Source: Sphingorhabdus lacus (lineage in GTDB: Bacteria > Pseudomonadota > Alphaproteobacteria > Sphingomonadales > Sphingomonadaceae). From it: a stretch of 64,000 nucleotides of DNA. A program made the translations under genes and the position numbers. Location of the stretch: assembly GCF_009768975.1 (NCBI RefSeq), contig NZ_CP035733.1, positions 2,648,001 to 2,712,000 of the forward strand, in the 5' to 3' direction. The notes beneath the pieces were generated by a model. That model was not told the DNA's origin. It searched no databases and saw only the letters and a program-made list of their open reading frames with translations. Of the stretch, positions 1-64,000 are shown one piece after another. The number at the start of each line of letters is the position of its first letter. Position 1 is the first letter of the stretch.

Positions 1-1252
1 TGGGCGCCAAGTCGGCGATCACCGGGTCGCCCGATATATTCTTGCCCAATATGATTGGCAGCGCGCCCTTCTGGTCTGCAAAGGCGCTCGAACCGACCAT
101 TTCCTGAAATACCACGGCCTCCCGGTGCGCATTGGGCAGTTCGATCCCCATGACTGTCCGGCCGGGTATTGTGGACACACGGGCCGACAGCGCCGACATG
201 TTGCGTGCAATATCTTCGGCCAGTTGAACGACGCGGCTGGACTTGATCCCGGCGGCGGGTTCCAACTCGTACATGGTCACCACTGGACCGGGCCGGACCG
301 CTACAATCTGGCCCTTCACATGGAAATCGTCGAGCACGGATTCGAGCAGGCGTGCGTTGGCTTCCAGCGCGGTTTTATCAAGCTTCGGTGCTGAAACAGC
401 AGGTGGTGGATCCAGAAGGTCGAGCGACGGCAGGGCATAGCTGCCGAAAAAGTCTCCCTGTCGCGCCCCTGTTGAAAATGCGGCTTTCTTGGGTGCCGAA
501 TTGCGGTCGTCGATGACCGGCGGTTTTCGGCTTTCTGGCTCCACCGCCTTGCGGGGTGGCTTGGGTTCCAGATTGATCACGGGTGCAGGCTCTTCGATAT
601 CGTCAGCGGCGTCCAGATTCATTCCGAATTTCGGCATCGGCAAGGCAGGTATGCGCAGCAAGGGGCGCTCCAATTGCAATGACCGGATGACGACCGTTAT
701 GCCGCCCAACAACGTCCCGACTATAAGGATCACACGGATCAGCGTTCCCAAAGCGCCTTCAACCTGTCCAATCAGCGGCGTGACGGCGCTGTCCAGCAGA
801 AGGGCGATAGTCCCGCCCCATCCTGCAGGCAGACCAATGTCGCTGCCGTGCTGCCAATAGGCCATACCGAAACCGATGATGAGCATGCCTGCAAGACATG
901 TCAGCAATTGCCGCTTCCACTGGGGCTGCGGAACATCGCGCCACAGACGTCGTGCGAAGATGAGCATGAGCGGGAAGAGAAATATCGCCGGCATGCCGAA
1001 CAAGAACAGCGCGGCATCGCCAATATAGGCCCCCGCCTGTCCCATCAAGTTATGCTGGACATCCGCAGCTGCGCTGTTGAACGCAGCATCTGCCGGGGAA
1101 TAGCTTAAAACCGAAAAGCCGTAAAAGAAGGCAAACAGGCCAAGCGCGGCCGCACCGAACAACGCACCGCTCCGGATGAGCGACGCGCGCATCATCTGGC
1201 GCCAGTTGGCCATATTGTTCTTGCCCGTGATTTTCGAAATGCGCGACGCCAT
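1..1252 (-). CDS. ftsK: DNA translocase FtsK, N-terminal part (cut by window edge)
   Basis: This gene is absent from simple complete-ORF searches because it runs off the left edge. Reading the minus strand from ATG at 1250-1252 gives 417 codons without a stop. The first ~190 residues hold about four hydrophobic segments (the membrane anchor), followed by a Pro/Glu/Lys-rich linker. From residue ~300 comes the FtsK alpha domain, recognised by the stretches LLESVLDDFHVKG, GPVVTMYELEPAAGIKSSRV and STIPGRTVMGIELPN. The Walker motor and gamma domain lie outside the window. FtsK pumps chromosome ends through the division septum and activates dimer resolution. It is divergent from the UbiH-type gene, so both promoters lie in 1253-1369. 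A second Met at codon 14 is an alternative start. Confidence 0.93.
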   Translation of the reverse strand, partial: MASRISKITGKNNMANWRQMMRASLIRSGALFGAAALGLFAFFYGFSVLSYSPADAAFNSAAADVQHNLMGQAGAYIGDAALFLFGMPAIFLFPLMLIFARRLWRDVPQPQWKRQLLTCLAGMLIIGFGMAYWQHGSDIGLPAGWGGTIALLLDSAVTPLIGQVEGALGTLIRVILIVGTLLGGITVVIRSLQLERPLLRIPALPMPKFGMNLDAADDIEEPAPVINLEPKPPRKAVEPESRKPPVIDDRNSAPKKAAFSTGARQGDFFGSYALPSLDLLDPPPAVSAPKLDKTALEANARLLESVLDDFHVKGQIVAVRPGPVVTMYELEPAAGIKSSRVVQLAEDIARNMSALSARVSTIPGRTVMGIELPNAHREAVVFQEMVGSSAFADQKGALPIILGKNISGDPVIADLAP

Positions 1253-1369
1253 GAAACACTGCTCTATAAGGTTAATACGCCCCCTTTTCGCCTTCGCCGG
1301 AGTCCCCGTCAAGCATTACGGGCAAAATCCTCCTTTGAGTCCGGTGACCAATTGGGCCATAAGCCTTAT

Positions 1370-2593
1370 ATGATGGAAAAAGCGGATATCATTATCATCG
1401 GCGGCGGTCTTGTGGGGCTTACCCAAGCGCTCGCCTTGGCCAAGCATGGAATCAGCAGTCATGTCGTGGATCGCGCCGATCCCGAAGCGATGCTCGCCCA
1501 TGATTTTGACGGGCGGACTTCGGCCATTTCCAGTTCGAGCATGAAAATGTTTGAGGCCATCGGCCTCGGCGAAGCGTTGGAAGGCAAGGGCTGCCCGATC
1601 GAACAGATTTGGGTCAGCGACGGCCTGAAGCCCGGTTCGCTCGATTTCGTTCCGGGGGCGGAAGACGGCTATTTGGGGCAGATGTTCGAGAACCGGTTGA
1701 TCCGGCGCACCTTATACGAAGCCGCGAAGGCGAGCGATGCCATCCATTTGCACATGCCCGCCAGCATCCTATCCAAGGAACGCGACGCAACGGGCGTGAC
1801 CGTCACGCTTGACAATGGCACCACACTTTCCGCCGATTTGATGGTTGTCGCCGAAGGGCGGCAAAGCACAACGCGGGAAGAGGCCGGGATCAAGATCATC
1901 CATTGGCAGTATAATCACAGCGCGATGGTTGGCGCGGTTTTCCACGAAAAGCCCCATCAGAACATTGCATACGAGATTTTCTATCCGAGCGGACCCTTTG
2001 CGGTTTTACCCATGCTCGACAGTGCCGATGGGCGGCATCGCTCCGCCATCGTCTGGTCGGTGGATGAGGCTGATGCGCCCGGCTATATGAAGCTGTCGAA
2101 ACGGGGATATGCCGCCGAACTCGAAAAGGGCATGGGCGGTCTGTTGGGCAAGGTCGAACTGGCCGCGCCGCTTTCCAGCTACAAGCTTGGTTTTCATCAT
2201 GCCGGTTCCATAACGGCGGAACGGCTGGTCCTGATTGGCGACAGCGCCCATGGAATCCACCCCATTGCCGGACAGGGGCTCAATCTTGGGCTCCGCGACG
2301 TTGCGGCACTGGCCGAAGTGTTGGTGGATGGAATGCGCCTTGGCCTTGATCTGGGCGATGCCCAGTTGATGGAGCGTTACAGCCGATGGAGAAGCGTCGA
2401 CACATTGCTGGTTGCCATGTCCACCGATGGGCTGAACCGGCTGTTCGGCATCCCCGGAAAAGCCGCGTCCGCGATACGGCGTTTCGGCATGGGTCTGGTG
2501 CAGCGCACCCGCCCCGCCAAGGCCTTTTTCATGGCCGAGGCACGGGGCGAGAGCGGTGCTTTACCCAAATTGCTTAAAGGCGTTGCTGTTTAA
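1370..2593 (+). CDS. UbiH/UbiF/COQ6-family FAD-dependent hydroxylase
   Basis: Flavin monooxygenase of about 407 residues, of the family that hydroxylates the ubiquinone ring. The N-terminus has the Rossmann dinucleotide motif IIIIGGGLVGLTQALALA, and residues ~280-305 carry the second FAD signature GDSAHGIHPIAGQGLNLGL typical of UbiH/COQ6. Two adjacent ATGs (1370 and 1373) are possible starts; an upstream in-frame TTG at 1352 would only add a few non-conserved residues. Which ring position it hydroxylates cannot be told from sequence. Its stop codon (2591-2593) overlaps the stop of the convergent lipoprotein gene. A coq9 homologue at 56.3 kb may act in the same pathway. Confidence 0.9.
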   Translation: MMEKADIIIIGGGLVGLTQALALAKHGISSHVVDRADPEAMLAHDFDGRTSAISSSSMKMFEAIGLGEALEGKGCPIEQIWVSDGLKPGSLDFVPGAEDGYLGQMFENRLIRRTLYEAAKASDAIHLHMPASILSKERDATGVTVTLDNGTTLSADLMVVAEGRQSTTREEAGIKIIHWQYNHSAMVGAVFHEKPHQNIAYEIFYPSGPFAVLPMLDSADGRHRSAIVWSVDEADAPGYMKLSKRGYAAELEKGMGGLLGKVELAAPLSSYKLGFHHAGSITAERLVLIGDSAHGIHPIAGQGLNLGLRDVAALAEVLVDGMRLGLDLGDAQLMERYSRWRSVDTLLVAMSTDGLNRLFGIPGKAASAIRRFGMGLVQRTRPAKAFFMAEARGESGALPKLLKGVAV

Positions 2594-3255
2594 CCGGCGG
2601 TTACCGGTACCAGACGGATTTCTACCCGCCGGTTCGCGGCACGACCCGTCTCGTCCAGATTGCTCGCCTTGGGCTGGCTTTCGCCATAGCCTTTGGTGGC
2701 GAGACGCGCAGACTGCACGCCACGTGATCCCAGATAGGCCGCAACCGAAGATGCACGACGTTCGGACAGCGCCTGATTATAGGCATCCGATCCGGTGGAA
2801 TCGGTGTGGCCCAGCACGTCGACATAGGTTTTCTCATATTGGACCAAGGTCGCCGCGACCTGATCCAGCGTCGCGCGAAAATTGGGTTCAATGTTGGAAC
2901 TGTTCACCGGAAATGTGACTTCTGAGGGCATATCCAGCACCAGATTGTCGCCGTCACGGATGACATTGACGCCGGTACCGGCGGTCTGCTGGCGCAGCTT
3001 CTTTTCCTGTTCGTCCATATAATAGCCGACACCAGCTCCTGCGACCGCGCCTATACCTGCACCGACGATCTTTTCGGTTCGGTCGCGGCGGCCACCCACG
3101 AGATCACCCAGCAAATATCCACCGAGCGCGCCGCCGACGCCGCCGATTGCGGCCTTCGAAATTGTGCGCTTGCCCGTCTCGGGATCGGTCACACAGCCCG
3201 CCAGGGGCAGCATCGACGCCAACACGGTTAAGGATAGGATTTGTTTCGTATTCAT
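2590..3255 (-). CDS. OmpA-family outer membrane lipoprotein with glycine-zipper
   Basis: Lipoprotein of 221 residues. It starts with a signal peptide ending in the lipobox LAGC (Cys at ~21). Next is a Gly-zipper segment (GGVGGALGGYLLGDLVGG, then GAGIGAVAGAGVGYYMDE) and a C-terminal OmpA peptidoglycan-binding domain with GHTDSTGSDAYNQALSERRA and the terminal NRRVEIRL motif. This resembles the YiaD family, anchoring the outer membrane to peptidoglycan. ATG at 3255 is chosen because AGGAAGG at 3264-3270 lies 8 bases upstream; the ATG at 3261 would leave only 2 bases. Convergent and stop-overlapping with the UbiH-type gene. Confidence 0.9.
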   Translation of the reverse strand: MNTKQILSLTVLASMLPLAGCVTDPETGKRTISKAAIGGVGGALGGYLLGDLVGGRRDRTEKIVGAGIGAVAGAGVGYYMDEQEKKLRQQTAGTGVNVIRDGDNLVLDMPSEVTFPVNSSNIEPNFRATLDQVAATLVQYEKTYVDVLGHTDSTGSDAYNQALSERRASSVAAYLGSRGVQSARLATKGYGESQPKASNLDETGRAANRRVEIRLVPVTAG

Positions 3256-3406
3256 GTTCATAGCCTTCCTGATGATGCATTTATTAAACCCCACGGAAGA
3301 TCAACCGGAGATTATTCCGGACGCAGGTCGCATCGGAATGGCTAACGCTTCACGTTGCATTTTGTTGCCATGACCCGATGTTTCGCACTATGGGACATAG
3401 CCTTCT

Positions 3407-4744
3407 ATGCAACCACTTAGCCCCTTTCCCTGGTTTGATGCCGCGACCATCCTTGTGCTGATCGCCATCAACGGCGTCTTCGCAATGTCCGAACTCGCCA
3501 TCGTGTCCGCCCGCGCCGCCAAGTTGAAAGCCATGGCCGACAGCGGCACCCGCGGCGCGAATACCGCGCTTCGGCTGGCGCGCGATCCGGGTAAATTTTT
3601 GTCGACGGTGCAGATTGGGATTACCCTGATCGGCATTATTGCGGGCGCCTATTCGGGCTCTACCCTAGGCGAGCCGATGGCACAGAGACTTGCTTATGTG
3701 GGTTTCCCCGCGGATTGGGCCGATACCTTTGGATTCGGTATCGTCATATCTATCACCACCTACGCATCCTTGGTCGTCGGTGAACTGGTTCCGAAGCAAT
3801 TTGCGCTTGTCGCGCCGGAACGCATCGCGGTTGTCGTTGCAGGACCGATGGAAATGCTGTCGCGCATTACCGCACCCATCGTCTGGCTGCTGGACCGTTC
3901 AAGTGCCCTCATCTTCCGGATGGTCGGCCTTCGCCGCGACAGCAGGGAAGCCTTGACCACCGAAGAACTCCGTATGGTCTTTGCCGAAGCCACGCATGCA
4001 GGAATCATTGAAGAGCATGAGCATAAGGTGATCGCCGGTGTCGTGCGCTTGGCCGACAGGCCTGTGCGCGAAGTGATGACGCCGCGCACCGACGTAGACC
4101 GCATTTCAGCCGATGCGTCCGAAGAAGAAGTCCGCGACGTGCTGGTGAACTCGCCGCATACCCGTATTCCGGTAACCGGCGAGAATGCCGACGATATCAT
4201 CGGGGTCGTCCAGTCACGCGATATCGTTGCGGCGCAAATTGGCGGGCGGCGGCTCGACCTGCGCGACCTGATGCGCAAGGCGGAGATTGTTCCGGATCAA
4301 CTCGACGCCATGGATGCCCTTGAAATCCTGCGGTCGTCCGATGTGCCCATGCTTCTGGTCTATGATGAATATGGCCATTTTGAGGGAATCGTCACGCCCA
4401 ACGACTTGCTTGCCGCCATCGCCGGCGAATTTGCGTCGGATCAGGCGCAGGGCAGCGCTCCGAATATTGTCACATTGGAAGACGGGTCGATGCTCGTCTC
4501 GGGTGCAATGTCCGCCGATGCCATGGCCGAAGTGCTCAGCATCGACCTTCCCGATGACCGGGATTATGCCACTACAGCGGGGCATGTCCTTCATATCTTG
4601 CGCCATTTGCCCGAAGAGGGCGAATCCTTCGTCGACCAGGGCTGGCGTTTCGAGATTGTCGACATGGACGGCCGCAAGATCGATAAATTACGTGTGTCGC
4701 TTGCAAAAAAGGCAAGCCAAATCGACGCAGTTGAGGGCTTGTGA
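3407..4744 (+). CDS. CorC/HlyC (CNNM-type) DUF21-CBS membrane protein
   Basis: Protein of 445 residues with the layout of the hemolysin-C/CorC family. An N-terminal DUF21 region has about four membrane segments (residues ~1-180). A pair of CBS domains follows (~205-335, including REVMTPRTDVDRIS), and a C-terminal CorC/HlyC transporter-associated domain closes the protein (~350-430). Family members are implicated in Mg2+ or Co2+ efflux or membrane integrity; a haemolytic role is not implied. It is divergent from the OmpA-type lipoprotein, with promoters in 3256-3406. Confidence 0.9.
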   Translation: MQPLSPFPWFDAATILVLIAINGVFAMSELAIVSARAAKLKAMADSGTRGANTALRLARDPGKFLSTVQIGITLIGIIAGAYSGSTLGEPMAQRLAYVGFPADWADTFGFGIVISITTYASLVVGELVPKQFALVAPERIAVVVAGPMEMLSRITAPIVWLLDRSSALIFRMVGLRRDSREALTTEELRMVFAEATHAGIIEEHEHKVIAGVVRLADRPVREVMTPRTDVDRISADASEEEVRDVLVNSPHTRIPVTGENADDIIGVVQSRDIVAAQIGGRRLDLRDLMRKAEIVPDQLDAMDALEILRSSDVPMLLVYDEYGHFEGIVTPNDLLAAIAGEFASDQAQGSAPNIVTLEDGSMLVSGAMSADAMAEVLSIDLPDDRDYATTAGHVLHILRHLPEEGESFVDQGWRFEIVDMDGRKIDKLRVSLAKKASQIDAVEGL

Positions 4745-4818
4745 TTAGCGATACGGTTGGTTAGGGCATTGCCGCTACAACGGAATAACAAGACATCTAG
4801 ATTCCACGGGATATTCAA

Positions 4819-5598
4819 ATGGCTGATTTCTTTTTACCCAAAAACAGTAAGGTCCAGAAAGGCCGGGTGCATGCATCCAGCACCGCGGGTAAAGTAAAGA
4901 AATTCAAGGTCTATCGCTACGACCCCGACAGCGGTGAAAATCCACGCTACGACACATTTGAAGTCGATACTGACAATTGCGGTCCGATGGTCCTCGACGC
5001 CCTGATCAAGATGAAGGGGGAGCAGGACAGTTCGCTCACCTTCCGCCGGTCCTGCCGCGAAGGCATTTGCGGATCCTGCTCGATGAACATCGACGGCAAA
5101 AACGGTTTGGCGTGCACCACGGCGATTGAGGATTGCAAAAGCGAAGTGACCATCACGCCGCTGCCGCATATGGAAGTGATCAAGGACCTCGTCCCCGATT
5201 TCACCCATTTCTATGCGCAATATGCGTCGATCAAGCCTTGGTTGCAAACCGTAACACCTGAACCTTCGGGCAAGGAACGCCTGCAGTCACCGGAAGACCG
5301 TGCCAAGCTGGATGGTCTGTATGAGTGCATCTTGTGCGCCTGCTGCTCGACAAGCTGCCCATCCTATTGGTGGAACAGCGACAAGTTCCTGGGCCCGGCC
5401 ATTCTACTACAAGCCTATCGCTGGCTCGCCGACAGCCGCGACGAAATGACGGGTGAGCGCCTGGACGAACTGGAAGATCCATTCCGTCTGTACCGCTGCC
5501 ATACGATCATGAACTGCGCCAATGCCTGCCCCAAGGGCTTGAACCCTGCCAAGGCCATCGCGGAAACCAAGAAAATGGTTGCCGAACGGCACATCTAA
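4819..5598 (+). CDS. sdhB: Succinate dehydrogenase iron-sulfur subunit
   Basis: SdhB, 259 residues, the usual length. It carries electrons from the flavoprotein SdhA to ubiquinone in complex II. The [2Fe-2S] ligands are in [10 protein letters not shown] (Cys79, 84, 87) plus Cys99. The [4Fe-4S] motif is [12 protein letters not shown], and the [3Fe-4S] motif [15 protein letters not shown] lies near residue 220. The other subunits (sdhC, sdhD, sdhA) are not adjacent; upstream is the CorC gene, 74 bases away. It opens the rightward TCA-cycle block that continues to lpd. Confidence 0.97.
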
Positions 5599-5612
5599 AC
5601 GCGGGACATCAC

Positions 5613-6065
5613 TTGGAAACACCCGCATTTGATAGCAGTCCGGATCCAGACAATCCGGGTTGGCTAAATTGGCAGATGACCGATGCGACGCGGTATAATG
5701 GAACCGTGTTGGGTAAGATGCTGGTGCGCAGCGAAGGCGACGGCAAGGCCCGCTTGCGCATGTTTCCCGAGCACCGTCACAGCAATTTGCGCAACGCCGT
5801 GCATGGCGGGGTGACGTTGGGCTTTATCGATGTCGCCATGTTCGGCGCATCGCGGATGTTCGGCCTGATCGAGGCCGGGGCCGCCGTCACGCTTGACCTT
5901 TCGGTACAGTTCATCGGCGCCGGTATCATCGGCGAACCTTTGGACGCCGAGGTAGAGCTGTTGAAGGAAACCGGCCGCTTGCTGTTCATGCGCGGCATCG
6001 TGACCCAGGGCGACGAACGTGTCGCCGCCTTTTCCGGCACCATAAGAAAACCCACCCGAAAGTGA
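5613..6065 (+). CDS. PaaI-family hotdog thioesterase
   Basis: Hotdog-fold protein of 150 residues. The segment NLRNAVHGGVTLGFIDVAMF holds the HGG motif of the PaaI/YbgC thioesterase family, which hydrolyses acyl-CoA thioesters; the substrate is unknown. The start is a TTG at 5613, 14 bases after the sdhB stop and preceded by a GCGGGAC stretch; the first in-frame ATG (5676) would remove 21 residues. Probably co-transcribed with sdhB and zapE. Confidence 0.85.
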   Translation: METPAFDSSPDPDNPGWLNWQMTDATRYNGTVLGKMLVRSEGDGKARLRMFPEHRHSNLRNAVHGGVTLGFIDVAMFGASRMFGLIEAGAAVTLDLSVQFIGAGIIGEPLDAEVELLKETGRLLFMRGIVTQGDERVAAFSGTIRKPTRK

Positions 6066-6083
6066 CCCCTTCTACAGCCTGTT

Positions 6084-7196
6084 ATGGATAAGGTAGAAAA
6101 CCGTTATAACGCGCTGGTTTCGGCCAAGGAATTGAAGCCCGATGCGGACCAGCTAAAGGCTGTCCGCGCCTTGGCCCGCGTGCAGGCCGATCTTGAGGCG
6201 GTGCCTCCGCGGGGAAGCACGATCTGGCGATTCTTGCGGAAAAAGCCGGACCCTGCGCGTGGGCTATATCTTTGGGGCGGAGTCGGCCGCGGCAAATCGA
6301 TGCTGATGGATCTGTTTTTCGAGGCGGTGCAGATCCGGCGGAAAAAGCGCGTCCATTTTCACGAGTTCATGCTCGATATCCACGCGCGCCTAAAGGTCGA
6401 GCGCGAGAAGGAATTGGGCGATCCTATCCCGCCGCTTGTGGAATCACTGGCGGAAGAAGCACGCCTGCTGTGCTTTGACGAGATGGTCGTGAACAATATG
6501 GCCGACGCCGCGATCATGTCGCGCCTGTTTTCGGGACTGATTGCCGCGGGAGTTACGGTCGTGACAACGTCAAACCGGCATCCCGATGATCTCTATAAGG
6601 ATGGCTTGAACCGGCACCTGTTCCTGCCCTTTATCGACCTCATCAAGGAACGGCTGGATATTGTCGGGCTCGACGGGCCGATTGACTATCGCCGTGACCG
6701 GTTGGGCAGCGCCCGGACCTGGCTGGTGCCCAATGGGCCGGAGGCAACGGCGTCGCTGTCGGAAACCTTTTTTCGACTGACCGATTATCCCCCCGAAGAC
6801 CGCGCCCATGTGCCATCGACGGAACTGGACGTGGGTACCAGCCGCACCTTGCACGTGCCCAAGGCCCTAAAGGGTGTCGCGGTTTTTTCCTTCAAGCGCT
6901 TATGTGCCGAGGCACGCGGGTCGGCGGACTATCTGGCTATTGCCCGGCGTTTTCATACTGTGATCATGGTCGGCATTCCCGTGCTGGGCCCCCAAAACCG
7001 CAACGAAGCAGCGCGTTTTGTGACGCTGATCGACGCGCTGTACGAATATCGCGTCAAATTTCTGGCCAGCGCGGACGCCATTCCTGACCAGCTTTACCCC
7101 GAAGGCGATGGCCGTTTCGAATTTGAACGCACCGTATCGCGGCTTTTGGAGATGCAATCGGAGGAATATCTGGCGGAGGGCCATGGTCCGCGTTAG
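6084..7196 (+). CDS. zapE: Cell division protein ZapE (AFG1-like ATPase)
   Basis: AAA-type ATPase of 370 residues. Walker A is GLYLWGGVGRGKSMLMD near residue 72, and Walker B is LLCFDEMVV near 135, followed by the conserved NNMADAAIMSRLF. These are hallmarks of the AFG1/LACE1/ZapE family. In Enterobacteria ZapE destabilises FtsZ during oxygen limitation; the mitochondrial relatives act in respiratory-complex quality control. The position after sdhB and before mdh fits that link. Starts 18 bases after the thioesterase stop. Confidence 0.92.
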   Translation: MDKVENRYNALVSAKELKPDADQLKAVRALARVQADLEAVPPRGSTIWRFLRKKPDPARGLYLWGGVGRGKSMLMDLFFEAVQIRRKKRVHFHEFMLDIHARLKVEREKELGDPIPPLVESLAEEARLLCFDEMVVNNMADAAIMSRLFSGLIAAGVTVVTTSNRHPDDLYKDGLNRHLFLPFIDLIKERLDIVGLDGPIDYRRDRLGSARTWLVPNGPEATASLSETFFRLTDYPPEDRAHVPSTELDVGTSRTLHVPKALKGVAVFSFKRLCAEARGSADYLAIARRFHTVIMVGIPVLGPQNRNEAARFVTLIDALYEYRVKFLASADAIPDQLYPEGDGRFEFERTVSRLLEMQSEEYLAEGHGPR

Positions 7197-7218
7197 GCTG
7201 CGCGCAAAGGAGATGAGG

Positions 7219-8604
7219 ATGTTCAGACGTTTATCGATAGTCGCGGCAGGCCTGCTGGCAATGACCGCAGTGCAGGGTCAGGCGCAAAATGCCCAACGGC
7301 AGGCGGAACGGGACCTTTTTGCGAAGATCGTCGAAATTCCGACCGTCGAGGGGCAGACCGCCGAGTTTAAAAAGCTGACCGCCTTGCTGGCCGCTGAATT
7401 CCGGAAAGCCGGCATAACCGATGTCGTCGTCAAGGATCATGACGGGACCCAGACCCTGATCGCGCGATGGCCCGCCGCGAAACCAAGCGGGAAGAGGCCG
7501 ATATTGCTGATGGCCCATATGGATGTCGTCGCGGCGAAAGAAAGCGATTGGAAATATCCACCCTTCAAATTCCGTGAAGAAGGTGGCTATTATCTCGGAC
7601 GTGGGTCAAACGATAACAAGGCTGGCCTGACAGGCATCCTTCTGGCGCTGCAATATTTGCGCGCGGAGAAATTCCAGTCGACGCGCGACATCATCGTCCT
7701 GTTCACGGGCGACGAGGAAACATCCGGCAATGGCAGCCGCCGCGCCGCGACCGAATGGCGGTCGCTGATCGACGCCGAATATGCGCTCAATAGCGACGCG
7801 GGAGGCGGTTCTGTCTTTCCCGACGGTCGCGTGGAAGGTTTCGGCATGCAAATTGCCGAAAAAACCTATGCCGACTATAAGCTGACCGCTGTAAACCGCG
7901 GCGGGCACAGCAGTGCACCGCGTCCGGACAACGCGATTTACGCGTTGGCAAATGCCCTTACCGCAGTGGAACGCCACCGCTTCGCCCCGATGATCAACGA
8001 TGCGACACGGGCGACCTATGAAGCGCTTTCGAAGGGCGACAGCGGCCAATATGGCGAATTGCTGCGGCGGTTCCTGGCCAATCCGACGGATCGCGAGACC
8101 GCCGATCTGTTGGAAGCCATGGACAGCGGCAGCACCCGCACCCGCTGCGTCGCCACCATGCTGTCGGGCGGTCATGCGCCCAATGCCTTGCCACAAAAGG
8201 CCGAGGCCAACGTCAATTGCCGGATTTTTCCCGGTGTCAAAATCGAAGAGGTGCGCCAGCAGTTGCAGGCTCTGGCTGGTCCCGATGTTACCGTTACGGC
8301 TGTAGAAGGATCGCAAACGCCCGAAACCGCACCCACACCCCTGCGCGCCGATATTACGGAAGCCTATAAAGCAGCGGTCGCAACGCGATTTAAGGATGCA
8401 CCGGTCATGCCGTTCCAGTCTGCAGGGGCAACCGATGGGGCATTTTTGAGGGCTAATGGAATCGCGGTATATGGCTTTGGCGGCCTGTGGGGCATCGTCG
8501 GCGAACGTGAAGGCGCCCATGGCCTCGACGAGCGCGTTTGGGCAGAAGGATTTCACGGACAGATCCCGATCTGGATGGAAATGTTACGCCGCGTCGCGGG
8601 CTGA
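7219..8604 (+). CDS. Secreted M20-family metallopeptidase
   Basis: Zinc peptidase of 461 residues with a Sec signal peptide (MFRRLSIVAAGLLAM..., cleavage after ~QAQ). M20 motifs are visible: the zinc ligands His100 and Asp102 in AHMDVVAA, the GRGSNDNKAG segment, the catalytic Glu pair in TGDEETSGNG near residue 170, and NSDAGGG. Residues ~215-330 form the dimerisation domain. The ATG at 7219 is chosen because AAAGGAG (7206-7212) lies 6 bases upstream; ATG 7213 would abut it. It sits between zapE and mdh and is likely periplasmic; the peptide substrate is unknown. Confidence 0.9.
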   Translation: MFRRLSIVAAGLLAMTAVQGQAQNAQRQAERDLFAKIVEIPTVEGQTAEFKKLTALLAAEFRKAGITDVVVKDHDGTQTLIARWPAAKPSGKRPILLMAHMDVVAAKESDWKYPPFKFREEGGYYLGRGSNDNKAGLTGILLALQYLRAEKFQSTRDIIVLFTGDEETSGNGSRRAATEWRSLIDAEYALNSDAGGGSVFPDGRVEGFGMQIAEKTYADYKLTAVNRGGHSSAPRPDNAIYALANALTAVERHRFAPMINDATRATYEALSKGDSGQYGELLRRFLANPTDRETADLLEAMDSGSTRTRCVATMLSGGHAPNALPQKAEANVNCRIFPGVKIEEVRQQLQALAGPDVTVTAVEGSQTPETAPTPLRADITEAYKAAVATRFKDAPVMPFQSAGATDGAFLRANGIAVYGFGGLWGIVGEREGAHGLDERVWAEGFHGQIPIWMEMLRRVAG

Positions 8605-8680
8605 AACTGGCGTTAAAGCTATTGCGAACTATTATCACAAAAAGGCTTAACTTATCCGCTTTAGTGGGTTGTTAAGTTAA

Positions 8681-9703
<1,023 letters not shown>

Positions 9704-9793
9704 ATCGCTATGCCTTTTGACAGTAACAGTTCGTGCATTTCGGGCTGATCCACGCGCCACCGAATTCACGGCCTTTCAGGAAGTAAGCAAAAT

Positions 9794-10678
9794 ATGAGCA
9801 TTCTCGTCAACAAACACACCAAGGTCATCACGCAGGGCATGACCGGTGCAACCGGCACCTTTCATACCGAACAGGCGCTGGCTTATGGCACGCAAATGGT
9901 TGGCGGGGTCACCCCCGGCAAGGGCGGATCGACCCATATCGGCCTGCCCATGTTCGACACCGTGCTTGAAGCCAAGCAGGCAACCGGCGCAGATGCGTCT
10001 GTTGTCTATGTTCCGCCCCCCTTTGCAGCGGATTCGATCCTTGAAGCGATTGACGCGGAAATTCCGCTGATCGTCTGCATCACCGAAGGTATTCCGGTGC
10101 TCGACATGGTCAAGGTGAAGCGCGCGCTTTCGGGTTCGAAAAGCCGCCTGATCGGACCGAACTGCCCCGGCGTTCTGACCCCGAATGAATGCAAGATCGG
10201 CATTATGCCCGGCAGCATTTTCTCGGCCGGATCGGTCGGCGTCGTGTCGCGTTCGGGCACACTTACCTATGAAGCCGTGTTCCAGACCACTGCCGAAGGC
10301 CTTGGCCAGACCACTGCCGTCGGCATCGGTGGCGATCCTGTCAACGGAACCAATTTCATCGACTGTCTGGAACTCTTCCTTGCCGACGATGCCACCAAGT
10401 CGATCATCATGATCGGTGAAATCGGCGGCAGCGCAGAAGAAGAAGCTGCACAATTCCTTATCGACGAAGCCAAAAAGGGCCGCAAGAAGCCGATGGCTGG
10501 CTTCATCGCCGGACGCTCGGCACCTCCCGGACGCCGCATGGGCCATGCCGGCGCGATCGTTTCCGGCGGCAAGGGCGATGCGGAAAGCAAGATCGCGGCG
10601 ATGGAAGCTGCAGGCATCCGCATGTCAGCATCCCCTTCACTGCTCGGCAAAACATTGGTCGAAGTACTGAAGGGATAA
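9794..10678 (+). CDS. sucD: Succinyl-CoA ligase, alpha subunit
   Basis: SucD, 294 residues. It shows the CoA-binding N-terminal fold ([16 protein letters not shown]), the segment [20 protein letters not shown] and the active-site phosphohistidine region [20 protein letters not shown]. With SucC it makes ATP or GTP from succinyl-CoA. No beta-subunit gene (sucC) lies between mdh and sucD, where some alphaproteobacteria carry it, so the partner must be encoded elsewhere. Confidence 0.97.
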
Positions 10679-10716
10679 GCATCCCTGCCGTTTCCCTCCC
10701 CAAGGAAGGCATAGAT

Positions 10717-13518
10717 ATGGGTCTTGAGAACCAGGATTTTGAAATTGAGCGCGGTCCCAGCTGGGAACGCGCCAACTGGCCTTTATCGGCCACCGACGAT
10801 TTGACGGCATCGCTCGACCCCACACAAATGGCGGTCGAGGTGAAGGCTGCGGCAAAGGCCGCGGGCAAGCCGATGGCGGAGGCCGACGCGGTTGCGGCGG
10901 CGAATGATTCCATCCGTGCCATGATGCTGGTGCGCACCTATCGCGTGCGCGGACATCTTGCGGCAAATCTGGATCCACTGGGCCTTTCGAAGCAGGATAT
11001 ACCGGCGGATTTGACCCCCGAATATCACGGCTTTTCGGGCGCCGATCTTGACCGGAAAGTTTTTGTCGGCGGGACTTTGGGACTCGAATGGACCACCGTG
11101 CGCGAGCTGGTGGACATTTTGCGGGCAAATTATTGTGGGCCTGTCGGTCTGGAATATATGCATATTTCAGATGTCGAGGAACGCCGGTTCCTGCAGGAAC
11201 GGATGGAGGGCAGAGACGCCGCCATCCACTTCACGCCCGAAGGCAAGAAAGCAATTCTGGGCAAGGTCATCGAGGCCGAGCAGTATGAGAAATTCCTGGG
11301 CCGCAAATATGTAGGCACGAAGCGTTTCGGTCTGGACGGTGGTGAGTCCATGATTCCGGCGCTTGAAGCTGTCATCAAATATGGCGGGCAACTGGGCGTC
11401 CGCGAAATCGTATACGGCATGCCGCATCGCGGCCGTCTGAACGTTTTGGCCAATGTTATGGCCAAGCCCTATCGCATCATCTTCCACGAATTTTCGGGCG
11501 GAAGCGCAAACCCCGATGATGTCGGCGGTTCGGGCGATGTGAAATATCATCTGGGCACCAGCACCGACCGTGAATTTGACGGCATCAAGGTGCATATGAG
11601 CCTTGTTCCCAACCCGTCCCATCTGGAGGCCGTTAATCCGGTCGTTCTCGGAAAGGTTCGTGCAAACCAGACCGCCCGCGGCGACCTTGGCAAGCATGAG
11701 CAGGTTCTGCCGGTTCTTTTGCACGGCGACGCGGCCTTTGCAGGACAGGGCATCGTTTGGGAATGCCTCGGCTTTTCGGGTATTCGTGGTTATAACACCG
11801 GCGGCTGCCTGCACTTCATCGTGAACAACCAGGTCGGATTTACCACCAGCCCGCAATATGCGCGCTCGTCGCCTTATCCATCAGATGTTGCCAAGGGCGT
11901 TCAGGCCCCGATTTTCCACGTGAACGGCGACGACCCCGAAGCGGTTACCTTTGCGTGCAAGATCGCGATCGAATTCCGCCAGACATTCCACCGCGATATC
12001 GTGATCGACATGTGGTGCTACCGTCGCTTCGGCCATAATGAAGGCGATGAGCCCAGCTTCACGCAGCCTTTGATGTACAAGGTGATCAAGGGCCACCCGG
12101 GCGTCAGCGATATCTATGCCACAAGGCTGCAAGCCGAAGGCGTGATTGATGCCAATTGGGCCAAAGAACATGCGATGCGCTTTGTCGCCTTGCTGGAGCA
12201 GGAATTTGCAGGCGCCGCCGATTATAAGCCCAATGCGGCGGACTGGTTTGGCGGACGCTGGTCGGGGCTGTCCAAGCCTGCGGACCCCGAAACGGCGCGC
12301 CGCAATGTGGAAACGGGCATTTCCAAAAAGCTGTTCGACAGCTTGGGCCGCACATTGACCGCCGTTCCGGAGACGCTGAATATCCATCCGACCCTTGGCC
12401 GCGTTCTTGATGCCAAGAAAACGATGTTCACTGCCGGTGAAAATTTCGACTGGGCGACGGGCGAAGCGCTGGCCTTCGGCTCGCTCTTGTCCGAAGGTTT
12501 TGGCGTGCGTCTTTCGGGGCAGGATTCCGGACGCGGCACCTTCAGCCAGCGGCATGCCGTCTGGGTCGACCAGGGCACCGAAGAGAAATATGTGCCCCTG
12601 TCGACTTTGCCCCATGGCCGGTTCGAGGTTCTGGACAGTCCGCTGTCCGAATTTGGGGTGCTCGGCTATGAATATGGCTATGCCGGTGCCGAACCCAAGA
12701 CGCTGGTATTGTGGGAAGCGCAATTTGGCGACTTCGCCAATGGCGCTCAGACCATGATCGACCAGTTCATTGCGGCAGGCGAGGCCAAATGGTTGCGCGC
12801 CAACGGTTTGGTGATGCTGTTGCCCCATGGCTATGAAGGTCAGGGTCCGGAACATAGTTCTGCCCGGCTTGAGCGGTTCCTGCAACTTTGTGCGGAAGAC
12901 AATATCCAGGTCGCCAATTGCACGACGCCTGCAAACTACTTCCACTTGCTGCGCCGTCAAATGGCCCGGTCGTTCCGCAAGCCTTTGGTTGTCATGACAC
13001 CCAAATCCCTGCTGCGGCACAAAATGGCGGTGTCCAAGGCAGAAGATTTCCAGGGCGACAGCCATTTCATGCGCATATTGTCCGATCCCGACGCACCCGC
13101 AGACAAGGATGTGAAGCGCCTCGTGCTCTGTTCCGGAAAGGTCGCCTATGACCTGATGGAGGCGCGCAATGCGGCGGGCGATACCGACACCGCGATTGTG
13201 CGTATCGAGCAACTCTATCCGTTCCCGGGCGAACCCTTGATCGTTCGTCTGAAGCGCATGACCGCATTGGAAGAAGTTGTCTGGGCCCAGGAAGAGCCCA
13301 AAAATGCGGGTAGCTGGTCCTTTGTCGATCCCTTCATTGAAGAATGTCTGTTGAGCGCAAAGGTCAAGCCGACCCGCGCGCGCTATGCCGGACGCAAGGC
13401 CGCCGCAGCGACCGCAACCGGCCTTGCCAAGCGCCATCAGGCCGAGCAGGCCGCGTTGGTTGCCGACGCCCTTGGTCATAATGTCCGCGCCGAAATCCGC
13501 CGTCAGAGAAAAGGCTGA
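10717..13518 (+). CDS. sucA: 2-oxoglutarate dehydrogenase E1 component
   Basis: Thiamine-diphosphate-dependent E1 of the 2-oxoglutarate dehydrogenase complex, 933 residues, the usual size. It has the N-terminal SucA helper segment ([20 protein letters not shown]), the [16 protein letters not shown] core ([15 protein letters not shown]), the ThDP/Mg motif around [15 protein letters not shown]...NNQVGFTT, and the transketolase-like C-terminal half with [19 protein letters not shown]. It decarboxylates 2-oxoglutarate and transfers the succinyl group to the E2 lipoyl domain. Followed after 5 bases by sucB. Confidence 0.98.
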
Positions 13519-13523
13519 TCCCC

Positions 13524-14762
13524 ATGAGCACCGAAGTCAAAGTTCCCGTACTGGGCGAATCCATCACCGAAGCCACACTTGGCCAATGGCTGAAAAAACC
13601 GGGCGAAGCCGTTGCCGCTGACGAGCCGATTGCCAGCCTTGAAACCGATAAGGTGGCCGTCGAAGTACCCGCGCCCGTCGCCGGAATCATGGGCGCATAT
13701 AGCGTCGAAGAAGGTGCAACGGTTAATGTGGGTGCGGTAATCGCATCCATCGAAGAAGGCAGCGCCGGTGCAGCAGCGCCGGCTCCCACCGCCGCAGCCG
13801 CTGCGCCACAACCGGTCGCGACAACAGCTGCGCCTGCACCGGCAGCAGAAGCTGCGCCTGCTGGAGATGCGAGCGATCTGCCGCTTTCACCGGCTGTCCG
13901 CCGCCTCGTTCTCGAACTCGGCATCGACCCCAGCAAGATCAAGGGCACCGGCAAGGACGGACGTTTGACGAAGGAAGACGTGGTTGCCGCCGCAAAGGCT
14001 GCACCCGCTGAAGCCTCCCCATCGGCAGAGACTGCTCCGGCAAAGGCCGCCCCCGCAGGCGCGCGTCAGGAAGAGCGGGTCAAGATGACCCGTTTGCGCC
14101 AGACGATCGCCAAGCGGTTGAAGAGCGCGCAGGAAACCGCAGCGCTTTTGACCACGTTCAACGACTGCGACATGAGCGAAGTTATCGCGACGCGCGACAA
14201 ATATAAGGAATTGTTCGAAAAGAAGCATGGCGTCCGTCTCGGCTTCATGGGCTTTTTCACAAAGGCCGTTGCCCTTGCCGCACGCGATGTGCCCGCAGTG
14301 AATGCGCAAATCCAAGGCGACGAAATCGTCTACCACAATTATCTCGATGTTTCGGTCGCGGTCAGCGCCCCCAATGGTCTAGTCGTCCCCGTCGTGCGCA
14401 ACGCCGACGCGATGAGCTTTGCCGAAATCGAAAAGGCCATTGCCGATTTCGGTGCCAAGGCAAAGACCGGTTCGTTGACGATGGACGATATGTCCGGTGG
14501 TACCTTCACCATCTCCAATGGTGGCGTGTTTGGCAGTCTGATGTCGACACCCATCATCAACCCGCCGCAGAGCGCTGTTCTGGGGCTGCATCGTATCGAA
14601 GACCGGCCCGTGGTCCGCAATGGCGCCGTTGTCGTGCGCCCGATGATGTATCTCGCACTCAGCTACGACCACCGCCTGATCGACGGGCGCGAGGCGGTGA
14701 CTTTCCTCAAGATCGTCAAAGAGGCGATTGAAGACCCCGCCCGTTTGTTGATCGACCTTTAA
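13524..14762 (+). CDS. sucB: Dihydrolipoyl succinyltransferase (E2)
   Basis: E2 core enzyme of 412 residues. Residues 1-75 form a single lipoyl domain with the lipoylated Lys in [13 protein letters not shown]. An Ala/Pro-rich swinging linker follows, then the E3/E1-binding domain ([20 protein letters not shown], ~115-150), a second Ala/Pro linker and the catalytic domain. The catalytic His-Asp pair is in [15 protein letters not shown] near the C-terminus. Tight spacing (5 bases to sucA, 12 to lpd) indicates one operon. Confidence 0.98.
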
Positions 14763-14774
14763 GGAGCCGACACC

Positions 14775-16169
<1,395 letters not shown>

Positions 16170-16171
16170 GC

Positions 16172-16798
16172 ATGATCCAGGAGGCGGTCCAACTGGCCCC
16201 GGCCCTGATCGCCTGGCTCGACTTGTTCGGCATCGCGGTCTTTGCCGCATCCGGCGCTTTGGCCGCTGCGCAGCGCGGCCAGACGCTTGTTACCTTTTCC
16301 TTCTTTGCCCTCATCACCGGCGTCGGCGGAGGCACGGTGCGCGATCTGCTGATCGGCGCTCCGGTGTTCTGGGTGCAGGACTGGCGTTTTGCCGCCACTT
16401 GTCTGGTGACGGCAGCTTTGGTGTGGGTGACCCCCAAATCCTTCTGGAACGCGCGCGCGCTCGACTGGTTCGATGCAATCGGGATCGCCATTTACGCGGT
16501 ATTCGGCGCGTGGAAGTCGCTGACGCTGGGCGTCCCCCTGTTGCCTGCGATGATGATGGGCGTTATCACCGCCTGTGTCGGCGGGATCATCCGCGATGTG
16601 TTAGCGGGTGAGCCGTCTATCCTGCTCAAGCCCGAAATCTATGTCACAGCCGCCGCGCTTGCCTCCGGCTTGTTCGTCCTGCTGCTGTGGTTCGGCCTGC
16701 CCGTTCTTCCCGCCGCAAGCCTGAGCGCGCTTGCCGGTTTCGCCCTGCGCGCCATGGCCATCTGGAAAGGCTGGGCCATTCCGGCTTATCGCGGATGA
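16172..16798 (+). CDS. TRIC/UPF0126 (YadS-type) membrane protein
   Basis: Membrane protein of 208 residues with about seven hydrophobic helices. Two copies of the UPF0126 repeat are visible: FAASGALAAAQRG...GVGGGTVRDLLIG and YAVFGAWKSLTLG...CVGGIIRDVLAGE. Bacterial members of this family are homotrimeric potassium-selective TRIC-like channels. It starts 2 bases after the lpd stop, so it probably shares the transcript, though a functional link to the dehydrogenase complex is not apparent. Confidence 0.9.
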   Translation: MIQEAVQLAPALIAWLDLFGIAVFAASGALAAAQRGQTLVTFSFFALITGVGGGTVRDLLIGAPVFWVQDWRFAATCLVTAALVWVTPKSFWNARALDWFDAIGIAIYAVFGAWKSLTLGVPLLPAMMMGVITACVGGIIRDVLAGEPSILLKPEIYVTAAALASGLFVLLLWFGLPVLPAASLSALAGFALRAMAIWKGWAIPAYRG

Positions 16799-16948
16799 TA
16801 TTCTCGGCACAGTAATAGGGGGACTGTCCCCAACTCCAAAAACGAGTGCGCGCATCACTCCGCTTCGCACCTCCTGCCTGAAGGGGAGAGGAGATGGTTC
16901 GCACGAAGCCACGAAGACGCGAAGAGGAATCCCTTTGGGTAGCGGACT
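16799..16948. other. Intergenic interval with purine-rich repeat
   Basis: 150 bases between the convergent TRIC and phytanoyl-CoA-dioxygenase-like genes. The stretch 16901-16925 (ACGAAGCCACGAAGACGCGA) is a short purine-rich direct repeat that resembles stretches at ~17790 and ~26390. No gene is seen. Confidence 0.5.
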
Positions 16949-17623
16949 TCAAATACCCTGCCATTCAAGGCCGTCGGGCAGATCGAACGCTGCATAATCT
17001 ACTTGTAACACCCGCCGCGCTTTGGCTTGTTGGGAGGCGGCAGAGGCATGCAGAATGAGGGTGGAATACACCCAGACATCGCCGGCGTCGGCTAGACATA
17101 TCGCAGTCCCAAGACGTGCGACCGTTTCCTCTATTTTGCCGACGGGCACCATGCCTTCGCGATGGGACCCTGGCGCGATCAGGAGTGGGGCGTTTGTTGC
17201 CGGAACATCATCCAGATGCACACGGATGGTAATCATCTTCGCCAACAAATCTACTGGAGGGGCCACGTGCACGAAACCCTGTTTCACTGTCCACGGACCA
17301 AAGCCTTCGACTTCCCTTTTGGTTTTCACGCAAATGGTGCGATCCTGATGCCAAGCAAGCGACCAGTTTGTTTCGGCCGTCTTATTGAACAGGATGGCCC
17401 GGACCGGCTTGGCCCCGGCCCCCAAGAAGTGGGCGGGTATGGCGCCAACGCAGCCATTCGGCTCCAGCATTTCCCGCAAAGGTTCATTGGCCTGCAACCG
17501 GACGCCAACGCTTTCAGACGGCAAGCCAGCGACGGCATTTTCCAACCTATCGAGTGCATCAACAAGCACTCCAAAAAACCTGACGGCTCCGGTAGCTGCA
17601 AATTCTTGTGCCACTGCATCCAT
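16949..17623 (-). CDS. Phytanoyl-CoA dioxygenase family protein
   Basis: Predicted Fe(II)/2-oxoglutarate oxygenase of 224 residues, short for the family. The facial-triad pattern is visible: His and Asp in LAWHQDRTI near residue 90, and the distal His in LILHASAAS near 190, followed by an Arg pair (KARRVLQVDY) that would bind the 2-oxoglutarate carboxylate. The substrate cannot be inferred. It stands alone between two intergenic repeat regions and faces the TRIC gene, which suggests an accessory gene. Confidence 0.82.
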   Translation of the reverse strand: MDAVAQEFAATGAVRFFGVLVDALDRLENAVAGLPSESVGVRLQANEPLREMLEPNGCVGAIPAHFLGAGAKPVRAILFNKTAETNWSLAWHQDRTICVKTKREVEGFGPWTVKQGFVHVAPPVDLLAKMITIRVHLDDVPATNAPLLIAPGSHREGMVPVGKIEETVARLGTAICLADAGDVWVYSTLILHASAASQQAKARRVLQVDYAAFDLPDGLEWQGI

Positions 17624-17700
17624 CAGCCCTCGTTACCCACAGGGTCTTTGATACGCAACAAGTGCCGCTTTGACGGGCATGATTGCGGTATCAAAGCGTC

Positions 17701-17735
17701 CGCAACGTTGTCGTGTCCGGACATTCCGGTTTCGA
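17701..17735 (+). repeat. Dispersed intergenic repeat, copy A
   Basis: CGCAACGTTGTCGTGTCC (17701-17718) is identical to 25803-25820, and similarity continues through ~17735 (GACATTCCGGTTTCGA against GACAGCCCGGTTTGAC). The shared segment lies in non-coding DNA at both sites. It resembles remnants of intergenic elements that are common in Sphingomonadales genomes (from memory, not tested). Confidence 0.6.
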
Positions 17736-17762
17736 TTTAGATATCCAAATTGTAGACATATC

Positions 17763-17820
17763 CCCCCTCTTCCACGGGGAGAGGGGTATCTCACGCAAAG
17801 ACGCAAAGAGAGAAGAAAGA
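17763..17820. repeat. Palindrome and purine-rich direct repeat
   Basis: A C-rich then G-rich palindrome (CCCCTCTTCCACGGGGAGAGGGG type) is followed by ACGCAAAGACGCAAAG, an 8-9-base direct repeat. Related purine-rich stretches occur at ~16901 and ~26390, all just 3' of genes. Function unknown. Confidence 0.45.
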
Positions 17821-17857
17821 AGAACAGCGCATTTTGCCTCTGACCGTCACTCCAAGT

Positions 17858-17938
17858 ACCGTCACCCTGAACTTGTTTCAGGGTCTTAGTTTTCAACGTC
17901 GAAGGACTAGGACCCTGAAACAAGTTCAGGGTGACGGT
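17858..17938. repeat. 28-bp perfect inverted repeat, REP-like
   Basis: The arms 17858-17885 and 17911-17938 are perfect reverse complements over 28 bases, with a 25-base loop. Each arm is itself a near-palindrome, CCCTGAACTTGTTTCAGGG. The doubled, nested palindrome is the pattern of REP/BIME-like intergenic elements; a very similar sequence is, from memory, common in Sphingomonadales. Confidence 0.85.
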
Positions 17939-18147
17939 GCTTTTGAGGGCAGCCTCCTGCTCCTTCCCTCCCGTCCCCCTTCGCGTCTTCTTGCGAACCA
18001 AATAAGCAGGATATCCTATGAAAGCGGAATTCAGGAAAGCCCGCCCATCCATCTTCTAAGCAAAAAATTGCACTTGCACCCCATAAGGGTTGGTGGTCAA
18101 AGCGGGCGGAGCCCTCGCCAGATGACAGGGTTAAAGGAGAAGGAAGA

Positions 18148-18528
18148 ATGTACAGTCACATGATGGTGGGCAGCAACGATATTGCCCGTTCCAAAACTTT
18201 TTACGACGCAACCTTTGCTGCATTTGGTGGCAAGCCGGGTATCCAGGACCCCAAGGGTCGCCTGATTTACATGCACAATGGTTCGATGTTCCTCGTCACC
18301 CCGCCGATCGACGGCGAGCCGGCCACATGCGGTAACGGTATGACCATCGGTTTTGCGATGACCCCGGAACAGGCCAATGCCTGGCATGAAGCCGGTGTTG
18401 CCAATGGCGGCAAGGCAATTGAGGACCCCCCCGGTGTGCGCGAAGGTAATGGCATGAAGCTGTATCTCGCCTATTTGCGCGATCCTGATGGCAACAAGCT
18501 GTGCGCGCTGCACCGCGTCACCGACTGA
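18148..18528 (+). CDS. VOC (glyoxalase/bleomycin-resistance) family protein
   Basis: Small protein of 126 residues with a single VOC fold: MYSHMMVGSNDIARSKTFYD at the start and the terminal YLAYLRDPDGNKLCALHR, which contains the usual C-terminal metal/substrate segment. Strong ribosome binding site AAGGAGAAGGAAG upstream of ATG 18148. It lies 16 bases before S-formylglutathione hydrolase. VOC proteins often accompany glutathione-dependent aldehyde detoxification, so a role with a glutathione adduct is plausible but not shown. Confidence 0.88.
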   Translation: MYSHMMVGSNDIARSKTFYDATFAAFGGKPGIQDPKGRLIYMHNGSMFLVTPPIDGEPATCGNGMTIGFAMTPEQANAWHEAGVANGGKAIEDPPGVREGNGMKLYLAYLRDPDGNKLCALHRVTD

Positions 18529-18544
18529 CCGTAGGACATCTTGC

Positions 18545-19390
18545 ATGACATTTGAAACGGTTTCGACGAACACCGCTTTTGGTGGTGTGCAGGGTGTCTA
18601 CAAACATCATTCGACCGCGACGGGAACGGACATGACCTTTTCGGTCTATGTCCCGCCCCACGCGGCGGGTGCCAAATTGCCGGTGGTCTGGTATCTGTCG
18701 GGTCTGACCTGCACCCATGCCAATGTCACTGAAAAGGGCGAATTTCGCCGGGCCTGTTCGGAACTGGGCCTGATCTTTGTTGCGCCCGATACCAGTCCGC
18801 GGGGTGAGGGCGTGCCCGATGATCCCGACGGGGCCTATGATTTCGGCCTTGGCGCGGGCTTTTATGTCAATGCGCTGGTCGAACCCTTTGCCGAACATTA
18901 CCGGATGCGCGGCTATATCGAGAGCGAATTGCCGCGTCTGGTTGCCGAACATTTTCCCGTCGACATGGAACGGCAGGGTATCATGGGGCATTCAATGGGT
19001 GGGCATGGCGCGCTGACCTTGTCCTTGCGCGATCCCGGAAAATATAAGGCGACTTCGGCCTTTGCGCCCATCGTTTCGCCGCTGAATTGCCCCTGGGGGG
19101 AAAAAGCGCTGGGTGGTTATCTGGGGCCCGACCGTGAGACTTGGGCCGAATATGACGCTTGCGCGCTGATCGCCGCCGGTGCCCGTCTTCCCGACCTGCT
19201 GGTCGACCAGGGCGAGGCGGACAATTTTCTCACCGACCAGCTCAAGACGCATTTGCTTGTCGAGGCTTGCGAAGCGGCGGGGCAAAAGGCGACCATCCGG
19301 ATGCAGCCCGGATATGACCACAGCTATTATTTCATCTCCACCTTCATGGCCGACCATCTTGAATGGCATGCCGCGCGCCTAAAAGCCTAG
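18545..19390 (+). CDS. fghA: S-formylglutathione hydrolase
   Basis: Esterase-D family enzyme of 281 residues that hydrolyses S-formylglutathione to formate and glutathione, the last step of glutathione-dependent formaldehyde oxidation. Features: WYLSGLTCTHANVTEKGEFR near residue 50, the nucleophile elbow GHSMGGHGA (Ser150), an acidic residue in LVDQGEADNFL (~225), and the catalytic His in GYDHSYYF (~260). Start ATG 18545 is chosen over a longer reading that would overlap the VOC gene. The partner S-(hydroxymethyl)glutathione dehydrogenase is not adjacent. Confidence 0.95.
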   Translation: MTFETVSTNTAFGGVQGVYKHHSTATGTDMTFSVYVPPHAAGAKLPVVWYLSGLTCTHANVTEKGEFRRACSELGLIFVAPDTSPRGEGVPDDPDGAYDFGLGAGFYVNALVEPFAEHYRMRGYIESELPRLVAEHFPVDMERQGIMGHSMGGHGALTLSLRDPGKYKATSAFAPIVSPLNCPWGEKALGGYLGPDRETWAEYDACALIAAGARLPDLLVDQGEADNFLTDQLKTHLLVEACEAAGQKATIRMQPGYDHSYYFISTFMADHLEWHAARLKA

Positions 19391-19427
19391 CCATTTTGGC
19401 CCCTGCACGATAATGGCACGCGGACAA

Positions 19428-19501
19428 GCGGGTGTAGCTCAATGGTAGAGCAGCAGCTTCCCAAGCTGAATACGGGGGTTCGATTCCCCTCACCCGCTCC
19501 A
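19428..19501 (+). tRNA. tRNA-Gly (anticodon CCC)
   Basis: A full cloverleaf can be drawn. The acceptor arms GCGGGTG and CACCCGC pair perfectly, followed by discriminator T and an encoded CCA (19499-19501). The D-arm is TAGCTCAATGGTAGAGC. The anticodon arm is CAGC-TTCCCAA-GCTG, placing CCC at the anticodon positions. The T-arm is GGGGGTTCGATTCCCC. It reads GGG glycine codons. Confidence 0.95.
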
Positions 19502-19528
19502 GCTTTCCGGAAATCGCCCTTTGTCCTT

Positions 19529-21250
19529 TTGGACGACGCCCGCACCTCGGGAGCGTCGCCGGCGCGGCTTTATGCCGATCCGGTCGCGGTGTTGACCGCG
19601 CAAATCGGAGACGATGTCGGCCCGCTGCTCGAACAGCTTCGCGCGGCACGGGCCGACGGGCTGCATGCCGCTGGTTTTTTAAGCTATGATGCAGGCGCGG
19701 CGCTTTTGCCGCAATTGGGTCCGCCGCCGTCGGGGACACTGGCTTGGTTTGGATTATTCAGCGAATATCAGCAACTTGACTCAGACGCCATGGCGTCATG
19801 CCTGCCCGATCCGGCGGGGGCATGGCTGTCGCCGCTGCGCCCGCAAATTGCGCGGGGCGACTATGCCAAAGCCTTTGCGGCGGTGCAGGACTATATCAAG
19901 GCGGGCGATATCTATCAGGCGAACCTGACCTTTCCGCTGCTTGCCGACTATGCTGGGGACCCGCTCGCGCTCTATGCGGCGCTGCGCCCGCGGGCGGCGG
20001 CGGGCTATGGTGGCGTGGTCTGGACAGGGGAGCGCTATTATCTGTCCTTCTCGCCCGAGCTGTTTTTTGCGGCCAAGGACCGACGGGTGACGACCAAGCC
20101 GATGAAAGGCACCGCCGAACGCCGCGCCGATCCTGTGGCCGATGCGGCGGAGGCCGAACATCTTCGGACCGATCCCAAGCAGCGGGCGGAAAATCTGATG
20201 ATCGTCGACCTGTTGCGTAACGATCTGTCGCGGGTGTGCGAGGCGGGGTCGGTGCGTGTGCCGGACCTGTTCCACATCGAAAGTTACCCCACCGTTCACC
20301 AAATGACCTCGACTGTCACGGGCGAGCTCGCGCCCGGGCGCGATGCGGTGGATGTGATCGCGGCGCTGTACCCATGCGGCTCCATCACCGGCGCCCCCAA
20401 AATCCGCGCAATGCAGATCATCGACGAGACCGAAGCCGCACCGCGCGGCCTCTATTGCGGTTCCATCGGACGGATCGACGCCGGGGGCGACGCCGCGTTT
20501 AACGTCGCGATCCGCACTTTTACCTTGTGCGAAACGACGAAGACGGTTTCATTGGGGCTGGGATCCGGCATCGTTGCGGATTCCGACGTGGACGCCGAAT
20601 GGGCGGAATGTCTGGCAAAGGGGGATTTTGCGAAGGTGGGTGGGACCGGTTTTGACCTGATAGAAACAATGCGCTTTGAACCGGCGCAGGGTATTTTGCG
20701 GCTCGAACTGCATCTGGAACGGATGAAGGAAAGCGCGCGGGTCTTCGGGTTCGAATTCGACCGGCACGAGGCACGCAACCGGCTGCATGCCGCGACCTTC
20801 CATCTGGACAGGCTGTCGAAAATCCGGCTGCTCGCCTCCAAAGGCGGGGCCTTGTCGATCGAGGTCCGGCCGCTGGACGACACATCAGGCTGGCGTGTTG
20901 CGGTGGTGCCGCTTCCCGTGGACAGCGCCGATTTCCGCCTGCGCCACAAAATCAGCGACCGCGCCTTTTACGACGAGGCGCGCCGGTCGCGGCCCGACTG
21001 CGACGAGGTCCTGTTCACCACAACCGACGGCCGCCTGACCGAAGGCAGCATCACCGCGCTGTTTGTCGAGCGGGACGGAACGCTGCATACGCCGCGGCTG
21101 GAGACCGGCCTTTTGCCCTCCGTGTTGCGCCGCGAGCTGGTCGATAATGGGCAAGCGGTCGAGGCAGACCTGTTCGCCGCCGATCTGGACGCGCCTTTTT
21201 ATGTCGGCAACTCTTTGCGGGGATTAATCCCGGCCACAAGGGTTGCGTAA
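19529..21250 (+). CDS. pabB: Fused aminodeoxychorismate synthase component I / ADC lyase
   Basis: A PabB-PabC fusion for p-aminobenzoate, hence folate, synthesis. The N-terminal ~350 residues are the chorismate-binding domain (AGDIYQANLTFPL, KPMKGTAERR, DLLRNDLSRVCEAGSV, GSITGAPKIRAMQIID). The C-terminal ~200 residues are a class-IV PLP lyase (FDLIETMRFEP, LRLELHLERMKESA, TDGRLTEGSITALF, LETGLLPSVLR). The start is uncertain: after the tRNA 3' end (19501) the only in-frame initiator before the conserved LLDDAR segment is TTG 19529; an ATG at 19442 lies inside the tRNA. The PabA glutaminase is not nearby. Confidence 0.88.
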   Translation: MDDARTSGASPARLYADPVAVLTAQIGDDVGPLLEQLRAARADGLHAAGFLSYDAGAALLPQLGPPPSGTLAWFGLFSEYQQLDSDAMASCLPDPAGAWLSPLRPQIARGDYAKAFAAVQDYIKAGDIYQANLTFPLLADYAGDPLALYAALRPRAAAGYGGVVWTGERYYLSFSPELFFAAKDRRVTTKPMKGTAERRADPVADAAEAEHLRTDPKQRAENLMIVDLLRNDLSRVCEAGSVRVPDLFHIESYPTVHQMTSTVTGELAPGRDAVDVIAALYPCGSITGAPKIRAMQIIDETEAAPRGLYCGSIGRIDAGGDAAFNVAIRTFTLCETTKTVSLGLGSGIVADSDVDAEWAECLAKGDFAKVGGTGFDLIETMRFEPAQGILRLELHLERMKESARVFGFEFDRHEARNRLHAATFHLDRLSKIRLLASKGGALSIEVRPLDDTSGWRVAVVPLPVDSADFRLRHKISDRAFYDEARRSRPDCDEVLFTTTDGRLTEGSITALFVERDGTLHTPRLETGLLPSVLRRELVDNGQAVEADLFAADLDAPFYVGNSLRGLIPATRVA

Positions 21251-21268
21251 TTTTCGGTGAGGCATTAG

Positions 21269-22522
<1,254 letters not shown>

Positions 22523-22645
22523 GCGCAAATGAACAGAAGAAAACGGCGCGTTAAGGACGATTTAACGTGACCTCTGCTTGAAACTTTTTGTGGCGGGGTA
22601 ACGTAACTGCTCCTGCCGCCGAACAGGCGATAACAAGAGAAACCA

Positions 22646-22828
22646 ATGGACCGTATCTTCAACTTTCTGCGCTCGGATCTTTTCCTCAGCCTCGCCGGTG
22701 GCTTTGCCCTCGGCCTTGCGGGACTGACCGTGATTAATCCGGCCAATGCCAGCAGCGCAGACGGAGACGCGGGACGTTCAATTACGGTTGGAGCGCCTGT
22801 CCATGTCGAGTCCCCTGCCCCGCAATAA
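22646..22828 (+). CDS. Small hypothetical membrane/secreted protein
   Basis: Unrecognised 60-residue protein. The first ~35 residues are hydrophobic (LFLSLAGGFALGLAGLTVI ending in ANA), which fits a signal peptide or one membrane anchor; the short tail is polar and ends SPAPQ. Upstream is a weak ACAAGAGAAA site. It overlaps the start of msrA by 26 bases, suggesting translational coupling. No domain seen; function unknown. Confidence 0.5.
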   Translation: MDRIFNFLRSDLFLSLAGGFALGLAGLTVINPANASSADGDAGRSITVGAPVHVESPAPQ

Positions 22829-23507
22829 ACGTACGCCCCGCCTGTTGCTTCTGGCAACGGCGCTCGCCTTCACCGCCGCCTGCGGCCCCGAAGGCGCATC
22901 ACCTATCGCCATGGCCCACGCCGCCGAAGGCATCGCTATTGCCGCCCCCAAGGCCCCCATCACCGAGCCCAAGGGAACCCAGACGGCTGTCTTTGCCGGC
23001 GGTTGTTTCTGGGGCATCGAAGGCGTGTTCGAACGCGTCAAGGGCGTAACCAGCGTCGAGTCCGGCTATTCCGGCGGGACCAAAGCCAGCGCCGATTATG
23101 ACAGCGTCAGCGCCGGGACCACGGCCCATGCGGAATCGGTCCGCATCCGCTATAATCCCGCCGTCGTCAGCTATAATGATTTGCTGCACATCTTCTTTTC
23201 GGTGACGCATGATCCGACCCAGCTGAACCGGCAGGGCCCCGATACGGGCCGCCAATACCGCACCGCCATCTTCCCCGCAAACGCCGCCCAACGTACCGCA
23301 GCGTCGGCCTATATCGCGCAGTTGAACAAGGCCGGATATTGGAAGAAACCGATCGTGACGAAGATCGAAAGCTTCAGCTTTTACCCTGCCGAAGGCTATC
23401 ACCAGGACTTCATGGCGAAGAACCCGGCCCATCCCTATATCGTCGCCTGGGACAAACCCAAGGTCGCCAATCTCAAGCGCCTGTTTCCAAACCGCATCCG
23501 GTCCTAA
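22803..23507 (+). CDS. msrA: Exported peptide methionine-S-sulfoxide reductase
   Basis: MsrA of 234 residues with an N-terminal extension: MSSPLPRNKRTPRLLLLATALAF followed by TAAC, which may be a signal peptide or a weak lipobox, so the enzyme probably acts in the periplasm. The catalytic motif FAGGCFWGIEGVFERVKGV begins near residue 63, with the nucleophile Cys in GCFWG. The SGYSGG and HAESVRIRYNP segments are typical. It reduces methionine-S-sulfoxide in oxidised proteins. The next genes, convergent, encode a molybdopterin oxidoreductase and cytochrome b. Confidence 0.92.
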   Translation: MSSPLPRNKRTPRLLLLATALAFTAACGPEGASPIAMAHAAEGIAIAAPKAPITEPKGTQTAVFAGGCFWGIEGVFERVKGVTSVESGYSGGTKASADYDSVSAGTTAHAESVRIRYNPAVVSYNDLLHIFFSVTHDPTQLNRQGPDTGRQYRTAIFPANAAQRTAASAYIAQLNKAGYWKKPIVTKIESFSFYPAEGYHQDFMAKNPAHPYIVAWDKPKVANLKRLFPNRIRS

Positions 23508-23540
23508 AGGCGGGCGCCGGTTTCTCGGCGCGGGATCATC

Positions 23541-24317
23541 CTAGATCCCGGCATACCAGTCATAGTCATGGGCATCTTCCCAATAGCCGCCCTTGCCGCC
23601 GTAAAATTTGGAAAGATCGTCGGTTGCTTCGACGCGCATGACATATTTGGCCTGCTTATAGCCCAATTGCCGTTCAACCCGCAGGCGCAAGGGCGCGCCA
23701 TGTTTCACAGGCAATATGCCGTCGTTCATGCTCCACGCCAATATGGTCTGCGGATGAAAGGCATCGATCAGATCGACCGATTCATAATAGGGCATGCCCG
23801 GTCCCCATTGGTCCGCACAGTGAAAGACAATGAACCGCGCGCGGGTCGATAGGCCCGCCGCTTGCAACAACAGGCGCAGCGGTGTGCCCCGCCATTTGCC
23901 GATCGCGCTCCACCCTTCGACACAGTCATGGCGCGTAATCTGTTCACGCGACGGCATCCCCATCAGGGTTTTGAGGTCAAAATTCTGCGGGTTTTTGACC
24001 ATGCCGTCGATCCGCAAGGACCAGCGGGCAAATTTGTCGGCCACATGCGCCGCATATTCCGGTGTCCCGCCACTGATCGAGCCATTGGCTTTGAAGGTCG
24101 GCGACATATCGCTTTCGCTAAATTCGGGTGCAAGCGCACCGCGGTCCATGATCAAGCGGTGCGCCCCTTTGTTGAGCGCTTCGCCCGTACGCAGGATGGA
24201 GCGGAAGCCCGGATCCTCGGTCAGGGCGTCACACCCTGAAAGCAACAGGCCGCTGCCGCCCAGGGCGGCTCCGGTCAGGAACCGGCGGCGGGGCAGTATG
24301 ATGTTGGAATCGCTCAT
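23541..24317 (-). CDS. Tat-exported molybdopterin-dependent oxidoreductase (sulfite oxidase/YedY-like)
   Basis: Protein of 258 residues with a twin-arginine signal (RRRFLTGAALGGSGLLLSGC) that also ends in a lipobox-like LLSGC. The core shows the oxidoreductase molybdopterin-binding fold: QITRHDCVEGWSAIGKWRGT, where the Cys would ligate molybdenum, then FHCADQWGPGMPYYESVDL and the terminal ATDDLSKFYGGKGGYWE. Start ATG 24317 follows AAGGAGAAGC. ATGA overlap with the upstream cytochrome b gene shows one operon. Substrate unknown; family members reduce or oxidise sulfoxides, sulfite or related compounds. Confidence 0.9.
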   Translation of the reverse strand: MSDSNIILPRRRFLTGAALGGSGLLLSGCDALTEDPGFRSILRTGEALNKGAHRLIMDRGALAPEFSESDMSPTFKANGSISGGTPEYAAHVADKFARWSLRIDGMVKNPQNFDLKTLMGMPSREQITRHDCVEGWSAIGKWRGTPLRLLLQAAGLSTRARFIVFHCADQWGPGMPYYESVDLIDAFHPQTILAWSMNDGILPVKHGAPLRLRVERQLGYKQAKYVMRVEATDDLSKFYGGKGGYWEDAHDYDWYAGI

Positions 24318-25180
24318 GCCGCTTCTCCTTCCACAAATACAGGTTCGGGCGCGGGTGCAGGCTCGGCCTTTCCGGGCAAACGGTATTTGCCGGTAATCAT
24401 GGAACGCACCTCGTTCACGGGTCCTGCCAGAACGACCATCGCCATATGCACGAAGAAGAATCCGACCAGCCCGAAGGCACACAGGAAATGGATCGACCGC
24501 GCCGACTGCCGCCCGCCGAACAGATCAAGCAACCACGGCCACGCGGCATTCATCGCCGGCGACATGGTGAGGCCGGTAAATATGATGAGCGGCAGCATGA
24601 TGAAGATGACCGAGATATAGGCGAATTTTTGCAGGATATTATAGTCCTTGGCCGCCGCCCCGGTGGGAAAGCGCAACCGCGCATGGTCTTTGATGTCGTG
24701 CCAGATGTGAGAGAGCGACCATTCCCATTTGCGGATATGCAGATCGTTGCGCACATGCCCGTTCCACAACGAACGCAACATATAGAGCGTCAAGGCGACC
24801 GCCAATATCCATGCAAAGGTAAAATGCCAGCGCCGCGCCGCCTGCAGATCATAGCCAGACGGAATGGTGACCCAATAGGGAAAGGCGCGGCGCTTCACCT
24901 CGCCCTCCTCATTGGTCCAGATACCAAGCACACCGGTGGTTTCCACCCGCACCCCGGCAAGTTCGACAAATCCGGTATCGCCCGCATCGTCGATAACCAG
25001 CCAGGCCTTATCGTCATTCGCGCCATATTGGCCCCAATAGAGCCGTCCATGCGCATTGAAGATCATCAATCCGCTCATCAGCATGACGAGCAGGGTCAGC
25101 GCATTGGTCCAATGCCACAGCCGCGTCGACAAGCGATGCCGCTTGACCACATCCCCCGGCTTAAGATCCGCCTGCTCCAT
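24314..25180 (-). CDS. Cytochrome b (b561/Ni-Fe hydrogenase type), electron partner
   Basis: Membrane cytochrome of 288 residues with four main hydrophobic helices. RHRLSTRLWHWTNALTLLVMLMSGL holds the first haem His pair candidates, and WHFTFAWILAVALTLYML and IHFLCAFGLVGFFFVHMAMV hold further His residues. It belongs to the cytochrome b/b6 domain family that passes electrons between quinol and a periplasmic enzyme. An extra soluble loop lies between helices 1 and 2 (residues ~45-105). It overlaps the molybdoenzyme gene by 4 bases and should be its quinone link. It is not a YedZ/MsrQ-type protein by pattern. Confidence 0.88.
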   Translation of the reverse strand: MEQADLKPGDVVKRHRLSTRLWHWTNALTLLVMLMSGLMIFNAHGRLYWGQYGANDDKAWLVIDDAGDTGFVELAGVRVETTGVLGIWTNEEGEVKRRAFPYWVTIPSGYDLQAARRWHFTFAWILAVALTLYMLRSLWNGHVRNDLHIRKWEWSLSHIWHDIKDHARLRFPTGAAAKDYNILQKFAYISVIFIMLPLIIFTGLTMSPAMNAAWPWLLDLFGGRQSARSIHFLCAFGLVGFFFVHMAMVVLAGPVNEVRSMITGKYRLPGKAEPAPAPEPVFVEGEAA

Positions 25181-25299
25181 ATATCTGCTCCCTGATCGCC
25201 TGAATATCCTGCCAGAGCGTGTTCGCAGAGAATAGCGTTAAAGTTACAGGGTGAAAACGGCTCCTTGAGATTTCGCACCATCCCAGATAGACAAAGTGC

Positions 25300-25755
25300 A
25301 TGTGGAGATCCTTATCCTGCACCGTTGTCTTAACGCTCGCAGGGTGCAGCGACGTATACACAGAGACCTATGCGACTTGGCAGGAAGCCAAAGATGCGGG
25401 TGCCGTGCAACGTGGTTGGATCGGAAGCTTTGTGCCAACAAGTGCTGTCGACATAAAAGAAACGCATAACATAGATACCAACGTCCAAACTCTGTTGTTT
25501 GCAGTGCCTCCATCACAGGTCCCCGCGATGGTCCGTGGAATGCGAACGCTGGCGAAGACGGATATGACCATACACCCTTTGCTGGTTGATGACTTGTGGT
25601 TGGATATGAACGATTGGGAGCCATTTGACCGCTATATCGTGTGCGATGAGGGCAACCTTGGGTTCCTTTTCGTGCACAGCGCGACGGGGCGATCGGCATA
25701 TTTCAATGTGCAGTGGGAGGCGGCGAGAAGGGTTGAAGAGATTTGTTCAATCTGA
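25300..25755 (+). CDS. Hypothetical lipoprotein
   Basis: 151-residue protein with a short signal peptide ending in the lipobox LAGC (Cys ~16) and then SDVYTETYATWQEAKDAGAV. The rest is soluble; AGAVQRGWIGSFVPTSAVDI and IKETHNIDTN are its recognisable stretches. I recall similar uncharacterised small lipoproteins that start with CSDVY in other bacteria, without known function. It stands alone beside repeat DNA. Confidence 0.65.
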   Translation: MWRSLSCTVVLTLAGCSDVYTETYATWQEAKDAGAVQRGWIGSFVPTSAVDIKETHNIDTNVQTLLFAVPPSQVPAMVRGMRTLAKTDMTIHPLLVDDLWLDMNDWEPFDRYIVCDEGNLGFLFVHSATGRSAYFNVQWEAARRVEEICSI

Positions 25756-26003
25756 TGATGCGCATTTGTGCTTTTGAGACAAGTCGCTCTACTGTAACGG
25801 TTCGCAACGTTGTCGTGTCCTGACAGCCCGGTTTGACAGCTTTGTTGTGGAATGCGGACATTAGCTCCACAATCTAACTGGATGCTCACTCCGCTGAATT
25901 TCAATTTGCTAACTGCGCTCCTTTCTCGCCAAACTTAGATGATCTTTCTGTGGGCGGATCTAGGCGTTAATGATGATCCAACGCGGTGAAGAGGGTGAGA
26001 TTG
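25756..26003. other. Intergenic interval with dispersed repeat
   Basis: About 250 bases with no gene. It contains copy B of the dispersed repeat (25803-25837) and, just after it, GGAATGCGGACATTAG (25849-25864). The GCGGACATTAG core is, from memory, typical of intergenic elements in Sphingomonadales. Confidence 0.5.
25803..25837 (+). repeat. Dispersed intergenic repeat, copy B
   Basis: Shares CGCAACGTTGTCGTGTCC exactly with 17701-17718 and partial similarity beyond it. Non-coding context at both sites. Confidence 0.6.
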
Positions 26004-26366
26004 ATGGACGAATTTTTGAACGACGCCTTTGAACCCATAAAAATCTCGAGATCCGAGTTGAAGAGGTTGCTCGAGAGGATTGCCTCCCTGTGGCCGGCGA
26101 CAATATGCTGCACCGATAAGGCATATGGTTTGGAGAGTTTTTCGTGTCGATCAATCGTTCCCCTCGGGCGCACTGCACGTGACAACTTCGAACTCGTTGA
26201 TTGGGGTGTTCACCAAGAGATCGCTGGTATCGCCCTCGACTTTATGGGGATGGCGATAAAGCATTCAGCTAAATATCTGACATTGGTTGAGATCAGTAAC
26301 ATCGATTACGACACCATCATCGGTAACATGTATGCCCGTGACGACATTATTATCACATCGGACTAA
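26004..26366 (+). CDS. Hypothetical protein
   Basis: Unrecognised soluble protein of 120 residues (MDEFLNDAFEPIKISRSEL...). No signal peptide, membrane segment or familiar motif. ATG 26004 is chosen because of a GAGGGTGAG stretch upstream; an in-frame GTG at 25986 would add 6 residues. Its codon use looks less G/C-ending than that of the neighbouring metabolic genes. Single gene between two repeat-bearing gaps, so possibly acquired. Confidence 0.5.
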   Translation: MDEFLNDAFEPIKISRSELKRLLERIASLWPATICCTDKAYGLESFSCRSIVPLGRTARDNFELVDWGVHQEIAGIALDFMGMAIKHSAKYLTLVEISNIDYDTIIGNMYARDDIIITSD

Positions 26367-26386
26367 GTGATTTCGCGGGACTATCG

Positions 26387-26415
26387 CACCCCAAAGACAC
26401 GAAGGCGAGAAGGAA
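26387..26415. repeat. Purine-rich repeat stretch
   Basis: CCAAAGACACGAAGGCGAGA resembles the purine-rich stretches at ~16901 and ~17790. It lies just downstream of the hypothetical gene. Function unknown. Confidence 0.35.
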
Positions 26416-26497
26416 AAGATCAAAAAAGGTGTTTCAGCTAAACCGTAAATCTGAATATGCGGAAACTCCTCAGTTATATCCGTTCGATTTCCCGCGA

Positions 26498-26524
26498 TGT
26501 AACCATCCGACCTGTTCGCGCGAA
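26498..26524 (+). promoter_or_regulatory. ECF (SigF-like) promoter of the bufA2-type operon
   Basis: TGTAACC at 26498-26504, a 16-base spacer and CGAA at 26521-26524. The same arrangement with identical spacing precedes the second precursor gene on the other strand (29606-29632). From memory, GTAACC-N16-CGAA is the element described for the heavy-metal-responsive ECF factor SigF of Caulobacter. It would start a transcript with a ~45-base leader before ATG 26576. Confidence 0.75.
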
Positions 26525-26575
26525 CAGCAAGCTACCCACGATGGGTGAAACAAAATTTTCGAGGATTGGATTGAT

Positions 26576-26860
26576 ATGACAGCTACCCGTACAAAAACAT
26601 TGGCTGCTCTTGCCGGCGCGATGGCTCTTGTTTCTGCCGCCAGCTTTGCTGCAGAAGCGCCGACCGGCAGCAAGGGCCGCGCTTTGGGTGCGAATGATAC
26701 CGTTCATTGCTATGGCGTGCATAGCTGCAAGGGCAACTCCGATTGCGCAACTTCTGAAAATGAATGCAAAGGCCAGAATGCCTGCAAAGGGCACGGCTTC
26801 AAGGCATTAAAGGCCGGACAGTGCCTGTCAAAAGGCGGCGTGATCGGCGATCTGGGCTAA
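26576..26860 (+). CDS. Six-Cys bufferin-like RiPP precursor (BufA2-type)
   Basis: 94-residue exported precursor. Residues 1-25 are a Sec signal peptide (ALAGAMALVSAASFA). The mature part has six Cys (45, 51, 57, 64, 70, 83) in repeating CYGVHSCKG / ECKGQNACKG patterns and is rich in Lys and Gly. Such DUF2282-like small proteins are the substrates of MNIO enzymes (bufferins), whose Cys residues are modified so that the product binds copper. The next genes encode exactly that enzyme pair. RBS GAGGA at 26561-26565. Confidence 0.88.
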   Translation: MTATRTKTLAALAGAMALVSAASFAAEAPTGSKGRALGANDTVHCYGVHSCKGNSDCATSENECKGQNACKGHGFKALKAGQCLSKGGVIGDLG

Positions 26861-26879
26861 ACCCCGAGGCCTGCGATGG

Positions 26880-26917
26880 TCCGGTGCTTGCCGATCCCCC
26901 CATGAAAAAGCACCGGA
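26880..26917 (+). promoter_or_regulatory. Hairpin between precursor and bufB
   Basis: TCCGGTGCTT (26880-26889) and AAGCACCGGA (26908-26917) form a perfect 10-bp stem with an 18-base loop. No T-run follows, so it is more likely an mRNA-processing or stabilising hairpin, or a partial attenuator, than a full terminator. It would let the precursor be made in excess over its enzymes. Confidence 0.7.
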
Positions 26918-26933
26918 TCTGCACTGTAATGAA

Positions 26934-27782
26934 ATGCATATCATGACACCCGAAATCAGCCCCTATGCCGGCTTTGGCATTGGTCTTCGCACAGACCATT
27001 ATGGCGACTTTATCGAACATGATGTGCCCGTAGATTTTGTTGAAGTTATTTCCGAAAACTTCATGCTCGAAGGCGGGCGCCCCTTGCGTATCCTGGAACA
27101 GGTCCGCACCAAATATGATGTTATTTTGCACGGCGTATCTATGTCGGTCGGTTCGGCCCACGGCATCGATGAAGCCTATCTTGCACGGCTGAAGTGTCTG
27201 GCCGAACGAATAGACCCCCTATGGATTTCCGACCATTTGTGCTGGACGCGGACCAGCGCCCACAACAGCCATGACTTGCTGCCACTGCCGCTGACCCATG
27301 AGGCGCTGGATATGGTGTGCCGGAACATCGACCATGCCCAGAACATATTGGGTCGCGCCATGCTGTTCGAAAATCCGTCCAGCTATCTCACTTTTCCTGA
27401 AGACGAGATGACGGAATGGGAATTTATTGCCGCCATGGCGCGACGGACCGGTTGCTTCCTTCTGCTCGACATCAACAATATTTATGTCAGTGCGCATAAT
27501 CATGGCTATCGGGCAAAGGATTATCTAGCCGGTATTCCGCACGAACAAGTACGCCAGATCCACCTGGCGGGGCATACACCTGGCCCGATCATCATTGACA
27601 CGCACGACCGCGAAGTTGCTGACGGTGTGTGGTCATTGTACAAGGAGGCGCTCCGCTTCCTCGGACCGGTTGCAACCATGATCGAGCGCGACGGCAATAT
27701 CCCGTCCCTCACCGAACTTTTAAGCGAACTGGATATTGCCCGGTCGTTGGCCGGCTATGAAGCCCTGCAGGCGGTGTCATGA
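26934..27782 (+). CDS. bufB: MNIO (DUF692) RiPP-modifying enzyme BufB
   Basis: 282-residue TIM-barrel enzyme of the multinuclear non-haem iron oxidase family. Metal-ligand motifs are all visible: ILHGVSMSVGS, ISDHLCW, LFENPSSYL, LLLDINNIYVSAHNHG, QIHLAGH and IDTHDREV. In bufferin systems BufB oxidises precursor Cys residues to thiooxazole-type heterocycles, using BufC for substrate recognition. ATG 26934 or the in-frame ATG 26943 may start it; neither has a clear SD. It overlaps bufC by 4 bases. Confidence 0.93.
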   Translation: MHIMTPEISPYAGFGIGLRTDHYGDFIEHDVPVDFVEVISENFMLEGGRPLRILEQVRTKYDVILHGVSMSVGSAHGIDEAYLARLKCLAERIDPLWISDHLCWTRTSAHNSHDLLPLPLTHEALDMVCRNIDHAQNILGRAMLFENPSSYLTFPEDEMTEWEFIAAMARRTGCFLLLDINNIYVSAHNHGYRAKDYLAGIPHEQVRQIHLAGHTPGPIIIDTHDREVADGVWSLYKEALRFLGPVATMIERDGNIPSLTELLSELDIARSLAGYEALQAVS

Positions 27783-28552
27783 TCTCGCTCGCCGAACGGC
27801 AGTATCAATTCATGGCGAGTCTGCTCGCCGAAGACGCCGATCCGCTTGAGACTTCGTCGTCGAAGCTCGGCGCCGGCTTGGCCATTTATCGAAACAACTA
27901 CCGCACAACATTGATCGAAGCGCTGATGGATACATTCAAACGGACGGCGCGCTGGATCGGCGACGACGTGTTTCACCAGGCTGCAGCGCACCATGTCATC
28001 GTTAATCCCCCCAGTGGCTGGACGCTCGACGATGTGGGTTCAGGATTTGATCGCACGCTTGCCGAGCTTTTCGCGAAGAATCAGGAAGTAAGCGAACTGG
28101 CATGGATCGAATGGTTCATGCATCGCGCCTTTGGTGCGGCCAATGCCGAACCGCTGACGGTGCTTGCTTTCGCAGATGCAACGGCCGGATTTGATGACAA
28201 GGATTGGAGCACCCTCGGCCTTGAGTTTGTCCCTGGTATCCGCACCTGTCTCGTGCACCATGATGTTGCCGCGATCTGGCACGCATGCGATACCGACGAC
28301 GTATCTCATCCGCCATATGCGCTGGATGAACCCTTGGCCTGTCATGTGTATCGTGACGGGGAGCAGCCGGCCTTCATTACCGCCCCCGCATTCGAAAACC
28401 CGGCGCTCGACGCGATGGTGAACGGGGCGCATTTTGGTGACGTTCTCGACGTGCTTCTCACACTTCGCCCTCATGAGTCAGCCGTTGCGGACGCAGGCGC
28501 GATGCTGGGCCGCTGGCTGAATAATGGCTTTATTATAGGGCTACGCACCTAG
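27779..28552 (+). CDS. bufC: BufC/HvfC partner protein (DUF2063)
   Basis: 257-residue partner of the MNIO enzyme. The N-terminal ~100 residues match the DUF2063 putative DNA-binding-like domain (GLAIYRNNYRTTLIEALMDTF is its signature region), which in this system binds the RiPP precursor rather than DNA. The C-terminal half is a variable alpha/beta domain. ATG overlaps the bufB stop (ATGA), so BufB and BufC are translationally coupled. Ends 17 bases before the convergent doxX. Confidence 0.9.
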   Translation: MISLAERQYQFMASLLAEDADPLETSSSKLGAGLAIYRNNYRTTLIEALMDTFKRTARWIGDDVFHQAAAHHVIVNPPSGWTLDDVGSGFDRTLAELFAKNQEVSELAWIEWFMHRAFGAANAEPLTVLAFADATAGFDDKDWSTLGLEFVPGIRTCLVHHDVAAIWHACDTDDVSHPPYALDEPLACHVYRDGEQPAFITAPAFENPALDAMVNGAHFGDVLDVLLTLRPHESAVADAGAMLGRWLNNGFIIGLRT

Positions 28553-28569
28553 GGCGCTTTACGACGTAA

Positions 28570-29019
28570 TTAGAACCGCTTGGCGAGAAGCGCGTCACTC
28601 GAAAGCCGGCCGGGACCGCGTACAATCAGCACCATTGCGAGTGCGACCCAGATCATGTGTACCGACCACCAAGCTTCCGGATAGACGAAAATCTGGATGA
28701 CCATTGTCATGCCGAGCAGAGCGAGTGCAGACAATCGGGTAAACAGACCAATGACAAGCAGAAATGGAAACAGATGCTCTGCATAGGTCGCCATATAGGT
28801 CGCAAATAGAGGCGGAAGAGGGACGTTGCTATATTCTTCCTGAAAAAGGAATTTGGCGGTGTCGCTGATCGAGAGCCAGCTGCCCTCTTCAACCTTGGTA
28901 CGGCCCGAGCGCCAAAAAATCCCCGCCAGGGAAACGCGGACGAATAATAATGTAAGTTGCTCGACCCAGCTGTCGGGAAGCGATGAAACCAATCGGTTAT
29001 AGGGAGCGGTAATTTTCAT
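28570..29019 (-). CDS. DoxX-family membrane protein
   Basis: 149-residue protein with four hydrophobic helices: LTLLFVRVSLAGIFWRSGRT, HLFPFLLVIGLFTRLSALAL, LGMTMVIQIFVYP and HMIWVALAMVLIV. DoxX proteins are frequent companions of DUF2282/MNIO operons. ATG 29019 is chosen for GGAGAG at 29023-29028; a longer reading into upstream repeat DNA is not supported. On the same strand as the second precursor but 219 bases downstream of it. Role unknown, possibly electron transfer or membrane redox. Confidence 0.87.
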   Translation of the reverse strand: MKITAPYNRLVSSLPDSWVEQLTLLFVRVSLAGIFWRSGRTKVEEGSWLSISDTAKFLFQEEYSNVPLPPLFATYMATYAEHLFPFLLVIGLFTRLSALALLGMTMVIQIFVYPEAWWSVHMIWVALAMVLIVRGPGRLSSDALLAKRF

Positions 29020-29125
29020 TTTCTCTCCGTTTCGCCAAAGGGCGCAGCGTCGGGCAAAAGATAATAATGGTATTGCGGATGGACCCCGACGCACATGGCG
29101 CGACCCGAAGGTGGTTGGGCTAGGA

Positions 29126-29210
29126 AATGTCCGATGGTTCGCAGGTGGGGGATGTCCGGCCAAGGGAGGAGTGGGTTTCCGGAACAGGGAGCTGCATTTC
29201 ATCGGACATT
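29126..29210. repeat. Inverted repeat between DUF2282 precursor and doxX
   Basis: AATGTCCGAT (29126-29135) and ATCGGACATT (29201-29210) are perfect 10-base inverted arms 65 bases apart. The AATGTCCG-type ends resemble the dispersed element remnant near 25849. It may be a small non-autonomous element inserted between two genes of an operon. No gene is seen in 29020-29238. Confidence 0.5.
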
Positions 29211-29238
29211 GCGTCCATCCGCAAAGTCAGGACAGGCC

Positions 29239-29541
29239 TTATCCTTTGTTGCCGGCTTTCTGCGGAACCGGCTTTGCATTACCGCTGTGGGCCGTCAATG
29301 TGCCACCCATCTTTATGCACGATCCCTTCGCGACCAGCTTCCAGGCATTTCCCTGATAGTCGACTGTTGAAGTTCCGGCGCAGCTCGTTCCAGGGCCTGC
29401 GGCACAGTCGTTCTTGCCTTTCAGCGAAACGCCATAACATTTTTCTTTTCCATCGGCGGCTTGCACGGGTGCAGTGGCCAAGGTGATGGCGGCCGACAAT
29501 GCGACGGCCGCACCCGCCAGCTTTAACGAATGATTGCTCAT
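29239..29541 (-). CDS. DUF2282 four-Cys bufferin-like precursor (BufA1-type)
   Basis: 100-residue exported protein. The signal peptide ([21 protein letters not shown]) is cleaved near residue 28. The mature part has four Cys (35, 46, 54, 75) in the DUF2282 pattern [38 protein letters not shown] and [11 protein letters not shown]. This is the classical bufferin precursor, distinct from the six-Cys one at 26.6 kb. No second bufBC is present, so it either shares BufB/BufC at 26.9-28.5 kb or is not modified. ATG 29541 follows GGAGAG. Confidence 0.9.
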
Positions 29542-29605
29542 AAACTCTCCATATTCCAATAGGTCGAATGTCGCAGGATCGCTGATGAAGCGAACCTGTG
29601 ACCCA

Positions 29606-29632
29606 TTCGCAAATTGGGGCGAGACGGTTACA
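29606..29632 (-). promoter_or_regulatory. ECF (SigF-like) promoter of the DUF2282 precursor
   Basis: On the minus strand TGTAACC (29632-29626), 16 bases, then CGAA (29609-29606): the same elements and spacing as the promoter at 26498-26524. The leader to ATG 29541 would be ~57 bases. Shared promoters mean the two precursor units are probably induced together. The region 29542-29766 holds no gene. Confidence 0.75.
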
Positions 29633-29766
29633 GGAAGCCGAAGTTTTTCAGAAAGACAGCCGGTTGGATGAAGGCATAAGATCCCCTCTCTCCTCTCCAG
29701 ATGAGAGATTTCGGGTTGTTTCTTCGTGCCTTAATGCCGTCGTACCGTCCAATATGACTGAAGGGA

Positions 29767-32469
29767 TTAAGGCCCCTGCGCAGGCGGCGCCAACCCGGCC
29801 ACCCGTTGTGCGGCACGCGCAGTTACGATGCCCAGGTCGACGCTTCCGCTATCCTTCCCGAGGTTCGCGACCGACGGCAGGGTCATTTCAACGCCGACGA
29901 CATTGGCCGCCAGTGCGGCGATGCGCAGGCTGTAGCGGCCATAGGGCACGAATTCGAACAGGAAGAACCCGTCATATTCGCTGCGCGTTGTCTTCACGAC
30001 CCGCCCGTTTTTGTCCACCAGTTCGATGTCGACCCCGCTCAGGATTTTTCCGCCTTCGCGTTGCAACTGGCCGGAAATCTCGCCTGCCGAAACCAGTGGT
30101 AGTTCGATAACAACGGGCACGCCGGGACGCGGGGTCACGACGATGCCGCTGGTGGCGGGCTGGACAAAGGGATCGGGCAGGCTGGACGCATCGATTCCGA
30201 TCAGAACCGGCTCATAAGGTTGCAAGCCATCGAGGATTGTCCGGCCCTCGGCGTCGGTCGGCGGGCCGCGCGCCGATAATCCGGCGGTCAACTCTACTTC
30301 TTTTTGCACCGCCTCGCCCGGTTGGCGGATGCCGTCGGCATTTTCGTCCTGGAACACGACCGCAAAGGCCTGACCCGTTGACGCGAGCTTTTCCGATGCA
30401 AAGCGCATGCCGCCATCGTGCGGATTGGGTCCGATGCTGAAGGCGAGGTTCAGACCGGCAGCGACCGATCCGTCGCTGGCAGCCTCGACCTGGCCGGTCA
30501 GCGCAAAATGTTTGAAGCGGCGGGTGTGGCCAAGGGCCAGCCGTCCGCGGGAATCGCCATTCGAATAGCCGGCCTCGACTTTCCAGTCCGATTTTTCGCC
30601 GGCGCGCCATTCCGCCGTGATCTTGGATTCGCGAAAACCGCTATCGCCGGTTAGTCCGACCGTCGCTTCGCCGCGCAAACGCAGACCACCGATGCGGCCC
30701 GACAGGCGCAATGATGCGTCCAGCCGCGCATCGGGGCTTATTCCGAACGGACTTTGGTCCTTCACCCAATCCAGTTCGGCGCTTGCATTTATCTTATTGA
30801 TATTAAACGATAATCGTGATTCGACCTCTAACCGGTGGCCGCCATCGATACGGTCGATATAGCGCACTTCGGCACGGATCGGGAAATAATGGCGGCCAAA
30901 GCGGAGGCTGTGGTCGATCGAAAGGCTGTTGAACCGGCGGACATCGCGGTCATAGCGTTCGCTTTCATAGCCGCCGAGCAGCCAGGCGCTTTCGCCGCTG
31001 ATCAGCGTTTCGCCCACCTGCGCCAGCACCTGTCCACGCAGGGCATAGCCGCCCACCAGATTGGCCGCGCTCGCCAGTTCGACCAAGGTGGGGCCAATGG
31101 CGCGGCGGACCGATCCTTCGAGATAATAGTTCCGTTGCCCGCGCAAAACCGCGCTGACAAAGGAGGCCGCGACTGACGTCTTGGGGTCAAGACCGCGCTC
31201 GACCCCGAACCCGCCGCGCCAGCCGAGATAGTCATTGGGGTCAACCCCATCCAGATTGATGAGGTCGCGCCCCGCATCCTGCACGCCTGCCCAATAATAG
31301 GTTTCGCGCGGCGGGATGGAGCCGAGGCCCACCGGGATCATCTTCACATCGCGGCGGATCTGGCCCTGCGGACCGTACAGCACGACTTCGAAGCGGTTCT
31401 GCCCGTAGAGCAGCGGTACATCGAGAAATTCATAGCGGCCATCGCCCCGGCTCTGGACATAGCCGATCAGCTGTTCGTTGCGGTAGAGTTCCGCATCCCA
31501 CCCATTGGGCAGCTCGCCGCGGAATACAGTGCGGTCGAAACTGTCGGGGCGGTTCAACGGGCGGTTGGTGACGAACGCCCCGCGGCCGGCGGTGGTCTGG
31601 ATTCCGAGCGGCGTTACATTGGTCGAAACATCGCCTAGCGCCCAGTGCGTCGCCTTCAGCGGACCGAGCAGGCCGCCGTCCGGATCGGTGCGGTATGCGC
31701 GCATGCGCAGATTTTCGGGAACACCCCGGTCGTCGGACGACAGGCGTGCATCAAAGGAAGCGCCCGCAACTTCGCCGCTGGCGTAAATTTCATAGCGCGC
31801 GTCCAAACGGCGGCCGCTGCGCTGGTCGCGGGCGGCGCTGACTGACGCCACGACGTCAACCGAAGGCGTGCGGAACATTTTATAGGGATCGCGCGCCTGG
31901 GGCAGGCTGGCGAGGTCGAAGGCTTTGGTCGGCCGCACCTTCCCCGCCCGCGCCTTGCGTTCTTCGGCGAGTTCGAACGGCAATTTGCGGTCCGCGCTGA
32001 TGATCAGCAGCGCATTGGACAGATCGGCCTTCACCTCGACATTCAGCCAGCTGGCGAGCACCTTGGTGTCGACACACCAGCCTTCGGGAACATCGCGGAT
32101 CGCATTTGCGGCGACGGGCGCGCTTTTGTTCACGATTTGTACTGTATTGGATTCCCGGTCAAGGGTGAAGGTGCGGCTTTCTTCGAACAACCAGCCAGTT
32201 GCGCGGCGCGACTTTTTATCGACACGGACGGGAAGATCAAAGGCAATGATAACATCGGCGAAATCGACGCACACGCCACTATCGGTCTGATAGCCGCGAA
32301 CGCCTTCGCCCACGCGCCATTGACCAACGCGGACATCGAACAAAAGCGCATCATCTTCATTCGGCTGCCAGGTCGACGCACGCGCCGAAGCGACGGGAAT
32401 GGTGAGCATCCCCGTCGCCACGGCCAACGCCGTCAGTGCCTGTGCGGCCTTATGAAAATATCTACGCAT
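29767..32469 (-). CDS. Usher-like outer membrane protein of a chaperone/DUF4402 fibre system
   Basis: 900-residue protein with a Sec signal peptide (to ~ASA at residue 30). An N-terminal periplasmic region (~30-180) is followed by a central part rich in alternating beta-strands (~200-690), which is usher-like: ELPNGWDAELYRNEQLIGYV and VPLLYGQNRFEVVLYGPQGQ. The C-terminus has DENADGIRQPGEAV, a Ca-binding SdrD-like repeat start, and a carboxypeptidase-regulatory-like domain (~790-880). It lies 29 bases after a PapD-like chaperone and downstream of a DUF4402 gene, so it is probably the secretion pore for that subunit. It is divergent from classical FimD. Confidence 0.78.
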   Translation of the reverse strand: MRRYFHKAAQALTALAVATGMLTIPVASARASTWQPNEDDALLFDVRVGQWRVGEGVRGYQTDSGVCVDFADVIIAFDLPVRVDKKSRRATGWLFEESRTFTLDRESNTVQIVNKSAPVAANAIRDVPEGWCVDTKVLASWLNVEVKADLSNALLIISADRKLPFELAEERKARAGKVRPTKAFDLASLPQARDPYKMFRTPSVDVVASVSAARDQRSGRRLDARYEIYASGEVAGASFDARLSSDDRGVPENLRMRAYRTDPDGGLLGPLKATHWALGDVSTNVTPLGIQTTAGRGAFVTNRPLNRPDSFDRTVFRGELPNGWDAELYRNEQLIGYVQSRGDGRYEFLDVPLLYGQNRFEVVLYGPQGQIRRDVKMIPVGLGSIPPRETYYWAGVQDAGRDLINLDGVDPNDYLGWRGGFGVERGLDPKTSVAASFVSAVLRGQRNYYLEGSVRRAIGPTLVELASAANLVGGYALRGQVLAQVGETLISGESAWLLGGYESERYDRDVRRFNSLSIDHSLRFGRHYFPIRAEVRYIDRIDGGHRLEVESRLSFNINKINASAELDWVKDQSPFGISPDARLDASLRLSGRIGGLRLRGEATVGLTGDSGFRESKITAEWRAGEKSDWKVEAGYSNGDSRGRLALGHTRRFKHFALTGQVEAASDGSVAAGLNLAFSIGPNPHDGGMRFASEKLASTGQAFAVVFQDENADGIRQPGEAVQKEVELTAGLSARGPPTDAEGRTILDGLQPYEPVLIGIDASSLPDPFVQPATSGIVVTPRPGVPVVIELPLVSAGEISGQLQREGGKILSGVDIELVDKNGRVVKTTRSEYDGFFLFEFVPYGRYSLRIAALAANVVGVEMTLPSVANLGKDSGSVDLGIVTARAAQRVAGLAPPAQGP

Positions 32470-32498
32470 GACCGTGAAAAAGTGGCGCCTTCAGCCCC

Positions 32499-33353
32499 TT
32501 AGGGAAGGACGGTGCGCACCTGTGCAATCAATCCGCCGCCGGCTTCGGGGGCTTCATAATAGGAAAGCACGATATCACCCTTCATCTTCGCCGCGACTTC
32601 CGGGGGAAGGGGGAGAGAGACCGAGCGGCTGGCAACTTCAGGATAGATGGCGATGCCCTTGGCGACCGACAGCGGTTCTGACTGGCCGGGCTTGGTCACA
32701 TGGATCTCGCCAAATATGGATTTATCCCCCTGACGCGCCATATTGAATTCGAGGGTCGGGCCTTCATTGTCTTTGCCCATGCGCACATTGGTCAATGCGG
32801 CGGTTCCCTGCAAATTGCCCTTGCGGACGATGACGGGGATGCTGATTCCGTAAATAGGGATCAGCTGGATGCGCAGACTGTTGCCCGCATCCGCCGAACC
32901 GTCAGCAGCAGGCGTCTTGGGAATGGCGCGAAAGAGCATATGGGCCCGATATTCACCGTCGGGCAACGCATCGATCGCCTGCAGGCCGATGCGGATCGAC
33001 TGCGGCTGGTTGGGCGGCAGGGTCACGCGGCGCGGCGCATAGCGGATGACATCGAGCGCAGATTTTTCCTTATCGTTCGCGACCGTCGCATCGACATCGT
33101 CAAGCCGTCCCTGATCATTCATCCGCCGCAGTTCGAGCGTGATGCGATAGGTCGCCTCTTCATCACCGATATTGTTGAGGATGACCTCGGTCCCGCGCCG
33201 GCCATCCAATATGACCCGCGTCGGTGCGATCAGAAGATCTCCGGCCGCATGGGCAGGTGCCGAAACACCTGTTGTAACGGCACCCAAAAGGGCACCGCCC
33301 AATATGATACGGGCGGCAAAATGACGGCATGCCAAAAAGAGCCGTGTGCGCAT
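32499..33353 (-). CDS. PapD-like periplasmic pilus chaperone
   Basis: 284-residue protein. Signal peptide to ~APAHA near residue 36. The PapD N-terminal immunoglobulin fold is visible as LLIAPTRVILDGRRGTEVIL then YRITLELRRM and RYAPRRVTLPPNQPQSIRIG. The C-terminal domain contains IPVIVRKGNLQGTAAL. These chaperones donate a strand to fibre subunits and deliver them to the usher. ATG 33353 is preceded by GGGGAA; an upstream start would precede a poor signal peptide. Same strand as and 29 bases before the usher-like gene. Confidence 0.85.
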   Translation of the reverse strand: MRTRLFLACRHFAARIILGGALLGAVTTGVSAPAHAAGDLLIAPTRVILDGRRGTEVILNNIGDEEATYRITLELRRMNDQGRLDDVDATVANDKEKSALDVIRYAPRRVTLPPNQPQSIRIGLQAIDALPDGEYRAHMLFRAIPKTPAADGSADAGNSLRIQLIPIYGISIPVIVRKGNLQGTAALTNVRMGKDNEGPTLEFNMARQGDKSIFGEIHVTKPGQSEPLSVAKGIAIYPEVASRSVSLPLPPEVAAKMKGDIVLSYYEAPEAGGGLIAQVRTVLP

Positions 33354-33465
33354 AAATATTCCCCATCCACATGTTGTGCGGCGTTCGGCCTGGTCGCCTG
33401 TCCGCACGGGTCCATGATGCGGGCATGCCAGAATATGGTTACCATCCGGCTAACGAATGGATTTC

Positions 33466-33506
33466 AGACAAAGAAAACCCCCGGTGACGCTGGGCCACCG
33501 GGGGTT
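33466..33506 (-). terminator. Rho-independent-type terminator after the DUF4402 gene
   Basis: An 11-bp perfect stem (AACCCCCGGTG, 33476-33486 with CACCGGGGGTT, 33496-33506; plus-strand letters) with a 9-base loop. In the minus direction it is followed by TTTTCTTT. It lies 35 bases after the DUF4402 stop and before the chaperone gene, so it would limit readthrough and make the subunit the most abundant product. Confidence 0.88.
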
Positions 33507-33541
33507 GCTCTCCCTAACCTGCGTCCGAAGACGCGGGGCTA

Positions 33542-34036
33542 TTACTGATAGTCAGCCGATACGTTGTACGTGCCGGTGTAGGTGCCTGCAGCCTGGTTTG
33601 CACCAACGGCCAGCGTGCCACCAACGTAGAAAACTTCAGCCGCACCGGTCGAGGTGAACGATGTGATCGAAGGGTTCAGCGTCAGCGTCATCGAGTTGGC
33701 ACCCGAAGACAGCGTGGTCGAAGCAGGAACGGTAACGCCTACGACATAGCCCGAAGTCGCGCCCGAAACGGTGAAGCGGCCGCGCAGGGCGGTGCCGACG
33801 CAGGTCACGCCTGCCGAGCAGGTGCGGGTGTTCGATGTGGTTGGCAAGGTAACGGTGCCAGCGGCAGCGCTCGAAGCAACGACGCCAAGGTCAAGGCCGT
33901 CATTCTGGGCGAGCTGCACAGCAGCGAGGATATCAACTTCAGCCGTAGCGGTCTGGGTTGCGGCATTGGCGCCGGTCGAAACCAAAGCGGCAGCTGCGAT
34001 TGCGCCAGCAAGGGCGATTTTCGACTTGTTCAACAT
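33542..34036 (-). CDS. DUF4402-domain fibre subunit
   Basis: 164-residue exported protein. Signal peptide KIALAGAIAAAALVSTGANA, then a Ser/Thr/Ala/Gly-rich beta-sandwich. Two Cys (in TRTCSAGVTCVG) are close together. The C-terminus AAGTYTGTYNVSADYQ matches the terminal strand of DUF4402/spore-coat-U-like subunits, which alternate hydrophobic residues for strand exchange with a chaperone. ATG 34036 is chosen for AAAAGGA 8 bases upstream. Likely the polymerised surface subunit of the operon. Confidence 0.85.
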   Translation of the reverse strand: MLNKSKIALAGAIAAAALVSTGANAATQTATAEVDILAAVQLAQNDGLDLGVVASSAAAGTVTLPTTSNTRTCSAGVTCVGTALRGRFTVSGATSGYVVGVTVPASTTLSSGANSMTLTLNPSITSFTSTGAAEVFYVGGTLAVGANQAAGTYTGTYNVSADYQ

Positions 34037-34310
34037 ATACTGGTCCTTTTGTGACATAAGCAGATTAGAATGCCCCACTGCATTCAAGTGTCGCTTATGC
34101 ACATCGAATCATAAGGCTTTGCTGCATGTCATGGTTAATAGAAGCTTACCATTTCAGATGCGTATCAGGCACCCATAGTCGGCGAAACCCGCAGAAGAGA
34201 GCCATTTTCGAAAGCTGAAAACAGCAATAGCCCCGCAAAGCGGCGAGCACGAAAGATGTAAATTTTGCAGGAAGAGTCGATCGGAGCCTTAGCGCCCCGA
34301 CCGGAAATTC

Positions 34311-35243
34311 TCAGAATTTTTCGCCGGTTAGCCGCTGGCACAACATATCGAGCTGGTCGAGACTGCCATATTCGAATGTCACCGACCCCGCCCCGGTGGC
34401 GTTGCGCTGGTTGATCTTGACCTTCAGGCCGAGCAAATCACCCAGATGCGTCTCAACCGCATGGATATCGGCATTGTCCGATCCGGCAGACACGCGAGAC
34501 GAACCACCCTGCCCTTGCGGAGCGCGGCCCTTTTTGACGAGCGCTTCAGTGGCGCGGACCGAAAGGCCCTGCTTGATCACCACCATCGCCAGCCGCACGG
34601 CATCATCGCTGCCCAGCAAGGCCCGGGCATGCCCCATGGACAGCTTTTCCTCGATCACCAGGTCGCGAATCGGTGCGGGCAGATCGAGTAACCGCATCAT
34701 GTTGGCGACATGGCTGCGCGATTTGTGCACCAGATCAGCCAGAGCAGCGGCGCTATGCCCGAACAATTCGGTCAGTTTGCGGTACGCTTCGGCTTCTTCG
34801 ATCGGATTGAGGTCCTGCCGCTGGATATTCTCGAGAAGCGCAATTTCCAATGTTTCGGCATCGTCGAAATTGCGCACAATTGCGGGTACTTCGTGAATCT
34901 GGGCCCGCTGTGCCGCGCGCCAACGGCGTTCCCCTGCAACAATCTGGTATCCATCGTCCAAGGGCCGCACCACGATCGGCTGGATAATACCGTGGCGGCG
35001 GATGCTTGCCGCAAGCTCTTCGAGCTTTTCTTCGGCAAAATGACGACGGGGCTGTTCGGGATTGGGCCGAATGCTTGCAACAGCAATCAATGCCACACCC
35101 TGTGTAGCCAGATTCTCGGCCGCAGGTGCCGGCGCGCTGGAGGATTCCCCGCGAATGGCTTCACCCAACAGCGCGTCGAGGCCCCGACCCAAACCCATTT
35201 TCTTACGCAGCGGTGTCTTTTCGACCGATTCGTCCGGAGTCAT
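34311..35243 (-). CDS. parB: Chromosome partitioning protein ParB
   Basis: ParB/Spo0J CTPase of 310 residues that loads at parS and slides along DNA. Near the N-terminus it has MGLGRGLDALLGEAI. The CTP-binding ParB region is SIRPNPEQPRRHF, RRHGIIQPIVVRPL and GERRWRAAQRAQI. A helix-turn-helix (SHVANMMRLLDLP) binds parS near residue 180. It overlaps parA by 4 bases (ATGA). Three perfect parS sites lie 1.4-3.4 kb upstream in the same cluster. Confidence 0.97.
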   Translation of the reverse strand: MTPDESVEKTPLRKKMGLGRGLDALLGEAIRGESSSAPAPAAENLATQGVALIAVASIRPNPEQPRRHFAEEKLEELAASIRRHGIIQPIVVRPLDDGYQIVAGERRWRAAQRAQIHEVPAIVRNFDDAETLEIALLENIQRQDLNPIEEAEAYRKLTELFGHSAAALADLVHKSRSHVANMMRLLDLPAPIRDLVIEEKLSMGHARALLGSDDAVRLAMVVIKQGLSVRATEALVKKGRAPQGQGGSSRVSAGSDNADIHAVETHLGDLLGLKVKINQRNATGAGSVTFEYGSLDQLDMLCQRLTGEKF

Positions 35244-36019
35244 GCAGCCAATTCCCGTGTCGGCATGCGCCCGATCAGTTCGCGCGCCAAATTCATATAG
35301 GCTTCGGATCCCGAGCAGCGATGGTCATAGACCAAGGCGGGCAAGCCATGGCTGGGCGCCTCGGACAAGCGGACATTGCGCGGAATCACAGTTTCGAACA
35401 CCAGAGCGCCCAGACAACTGCGGACATCATCGGCCACCTGGTCGGTGAGCCTGTTCCGGCGGTCATACATGGTCAGCGCCACGCCCATAATTGCCAAATT
35501 GGGGTTGAAGCGCTTCTGTATTCGCTCAACTGTTTGTAATAATTGGCTTAATCCTTCCAATGCGAAGAATTCGCACTGCAGGGGTACCAATATCGAATCC
35601 ACCGCGACGAGAGAATTGATCGTGAGCAGGCCCAGCGACGGTGGACAATCGATCAGGCAGATGTCCCAATGCGTATCCGACTTGTCGAAGGCCGCCTTCA
35701 GCCGTCCGGTCCGGTCTTCATATTCCACCAATTCGATTTCCGCGCCCGACAAATCAACGGTCGCGGGGACAATATCCAGATTGGGAATCATCGTTGGAAT
35801 GGCGGCGTCTTTCAACGACGCGTCCCCCAGAAGAAGATCATAGCTGCTATGCACACGCTCGGCCTGCTTCAGCCCGAGACCCGTTGAGGCATTTCCCTGC
35901 GGGTCGAGATCGACCAGCACACAGCGCCAGCCACTTGCCGCCAGAGCCGTGGCAAGATTGATCGCGGTCGTGGTCTTGCCCACGCCGCCTTTCTGGTTCG
36001 CTATAGCAATTCGAATCAT
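35240..36019 (-). CDS. parA: Chromosome partitioning ATPase ParA
   Basis: 259-residue deviant-Walker ATPase: [20 protein letters not shown] at the N-terminus, DLDPQGNASTGLG and ICLIDCPPSLGLLT. ParA forms gradients on the nucleoid that pull ParB-parS. It overlaps both rsmG (by 4 bases) and parB. Confidence 0.97.
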   Translation of the reverse strand: MIRIAIANQKGGVGKTTTAINLATALAASGWRCVLVDLDPQGNASTGLGLKQAERVHSSYDLLLGDASLKDAAIPTMIPNLDIVPATVDLSGAEIELVEYEDRTGRLKAAFDKSDTHWDICLIDCPPSLGLLTINSLVAVDSILVPLQCEFFALEGLSQLLQTVERIQKRFNPNLAIMGVALTMYDRRNRLTDQVADDVRSCLGALVFETVIPRNVRLSEAPSHGLPALVYDHRCSGSEAYMNLARELIGRMPTRELAA

Positions 36020-36681
36020 CGTCTCTGATGCCTCTTTGCCGCCGCAGCGGTGTGTTTTTCGTCTTTTCCTGTCAAATGCCCGACCAATATGCCGGCTTCG
36101 GCATCGGTCACACTCGACTCGATCCGGAATTCCCCTTCCCAGACCGATTTAACCCCGTCCCATTCCTTAGCCGCATTCCGGCCCTTTGGTAACAGCCATA
36201 ACGTCTTATTTGTGGAAAATCGTGCGGCAAGATCGAACAACTTGTCCAATGGAGCAAAGGCCCGCGCACTGATGACCGAATATGGGGCAGTTTCAACACG
36301 CTCCAACGGCATGCCCGCAACGGTAACCTGCGATTCCAGATCAAGCAAGGCAATGGCGCGCTGGAGATATTCGATCCGCCTTCCACGCGATTCCACCAAA
36401 GTCACCCGATGCGAGCTAAGCAGCGCAACGACCAACCCCGGAAAACCTGCCCCGGAACCAAGGTCTATCCATGCCTGGGAGCCGTCGGGACAGAAGCGCA
36501 AAAGCTGCGCACTGTCGACAATATGGCGATCCCAGATATGATCCAGAGTTGATGCGGAGATCAGGTTCTGACTCTCCGCCTCGCGCTTCAAAAAGGCGAT
36601 AAAGGCTTCTAGCTTCTCCCATGTTTCACGTGAAACAGTGAAATGCTCTTCCAGCCAGTGACGGGCTTCGGCTTCGGTCAT
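36016..36681 (-). CDS. rsmG: 16S rRNA (guanine-527-N7)-methyltransferase
   Basis: RsmG/GidB of 221 residues. The SAM-binding motif is [18 protein letters not shown], followed by [17 protein letters not shown] and [13 protein letters not shown]. It methylates G527 of 16S rRNA. The coding sequence contains a perfect parS (36622-36637). It overlaps mnmG and parA by 4 bases each. Confidence 0.96.
36622..36637. promoter_or_regulatory. parS: parS site 1 (within rsmG)
   Basis: TGTTTCACGTGAAACA, a perfect 16-bp palindrome identical to the consensus ParB-binding centromere. It lies within the 5' part of rsmG. Confidence 0.96.
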
Positions 36682-38558
36682 GCGGCGACGTCGCTGATCT
36701 GCTGTGCCCGCTTTGCATGGACCATGATCGCAACCAGCGCCGCCGGAGTGACCCCGCGGACCCGTGCCGCCGCCGCCAGATTTTCCGGTCGAGCTGCATC
36801 CAGTCGTTCGACCATTTCGTTCGAGAGACCCGCAATGGCGCGATAGTCAATCCACTCAGGAAGAAGGACCTTTTCATTTGCGGCAATATCGCGAATTTCA
36901 TTTTCTTGCCGGTCGATATAGGGAGCATAACGCCCGTCTTGCTCGATTTCATCCAGCAAGGTCGCATCCCCTTCCCAAGCTGTTTCACGTGAAACAGACA
37001 GAAGGTGTCGGACGGTCACTGAAGGAAAACGGAGCCATTCATAGAGCGACATCCGGCCTGCATCGCGCTTCACATCCAGACCATGACGGAGCAATTGGTC
37101 GGCCGAAAATTGCTGTGCGAAATCAGCTTCCAGGGCCTGTTTCTCCCACAAGCGCTGGTTAAACCACAGCGCACGTTCTTCGCCTACACATCCCGATTGC
37201 AAGGCCAAAGGCGTCAACCGTGTGGTTGCATTGTCGGCGCGAAGCCGCAAACGATATTCGGCGCGTGCGGTCAGCATCCGGTATGGCTCTGTAACGCCCT
37301 GCAGGATCAGGTCGTCCACCATGACAGCCAGATAGCTGTTCGATCTGTCCAGTGCAGGCATTTCACGGCCCAAGAGACGGGACGCAGCACCCATACCAGC
37401 GATCAGACCTTGGGCAGCGGCCTCTTCATAACCCGTTGTGCCGTTGATTTGTCCGGCACAGTAGAGGCCTTCAAAGCCCCGGACCGCAAGGCTGCTATCC
37501 AGCGCACGGGGGTCGATATGGTCATATTCTACCGCATAGCCTGGAACGACAATTTCGCACTGCTCCAGACCGGCCATGGACCGGACCATCGCCATCTGGA
37601 TATCGGTCGGCAAGGACGTGGAAATGCCGTTGGGATAGATCAGGAAACTGTCCAGGCCTTCAGGCTCCAGAAATACCTGATGTCCGTCGCGATCCCCAAA
37701 GCGGAAGATCTTGTCTTCGATGGAGGGGCAGTAACGCGGTCCCTGCCCCGCAATGTCGCCACCGAAAAGCGGCGAACGATCCAAGCCGCTGCGAATGATA
37801 TCATGGGTTTCACTATTGGTACGGCTGACGGCGCAAAAAAGCTGCGGGATATGGCGGCGCGTTGTGAGCGGTGACATGGTCCACGACCCATCATCGGACG
37901 GCTGCACATCCAATTGTGCCCAATTTATGGTCCGGCCATCCAGACGTGGCGGCGTGCCGGTTTTCAGGCGGGCCATGGGTAACCCAGCGCCGCGAATCTG
38001 GTCTGCCAGTTTGAGCGCCGAGGATTCGCCTATCCGGCCACCTTCCAGACGCTCTTCCCCACGGAATAATTTTCCACCCAGAAAGGTTCCGGTCGCCAAT
38101 ATGACGGCGGAACAGCCTATGCTGCTGCCATCTGCCAGGTCCACACCGACAACGCGCTGGGCGTTGTCCGGTGCGAAACGAAGCCCGGCGGCCTCACCTT
38201 CGACGATCGTTAAATTCGGTAAAGAGGCCAACTGACGCTGGATGGACGCTTTGAACAAAGCGCGATCGGCCTGAATACGCGGCCCCTGCACTGCCGCCCC
38301 CTTGGAGGCGTTGAGCATCCGGTAATGAATCGCCGCATCGTCGGCAGCGCGGGCGATCAAGCCGTCAAAGGCGTCCACTTCGCGCACCAGATGCCCCTTG
38401 CCCAGACCACCGATGGCAGGGTTGCACGACATGGCGCCAATGGTTGTCTTGTCGAAATTGACCAGAGCAACACGCGCACCCATCCGCGCCGCAACCGCCG
38501 CGGCTTCGGTGCCTGCATGGCCTCCGCCAATAACCAATATGTCCACATCACTGCGCAT
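36678..38558 (-). CDS. mnmG: tRNA uridine 5-carboxymethylaminomethyl synthesis enzyme MnmG
   Basis: FAD protein of 626 residues that, with MnmE, modifies U34 of certain tRNAs. FAD motif [68 protein letters not shown] near residue 375; and C-terminal [19 protein letters not shown]. Second parS (36981-36996) lies inside the coding region. Intergenic parS 3 separates it from mnmE. Confidence 0.97.
36981..36996. promoter_or_regulatory. parS: parS site 2 (within mnmG)
   Basis: TGTTTCACGTGAAACA, perfect consensus, inside the 3' part of mnmG. Confidence 0.96.
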
Positions 38559-38605
38559 GGCGCGCGCATAGCGCAGCGCGGCGGCGGGGTCAAAGTGGTT
38601 GGGGG

Positions 38606-38621
38606 TGTTTCACGTGAAACA
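38606..38621. promoter_or_regulatory. parS: parS site 3 (mnmG-mnmE gap)
   Basis: TGTTTCACGTGAAACA, perfect consensus, in the 65-base gap between mnmG and mnmE, 2 bases beyond the mnmE stop. Confidence 0.96.
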
Positions 38622-38623
38622 GA

Positions 38624-39916
38624 TTATTTTCCGACGCAGAATCGGCCAAAAAGCGTATCCAGCAGATCTTCAGTGTGCGCCCGCCCTGTCAGCGCATCCA
38701 AAGCGAGTCGTGCCTGACGGAGATGTTCGGCGGTGATCAGCCAGTCGTCGGCCTCCGCAGCCTGGGTCAGTGCGGACGCGCATTGGGCCAGCAGATCGCG
38801 CTGACGGGCATTGATCGCGAACTGATCCGGCGGGGGCAAAAGCCCCTTGGCGATGTCGGTCAGGGTGGTAACCAGCTGGGCCATTCCCTCTTCGGTCTTT
38901 GCGGATACGGTAACCGCATCAGGTCCTTTGCGGGCATGCGTGGGATCGTCGGCTTTGGCTGCGATCTCCACCAAATGCGGGTGGGCTGGTCCTGTGCCCT
39001 CCTCCCCCAGCCATAACAGGATGTCGGCGCTATCCATCGCGGCCCGGGTGCGTTCAATCCCGATCGCCTCGATCCGGTCGTCGGTCGCATCGCGCAGGCC
39101 CGCTGTGTCCAAAAACAGGAAGGCTATGCCGCCGATCGATACCGGTACCTCAATCACATCGCGCGTGGTGCCGGCAATGTCGGACACAATGGCCGCGTCA
39201 CGGGCCACGAGGGCGTTGAGCAGTGTCGACTTGCCGCTATTGGGTGGGCCGCCGAGCACAACACGCAAACCGTCGCGCAATTTCTCGACCCCCGGGGCCT
39301 CTACCAGAGTCCGGATGGCGTCATGAAGTCTCTTGCAACCTTCTGATATTTTGTCATTATTTTGCGTCTCGACATCTCCTTCATCGGAGAAATCAAGTTC
39401 CGCTTCGGTCAGCGCGGACAGGACGAGCACCTCCTGCCGCCATTGCTCAATCCGGCGGGAAAAGGCCCCGCCCATCATCGCGCCCGCGGCCCGGCGTTGC
39501 CATTCGGTTTCGGCAGATAGCAGATCGGCCAGCCCCTCGGCTTCATTCAGGTCCATCCGGCCATTCAAGAAAGCCCGCCGGGTAAACTCCCCGGCCTCTG
39601 CGGGCCTCAGTCCTGGCAGCGCTGCAAGCGCAGCAGACACGGCGCGCACCACCGCCCGTCCGCCATGCAGGTGCAATTCAACCAGATCCTCCCCCGTCGC
39701 GCTATCAGGCCCGGGGAAAACCAACACCAGCGCCCGATCCAACACCTCGCCCGAAGCATCCCGCAAAGTCCGCAAAGAAGCCCGCCGCGCCGCCAGGGCA
39801 GACCCCGCCAAAGCTTCAGCCGAGTTAACAGAATCGGGACCACTAATCCGCATCACCGCAATAGCCGCCGGCGGTGCGCCACTCGACAGCGCAAAAATCG
39901 TGTCAGCGGCGGGCAT
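38624..39916 (-). CDS. mnmE: tRNA modification GTPase MnmE
   Basis: 430-residue GTPase. N-terminal formyl-THF-binding domain beginning with DTIFALSSGAPPAAIAVMRI; helical domain; the G domain has GPPNSGKSTLLNALV (G1), DIAGTTRDV (G2/loop) and FLFLDTAGLRD (G3). It ends with FCVGK, giving the conserved CxGK catalytic tail. Forms a complex with MnmG. Confidence 0.97.
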   Translation of the reverse strand: MPAADTIFALSSGAPPAAIAVMRISGPDSVNSAEALAGSALAARRASLRTLRDASGEVLDRALVLVFPGPDSATGEDLVELHLHGGRAVVRAVSAALAALPGLRPAEAGEFTRRAFLNGRMDLNEAEGLADLLSAETEWQRRAAGAMMGGAFSRRIEQWRQEVLVLSALTEAELDFSDEGDVETQNNDKISEGCKRLHDAIRTLVEAPGVEKLRDGLRVVLGGPPNSGKSTLLNALVARDAAIVSDIAGTTRDVIEVPVSIGGIAFLFLDTAGLRDATDDRIEAIGIERTRAAMDSADILLWLGEEGTGPAHPHLVEIAAKADDPTHARKGPDAVTVSAKTEEGMAQLVTTLTDIAKGLLPPPDQFAINARQRDLLAQCASALTQAAEADDWLITAEHLRQARLALDALTGRAHTEDLLDTLFGRFCVGK

Positions 39917-39925
39917 ATTTTGGGG

Positions 39926-40186
39926 TTATTTCTTGTCTTTCGGCGTAACACCGGAAAAGGCAGCTTTTGCTCCTGTCTCAATCAGCTGCTGAAACAGTTG
40001 AAGGCCCATCTGCCCCATCGGTGCGATTTGCTTGCCCAATTCCTGCAATTGCTCAATCCCGCCTGCGCCATTCATCAACTTCGTGATGTTCTGCACATAG
40101 GCTTCATTGGCTTCAGTCACATCGGGTAAACCCAGCAGAGCGCGCGCTTCTTCGGGCGAGCAATCTATCTCTATATTCATCTTCAT
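39926..40186 (-). CDS. DUF6489 family protein
   Basis: 86-residue acidic protein (MKMNIEIDCSPEEARALLGLP then DVTEANEAYVQNITKLMN) matching the small DUF6489 family found near mnmE in sphingomonads. No known function. ATG 40186 is preferred over 40180. It starts after GAGGGCAAGG and ends 9 bases before mnmE. Confidence 0.75.
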   Translation of the reverse strand: MKMNIEIDCSPEEARALLGLPDVTEANEAYVQNITKLMNGAGGIEQLQELGKQIAPMGQMGLQLFQQLIETGAKAAFSGVTPKDKK

Positions 40187-40274
40187 GGGCCCTTGCCCTC
40201 CTTCCTTTTCCCTCGAACAGACGTCACTATAGAGCCAAAGCCGAATCAAGCAATTGCCGAGCAAAGGACAGTTT

Positions 40275-40702
40275 ATGGGTGATATAGTGAAGATCAACGC
40301 ATTGGACGAGGATGCCTTGTTTGATGCCTATATAGCTACACCGGCAGCCGCAATAGTCGTAATCCCAGAGATCGTCGGCGTAAATCAAGGGATTCGGCAA
40401 AAATACGATAAACTTGCTATCGACGGCTATCTAGCCATCGCGCCGACCTATGCTGGCGCTTTGCTCCAAGCGCACAGCTAAACCCCGATGTGGAGGCTGA
40501 GTCGCAATAGGCATCCGGTTGTTACAGCCAATATGACCCCAATTATGGGGTCAGGGATACTGAGGCAGTTATCCAAGCCATTCGCGCAGGTATTGCGGGG
40601 TACGCGAAGATCCATGCCGGACTGGATAGTCATCCAAAAGTGACGTCATACGATTATGCCGGTCTCGACTATGGCTTTGCTGCCGAGATGGGCGAACGTT
40701 GA
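40275..40702 (+). pseudogene. Decayed dienelactone hydrolase family gene
   Basis: Residues AAIVVIPEIVGVNQGIRQKY and DKLAIDGYLAIAPTYAGAL match the N-terminal part of carboxymethylenebutenolidase-like hydrolases, then a stop occurs at 40479-40481. In another frame, from ~40520, YDPNYGVRDTEAVIQAIRAG and SYDYAGLDYGFAAE look like the middle and C-terminal parts, but the nucleophile-elbow region is missing and the usual DHGF reads DYGF. So it has a frameshift or stop and an internal deletion and should make no active enzyme. Confidence 0.75.
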
Positions 40703-40765
40703 GATGATGCTGGCACGACTTTAGCGGATTCGTGAACGGCAGCTTTCTTTACCATACATCTAATT

Positions 40766-40797
40766 TAAAAAGAAAAAGGGCTCCAACAAGGGGCCCT
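40766..40797 (-). terminator. Terminator of terC
   Basis: AGGGCTCC (40777-40784) pairs with GGGGCCCT (40790-40797) over a 5-base loop, with one mismatch in the minus-strand RNA. It is followed in the minus direction by TTTTTCTTTTT. It begins 6 bases beyond the terC stop. Confidence 0.8.
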
Positions 40798-40803
40798 CAA
40801 TTC

Positions 40804-41532
40804 TTACATTCCTGTAATTGCTAGGACATGGGGTTGCACCTCATGCCAACCTTCCCAGATCATTTTGCCCGCGACATAAACGATCACGACCAAGCCGACC
40901 CAGGCAATCCAGCGATACCGCTCGATATATTGAGCAATAATGTTGGCTGCGACACCCATCAAGGCAACTGCAAAAACAAGTCCTACGATCAGAATTCCGG
41001 GATGTTCACGGGCCGCACCAGCAACTGCGAGCACATTATCGAGGCTCATTGAGACGTCGGCAACTGCAACGCCCCACGCTGCACCGGCAAAGGTTTTGGT
41101 AGATTTAAGGCCGGAGTGTTCGTCACCTGAGATTTCTGGTGACCCCGTCGATTCACCTGCATGACCTGCAATATCGCGGTACATGCGCCATGCAACCCAC
41201 AGCAGCAGTAAACCGCCAGCAAGAACCAGTCCGACAATCCCAAGAAGCCATGTGACCATCAGTGCAAAAATGATCCGCAAAACGAGTGCGGCCAATACAC
41301 CAATCAGGATGACCTTTTTCCGTTGGTCTGCAGGTAGTCCTGCCGCGAGCGCACCGACAACGATCGCATTATCGCCGGCAAGAACTAGGTCGATTAAAAG
41401 TACCTGTATAAAGGCGGCAAAAGCAGCGGGTTCGCCGATGTTCGAAAAGTCTTTGACTATCGCAGCCCAAATGTCAGCTGGACCACCCAAAGTCGTCGCG
41501 GCGCCAGCGGTGGCAATCAGAAATTCAAACAT
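40804..41532 (-). CDS. TerC-family membrane protein
   Basis: 242-residue integral membrane protein with about seven helices and the TerC/YjbE-like features VLLIDLVLAGDNAIVVGALA and GVAVADVSMSLDNVLAVAGA (two acidic motifs in membrane helices). Family members support metal-ion (e.g. manganese) export. ATG 41532; 18 bases after rho on the same strand. Ends with a clear terminator. Confidence 0.88.
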   Translation of the reverse strand: MFEFLIATAGAATTLGGPADIWAAIVKDFSNIGEPAAFAAFIQVLLIDLVLAGDNAIVVGALAAGLPADQRKKVILIGVLAALVLRIIFALMVTWLLGIVGLVLAGGLLLLWVAWRMYRDIAGHAGESTGSPEISGDEHSGLKSTKTFAGAAWGVAVADVSMSLDNVLAVAGAAREHPGILIVGLVFAVALMGVAANIIAQYIERYRWIAWVGLVVIVYVAGKMIWEGWHEVQPHVLAITGM

Positions 41533-41550
41533 TCTATCCGGCCTTCTGTT

Positions 41551-42807
41551 TTACTGGTTCATCGAATCGAAGAAATCTTCGTTAGTCTTCGAATCCTTCA
41601 TCTTATCAAGCAGGAACTCCATCGCATCGACGGTACCCATCTGCATGAGAATGCGGCGAAGCACCCACATTTTCTTGAGCTTGCCTTCTTCGACCAGCAA
41701 TTCTTCCTTACGAGTGCCGGACTTTCCGACGTCGAGAGACGGGAATATCCGCTTATCCGAAACCTTACGGTCGAGCACGATTTCCGAGTTACCCGTACCC
41801 TTGAACTCTTCAAAAATAACCTCGTCCATGCGGCTACCAGTGTCGATCAGCGCAGTGGCGATGATCGACAACGAACCGCCTTCTTCGATGTTCCGTGCGG
41901 CACCGAAAAAGCGCTTGGGCCGCTGCAGTGCGTTCGCATCAACACCTCCCGTCAGCACCTTTCCGGAGCTCGGCACAACTGTATTATAGGCTCGGCCAAG
42001 ACGAGTGATGGAGTCGAGCAGGATGACAACATCATGTTTATGCTCGACGAGACGTTTAGCCTTCTCAATGACCATTTCGGCAACTTGAACGTGCCGTGTT
42101 GCCGGCTCGTCAAAAGTGGAGGAAACAACTTCGCCCTTAACCGAACGTTGCATGTCCGTCACTTCTTCTGGTCGTTCATCAATCAGCAAAACGATCAAGA
42201 ATACTTCTGGATGGTTATCGGTGATGGCTCGAGCGATATTTTGTAACAACACAGTTTTACCGGTGCGCGGCGGTGCAACAATCAGCGCTCTCTGGCCTTT
42301 ACCCTGCGGGCTGACGATGTCGATAACGCGTGCCGACTTGTCCTTAACCGTGGGATCAAGGGAATCGAGCGTCAGTTTTTCGTCAGGATAAAGCGGCGTA
42401 AGGTTATCGAAATTGACGCGGTGCCGTACTGCATCGGGATCGTCAAAGTTGATCTTCATCACCTTGGTCAGCGCAAAATAACGCTCGCCGTCTTTCGGCG
42501 CGCGAATTTCGCCTTCCACCGTGTCACCGGTTCGCAAACCGAACTGACGTACCATATTGGGAGACACATAAATATCGTCAGGGCCGGCGAGATAGTTGGC
42601 TTCGGGTGAACGAAGAAATCCAAAACTGTCGGGCAGCACTTCAATAGTGCCAAGTCCCATGATCTGTTCACCATCTTCAGCCAATTCTTTCAAGATGGCA
42701 AACATCAAGTCTTGCTTGCGCAAGGTCGACGCGCCCTCGACCCCCAATTCTTCGGCCATAGACACAAGATCGGCGGGATTTTTGCTTTTCAGCTCTTTCA
42801 AATGCAT
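41551..42807 (-). CDS. rho: Transcription termination factor Rho
   Basis: 418-residue hexameric RNA helicase. N-terminal [23 protein letters not shown]-binding CSD segment [20 protein letters not shown]; Walker [17 protein letters not shown]; Walker [25 protein letters not shown] and the R-loop [17 protein letters not shown] 42807 is preferred because the family normally starts MHLKxLK; ATG 42819 is in frame upstream. Ends C-terminally with FFDSMNQ. Confidence 0.97.
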
Positions 42808-43027
42808 AGAAAATTCCATTGATGGGCATGCTTGCCCGTTTGGCAAATGGACCTGCGGCCCTGTTAAGAAACCGGTTTCAAAAAAGACAACCGGTAAAAA
42901 AGGAAGTTTGAATGGCACGTTGTTAAAAGAGTTCGTGCCTCACGCCCAGGACGGGCTTGATCGGATGGATAATGCGGATAGCAAAAAAGGTCAACCAACT
43001 TGCGTTATCTCAACCTACGCCGATTAA

Positions 43028-43471
43028 TCAAAATGGTTTTGCCACTACCAATATAACGATAACTGCTGCCCCAATTCCGGGTACTTCGTTGAACAATCGC
43101 AATTGTTTTCCGGTTAGCTTTCGTTCGCCTCGTGCCAATTTCCTCGCGTATCCCACAGCCCAACCATGATAAGCCGACAAGACAAGGACGAAAAGCAGTT
43201 TTGCGTGGAACCAGCCATCAGCCAACGACCCGATTTGCCAAGCGAGAAGCAGGCCAACGACCCAGACAACAATGATCGAGGGATTTAGAATGATCTTGAT
43301 CAGCTTTGCCTCGCGCTCCACCCATTTAGCGGCTTCGTCAGAACCTTCGAGGCTTTCCTGATGGTAAACGAAAAAACGCGGAATCATGAATAACCCGGCC
43401 ATCCAGAATATGACGAAGATGATGTGCGCGGACTTTAGCCAGAAATAGAGCATTGCGATGATATCCGTCAT
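43028..43471 (-). CDS. hemJ: Protoporphyrinogen IX oxidase HemJ (CopD-like)
   Basis: 147-residue protein with four membrane helices. The haem-ligand His is in WLKSAHIIFVIFWMAGLFM (near residue 16), and the conserved Lys lies in WFHAKLLFVLVLSAYHG. HemJ oxidises protoporphyrinogen IX, and its gene next to hemE supports this over a copper-transport role. Eighteen bases downstream of hemE. Confidence 0.92.
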   Translation of the reverse strand: MTDIIAMLYFWLKSAHIIFVIFWMAGLFMIPRFFVYHQESLEGSDEAAKWVEREAKLIKIILNPSIIVVWVVGLLLAWQIGSLADGWFHAKLLFVLVLSAYHGWAVGYARKLARGERKLTGKQLRLFNEVPGIGAAVIVILVVAKPF

Positions 43472-43489
43472 GATGGCGGCTGTCCCCGT

Positions 43490-44521
43490 TTATCCCTTGC
43501 GGACGAGAGTAAGCAGCTTTTCCACATGTTCAATAGGCGTGTCGGGTAAAATTCCGTGGCCCAGATTAAAGACATGGGGGCGATCGGCAAAAGCAGACAG
43601 GATATTTTCAACCGCACTAATCAAATCGGAGCCTCCTGCAATTAGCGCCAACGGGTCAAGATTGCCCTGTACGGGTAGGTCTTTTGGTAATTCACGGTTG
43701 GCCCAGTGCGGATCTACGGTTTCATCCAGACCAAGCGCATCAACACCGGTACCATCAGCATACGCCGCAAGCTTTCCACCAGCACCTTTCGGAAATCCGA
43801 TGATAGGCGCGTCAGGGTGGCGGGCCTTTAATCGACGAACGATTTCGGCATTAGGTGCAATGACCCATTTTTCAAATTGTACAGGTGACAGAGATCCAGC
43901 CCAACTATCAAATAATTGCACCGCATCGACGCCTGCTTCAATCTGTCCAGCCAGATAGTCAACGGTAGCAGAAATAATCGCCTCGATAAGTGCACCAAAG
44001 CGTTCGGGTTCTGCATGTGCCATGCGCCGCGCTTCGGATTGATCTTTGCTTCCCTGCCCATGCACCATGTAGGTCGCCACCGTCCAGGGACTACCTGCAA
44101 AGCCCAGAAATGTCGTCTCCGGGGGTAGGACAGCTGAAACCTTGCGTACAGTGTCAAGCACTGGCCGCAAACGTTCGGGTGCAGGTATGAAATCCTCTAG
44201 CGCTGATTGCGCCAACCGCGGAGCTAAGCGCGGACCTTCGCCAGTTTCGAACCATAAATCCTGCCCCATGGCGTGCGGGATGACCAGAATGTCCGAAAAG
44301 AGTATCGCTGCGTCAAAGCCGAAACGGCGGATTGGCTGAATTGTGATTTCGGTAGCCGCTTCACTGTCATAAGCAAGTTCAAGAAAACCGCCTTTTTGCG
44401 CCCGTAATTCACGATATTCAGGCAAATAACGCCCAGCTTGGCGCATGAGCCACATTGGAGGAATTGCTTCCTGATCGCCCCTAAGGACGTTGAGCAGTTT
44501 TTTTGGGCTAGGCGCTGTCAT
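43490..44521 (-). CDS. hemE: Uroporphyrinogen decarboxylase
   Basis: 343-residue enzyme of haem synthesis. It shows PPMWLMRQAGRYLPEYRELR, GFAGSPWTVATYMVHG, QLFDSWAGSLSPV and HVFNLGHGILPDTP. It converts uroporphyrinogen III to coproporphyrinogen III. ATG 44521 is used; upstream readings start with TTG. It points away from the probable origin. Confidence 0.96.
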   Translation of the reverse strand: MTAPSPKKLLNVLRGDQEAIPPMWLMRQAGRYLPEYRELRAQKGGFLELAYDSEAATEITIQPIRRFGFDAAILFSDILVIPHAMGQDLWFETGEGPRLAPRLAQSALEDFIPAPERLRPVLDTVRKVSAVLPPETTFLGFAGSPWTVATYMVHGQGSKDQSEARRMAHAEPERFGALIEAIISATVDYLAGQIEAGVDAVQLFDSWAGSLSPVQFEKWVIAPNAEIVRRLKARHPDAPIIGFPKGAGGKLAAYADGTGVDALGLDETVDPHWANRELPKDLPVQGNLDPLALIAGGSDLISAVENILSAFADRPHVFNLGHGILPDTPIEHVEKLLTLVRKG

Positions 44522-44820
44522 TGGGGCAAGGAATCCAATCAAATATATTATTATATAAGGATGATGAAAGATGATGTGCTGTTGATATACCCAGCCTTAA
44601 AAGCTTTTGCGGATATTGCCAACAACTTGACCGGAAGTAAGCAAAGCAGAATCTTGGATTCGCAATTTTCATCCACGTTATTAACAGCCTGTGGATGATA
44701 AATTGCTCCTGTGGAAAGGCTGTTACCGAATCGAAAGGTAAAAGCCTGACAATGGGGAAGTTGGAGAGGTGAAAACTTTGTCCCTTGATTTATCCCCAGC
44801 CTGCCAACAAGACTATGCTC
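44522..44820. other. Probable chromosomal replication origin (oriC)
   Basis: The ~300-base gap between divergent hemE and ppsR. In alphaproteobacteria such as Caulobacter the origin lies beside hemE. The gap holds an AT-rich tract (44541-44558) and several near matches to the DnaA box TTATCCACA: 44669-44677 (2 mismatches), 44690-44698 minus strand (TCATCCACA, 1 mismatch), 44710-44718 minus strand (2 mismatches) and 44790-44798 (TTATCCCCA, 1 mismatch). Genes on both sides point away from it. parS sites are 6-8 kb away. No gene is seen. Confidence 0.75.
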
Positions 44821-45651
44821 ATGGATCGTTTTCACCTCCACCTACTGTCGGATTCCACAGGCGAGACCCTAGAGAATATCGCTAAAGCTGCGCTAGCTCA
44901 GTTTGACGGTGTTGAAAATGTGGTCAAACATTTCTGGCCAATGGTGCGTTCTGAAAGCCATTTGGACCGTATCATGGTTGATGTAGCGGCCAATCCGGGG
45001 CTGGTTTTATTCACCTTGGTTAACCGCGACACACGGCGCAAATTGGAAAACAGATGCCGCGCCTTGGGTTTGCCAGCAGTTGCTGCCCTCGATGCCGTTA
45101 GCGATGCGTTGTCTAACATGTTGGGGCAAGAAGCAAAGGCAAGGCCCGGTCGGCAACATGCGATGGATGCCGCCTATTTTGCACGTGTAGACGCAATCCA
45201 GTTCACCATAGCGCATGACGATGGGATCAACGCTCAAAATTGGGAAGAAGCAGACATTGTATTAGCCGGTGTATCACGGACGTCCAAAACACCGACCAGC
45301 ATCTATCTAGCAAACCGTGGGTACAAGACGGCGAATATTCCTATCGTCCCGGAATCACCGCCGCCACCTATTCTCTTTACGTTGAAACATCCGATGGTCA
45401 TCGGACTAGTGACAAGCGCTGAACGACTGGTTCAGGTCCGGCGTAATCGTCTTCTGTCACTGAACCAGTCTCCCGATACAGATTATGTCGACGAAGAAAA
45501 GGTCAAGGCAGAGGTCGCTCATGCTCGGCGGATGTTTGCGGACAACGGCTGGCCGGTTCTTGATGTAACTCGGCGCTCGATTGAAGAAACAGCAGCGGCG
45601 ATCATTAACCTTTTTAACGAACGCGAATTGCATCAGGTCCAAATGTCGTGA
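44821..45651 (+). CDS. ppsR: PPDK regulatory protein (kinase/pyrophosphorylase)
   Basis: 276-residue DUF299 protein that phosphorylates and, using phosphate, dephosphorylates pyruvate phosphate dikinase or PEP synthase. FHLHLLSDSTGETLENIAKA at the start; P-loop-like VLAGVSRTSKTPTSIYLAN near residue 150; NIPIVPESPPP. ATG 44821 or the in-frame ATG 44815. The first gene of the rightward origin-proximal operon; maf begins inside its stop codon. Confidence 0.93.
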   Translation: MDRFHLHLLSDSTGETLENIAKAALAQFDGVENVVKHFWPMVRSESHLDRIMVDVAANPGLVLFTLVNRDTRRKLENRCRALGLPAVAALDAVSDALSNMLGQEAKARPGRQHAMDAAYFARVDAIQFTIAHDDGINAQNWEEADIVLAGVSRTSKTPTSIYLANRGYKTANIPIVPESPPPPILFTLKHPMVIGLVTSAERLVQVRRNRLLSLNQSPDTDYVDEEKVKAEVAHARRMFADNGWPVLDVTRRSIEETAAAIINLFNERELHQVQMS

Positions 45652-46244
45652 CGCTGATTTTGGCGTCTCAAAGCGCCGGGAGGGTGGCCATGCTTCGGGG
45701 AGCAGGCGTTTCACTGGAAGCGGTGCCTGCACTGGTTGATGAGTCTAGTATCAAGGGCTCGCTAATAGCCAACAATGCCAAGCCTCGCGATATTGCCGAC
45801 GCGCTCGCCGAAGTCAAAGCGCGGAAGGTTTCGCGCAAATATCCAACAGCATTGGTATTGGGTTGTGACCAGATTGTAGTTACCGCCGATGGGAAGATTT
45901 TGGATAAACCCGACAGTCCCTCTGACGCCCGCGTACATTTGGCACAGTTGTCGGACAACAATCACCGCTTAATAAGCGCGGCAGTCATATGCGAAGCGGG
46001 TGAGCCGGTTTGGCGAGTTGTCGATAGTGCTCAGATGACAGTGCGATATTTGAGTGAGACGTTCATCGAACAATATGTCTCGAACTTTTGGGAAGATATC
46101 CGCCATTGTGTTGGTTGTTATCGTATAGAGGCTGAAGGCGCACAATTGTTCAAAAGTGTAAGCGGCAGTCAGTTCACCATCATCGGCTTACCGCTGCTGC
46201 CGGTGCTTGACTATTTAAGGCTAAGGGGTCTTTTGCCGTCATGA
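45648..46244 (+). CDS. maf: Maf-like nucleoside triphosphate pyrophosphatase
   Basis: 198-residue Maf/YhdE protein that hydrolyses non-canonical or excess nucleotides. LILASQSAGRVAMLRGAGV at the N-terminus, LGCDQIVVTADGKILDKP and VGCYRIEAEGAQLFKSVSG. GTG start within the ppsR stop (GTGA), and overlap with aroE indicate one operon. Confidence 0.92.
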   Translation: MTLILASQSAGRVAMLRGAGVSLEAVPALVDESSIKGSLIANNAKPRDIADALAEVKARKVSRKYPTALVLGCDQIVVTADGKILDKPDSPSDARVHLAQLSDNNHRLISAAVICEAGEPVWRVVDSAQMTVRYLSETFIEQYVSNFWEDIRHCVGCYRIEAEGAQLFKSVSGSQFTIIGLPLLPVLDYLRLRGLLPS

Positions 46245-47050
46245 CCAATTATGCCGAAGTCATCGGGCATCCGATATCGCATTCCAAATCACCACTCATT
46301 CATCGGTTCTGGTTGAACCAACTAGGGCTTGTTGGCGAATATCAAGCACGAGATATCTTGCCAGAGCATTTGGATGACTATTTCCGTGAGCGTGCCGCCG
46401 ACCCTGAATGGCGTGGATGCAATGTGACTATTCCGCATAAGATTGCAGCGCTCGATCATGTCACAGATCTGGGCGATGTACGGAGCTCAATCGGCGCGAT
46501 CAACACCGTTTTTCGAGGTGCAAATGGTATCTTGGTCGGGACGAATACTGATGCAGGCGGCTTTTATGGCCCTATTGCTGACCTTCCACTTGCGGGGGAG
46601 ACCGCAGTAGTGATCGGCGCTGGCGGGGCGTCGCGGGCAGTGCTGTTCGCATTGGGGCAGGCGGATATCGGCGAAGTTGTTTTGTTCGCACGCAATGGTC
46701 TTAAAGCGGCAGGATTACTCTCGCATTTCGGTCTGAAGGGGCGGGTGTTGCCGCTCACCGCACGGCTGCCCGATTCGGCGTTATTGGTGAACGCAAGTCC
46801 TTTAGGCATGAAAGGGCAGGAGCTACTTGAAATCGATCTTACGCCATTACCCGAACATGCGGTCGTTTACGACTTGGTCTACGCACCTATTGAAACTGCA
46901 TTGCTTAAACAGGCGCGGGCGCGGGAGTTAGAGGTAGTCGACGGGCTCGAGATGCTGGTGGGTCAAGCGGCAATTGCTTTTGAACTGTTTTTCGGCGTCG
47001 CTCCACCAGACGATGAGGAAAATGCATTGCGAGAGTTGCTGCTGAGATGA
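46241..47050 (+). CDS. aroE: Shikimate dehydrogenase
   Basis: 269-residue NADP enzyme. The shikimate-binding IGHPISHSKSPLIHRFWL; catalytic Lys in GCNVTIPHKIAALDHV (~residue 70); NADP motif AVVIGAGGASRAVLFALG; VNASPLGMKGQ. Start overlaps the maf stop by 4 bases. Confidence 0.96.
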   Translation: MTNYAEVIGHPISHSKSPLIHRFWLNQLGLVGEYQARDILPEHLDDYFRERAADPEWRGCNVTIPHKIAALDHVTDLGDVRSSIGAINTVFRGANGILVGTNTDAGGFYGPIADLPLAGETAVVIGAGGASRAVLFALGQADIGEVVLFARNGLKAAGLLSHFGLKGRVLPLTARLPDSALLVNASPLGMKGQELLEIDLTPLPEHAVVYDLVYAPIETALLKQARARELEVVDGLEMLVGQAAIAFELFFGVAPPDDEENALRELLLR

Positions 47051-47646
47051 ACAGGCCCCGCATTATCGGACTAACTGGGTCTATCGGTATGGGCAAATCG
47101 ACCGTCGCAGCGATGTTCGCCGATGAAGGGATTCCGGTATTTGATGCGGACGCTGTGGTACACGAATTGCAAAAAGAGGGTGGGGCATTGGTACCTGAAA
47201 TCGAGACAGCGTTTCCCGGCACAACCGGCCCGCACGGTGTAGACCGAAAGGCGTTAGGCGCGGCGGTGTTCGGAGATCGGGACAAGCTGGCAAAATTGGA
47301 ATCTATTGTTCATCCTGCGGTAGCAAAGCAGCGATCTGTCTTTTTGCGCGACCACGCTGATGCGGATATAGTATTGTTCGATATACCTCTTTTGTTCGAA
47401 AAGGGCGGGTATAGAGGGGTCGACACTATTGTCGTGGTTTCTTCGCCTTATACAGTCCAGCGGAAAAGGGTGCTGGCACGGCCTGGAATGACAGAGGAAA
47501 AATTCGACCATATTGTCACATTGCAAACGAATGATGCAGACAAGCGTGCTCGGGCTGATTTTGTAATTGAAACCGGCCAGTCGCTGGTTGAAACACGACT
47601 TAATGTCCACGAACTTGTCAAAAAGCTGCGTGCGGGTCTTGCATAA
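47047..47646 (+). CDS. coaE: Dephospho-CoA kinase
   Basis: 199-residue P-loop kinase: IIGLTGSIGMGKSTVAAMFA, PVFDADAVVHELQ and IVLFDIPLLFEKGG. Last step of CoA synthesis. Overlaps aroE by 4 bases. Confidence 0.96.
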   Translation: MNRPRIIGLTGSIGMGKSTVAAMFADEGIPVFDADAVVHELQKEGGALVPEIETAFPGTTGPHGVDRKALGAAVFGDRDKLAKLESIVHPAVAKQRSVFLRDHADADIVLFDIPLLFEKGGYRGVDTIVVVSSPYTVQRKRVLARPGMTEEKFDHIVTLQTNDADKRARADFVIETGQSLVETRLNVHELVKKLRAGLA

Positions 47647-47676
47647 CCCTTAAAACAGGCTCACATTCAACACAGA

Positions 47677-48384
47677 ATGCGAGAGATAATTTTCGATACC
47701 GAAACGACCGGCTTTGATCCCCTTACCGGGGATCGGATGGTGGAGATAGGGTGCATCGAAATGGTTAGCCGGGTGATGACCGGTGAAACCTACCACGCCT
47801 ATTTCAATCCGCTGCGACCGATGCCTGCAGCTGCCGAACAGGTGCACGGCCTATCGGATCGCTTCCTGTCAGATAAGCCGCTCTTTGCGCATAAGGCCGA
47901 AGAATTACTGACGTTTCTGGGCGACAGTCCGCTTGTCGCGCATAATGCCAGCTTTGACTTTGGATTTCTCAATGCGGAACTTCAATTGTGTGGGCTTGAC
48001 CCGATTTCGCTTGATCGGATGATCGATACGGTAGCACTCGCACGCGCGAAGCATCCGGGCGCGAAGCTCTCGCTCGATGCATTATGCTCGCGCTATGGCA
48101 TTGACCGCAGCCACCGTGTCAAACATGGCGCCCTGCTTGATGCTGAATTGCTTGCGCAACTTTATATTGAGCTGACGGGCGGCCGGCAAATCGGTCTTGG
48201 TTTGGTGGACGACAGGGCGGCCGTAGCCGGATCGGACGATGGTGGTACCCGCCATTTGGTGCGAGTCCGTCCATATCGTGAAGCTCGTCCACATAGCGCT
48301 ACACCCCAAGAATTGGCGCTACACAGTGAATTTATCGCTAAAATCAAAGACGCGCTTTGGCTCGAATCCGAGTCGGCACTTTAG
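47677..48384 (+). CDS. dnaQ: DNA polymerase III epsilon subunit
   Basis: 235-residue proofreading DEDDh exonuclease. ExoI is IIFDTETTGFDPLTGDRMVE; ExoII VAHNASFDFGFLNAEL; ExoIII with His-Asp in RSHRVKHGALLDAELLAQLY. Its presence next to coaE is common in alphaproteobacteria. Start ATG 47677. Confidence 0.96.
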   Translation: MREIIFDTETTGFDPLTGDRMVEIGCIEMVSRVMTGETYHAYFNPLRPMPAAAEQVHGLSDRFLSDKPLFAHKAEELLTFLGDSPLVAHNASFDFGFLNAELQLCGLDPISLDRMIDTVALARAKHPGAKLSLDALCSRYGIDRSHRVKHGALLDAELLAQLYIELTGGRQIGLGLVDDRAAVAGSDDGGTRHLVRVRPYREARPHSATPQELALHSEFIAKIKDALWLESESAL

Positions 48385-48399
48385 AAAAGGAGACAGGCA

Positions 48400-48975
48400 A
48401 TGGATATCAGGGTTTCAGGACATCAGGTCGAAACCGGTGAAGCACTGCAGAGCCATGTCGAAAAGCGCCTCGGCGCGATCGCTAACAAATATTTTTCGAA
48501 AGCGCTGTCGTCGCATGCCACTTTTGGCCGTGGACCACATGAACGCTTTACCAGCGACATTGTAATGCATGTGATGCAAGGTCTTGTTCTAAAAGGCCGA
48601 GGCGAAGCGCAGGATGCACATGTAGCGCTTGATCAAGCAGCAGACCGGATTGAAAAACAACTTCGCCGTTACATGCGCCGTCTACAGGACCGCCATGCAC
48701 AGTCGGCGCACGCTCTGCGCGAGGAAGAGGCCGCTTATACCGTTTTTGACGGTGGCGACTTCTCTGAAGACGTCCCGCCACCCGAAGCGCCCGTGATCGT
48801 CGCAGAGATGAGTGTCGATATTCCAGAATCCACCGTCTCAGACGCCGTCATGCTCATGGATTTACGCAACACGCCTGCTTTGCTGTTTAAAAACACTGGC
48901 ACTGGTCGCCATAATATGGTTTACCGCCGCGAAGACGGCACGATCGGGTGGGTTGAACCAAAATCGGCACCTTAG
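48400..48975 (+). CDS. hpf: Long-form ribosome hibernation promoting factor
   Basis: 191 residues, so the long form. N-terminal HPF/RaiA beta-alpha fold (MDIRVSGHQVETGEALQSHV to ~110), a linker, and a C-terminal dimerisation domain (LLFKNTGTGRHNMVYRREDG). It forms inactive 100S ribosome dimers in stationary phase. Upstream AAAAGGAGACAGGC is a strong ribosome binding site. Next is ptsN, as in many proteobacteria. Confidence 0.94.
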   Translation: MDIRVSGHQVETGEALQSHVEKRLGAIANKYFSKALSSHATFGRGPHERFTSDIVMHVMQGLVLKGRGEAQDAHVALDQAADRIEKQLRRYMRRLQDRHAQSAHALREEEAAYTVFDGGDFSEDVPPPEAPVIVAEMSVDIPESTVSDAVMLMDLRNTPALLFKNTGTGRHNMVYRREDGTIGWVEPKSAP

Positions 48976-49065
48976 AATTCGGCCAGCATCACGACATATA
49001 TGTAAACATATTCAGATATTTGGGGTTTGCTCCCCGGTTCCCGACCGGGTGCAATTGAACAAGAT

Positions 49066-49533
49066 ATGATTCGAATTTCTACAAGGCTCGTTGAGGGAGC
49101 TGTCGTTGCGAATCTGGTTTGCGCGGGCAAATCCGACCTTCTCGCACGCCTTTCGACCCTCGCTGCCGAAAATTATTTGCTCGACCCAAGCGCCGTTCTT
49201 GACGGCCTTATTGAGCGCGAGCGTTTAGGCCCCACCGGTTTTGGTGGTGGTACGGCGATTCCTCATTGTAAAGTGTCGGGTATTGACGTGCCGGTAGCTG
49301 TCTTTGCCCGTCTGGCAAAGCCTGTAGACTACGACGCCGTCGACGACGAGCCTGTAGACTTGGTTTGCGCACTAATCTCGCCGGCACAAGATGGTGCATC
49401 GCATTTGCGGGCTCTTGCCGAGGTATCGCGTCTGTTCCGGGACGAAAAATTCCGCACGCAGCTGCGTGGCGCAGCAGATGCGGGCGCAATGTTCGCGTTG
49501 CTGACCTTGTCTGAAGAGCGCAACGCCGCTTGA
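49066..49533 (+). CDS. ptsN: PTS IIA-like nitrogen regulatory protein PtsN
   Basis: 155-residue EIIA-Ntr. The phosphorylated His lies in GFGGGTAIPHCKVSGIDVPV (near residue 70). ATG 49066 fits the family N-terminus; an in-frame ATG at 49027 would add 13 non-conserved residues. Regulates potassium/nitrogen responses through the PTS-Ntr phosphorelay. DUF1491 gene begins in its stop. Confidence 0.93.
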   Translation: MIRISTRLVEGAVVANLVCAGKSDLLARLSTLAAENYLLDPSAVLDGLIERERLGPTGFGGGTAIPHCKVSGIDVPVAVFARLAKPVDYDAVDDEPVDLVCALISPAQDGASHLRALAEVSRLFRDEKFRTQLRGAADAGAMFALLTLSEERNAA

Positions 49534-49874
49534 GTTCTGCTAGGCTCACCAGCCAGTTTCGCGTTTCGGCGCTTCAAAAACTCGCCGAGGCCGAAGGCGG
49601 ATTTGCTGCCGTACTGCGCAAAGGCGACCAACTATCGGGTGCTATCCTGCTTGTCGGGCAGATTAAAGGTCGCAATCCCGTAATTTACGAACGTTACCCC
49701 GAACTTGACGGTTCCTTCTCCTGGCATCAGGTGACACAAGCGATAGGGGGCGATGAGACAGAACCTACAAAATATTGGAAATCACGCATTAAACGCGATC
49801 CTGATTTGTGGGTTCTCGAACTGGACGTCGCGTCGAAAGAACGGTTGGACGGACTTTTGGCCGCCGACTCTTGA
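49530..49874 (+). CDS. DUF1491 family protein
   Basis: 114-residue protein beginning at TTG 49530, which overlaps the ptsN stop (TTGA). Sequences such as FRVSALQKLAEAEGGFAAVL, AILLVGQIKGRNPVIYERYP and KRDPDLWVLELDVA match the alphaproteobacterial DUF1491 family. Unknown function. Confidence 0.83.
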   Translation: MSSARLTSQFRVSALQKLAEAEGGFAAVLRKGDQLSGAILLVGQIKGRNPVIYERYPELDGSFSWHQVTQAIGGDETEPTKYWKSRIKRDPDLWVLELDVASKERLDGLLAADS

Positions 49875-50041
49875 CTGCGCTGCAATGCACAATAGATGGG
49901 CGCGCAACGAGTAGCGAAGGTTGTCACGCGGGACACAAATGGGGTGACCAGACAAACACGCGAGTCGGATGCAACAAACGAAGAGCCAGAACATAAGATT
50001 AGAGGCTCATCTGCTGGTGCCGCCGCACTAATGTACGATTA

Positions 50042-50764
50042 ATGTTGAAAATGGTTCGGGCTGCCTCCGTGGTGGCCATTTCTTGTACGCTGGCATCCGC
50101 CGTTCTAACCGCCGATGCCGGTTTTGCTTTTGGGAATGACCAAAGCACAGCGCTTAGCGCATCCGCCATCGTAGTCGATGCTGCGCAGATCACAGCAGAT
50201 AAGCAAAATGTCGAACGCCTGAAATCAGGTGAAGTGACGACAAGGCTTGCGGAAAATGGTGATATCATTTTCATTCCAGGTAGCGGTCAACCCGTCAACA
50301 CCGACTCCCGCTCAGAATATGTAGATGACGTTCGCGAAGAGAGTGTTGCCGCATCTTCGCTGTCCGAACTGGTTCGGATGCAGGACGTTAGCGAACCGCT
50401 CGATAGCGAAGTGCGCTGCCTCGCTGGAGCCGTCTATTTTGAATCCAAAGGCGAATCGCTCGCTGGCCAGCTAGCCGTTGCACGTGTTGTTATCGCTCGC
50501 GCTAAGTCAGGGCGCTTTCCTACCACCCTGTGTGGTGTGGTGTATCAGAAGAGCCAATTTTCGTTCGTACGCGGCGGCGGTATGCCACCTATCGCAACGG
50601 GCAGTGCGCATTGGAGCAATGCTGTAGCGATAAGCCGAATTGCCCTTAACAACAGTTGGAAAAGCCCTGTTGAAGGCGCGCTTTTCTTTCATGCCCGCCA
50701 CGTTTCGCCGGGTTGGCGGCTGACCCGGCTCGGATCGATTGACAATCATATTTTCTACCGTTGA
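50042..50764 (+). CDS. SleB-type cell wall hydrolase
   Basis: 240-residue exported protein. Signal peptide to ~ADA at residue 30, an intermediate region with an acidic stretch, and a C-terminal SleB/hydrolase-2 domain (~120-240): VRCLAGAVYFESKGESLAGQ, where the Glu is the candidate catalytic acid, CGVVYQKSQFSFVRGG and ALFFHARHVSPGWRL. Predicted peptidoglycan glycosidase or transglycosylase. Followed by a good terminator. Confidence 0.88.
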   Translation: MLKMVRAASVVAISCTLASAVLTADAGFAFGNDQSTALSASAIVVDAAQITADKQNVERLKSGEVTTRLAENGDIIFIPGSGQPVNTDSRSEYVDDVREESVAASSLSELVRMQDVSEPLDSEVRCLAGAVYFESKGESLAGQLAVARVVIARAKSGRFPTTLCGVVYQKSQFSFVRGGGMPPIATGSAHWSNAVAISRIALNNSWKSPVEGALFFHARHVSPGWRLTRLGSIDNHIFYR

Positions 50765-50790
50765 ATATGGCAGAAACTGGTTAGGAGATG

Positions 50791-50820
50791 AAGGCCCCGA
50801 AATGGGGCCTTTATTTTGTT
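50791..50820 (+). terminator. Terminator after the SleB-type gene
   Basis: AAGGCCCC (50791-50798), a 5-base loop, GGGGCCTT (50804-50811), then TATTTTGTT. It begins 26 bases past the stop codon. Confidence 0.88.
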
Positions 50821-50845
50821 CTACTTACGTTCTATAGAGTCGGCT

Positions 50846-51346
50846 ATGGCTGATGTCGCTAATCTGAAACCATTCCCACTTCCTTTAGCAGCCGCTGCCG
50901 CTGTTGCGCGTGGCGTGTCACGCCTGTTTTTGCGTAACCAGATCATGGTCCAACCGGAGGTGTCGTTACGTAACAACCGGCGCGCAGATCTGATGGGCAT
51001 CAATGCGAAGGGCGAAATTATCCTGGTCGAGATAAAATGTGCCCGTAGCGATTTGCTGGGTGACCAGAAATGGCCAGAGTATCTTGAGTTTTGCGATCGC
51101 TTTTTCTGGGCTGTCCCGGCCGGGTTCGATATCGGACCGTTGCACGGGGAGACATTCATGCCTGAACGGGCAGGCGTTATCATCGCCGACGCTTATGACG
51201 CCGAAATCGCTCGCCCCGCTGCACTCGTTCCGCTCGCAGCGGCGCGGCGAAAGACTGAAACCCAACGCCTAGCCCGCTTGGCTATGCGTCGTTTGATGGG
51301 TGTTGCGGACCCTGACCCCATTTTAGCGGAGATCGAGGCAGAGTAA
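50846..51346 (+). CDS. mmcB: MmcB family DNA repair protein
   Basis: 166-residue nuclease-fold protein. RRADLMGINAKGEIILVEIK carries the endonuclease-like D...ExK motif, with CARSDLLGDQKWPEYLEFCD after it. It matches MmcB of Caulobacter, implicated in DNA-damage repair. ATG 50846 replaces a longer reading into the terminator. Confidence 0.85.
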   Translation: MADVANLKPFPLPLAAAAAVARGVSRLFLRNQIMVQPEVSLRNNRRADLMGINAKGEIILVEIKCARSDLLGDQKWPEYLEFCDRFFWAVPAGFDIGPLHGETFMPERAGVIIADAYDAEIARPAALVPLAAARRKTETQRLARLAMRRLMGVADPDPILAEIEAE

Positions 51347-51374
51347 GTGTATGCTATCTCACGACCGTATATAC

Positions 51375-53312
51375 TCAGCTTGCCTTGGTCGGGTTGTACC
51401 AGATCGGCGACGAATAGGCCCTTTCCTGCGACTTCAACTCGGTGCCGGGCAATAGCTTTGCGCCGTATCGGATGGCGTCAAATAGAACCCATCGCGGGGT
51501 TGGGATTTCGAGAATGCGTAGATAGTAGAAAGCTTTTTGGCTCGCGTTGAATTCTGGATCGCTCCATACCGCCTGTAACTCGGGATCGCCTATGCTGTTG
51601 CTGTAACTTGCCTTCGCGATATTGACTGTGTCTCCTACCGCCGGAATCTTACCATTGGCACTCCGCTGCCTTTTGTCGGCGTCACCCCAAACCACATCGA
51701 AAACTTTCTCCTGCATCTGGCCGGATGCATCCACCCAACCTTTTACGACCTGAACGCGGTCGAGATTGGCGCCGATCGGATCTTTCAGCGCAGAGATAAT
51801 GAAACTTGGCGCTCCCTTACCAGGCTTAAGGTCACTACCCATAGGCACGCCGCGTTTATACCCGGCCATCACCCAGTTCCCGGTCAAATCATCGGACTTG
51901 AAATCCCAACCGCCAAAGAAACGGACCGTCATACGTGGCCCGGTGGTCGCGTAAATTTCCTTCCGCATCATAGCATCGAATATCGCCGCTCTTGTGTTTG
52001 CTGTTGCCCACACGGCTGCATATCCTCCAGCGAGATAATGCCATCCAAAGCGACCTTCACGGGTACCTAGATTTTGTGGTTCAGATGCCCGTTTGCCATT
52101 GGGCTCGCCGCCTGAATGTTTACCGAAAAAGTTATTTTCATCTGCGGTGGCGAGTGCGGTGTGACTATCTGTGGAACCAATAACACCGAACTTGTAAGGG
52201 TTCGCACCCGTCTTTGCTTCAATAGACAGCCCTCGCTTCAGCGCTTCGCGAATATACTCCCCCGCAAAATCCTGTGGCTTTTTGGCAGCCTGCATGGTCA
52301 AATTACCTAACTGCCAGCCTGCAGTGCCATAGCCTGCAAATTCGTCATTTGGAGACAGGAATGGATGCGCTTCGCTGTCACCTTTGATCTGGGTAATTTC
52401 AACGACAGGTTCACGCGCAGCGCGACGACGGGCATATTCGGCAGTCATTGGTCCACCACCCGGACCGACAAGTTCGAACATCAAACCGTTGGACAGGTTG
52501 CTGTTATGCGGAATTGCGAGCACTTTACCACCCGTCCGCTTTTCATAATTGTCCATATAGTCCCACAGCTGGCTGACGGGTGAATCGCCTTGTCCCGGGT
52601 CGTAAGGGAGTACTTGATCGGTGCGGCTTTTGCCGTCCCGGAACATGACCACACGGTGCAGATTGTTACCGCCGGGCATCAACGTATATTCAAAGCCCAT
52701 GAAGGCGGTGAATTTCCCCGGCTCATTATAACGCTCTATCAGGCTACTGTGCCCTGTCCAAATGTTTGTCGAGGTTTTGCGCTGCTTTTCTGGATCGGTC
52801 AGTGATTTTGGTAGGTCGTTACGGCCTACCCTGTCGATCAATTCCGCAGTGACCCGTTGCATGCCTTCGGGTCCCTTGTGCATCTCATCATGCCAGCGGC
52901 GTAACACCGGATCGCGAATAAGAAAGCTCGGTGCATCATACAGCGCCTTGGTTGCGCCAAGCCCGCCTGAGTGATCAGCGATGACAAGAAAATCAAGCGG
53001 GCGTTCCAATTTTGCCTTCAGGCCCCAGGTCGAGGTGATTTCCTCTCCTCGCGCAAACCGCAACGCTTCTTCAGGCCCTAGCTTTACACCAAAACCAAAG
53101 GCATCAATGGAATTTGATGTATGTAAATGGGTGTCGCCCCACAGAAGCTTCATGGCTGGTCCGGAAGTAACTTCCTTGTCAGATGCGATCTGTGCAATGT
53201 GGGAATCGTCGAGGATCGACTTTTCCTGCCAATGGCGCCAGCCATAAGTTAATCCGACACCGATGGCACCGACCGCGACAGCTCCCAGAATAATGGTACG
53301 TTTTTTTGGCAT
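51375..53312 (-). CDS. DUF3604 PHP-like protein, exported
   Basis: 645-residue protein. It has an N-terminal membrane segment (IILGAVAVGAIGVGLTYGW), probably an anchor or uncleaved signal. The metal-binding PHP-like start WGDTHLHTSNSIDAFGFG and VIADHSGGLGATKAL come next, with the conserved FGVIGSTDSHTALATADENN (~400). DUF3604 members are widespread hydrolase-like proteins of unknown function. Upstream of it on the same strand is a sterol-desaturase-type gene 78 bases away. Confidence 0.85.
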   Translation of the reverse strand: MPKKRTIILGAVAVGAIGVGLTYGWRHWQEKSILDDSHIAQIASDKEVTSGPAMKLLWGDTHLHTSNSIDAFGFGVKLGPEEALRFARGEEITSTWGLKAKLERPLDFLVIADHSGGLGATKALYDAPSFLIRDPVLRRWHDEMHKGPEGMQRVTAELIDRVGRNDLPKSLTDPEKQRKTSTNIWTGHSSLIERYNEPGKFTAFMGFEYTLMPGGNNLHRVVMFRDGKSRTDQVLPYDPGQGDSPVSQLWDYMDNYEKRTGGKVLAIPHNSNLSNGLMFELVGPGGGPMTAEYARRRAAREPVVEITQIKGDSEAHPFLSPNDEFAGYGTAGWQLGNLTMQAAKKPQDFAGEYIREALKRGLSIEAKTGANPYKFGVIGSTDSHTALATADENNFFGKHSGGEPNGKRASEPQNLGTREGRFGWHYLAGGYAAVWATANTRAAIFDAMMRKEIYATTGPRMTVRFFGGWDFKSDDLTGNWVMAGYKRGVPMGSDLKPGKGAPSFIISALKDPIGANLDRVQVVKGWVDASGQMQEKVFDVVWGDADKRQRSANGKIPAVGDTVNIAKASYSNSIGDPELQAVWSDPEFNASQKAFYYLRILEIPTPRWVLFDAIRYGAKLLPGTELKSQERAYSSPIWYNPTKAS

Positions 53313-53390
53313 GTTTCCCCCACTCCTGCGTTAAAAATTGCTCCGGATTTCTGGGTCCGTCAAGTGCTCCATGTAAAGGCCGCAATGACG

Positions 53391-54182
53391 CTACGTCAAA
53401 GGCAGCTTCATACTCCAAAAGAAATGGGCTGGTCGATCGTCGGCCATCTCTTCCAGGCCGATAGTTTGTTGATCACGACCCATGGCGGATTCATAGACAT
53501 AGGTGCCAAACAGTCTATCCCACCACGTCAAGGCAAAGCCGTAATTGTAGTTCTGTTCGCTACGATCCGTACTGTGGTGCACCAGATGCATATCCGGCGT
53601 GACCAAGATCATCCGCAAGACTCGATCCATGGAACGCGGCAGGCGAATATTGCTGTGGTTGAAGAGAGCATTGCAATTCAGCCATAGCTCAAACGCAAGC
53701 GCCACCAGCACGGGAACTCCCAGCAAGGTGACGCAAGCCGATTTAAAAATGGTGGAAGTCAAAAGCTCGAAAGGGTGAAAACGCAGCGCGGTCGTGGTAT
53801 CCAGATCGCGGTCGCTATGGTGGACCTTGTGGATCCGCCATAAGACGGGGAGCCGATGCATCGCCCGATGTTGCACCCATACCGCGAGATCAAGCAGAAT
53901 AAATGCGAGCCCCGCCTCCAACGATAACGGCCAATGGGTTTGGTGGAGCAAGCCGAAGCTGTAACTGTCTGCCCATGCTGCGGCACTGGCTACGACAACA
54001 AATAAGGCAAGCAACCGACCTAAAGCCGCGTTGGTGAGGAAAAATAGCATATGGGTGAGCCAGCGATACTTTCGCGGCAACGCCCTTTTACTGCGTGGCC
54101 ACAGCCATTCAGCTACCGAAAACAGGATCAGCAAAGCGGCGGGGATAGATATCGCATAAAGACCCAGCCCCGCCTCAATCAT
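53391..54182 (-). CDS. Sterol desaturase/fatty acid hydroxylase family protein
   Basis: 263-residue membrane protein with about four helices and the His clusters of the non-haem di-iron family: VQHRAMHRLPVLWRIHKVHH (three His motifs in one) and MHLVHHSTDRSEQNYNYG. ATG 54182 is chosen; the next gene (OYE) ends 5 bases before. Substrate unknown; likely lipid-modifying. Confidence 0.88.
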   Translation of the reverse strand: MIEAGLGLYAISIPAALLILFSVAEWLWPRSKRALPRKYRWLTHMLFFLTNAALGRLLALFVVVASAAAWADSYSFGLLHQTHWPLSLEAGLAFILLDLAVWVQHRAMHRLPVLWRIHKVHHSDRDLDTTTALRFHPFELLTSTIFKSACVTLLGVPVLVALAFELWLNCNALFNHSNIRLPRSMDRVLRMILVTPDMHLVHHSTDRSEQNYNYGFALTWWDRLFGTYVYESAMGRDQQTIGLEEMADDRPAHFFWSMKLPLT

Positions 54183-54187
54183 GTCTT

Positions 54188-55282
54188 TTACGCGTCGGTT
54201 CTTTCGAGGAATGGATAATCTGTATAGCCTTCGGCGCTTGGGGTATACCATGTCTTATAGTTGTCGGGCGTCAGTTCGGCACCGACCCGTAGCCGTTCCA
54301 CAAGATCCGGGTTGCTGATGTAAGGACGGCCAAAGCTAATCGCGTCTGCAAGGCCAGAGGTAAGATCCGCATCGGCCAGTTCTTTTGTATATTCTTGGTT
54401 CAGAACGAGCGGACCCTTAAACACCTCACGAATTTGCGGCGAAACACGAGGTACGTCTGTTCGACCAAAATTACCGTAGGACTTCACTTCTCGCAGTTCA
54501 AGGAACGCGATACCTATATTCTGCAATGCAGCGGCGGCAGCCGTGAACAGCGGTATGGGGTTGCTGTCGTCTACACCTTGCGTTTCGCCATTCGGCGACA
54601 GGCGGACAGATGTGCGGTCGGCCCCTATAGCATTGACTACTGCCTGCGTTACTTCGCGGAGCAAGCGGATACGATTTTCGATCGAACCTCCATATTGATC
54701 GGTCCGGAAATTGGCATTATCGCGCAGGAACTGATCAATCAAATAGCCATTAGCGGCGTGGATTTGTATACCGTCGAATCCAGCCGCAATCGCGTTTTTC
54801 GCAGCGTTGACATAGTCTTCTATAATGCGTGGAATCTCAGACGTTTCAAGCGCTCGTGCTTCGGTATACGGCTTTTTCCCTTCGGCGGTATGAGCATCTC
54901 CAGGGGCCGTTGTCGCCGATGCCGATACGGGTTGGGCGCCGCCCAGAAAATCGGGATGCACGAGACGCCCCATATGCCACAATTGCAAGATGATTTGTCC
55001 GCCGGCTTCGTGCACGGCTTCCGTTACCGGCTGCCACGCAGCAACTTGCGTATCGTTCCAAACCCCCGGTGCGGATGGCCAGCCTAGACCCTCTTGCGAA
55101 ATGCCCGTCGCCTCCGCGATGATCAGGCCTGCGCTTGCGCGCTGACTATAATATTCGGCTTTCAGATCGGACATGGGTACATGGCCAGTCGTGCTGCGTC
55201 CCCGGGTCAAAGGCGACATGATCACGCGGTTCTTTGCGCTGATTGCGCCAAGCTGAATGGGGTCGAACAAAGTTGCAGTCAT
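54188..55282 (-). CDS. NADH:flavin oxidoreductase (Old Yellow Enzyme)
   Basis: 364-residue FMN TIM barrel of the OYE family. TLFDPIQLGAISAKNRVIMS at the N-terminus; FMN/substrate segment QLWHMGRLVHPD; GFDGIQIHAANGYLIDQFLR, where His-Ala-Ala-Asn is the classical site (HxxN); and TDQYGGSIENRIRLL. ATG 55282 with AGGAAG upstream. It probably reduces activated alkenes. Divergent from the EamA gene. Confidence 0.93.
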   Translation of the reverse strand: MTATLFDPIQLGAISAKNRVIMSPLTRGRSTTGHVPMSDLKAEYYSQRASAGLIIAEATGISQEGLGWPSAPGVWNDTQVAAWQPVTEAVHEAGGQIILQLWHMGRLVHPDFLGGAQPVSASATTAPGDAHTAEGKKPYTEARALETSEIPRIIEDYVNAAKNAIAAGFDGIQIHAANGYLIDQFLRDNANFRTDQYGGSIENRIRLLREVTQAVVNAIGADRTSVRLSPNGETQGVDDSNPIPLFTAAAAALQNIGIAFLELREVKSYGNFGRTDVPRVSPQIREVFKGPLVLNQEYTKELADADLTSGLADAISFGRPYISNPDLVERLRVGAELTPDNYKTWYTPSAEGYTDYPFLERTDA

Positions 55283-55355
55283 AAATCTTCCTGTCATTAA
55301 GGCTTTGGTTTGCAGCCAAGATGCGGATAAGCGTTGCAAATTGCAACGGGGGTTT

Positions 55356-56228
55356 ATGCCGACAAATATTTTCCTTCAGCAAAGCCCCAAGGCTTTGGCT
55401 TTTCTGGCGTTGATTGCTGGGAATATCGCGATTGCTTTTGGTCCCCTGCTTGTGCGCTATGCCGATAGCGGACCGATTGCTACAGGATTCTGGCGGCTGG
55501 CTTTGGCTACACCTTTCCTGTTTCTGGTGGGCTATCGATTCGGATTTCGCCTAAAGTCAGTCCCTATGAAGACATTTGTTTTCATTCTCACAGCAGGGGT
55601 ATTTTTCGGGATAGATATCATTGCCTGGCATATCGGCATTTTTCAAACAAAGCTGGGTAACGCGACTCTGTTTGCCAATTGCGCCAGCATGCTGCTGGTG
55701 ATTTACGGAGTAGTAGTTGCGCGTAAAATGCCGGGAATTTGGCAGATCGCGTCGGTGGTCCTGGCGTTTGTTGGCGCGGCACTTTTGATGGGTCAAAGTC
55801 TAGAACTCTCGCCGGAACACTTTGCCGGGGACCTGCTCTGTCTTGGCGCGGGCCTGACATACACGGTGTATCTTTTAATGATGATGCGTGTTCGCGAAAC
55901 TACCGAAAGTTGGGGCGCTCTGGCGATGGCCAGTACTGTTGCAGCGGCGGTCTTGCTTCCGGCATCTCTTTATACAGGCGAACAGGTGGTTCCATCGATC
56001 TGGTGGCCGGTGCTGTTACTTGCCTTTACTTCGCAGTTTGTTGGGCAGGGTTGCTTGACCTATGCCCTTCCGCATTTCAGTCCACTTGTCATCGGGCTAG
56101 CGCTGCTATTGCAACCGGCCTTGTCCGCTGCTGCTGGTTGGTTGGCATTTGGAGAAGCTCTGACGCTGCTTGATTTTACAGGCAGCTTTCTTGTCATGAT
56201 CGCGCTGGTGCTCGTGCGGAAGCAATAG
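55356..56228 (+). CDS. EamA/DMT-superfamily transporter
   Basis: 290-residue protein with ten hydrophobic segments in two five-helix EamA repeats. ALIAGNIAIAFGPLLVRYAD...GFWRLALATP begins repeat 1; the second ends with LTLLDFTGSFLVMIALVLVR. Drug/metabolite exporter; substrate unknown. ATG 55356 follows a G-rich site. Confidence 0.9.
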   Translation: MPTNIFLQQSPKALAFLALIAGNIAIAFGPLLVRYADSGPIATGFWRLALATPFLFLVGYRFGFRLKSVPMKTFVFILTAGVFFGIDIIAWHIGIFQTKLGNATLFANCASMLLVIYGVVVARKMPGIWQIASVVLAFVGAALLMGQSLELSPEHFAGDLLCLGAGLTYTVYLLMMMRVRETTESWGALAMASTVAAAVLLPASLYTGEQVVPSIWWPVLLLAFTSQFVGQGCLTYALPHFSPLVIGLALLLQPALSAAAGWLAFGEALTLLDFTGSFLVMIALVLVRKQ

Positions 56229-56266
56229 CTCTTTTAATGATGGCATCTTGCGCCTACATTTTCGGG

Positions 56267-56932
56267 ATGACCGACCAAAAGCTTCCGACCGATCCGACTC
56301 TTGACGAAATCCGCGCCGCGCTCGCGCCACTTATTGCACGCAATGCGGCCTTTGACGGTTGGAGCTACGCCGCAGTGGACTCGGCTGCGGTTGAACTGGA
56401 AATCGAACCCGATGTCGCAGCATTGGCATTTAATGGCAATGCCATGAGGATGGTGGACGCATGGATCGATTCGATTGATCAAGAACTTGCCCGCCGCCTG
56501 ACAGCGAGTAGGTTAAATGCGCTGAAGATAAGAGATCGCATCACTATATTGCTGGCGACCCGGCTAGAGATTATGAATCCTGACCGTGAAGCCCTGCGCC
56601 GTGCAATGGCAATTATGGCAATGCCTCAGAATATTGTCCGCGGTACGAAAGTTGGCTGGCGTTCCGCCGACCGGATGTGGCGCATGGCGGGGGATACGGC
56701 CAGCGATTTCAACCATTATACCAAACGTGCAACACTCTCGGCCGTATATGGAAGCACAATCAGCGTCTTTGTTAATGACGAGAGTCCTGATTTTATCGAT
56801 ACCCGCGCCTTTCTTGACCGGCGGATCGAAAATGTGATGCAGTTTGAAAAGGTGAAGGCGCAGGCACGCGCGCGTAAGGAATACGCCCCAAGCCTTTCAC
56901 GCTTCATTGGACGCCTTCGCTATCCTGCGTAA
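56267..56932 (+). CDS. COQ9 family protein
   Basis: 221-residue protein with LAFNGNAMRMVDAWIDSID and VGWRSADRMWRMAGDTASDFNHYTKR, split motifs of the COQ9 C-terminal domain (WRSAD...MW...AGD). COQ9 supports the ubiquinone biosynthesis hydroxylation complex. Upstream of feoAB by 39 bases. Confidence 0.9.
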   Translation: MTDQKLPTDPTLDEIRAALAPLIARNAAFDGWSYAAVDSAAVELEIEPDVAALAFNGNAMRMVDAWIDSIDQELARRLTASRLNALKIRDRITILLATRLEIMNPDREALRRAMAIMAMPQNIVRGTKVGWRSADRMWRMAGDTASDFNHYTKRATLSAVYGSTISVFVNDESPDFIDTRAFLDRRIENVMQFEKVKAQARARKEYAPSLSRFIGRLRYPA

Positions 56933-56971
56933 AAACGAATAGCACTTGATGTTATTGCGAATCGGTTGCAA

Positions 56972-57223
56972 ATGTCACTGGTGCAATTAGACGATCTCCC
57001 CCTCAACAGCCAAGCACGGGTTCGCACCATAGATTGGGCTGCGATCCCAGAAAGCGAAGGCCATCGGCTGCGTTCGCTCGGGTTAGAGGAAGGCGTGGAA
57101 GTTGAGGCCCTACATAAGGGTATACTGCTTTGGCGTGACCCTATCGCCGTACGCGTTGGGCGTATGCGGATTGCGATGCGTCGGAAAGTCGCCTCGGCCA
57201 TTTTCTGCGAGTTATCTAAGTGA
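56972..57223 (+). CDS. feoA: Ferrous iron transport protein A
   Basis: 83-residue SH3-like protein. SLVQLDDLPLNSQARVRTID at the start and LRSLGLEEGVEVEALHKG, with a C-terminal IAVRVGRMRIAMRR. ATG 56972 is used. It overlaps feoB by 4 bases (GTGA). Confidence 0.88.
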   Translation: MSLVQLDDLPLNSQARVRTIDWAAIPESEGHRLRSLGLEEGVEVEALHKGILLWRDPIAVRVGRMRIAMRRKVASAIFCELSK

Positions 57224-59073
57224 GTGGAACGGTACCGCTAGTTGCGCTGGTCGGTAACCCGAATAGCGGCAAAAGCTCGCTTTTCAACGCGTTAACCGGT
57301 GCGCGGCAGAAAATTGCTAACTATCCTGGTGTGACCGTAGAGAGAAAATCGGGTCGCACAGCATTGCCCGATGGACGTCCGGTCGAATTGCTTGACTTAC
57401 CCGGTGCCTATAGCTTGCAACCTGACAGCTTAGACGAGGCGGTGACGCGCGATGTCGTACTAGGTAAATTCGCAGGTCAACGTCGCCCTGATGCGCTCGT
57501 GATAGTCGTAGATGCTGGCAATCTGGACAATCATTTGCGCTTTGCTATCGAATTAATCGGGCAGGGGCTACCGGTCGTCATCGCGCTTAACATGGTGGAC
57601 CTTGCCGAACGAGACGGGTTGGAAATTGACCCAACCGTTTTGGCGGACGAACTCGGCGTTCCTGTAGTGTCGACCGTTGCAGTTCGCAAGCGCGGGCTGG
57701 AACGGTTGCTGAGCATGCTGAGTGAAGTGCTTTCACAATCTCGTCCTGATGAAGTCGATGCGCCGGAAAATCGCAAACAAATCACCGACCGTGCGCACCG
57801 AATAGCAAAGCGCGCAATCATCAGTGAAACTCAGGGGAGGCAATGGACGAAGCGATTGGATGCCATACTGCTTCACCCCGTGGGTGGAGTTGCGATTTTG
57901 TTGGCGTTGTTGTTTGTCATGTTTCAGGCGGTGTATGGCTGGTCCGAAGCGCCTATTGGTTGGATCGAAAGCGGATTCTCCGCATTAACTGAAACGATCA
58001 ACGCGCAAATGCCTAATGGCATACTGCGGTCTTTCCTGACTGACGGCGTTATTGCAGGAGTGGGTTCTGTTGTCGTGTTCTTGCCGCAGATCCTGATATT
58101 GTTCCTCTTCATATTGTTGTTGGAGGCGACCGGTTACATGACCCGCGCCGCTTTCGTCATGGATCGAATGATGGCTGCTGTCGGTCTGTCGGGGCACAGC
58201 TTTATTCCGTTACTATCCTCCTTTGCCTGCGCAATTCCGGGCATCATGGCGACTCGCAGCATCATGGATCAAAAAGAGCGTTTAGCGACGATTTTGATCG
58301 CTCCATTGATGACGTGTTCGGCGCGCCTGCCGGTTTATACGCTGATTATCGGCGCTTTTATTCCCGCACAGAATATTGGCCCAGGCATTGGTATGCAGGG
58401 TCTGGTACTGTTTGCGCTTTATCTGTTTGGGATCGTCGGCGCCATGTTGGCCGCAGCGGTGATTCAGCGATTCGTTACTCAAAGCCGCAGCAGCAGTTTC
58501 CTGATCGAGATGCCGCGCTATCAATTGCCGCGGCCAAGCGACATTGCTCTCGGTCTATGGCAACGCGCTTGGGTTTTCCTTCGCCGTGCCGGAACGATTA
58601 TTTTTGTGGCGACGGTCATATTATGGGCGCTGTTGAGTTTTCCCAAAGTGCCTGTGAATAGCACGCAAAGCCAAGTGGAATATTCAATTGCGGGCCGTAT
58701 CGCCGATGGTATTGAGCCAATTATCCGTCCGATCGGCTTTAATCATGATATTGCACTTGCCTTGATTCCAGCCATGGCTGCTCGCGAAGTCGCGGTTTCT
58801 GCGCTCGGCACAGCCTATGCTATTGATGCCGAAGATGAGGAGCAGGCCGCAATGAGTCTCGGCCCGCAATTGGCTGCAAAGTGGTCGCTTGCCACTGCCT
58901 TGGCCTTTCTGGCGTGGTTTATTTTCGCGCCACAATGTATTTCCACAATTGCCGTCACCCGGCGCGAAACCAATGGCTGGAAATGGCCCATATTCATGGT
59001 CGTCTATCTTTTTGCTCTCGCTTATGCGGCGGCGGGTATAACCTATTGGACAGCAGTGTCCTTCGGCTTATAG
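57220..59073 (+). CDS. feoB: Ferrous iron transporter FeoB
   Basis: 617-residue Fe(II) transporter. N-terminal G-domain with [19 protein letters not shown] (G1), [12 protein letters not shown] (G3) and ALNMVDLAE (G4). C-terminal two Gate domains with about eight helices, including [27 protein letters not shown] and [16 protein letters not shown] start. A short FeoA-FeoB pair, no FeoC seen. Confidence 0.96.
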
Positions 59074-59111
59074 CGACACCAATATCAATTCGAAAATCAA
59101 AGGGCAGGAAC

Positions 59112-59630
59112 ATGGCGGGCAGCGTCAACAAAGTAATAATCGTAGGCAATCTGGGGGCCGACCCGGAAGTGAAATCCTTTCAAAATGGTGGGCGCATTTG
59201 TAATTTGCGCATCGCTACATCCGAAGACTGGAAAGACCGCACCACCGGTGAAAAAAAAGAACGGACCGAATGGCACAGCGTCGTCTTACAGAGCGACGGG
59301 CTGGTCGGCGTTGCCGAACGCTTTTTGAAGAAAGGCAGCAAGGTTTATATCGAAGGCCAATTGCGCACCCGCAAATGGCAAGATCAATCGGGTAACGATC
59401 GTTACACAACCGAGATTTCGGTAGCTGGTTTCGACGGGAAGCTTGTGATGCTGGATAGCGCACGTGGTGGATCCGGAGGCAGCGGCAATGACGGTTGGTC
59501 GGGTGGTTCGTCGGGAGGTGGACAAGGCAGCGGTAGCAGCGGTCAAGGTGGCGGCAACTGGAGCGGTGGGTCGTCAGGCTTTGGCGGCGGAGACTTTGAC
59601 AATGATCTTGACGACGACGTGCCATTCTAA
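59112..59630 (+). CDS. ssb: Single-stranded DNA-binding protein
   Basis: 172-residue SSB. OB fold [20 protein letters not shown] ... [20 protein letters not shown], Gly/Ser-rich flexible linker (~115-160) and the acidic tip DLDDDVPF that binds partner proteins. ATG 59112 has AGGGCAGGA upstream; longer in-frame extension covers feoB on another frame. Confidence 0.97.
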
Positions 59631-59679
59631 GATCGGCGTAGGGTGACGGAGGCAGCTGTTTGAACGAACGGGGACGATT

Positions 59680-60357
59680 ATGAAAAAAGCTCTGTTAGTT
59701 CTTTTTGCTGTCTCAGCGCTGGTTTCATATTTTGTCTTTGATTTAGGCCAGTATCTCAGCCTCGAAAATTTCAAAGCGCAACAGGCTGAAATTCTCGCTG
59801 CGAAAAATGCTCATCCCCTTATCTTTATCGCCGGTTTTTTCCTGACTTACGTCACCATAACCGGACTTTCCATTCCCGGTGCTGCGATCATGACACTGAT
59901 TGCAGGAGCACTCTTCGGTCTCGTGATCGGAATAGTTGTTGTATCATTCGCGTCGACGATCGGCGCGACTCTCGCCTTTTTGGGGTCGCGCTATGTTTTA
60001 CGGGATTGGGTGCAGTCGAAATTTGGAGAAAGGCTAAAGGCCATCGACGATGGCTTGGCTAAAGACGGTGCCTTTTATCTGTTTACCCTCCGCCTGATTC
60101 CGGTTTTCCCCTTTTTCGTAATCAATCTATTGATGGGTCTTACCAGAATCCGGACCTGGACTTTTTTCTGGGTAAGCCAATTGGGGATGCTTGCTGGAAC
60201 TATTGTTTACGTCAATGCCGGTACGCAGATTAGCCAGGTTGAATCAACAGCCGGTCTTCTGTCGCCGACGTTAATCGGATCTTTTGTGTTGTTGGCGCTG
60301 TTCCCATGGGCAGCCAGAGGTTTGTTAGCAGTTGTGAACAGTCGCCGTGGTCAATAG
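59680..60357 (+). CDS. TVP38/TMEM64 family membrane protein
   Basis: 225-residue protein with about five helices and the DedA-like SNARE-associated segment TGLSIPGAAIMTLIAGALFG, RYVLRDWVQSKFGERL and LRLIPVFPFFVINLLMG. It overlaps the next flavoprotein gene by 11 bases. Function in membrane lipid scrambling or stress is proposed for relatives. Confidence 0.9.
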   Translation: MKKALLVLFAVSALVSYFVFDLGQYLSLENFKAQQAEILAAKNAHPLIFIAGFFLTYVTITGLSIPGAAIMTLIAGALFGLVIGIVVVSFASTIGATLAFLGSRYVLRDWVQSKFGERLKAIDDGLAKDGAFYLFTLRLIPVFPFFVINLLMGLTRIRTWTFFWVSQLGMLAGTIVYVNAGTQISQVESTAGLLSPTLIGSFVLLALFPWAARGLLAVVNSRRGQ

Positions 60358-61807
60358 AGCTACAAAGCCCAAGCGTTTTGACCGCAATCTAATTGTCATA
60401 GGTGCCGGATCTGCAGGTTTGGTTTCGGCTTATATCGCCGCAATGGTGCAGGCAAAAGTCACACTGATTGAGGCCCATCAAATGGGTGGTGATTGCCTCA
60501 ACACCGGATGCGTACCGTCCAAGGCACTTATTAAAAGCGCACGAGTAGCGCATCTCGTTTCAGAAGCCGCGCGTTTTGGCATAAAAACGTCCGCTCCGAC
60601 TGTGGACTTCCAAGCTGTCATGCAGCGGATTCGAGAGGTCATTGCTGCAATCGAACCACATGACAGTGTAGAACGCTTTACTGGACTCGGAGTCGAATGC
60701 GTACAGGGCTATGCCCGTTTCATCGATCCTTGGACTGTGGAAATTGATGGGAATAGCCGACTGACGGCGCAATCATTCATCATCGCTACTGGCGCAGCGC
60801 CGCTAATCCCTCCTCTGCCCGGTGTCGAAAATAGCGGTTACCTCACAAGCGAAACCTTATGGGAAGAATTTGCAAAGCGTCCGGCACCGCCCGAACGTCT
60901 AGTCATTTTAGGTGGCGGCCCCATCGGTTGCGAATTGGCGCAATCCTTTCAGAGGATAGGCGCGCAAGTCACCATAGTAGAAATGGCCGAACGGCTGTTG
61001 CTTAAGGAAGACCCTGCCGCTGCCGCACTTGTTACTGCACGCCTGCACTCGGATGGAGTAGAGATATTGACCGGACACAAAGCAGTCCGTTTCGAAACTA
61101 ATAAATGTCTCATGGTTGAAGGGCCAGAAGGCGAGCGACGGCTTGCTTTTGAAGATGTGATTATCGCCGTTGGCCGTAAACCACGTATTGCCGGATTTGG
61201 TCTTGAAGAATTGGGTTTGGTCGCTGACGGCAAATTACCCGTTGACGGCTTCCTGCGCACCAACATCCCGCATATCCTCTGTGCGGGTGACGTCGCGGGC
61301 AAGCAGCAGTTAACCCACGGCGGATCCCACGAAGCCTGGTATGCCAGCGTTAATGCGCTCGCCCGCCCGTTCAAGAAGTACCAAGCCGACTACCGCGTTC
61401 TACCGCGGGTCACATACACCGAACCCGAACTTGCTTCCGTGGGATTGACGGAGGCGGAGGCGTTTCAGAAAGGCGTGGCTTTCGAAGTGACCCGTTATGA
61501 TCTTGATGATCTTGACCGTGCTATTGCCGAGGGTGAGCGTTGTGGCTTCGTTAAGATTTTGACCGCCAAGGGTAGCGACCGAATATTAGGAGCCACGGTA
61601 GTCGGTGAACATGCTGGCGAAATCTTGACGGAAATCACCTTCGCCATGAAGCACAAGATGGGTCTTCGTAAGATTTTGGCGACTATCCATCCTTATCCCA
61701 CTTGGTCCGAGGCGACAAAATATGCTGCCGGCCAATTTGGTTTGGCCAGAAAGCCGATAGGGTTGCTTAAATGGGCTGAGCGCTGGTTTCGGTGGCAGCG
61801 GGGATAA
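60347..61807 (+). CDS. Mercuric-reductase-like FAD/NAD disulfide oxidoreductase
   Basis: 486-residue class-I pyridine nucleotide-disulfide oxidoreductase. FAD motif NLIVIGAGSAGLVSAYIAAM; redox disulfide GGDCLNTGCVPSKALIKSAR; NAD motif LVILGGGPIGCELAQSF; AGDVAGKQQLTHGGSHEAW; C-terminal HPYPTWSEATKY. It lacks a MerA-type N-terminal metal-binding domain and a terminal Cys pair, so mercury reduction is not implied. GTG start overlaps the TVP38 gene; this pair is common in bacteria. Confidence 0.92.
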   Translation: MVNRATKPKRFDRNLIVIGAGSAGLVSAYIAAMVQAKVTLIEAHQMGGDCLNTGCVPSKALIKSARVAHLVSEAARFGIKTSAPTVDFQAVMQRIREVIAAIEPHDSVERFTGLGVECVQGYARFIDPWTVEIDGNSRLTAQSFIIATGAAPLIPPLPGVENSGYLTSETLWEEFAKRPAPPERLVILGGGPIGCELAQSFQRIGAQVTIVEMAERLLLKEDPAAAALVTARLHSDGVEILTGHKAVRFETNKCLMVEGPEGERRLAFEDVIIAVGRKPRIAGFGLEELGLVADGKLPVDGFLRTNIPHILCAGDVAGKQQLTHGGSHEAWYASVNALARPFKKYQADYRVLPRVTYTEPELASVGLTEAEAFQKGVAFEVTRYDLDDLDRAIAEGERCGFVKILTAKGSDRILGATVVGEHAGEILTEITFAMKHKMGLRKILATIHPYPTWSEATKYAAGQFGLARKPIGLLKWAERWFRWQRG

Positions 61808-61828
61808 AATTAAGATCGGTTTTTGAAG

Positions 61829-62431
61829 TTAAGCAAACTGTTTGGAGGCAAGCCAAACGCGTTGCATAACCGTTAGTAGGCACAATGCTGCGAACGTAAA
61901 GGCGAGGGCCGGAAATGCGGACGGAAACACACAAAAGAGCACGAAAAAACCGATCGTCTCGCCTCCCTCCATCAAACCGGTCGAATAGATAAAAGCTTTT
62001 GGCAGGTTATCGTTCTTATCCTGTACCCGAAGTGCCGCGATAGCAGCAAACGCAAGGAAGCTAACCGCCGTGATTGTAAAGCTTGCGACAAGTAGCAGTG
62101 CTGGCAGAAGATTGTCAGGATCCGCGAGACCAAAGGCGACAGGGATTGATACGTAAAACACATAATCCGCGATACTGTCGAGATAGCCTCCCCATGCGGT
62201 TGGCCCATTAATCCTAGCGACTGCGCCGTCCAGTCCGTCAAAAACCCTGCTTGCCACAATAAGGGCGAGAGCTAGAGGCATATATCCACCGGCAACTGCC
62301 GCCGCTGCGCCTATTGCCACCATCGCGCCGGAAAGAGTCAGGCAATCTGCTGACGGTCCAACGCGGGCCACGCGAACAGCCACGAAGTTCAGTGGCCGAT
62401 CAACCAGCAAACGCAGTTGCGTATCAAACAT
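61829..62431 (-). CDS. CDP-alcohol phosphatidyltransferase
   Basis: 200-residue membrane enzyme with the family signature FDGLDGAVARINGPTAWGGY followed by LDSIADYVFY, i.e. D-G-x2-A-R-x8-G-x3-D-x3-D, which binds Mg and CDP. Makes a phospholipid head-group transfer. It lies 6 bases after the DUF177 stop and likely shares its transcript. Confidence 0.92.
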   Translation of the reverse strand: MFDTQLRLLVDRPLNFVAVRVARVGPSADCLTLSGAMVAIGAAAAVAGGYMPLALALIVASRVFDGLDGAVARINGPTAWGGYLDSIADYVFYVSIPVAFGLADPDNLLPALLLVASFTITAVSFLAFAAIAALRVQDKNDNLPKAFIYSTGLMEGGETIGFFVLFCVFPSAFPALAFTFAALCLLTVMQRVWLASKQFA

Positions 62432-62437
62432 CGCGCA

Positions 62438-62968
62438 TCATTTTTTTTCTAGCTTTTCCTTTAACGAGGCGAGTACGCCGAAAGGACCTGCTTCATCTTC
62501 CCCCTTTACACCTGCCGACTTCAAAAGCGCATCGGCATTGGGGCTGCGTGGATAGGGATCAAGCGCAAGTCCCAATGATTGGGCAACAGCTTCACCTAGA
62601 TCAATCAGCTGGCCATCGTGGAACATAACATCGCAATCTTCTTCGGCGAGTTCGAACTCGGCTTCTTCGTTTATACGCGGTTCGGGAATGAAGCGGATAG
62701 TTACAGCCTCGCTTACTGTGACTGGTACAGGTTCACCGGTGGCAACGCAAGTCTGCGCCAGAACGGCGTTAAGCTCGCCCGTTGCGAATATATCCGATCT
62801 CTCGGTGGTCATTGTCAAATCGGCGTCCAGTCGGTCCAGTGCGGCAAGGTCGAACCGTTTGGCCAAGGCTGCACGTTGAGATGCATCTGCGGAAAGATGG
62901 ATGCTGCGCATCTTCCCTCCCAGTTCCGATATTTTCAGTTCGTGGCTGAATTCGCTCAGAGTCACCAT
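62438..62968 (-). CDS. DUF177 (YceD-like) protein
   Basis: 176-residue protein with a typical DUF177 region: VAQTCVATGEPVPVTVSEAV, RFIPEPRINE and EEDCDVMFHDGQLIDLGEAV, LALDPYPRSP. Usually associated with ribosomal/lipid genes (rpmF-plsX); here rpmF-plsX is not present and the downstream gene is a CDP-alcohol transferase. Starts inside the end of the CBP3-type gene (7-base overlap). Confidence 0.87.
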   Translation of the reverse strand: MVTLSEFSHELKISELGGKMRSIHLSADASQRAALAKRFDLAALDRLDADLTMTTERSDIFATGELNAVLAQTCVATGEPVPVTVSEAVTIRFIPEPRINEEAEFELAEEDCDVMFHDGQLIDLGEAVAQSLGLALDPYPRSPNADALLKSAGVKGEDEAGPFGVLASLKEKLEKK

Positions 62969-63486
62969 AGAGCTTTTCCTGCGGCTAGATCGTTTGGAGC
63001 GATCTCTGAGAGTGCCTGGTCGATTGTCAACAGACCCTGCCTCACATGCACCGCTGCTGAGATGTTTACCGCTTCGCCGCGATATAGGTTGCGCGCAATT
63101 GCATCGTCCAATTTATCCTTACAGGCCAGCGCATCCCGGAAAGCTGTGATTTTACCGCCAACTGAACCCATTATCTTACCGATATGCTTACCCACGATCA
63201 TGTCGCCGACACCTACTTCGCGCAGTTGCCCGTCCATATCGTCCACCAGAACCTCTGTCAGGCGCGCCATATTTCCTGCCTGCGAAGGCTCTTTTTCCAA
63301 CCTTAACAAAACCAGCGAAAACAGCGTTGCAATCATATCAAACCGGCCATCAATGCTATCGGGTACCTGACCCGTTTCGTACCAGTGTGGCTCGCGAGCC
63401 TTGGCCACGATCTGGTTATAGAGTGGAATAACCAGCACTTTGGGATCGGCCTGAGTAGATCTCCAGATATTTTTCCAAAAAGTCAT
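62962..63486 (-). CDS. CBP3-type ubiquinol-cytochrome c chaperone
   Basis: 174-residue protein of the ubiquinol-cytochrome-c chaperone family. IPLYNQIVAKAREPHWYETG, RFDMIATLFSLVLLRLEKEP, DDMDGQLREVGVGDMIVGKH, and a C-terminal ALWxx region. It assists cytochrome b assembly in complex III. Divergent from bamE with promoters in 63487-63597. Confidence 0.9.
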   Translation of the reverse strand: MTFWKNIWRSTQADPKVLVIPLYNQIVAKAREPHWYETGQVPDSIDGRFDMIATLFSLVLLRLEKEPSQAGNMARLTEVLVDDMDGQLREVGVGDMIVGKHIGKIMGSVGGKITAFRDALACKDKLDDAIARNLYRGEAVNISAAVHVRQGLLTIDQALSEIAPNDLAAGKALW

Positions 63487-63597
63487 CCGCGTTCGTTCCC
63501 ATTGCACTCACCCAGCATTCATCTGGCATTGCATATTGATATTGCTGGCCAACGATGCAATGGCAACGCCTTAGTTTCGTGAAAAGCGGAGAAGTAT

Positions 63598-64000
63598 ATG
63601 CGCAAGTCGCAAATTATGGTTTTGGGCACCCTTGTTACCGCGTTGGTAATGTCGTCGGGCTGTACACGCCTGCGTGCGCATCAAGGCTATATCGGTGACC
63701 AGACCCTTCTGTCCTCTGTCCAGCCGGGAGTGGATAACAAAGATTCGGTGCAAGCGTCGTTGGGACGTCCGACATTTGTTGGTCAGTTTGACAAAAATGA
63801 CTGGTATTATTACGCGCGCGACACACGGCAACTAGCTTTTGCCCAGCCTGCCGCGACTGAGCAATATGTGTTGAAAGTCCGGTTTGATTCAGCGGGGAAC
63901 GTTGCCTCCGTAACGCAGACCGGTAAGGAATTGATCTCCAAGATCAGCCCCGAAGGCGACAAGACACCCACCTTAGGTCGCAATAAGAGCTTCTTCGAAG
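63598..64000 (+). CDS. bamE: BamE (SmpA/OmlA) lipoprotein, cut by window end
   Basis: Starts ATG 63598 and runs off the edge after 134 codons. Signal peptide with lipobox-like MSSGC (Cys ~22), then the SmpA/OmlA core: SVQPGVDNKDSVQASLGRPT and DKNDWYYYARDTRQLAFAQP, VLKVRFDSAGNVASV. BamE is a component of the outer membrane protein assembly complex. The 3' end is outside the window. Confidence 0.93.
   Translation, partial: MRKSQIMVLGTLVTALVMSSGCTRLRAHQGYIGDQTLLSSVQPGVDNKDSVQASLGRPTFVGQFDKNDWYYYARDTRQLAFAQPAATEQYVLKVRFDSAGNVASVTQTGKELISKISPEGDKTPTLGRNKSFFE

What the first reader, a model, noticed from the sequence alone, without database searches (positions are those of the whole stretch)
26498..29632. 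Double bufferin-like copper-RiPP locus with two different precursors and one enzyme pair
Seen: a six-Cys exported precursor followed by a MNIO enzyme (BufB) and BufC on the plus strand, and a four-Cys DUF2282 precursor followed by DoxX on the minus strand, converging. Established (from memory): bufferins are exported RiPPs whose Cys are converted by BufB/BufC, and bind copper. Inference: the two precursors form one copper- or metal-stress response, with differing metal-binding chemistry. The Cys pattern of the six-Cys precursor (CYGVHSCKG / ECKGQNACKG) may give an unreported product.
Basis: partly seen in the sequence, partly recalled or inferred. Interest (0 to 1): 0.75.

Follow-up and report, generated by a model that had tools for sequence, protein, structure and literature searches.

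The report
Two bufferins sharing one enzyme pair
A Sphingorhabdus-like bacterium carries a 3.2-kb copper-stress cassette in which two different known kinds of small exported copper-binding peptide sit under the same kind of stress promoter and probably share one modifying enzyme pair, so it can be used to test whether an enzyme of one class also serves peptides of the other.

Summary
The five genes are known families: BufA2 (six Cys), BufB, BufC (DUF2063) and, converging on them, DoxX and BufA1 (DUF2282, four Cys). The six-Cys peptide is an ordinary Buf2 bufferin, not a new product. 'One enzyme pair' holds at the locus but not in the genome, which has a second complete Buf1 cluster 0.67 Mb away.

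Both precursors carry an exact sigma-F promoter (GTAACC-N16-CGAA), as does the genome's sigF-nrsF; MsrA and an MsrP-like pair next door carry one-mismatch sites. In Caulobacter the matching regulon is copper-induced.

Same-genus genome G313 has the cassette at 94% DNA identity, promoter to promoter, in unrelated flanks, with one MNIO in the genome. Of 298 family genomes, 50 carry BufA1 divergent from BufA2; 39 of those 50 have one MNIO hit, next to a BufA2. In seven genomes Buf2-clade MNIOs go with BufA1 and no BufA2. Against this, some loci keep separate pairs.

Best reading: one Buf2-type BufB-BufC pair modifies both precursors; the native Buf1 enzymes were lost. This is a new variant of a known kind. 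No product was seen; mass spectrometry is decisive.

The parts
26499..26524 (+). sigma-F (ECF16) type promoter GTAACC-N16-CGAA of bufA2-bufB-bufC; its end lies 51 bp before the bufA2 ATG
   Evidence: exact match; exact match also in S. contaminans and G313; consensus from PMC3511200
26576..26860 (+). bufA2: Buf2-family six-Cys precursor with signal-peptide-like start
   Evidence: NF050166 98.5 bits, cut-off 60
26934..27782 (+). bufB: MNIO bufferin maturase of the Buf2 clade; Gly254 follows the ERD motif where most Buf2-type enzymes have Asp
   Evidence: NF050167 367.9 bits, cut-off 310; PF05114; trees; site
27779..28552 (+). bufC: DUF2063 partner protein (PME-type 1 by family; overlaps bufB by 4 bp)
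   Evidence: PF09836 60.1 bits; no NCBIfam hit; no sequence match in the PDB at E 0.001
28570..29019 (-). doxX: DoxX/HvfX-like membrane protein, accessory gene of bufferin clusters
   Evidence: PF07681 64.1 bits; NF050144 54.5 bits, below its cut-off of 80
29239..29541 (-). bufA1: Buf1-family four-Cys DUF2282 precursor, closest to precursors that elsewhere have their own Buf1 MNIO
   Evidence: PF10048 84.2 bits; tail type and 90% core identity to L158
29606..29631 (-). sigma-F type promoter GTAACC-N16-CGAA of bufA1-doxX; its end lies 64 bp before the bufA1 ATG
   Evidence: exact match; exact match also in S. contaminans and G313
22598..22623 (+). putative sigma-F site (1 mismatch) before msrA
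   Evidence: a one-mismatch site is also there in S. contaminans
22746..23507 (+). msrA, peptide methionine sulfoxide reductase; possible member of the same sigma-F group
   Evidence: PF01625 190 bits; TIGR00401 173.8 bits, cut-off 108.1
23541..24482 (-). MsrP/YedY-like molybdopterin oxidoreductase; the real start is probably further inside
   Evidence: PF00174 116 bits; best NCBIfam MsrP 94.6 bits, below its cut-off of 207
24314..25180 (-). cytochrome b561-type membrane subunit upstream of the MsrP-like gene
   Evidence: PF01292 83.9 bits
25222..25247 (-). putative sigma-F site (1 mismatch) before the cytochrome b / MsrP-like pair
   Evidence: a one-mismatch site is also there in S. contaminans, its start 82 bp from that of the bufA2 site

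Best explanation
This is a copper/oxidative-stress cassette bounded by two inward-facing sigma-F promoters. When NrsF releases the ECF sigma factor SigF, both converging transcripts are made: bufA2-bufB-bufC and bufA1-doxX. The single Buf2-type BufB-BufC pair converts central Cys residues of both precursors, BufA2 and BufA1, to copper-binding thiooxazoles. The two bufferins then go to the periplasm and buffer copper, and DoxX assists. The cassette's BufA1 comes from the lineage that elsewhere has the order bufA1-bufB1-bufC1-doxX; the Buf1 enzymes were lost and the Buf2 pair took over. Shown by sequence: gene identities, promoter motifs, layout, conservation, and MNIO counts in relatives. Inferred: expression, modification of either peptide, the shared enzyme, copper binding, the role of DoxX and the history.
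For: (1) G313, same genus, has the cassette at 94% DNA identity over window 26469-29658 in unrelated flanks and one MNIO hit in the genome, so its BufA1 has no other maturase in sight. (2) The mature part of BufA1 is identical in window, G313 and S. contaminans; window against S. contaminans: 13 nucleotide and 0 amino-acid changes in 100 codons. (3) 50 of 298 family genomes carry BufA1 divergent from BufA2 (51 loci; 50 of the 51 have an MNIO right after BufA2); 39 of the 50 genomes have exactly one MNIO hit, 38 at the hybrid locus and 1 (G214) at another BufA2. (4) Buf2-clade MNIOs occur with BufA1 and no BufA2 above cut-off in two parts of the tree: G037, G115, G169, G273 and G181, G320, G321; all seven have one MNIO hit. 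(5) Window BufB lies inside the Buf2 clade, whose split from Buf1-operon enzymes has 100% SH-aLRT. (6) Exact sigma-F sites before both precursors, none within 1 mismatch in the 11 kb around the second Buf1 cluster. (7) BufA2 itself has a D-Cys-Ala site like one in BufA1.
Against: The window's own genome and S. contaminans both carry a second MNIO that could act in trans. G313 is 99% complete with 5% contamination in about 80 contigs, so a second MNIO could be missing. One MNIO per genome also fits BufA1 being unmodified. Separate pairs exist elsewhere: 3 family genomes (L201-L203) have a BufA1 with its own MNIO near BufA2-MNIO, L232 and L281 are double clusters, 9 of the 50 hybrid genomes have further MNIOs, and 15 of 70 listed BufA2 have no listed BufA1 within 6 kb. 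The Lys-contacting Asp is Gly in window BufB, but 45 of 49 hybrid-locus enzymes keep Asp, so the site does not explain dual use. BufA1 in hybrid loci has another tail (51 of 51), so they are parallel cases, not the same pair. The DoxX tree does not resolve the cassette's origin.
Confidence: 0.62

Rival explanations
1. Each precursor has its own enzymes: BufB-BufC of the cassette act on BufA2 only, and BufA1 is modified in trans by the Buf1-type MNIO-DUF2063 pair of the second locus (contig 3346-3348 kb).
For: A complete second Buf1 cluster (DUF2282-MNIO-DUF2063-DoxX) exists in the same genome and a second MNIO of similar score, with BufA1 and DoxX, in S. contaminans. MNIO subgroups follow precursor families in the published network (PMC12452194, section 19). 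Double clusters with one pair per precursor exist (L201-L203, L232, L281).
Against: G313 has the cassette and one MNIO hit. The second-locus MNIO is in another Buf1 subclade than the enzymes that go with the BufA1 type of the cassette, and its own precursor has another tail. No sigma-F site within 1 mismatch was found in 11 kb around it, so the two would not be switched on by the same promoter type.
Confidence: 0.22
2. BufA1 of the cassette is not modified and works as a plain four-Cys periplasmic metal binder.
For: 31 of 150 listed BufA1 genes have no listed MNIO within 6 kb (4 of their 29 loci are cut by a contig end), and PMC12452194 (Discussion) raises unmodified precursors as a possibility.
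Against: Mature BufA1 is unchanged between three genomes and keeps the same four-Cys pattern as Buf1-operon precursors (51 of 51 in hybrid loci, 39 of 40 in operons). PMC12452194 reports DUF2282 genes without any MNIO gene in only 21 of 4072 genomes.
Confidence: 0.11
3. The six-Cys precursor gives a new, unreported product with a different metal chemistry.
For: The modification of Buf2 products was not yet identified in PMC12452194; window BufB has Gly at the residue that contacts the substrate Lys in the published model.
Against: BufA2 is a clear NF050166 member. [quoted passage not shown] FonB F250A and F250D still gave products consistent with 5-thiooxazole (PMC13097082, section 14), so a change at this residue alone is not expected to change the chemistry.
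Confidence: 0.05

Closest known systems
Caulobacter SigF regulon: nrsF-sigF with the DUF2282-DUF692-DUF2063-DoxX operon (CC3252-CC3257), the second operon CC2907-CC2905, and MsrPQ/YedY (CC2748) (PMC3511200, PMC8224329)
   Same: Same promoter consensus GTAACC-N16-CGAA and same gene families, Cu-induced; two MNIO operons and an MsrP-like gene in one regulon.
   Different: In Caulobacter each precursor has its own MNIO-DUF2063 pair and the units are apart. Here the precursors converge on one pair, MsrP-like and MsrA genes are next door, and sigF-nrsF is elsewhere.
Buf2 (BUF_6/12Cys) bufferin cluster
   Same: bufA2-bufB-bufC order; curated BufA2 and BufB models are met.
   Different: Linked to a DUF2282 precursor and DoxX, and under a sigma-F type promoter; [quoted passage not shown]
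Divergent hybrid loci doxX-bufA1 / bufA2-bufB-bufC with sigF-nrsF in family relatives, with named examples Sphingobium indicum BiD32 and Novosphingobium naphthalenivorans
   Same: Same five families, one local enzyme pair, sigma-F sites; window BufB is nested among their enzymes.
   Different: There the precursors diverge and BufA1 has a TPKGxGSL-like tail (51 of 51). Here they converge, BufA1 has a GGTL tail, and sigF-nrsF lies elsewhere.
Captophorins (5-thiooxazole metallophores; FonBC, PMC13097082)
   Same: MNIO plus DUF2063 partner; the class includes Cys-Lys and DUF2282 precursor groups.
   Different: The characterised FonBC acts on Lys-Cys (EGKCG) repeats, which are absent here.

Membership tests
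Buf2 (BufA2) bufferin precursor | Match to the curated BufA2 model with six conserved Cys | tested here: met
   98.5 bits against cut-off 60; six Cys
Buf1 (DUF2282) bufferin precursor | PF10048 match with four Cys, the two central ones being the modified pair | tested here: met
   84.2 bits against 22.4; four Cys; the modification itself was not testable
BufB MNIO maturase | Curated BufB model and PF05114 | tested here: met
   367.9 bits against 310; PF05114 350.9 bits; sequence relatives with solved structures, 3BWW and MbnB entries among them
BufB MNIO maturase, Cys-Lys (Buf2) specificity | Asp at the FonB-Phe250 position, just after the catalytic Asp | tested here: not met
   Gly254 in window BufB, also Gly in S. 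contaminans and G313; Asp in 58 of 62 enzymes that follow a BufA2, one of the 62 unreadable. The position was mapped through the ERD motif by me; 3BWW has Phe there
BufC / PME-type 1 partner | DUF2063 (PF09836) N-terminal domain, gene next to the MNIO | tested here: met
   60.1 bits; overlaps bufB by 4 bp
SigF (ECF16) regulon | GTAACC-N16-CGAA upstream of the transcript, with sigF-nrsF in the genome | tested here: met
   exact sites before bufA2, bufA1 and the sigma gene; NrsF PF06532 141.4 bits. In NCBIfam the NrsF model gives 80.7 bits, below its cut-off of 300
SigF (ECF16) regulon | SigF-dependent, metal-induced transcription | not testable with these tools
   needs RNA measurements in wild type and a sigF mutant
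Bufferin / captophorin product | Cys-derived thiooxazoles that bind copper | not testable with these tools
   needs mass spectrometry, UV spectrum and metal binding

The most novel reading that the evidence does not exclude
Buf2-type BufB-BufC pairs are general two-class maturases in Sphingomonadales: they have repeatedly replaced the native Buf1 enzymes, modify DUF2282 precursors as well as six-Cys precursors, and in Sphingorhabdus the whole set moves as a 3.2-kb promoter-to-promoter copper-defence cassette.
Probability: 0.43. Interest if true: 0.62.

Novelty: new variant of a known kind. Interest (0 to 1): 0.5.

Why it matters
Antoine et al. (PMC12452194, Discussion) leave open whether one MNIO-partner complex can modify several precursors, and Gadgil et al. 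(PMC13097082) find that active-site residues of MNIO families govern which residues around Cys are accepted. This cassette and its relatives give a small natural test across the two bufferin classes: one enzyme pair, two precursor families, one promoter type, and genomes in which no other MNIO was found. It also suggests sigma-F control of a Buf2 operon outside Caulobacter, and a cluster of copper buffering with methionine-sulfoxide repair.

Tried and rejected
Remnants of bufB1/bufC1 between bufA1 and doxX: only chance-level tblastn hits in the part of the output shown, so loss of the Buf1 enzymes rests on gene order and on the kinship of BufA1.

DoxX tree to place the cassette's origin: unresolved; the window DoxX falls among both hybrid and operon rows.

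Gly at the Lys-contact site as the cause of dual specificity: rejected as sufficient, because 45 of 49 hybrid-locus enzymes keep Asp.

Hidden BufA2 in the four 'BufA1 without BufA2' loci L204-L207: reading the gap in three frames on the bufB strand shows no Cys-rich precursor.

Number of sigma-F sites as evidence: rejected. Exact sites in the genome (11) do not exceed the backwards control (18), nor do the <=1-mismatch sites (207 against 376), and 4 sites with <=1 mismatch in the window is near the shuffle mean of 2.89 (30 of 100 shuffles reach it). S. contaminans L221 has a fifth <=1-mismatch site, inside the MsrP-like gene. Position and conservation carry the argument; the two one-mismatch sites (msrA, cytochrome b) are weaker than the two exact ones.

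Limits of the counts: the BufA1 list was cut, so BufA1 counts are lower bounds; adjacency was judged from hit places. BufC was found in 49 and DoxX in 49 of the 51 hybrid loci. 32 of 55 Buf1 operons (the window genome's second locus among them) and 3 double loci were fetched as such. Trees are 'quick' trees rooted at the midpoint; the four BufA1-only loci of G037, G115, G169 and G273 group with weak support (SH-aLRT 40-49).

Papers: sections 14, 19, 20, 21, outline and passages of PMC12452194; sections 13, 14, outline and passages of PMC13097082; section 6 and passages of PMC3511200; passages of PMC8224329, PMC3420878, PMC6180224, PMC8315932 and PMC12538549. Other papers were seen only in search listings with abstract starts. 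Supplementary files were not read. The primary bufferin paper (Leprevost et al.) is known here only through these papers.
Full report
What is there. The window holds, on the + strand, bufA2 (26576-26860), bufB (26934-27782) and bufC (27779-28552), and converging on the - strand bufA1 (29541-29239) followed by doxX (29019-28570). BufA2 and BufB pass their curated NCBIfam cut-offs (98.5 against 60 bits; 367.9 against 310 bits). BufC has the DUF2063 domain, BufA1 is a strong DUF2282 match and DoxX a strong DoxX match. The six-Cys peptide is therefore a member of the known Buf2 family, not a new kind.

The rest of the genome. A second MNIO lies at contig position 3346787-3347584, in a complete Buf1 cluster with its own DUF2282 precursor, DUF2063 protein and DoxX (frames; DUF2282 by family search; the other two by homology to the window's proteins). 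The genome has two DUF2282 genes and one BufA2 above cut-off.

Regulation. The Caulobacter SigF consensus is GTAACC-N16-CGAA (PMC3511200, section 6 and passages). Exact copies end 51 bp before the bufA2 ATG and 64 bp before the bufA1 ATG. The whole genome has 11 exact copies (the backwards control has 18); one of the others ends 154 bp before the first start codon of an ECF sigma gene that is followed by an NrsF gene. Within the 64-kb window four sites have at most one mismatch, and each stands before a gene of one 7-kb stretch: msrA, the cytochrome b/MsrP-like pair, bufA2 and bufA1. The number alone is not above chance (mean 2.89 in shuffles); the positions are what matters, and all four sites are present in S. 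contaminans, next to a fifth inside a gene. The second Buf1 cluster has no site within one mismatch in the 11 kb fetched around it. In Caulobacter the SigF regulon contains both bufferin-type operons and MsrPQ, is induced by copper, and sigF inactivation severely impaired growth in copper (PMC8224329, passages).

The cassette as a unit. Sphingorhabdus contaminans (L221) has the same layout and both exact promoters. BufA1 differs there by 13 nucleotides and no amino acid. Genome G313 of the same genus has the cassette at 94% DNA identity; homology begins at window 26469 and ends at 29658, just outside the promoters, and the rest of the 15.8 kb fetched shows only short repeat-like matches to the window. 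The four BufA1 differences between window and G313 all lie in the first 23 residues, in the signal-peptide-like part. G313 has one MNIO hit in the whole genome (99% complete, 5% contamination). Of 45 genomes of the genus, 5 have BufA2 above cut-off. The convergent cassette is in 3 of those 5 (window, S. contaminans = G301, G313); in the other 2 (G310, G312) no BufA1 or DoxX was found in the 15-17 kb fetched around BufA2-BufB-BufC.

Relatives in the family. Searches of the same 298 genomes gave MNIO hits in 115, DUF2282 in 107 and BufA2 above cut-off in 67. Among 150 listed BufA1 hits, 63 were operonic with an MNIO, 51 divergent beside BufA2, 31 with none within 6 kb, 4 near an MNIO without BufA2, and 1 convergent, which is the window. 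The 51 divergent loci lie in 50 genomes, and 50 of the 51 have an MNIO right after BufA2; L199 of G214 has none. 39 of the 50 genomes have exactly one MNIO hit (38 at the hybrid locus, G214 elsewhere), 2 have two adjacent pieces that look like one gene, and 9 have more. 48 of the 51 loci also carry a SigF-like and/or NrsF-like frame. Exact promoter motifs (spacer 15-17) occur within 350 bp before 38 of 51 BufA2 and 30 of 51 BufA1 matches of these loci, 68 of 102 in all, against a mean of 0.09 in 100 shuffles; for comparison 20 of 40 operon BufA1, 5 of 11 BufA2 without BufA1 and 7 of 31 lone BufA1 have one. In the named scan 14 of 80 loci hold both precursor types: divergent in Sphingobium indicum BiD32 and two Novosphingobium species among others, same-strand in two Dyella species, and with two MNIOs, one per precursor, in L232 and L281. 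Dyella lipolytica has another MNIO locus about 27 kb away (L236).

Which enzymes serve BufA1. The MNIO tree separates Buf1-operon enzymes from Buf2-type enzymes with 100% SH-aLRT; window BufB is nested in a group of 30 otherwise made of hybrid-locus, BufA1-only and same-genus cassette enzymes (SH-aLRT 95). In two parts of the Buf2 side MNIOs have BufA1 and no BufA2. In G037, G115, G169 and G273 the MNIO stands opposite BufA1-DoxX with no Cys-rich frame in the gap and no BufA2 hit in the genome. In G181, G320 and G321 it follows four-Cys precursors in an operon, with no BufA2 above cut-off in the genome. All seven have a single MNIO hit. Together with G313 and the 39 single-MNIO hybrid genomes, this is the case for Buf2-type enzymes acting on DUF2282 precursors. 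It remains an inference from gene content. Against it, 3 family genomes (L201-L203) keep a BufA1 with its own MNIO near a BufA2-MNIO pair, and 15 of 70 listed BufA2 have no listed BufA1 within 6 kb.

Where the cassette's BufA1 came from. Its core is up to 90% identical to precursors of Buf1 operons, and the 22 best-scoring of 130 matches are all of that class. Its tail is of the GG[ST]L type, seen in 25 of 40 operon, 19 of 31 lone and 0 of 51 hybrid precursors, while 51 of 51 hybrid and 6 of 40 operon precursors have the TPKGxGSL type. Buf1 operons of the genus (seven loci, leaving out the second-locus type and the Buf2-clade ones) have BufA1 74-88% identical to the cassette's, followed by an MNIO and, in the six that reach far enough, DoxX 54-77% identical. 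No remnant of the missing enzymes was seen between bufA1 and doxX. So the Buf1 pair was probably lost after, or when, the Buf2 pair arrived.

Specificity site. Most Buf2-type enzymes have Asp right after the ERD motif (58 of 62); PMC13097082 ties this site to contact with the substrate Lys. The three cassette enzymes have Gly. One of the four central Cys of BufA2 is in a D-Cys-Ala setting like BufA1's first central Cys. These facts fit a relaxed enzyme but do not prove it, since enzymes of most other hybrid loci keep Asp.

Novelty. The general idea that one MNIO might modify several precursors is in print (PMC12452194). In the sections and passages read of that paper and of PMC13097082, and in the listings of searches (search 10 was swamped by the word buffering), I found no description of mixed Buf1/Buf2 loci or of a sigma-F-bounded Buf2/Buf1 cassette. 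Supplementary tables and figures were not available, so earlier listing cannot be excluded. I file it as a new variant of a known kind.

Noticed in passing
window 25252-26452: A 1.2-kb stretch absent from S. contaminans L221, where homology jumps from 25251 to 26453. It holds two frames (25300-25755, 25986-26366) without Pfam match and separates two sigma-F sites that start 82 bp apart, back to back, in L221.
   Followed up: partly
L186, L187, L188, L189 (genomes G014, G019, G272, G114): A separate MNIO clade is preceded by a Cys-rich protein frame of roughly 190 residues or more, in which no signal peptide was obvious by eye; possibly a protein-sized MNIO substrate.
   Followed up: no
L144, L330, L331 (G181, G320, G321): Buf2-clade MNIOs in operons with one or two four-Cys precursors of an unusual DUF2282 type (motif HSCAGQAK) and no BufA2 above cut-off.
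   Followed up: partly
L336, L337, L338, L339, L342: In five Buf1 operons of the genus an exact sigma-F site also starts 113-159 bp before the doxX match, suggesting that DoxX can be made on its own.
   Followed up: no
L104 (G199), L099 (G244): The hybrid-locus MNIO is read in two overlapping pieces in different frames, as after a frameshift or sequencing error. Left as it is.
   Followed up: no
L115-L143: 31 of 150 listed BufA1 genes have no listed MNIO within 6 kb; 19 of these 31 have a GG[ST]L tail. Four of the 29 loci are cut by a contig end.
   Followed up: no
window 29767-33407 (-): A 900-aa protein with a C-terminal carboxypeptidase-regulatory-like domain and a 302-aa protein without Pfam match. 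By eye they resemble an usher/chaperone pair; both are conserved next to the cassette in S. contaminans but were not found in the 15.8 kb around it in G313.
   Followed up: no
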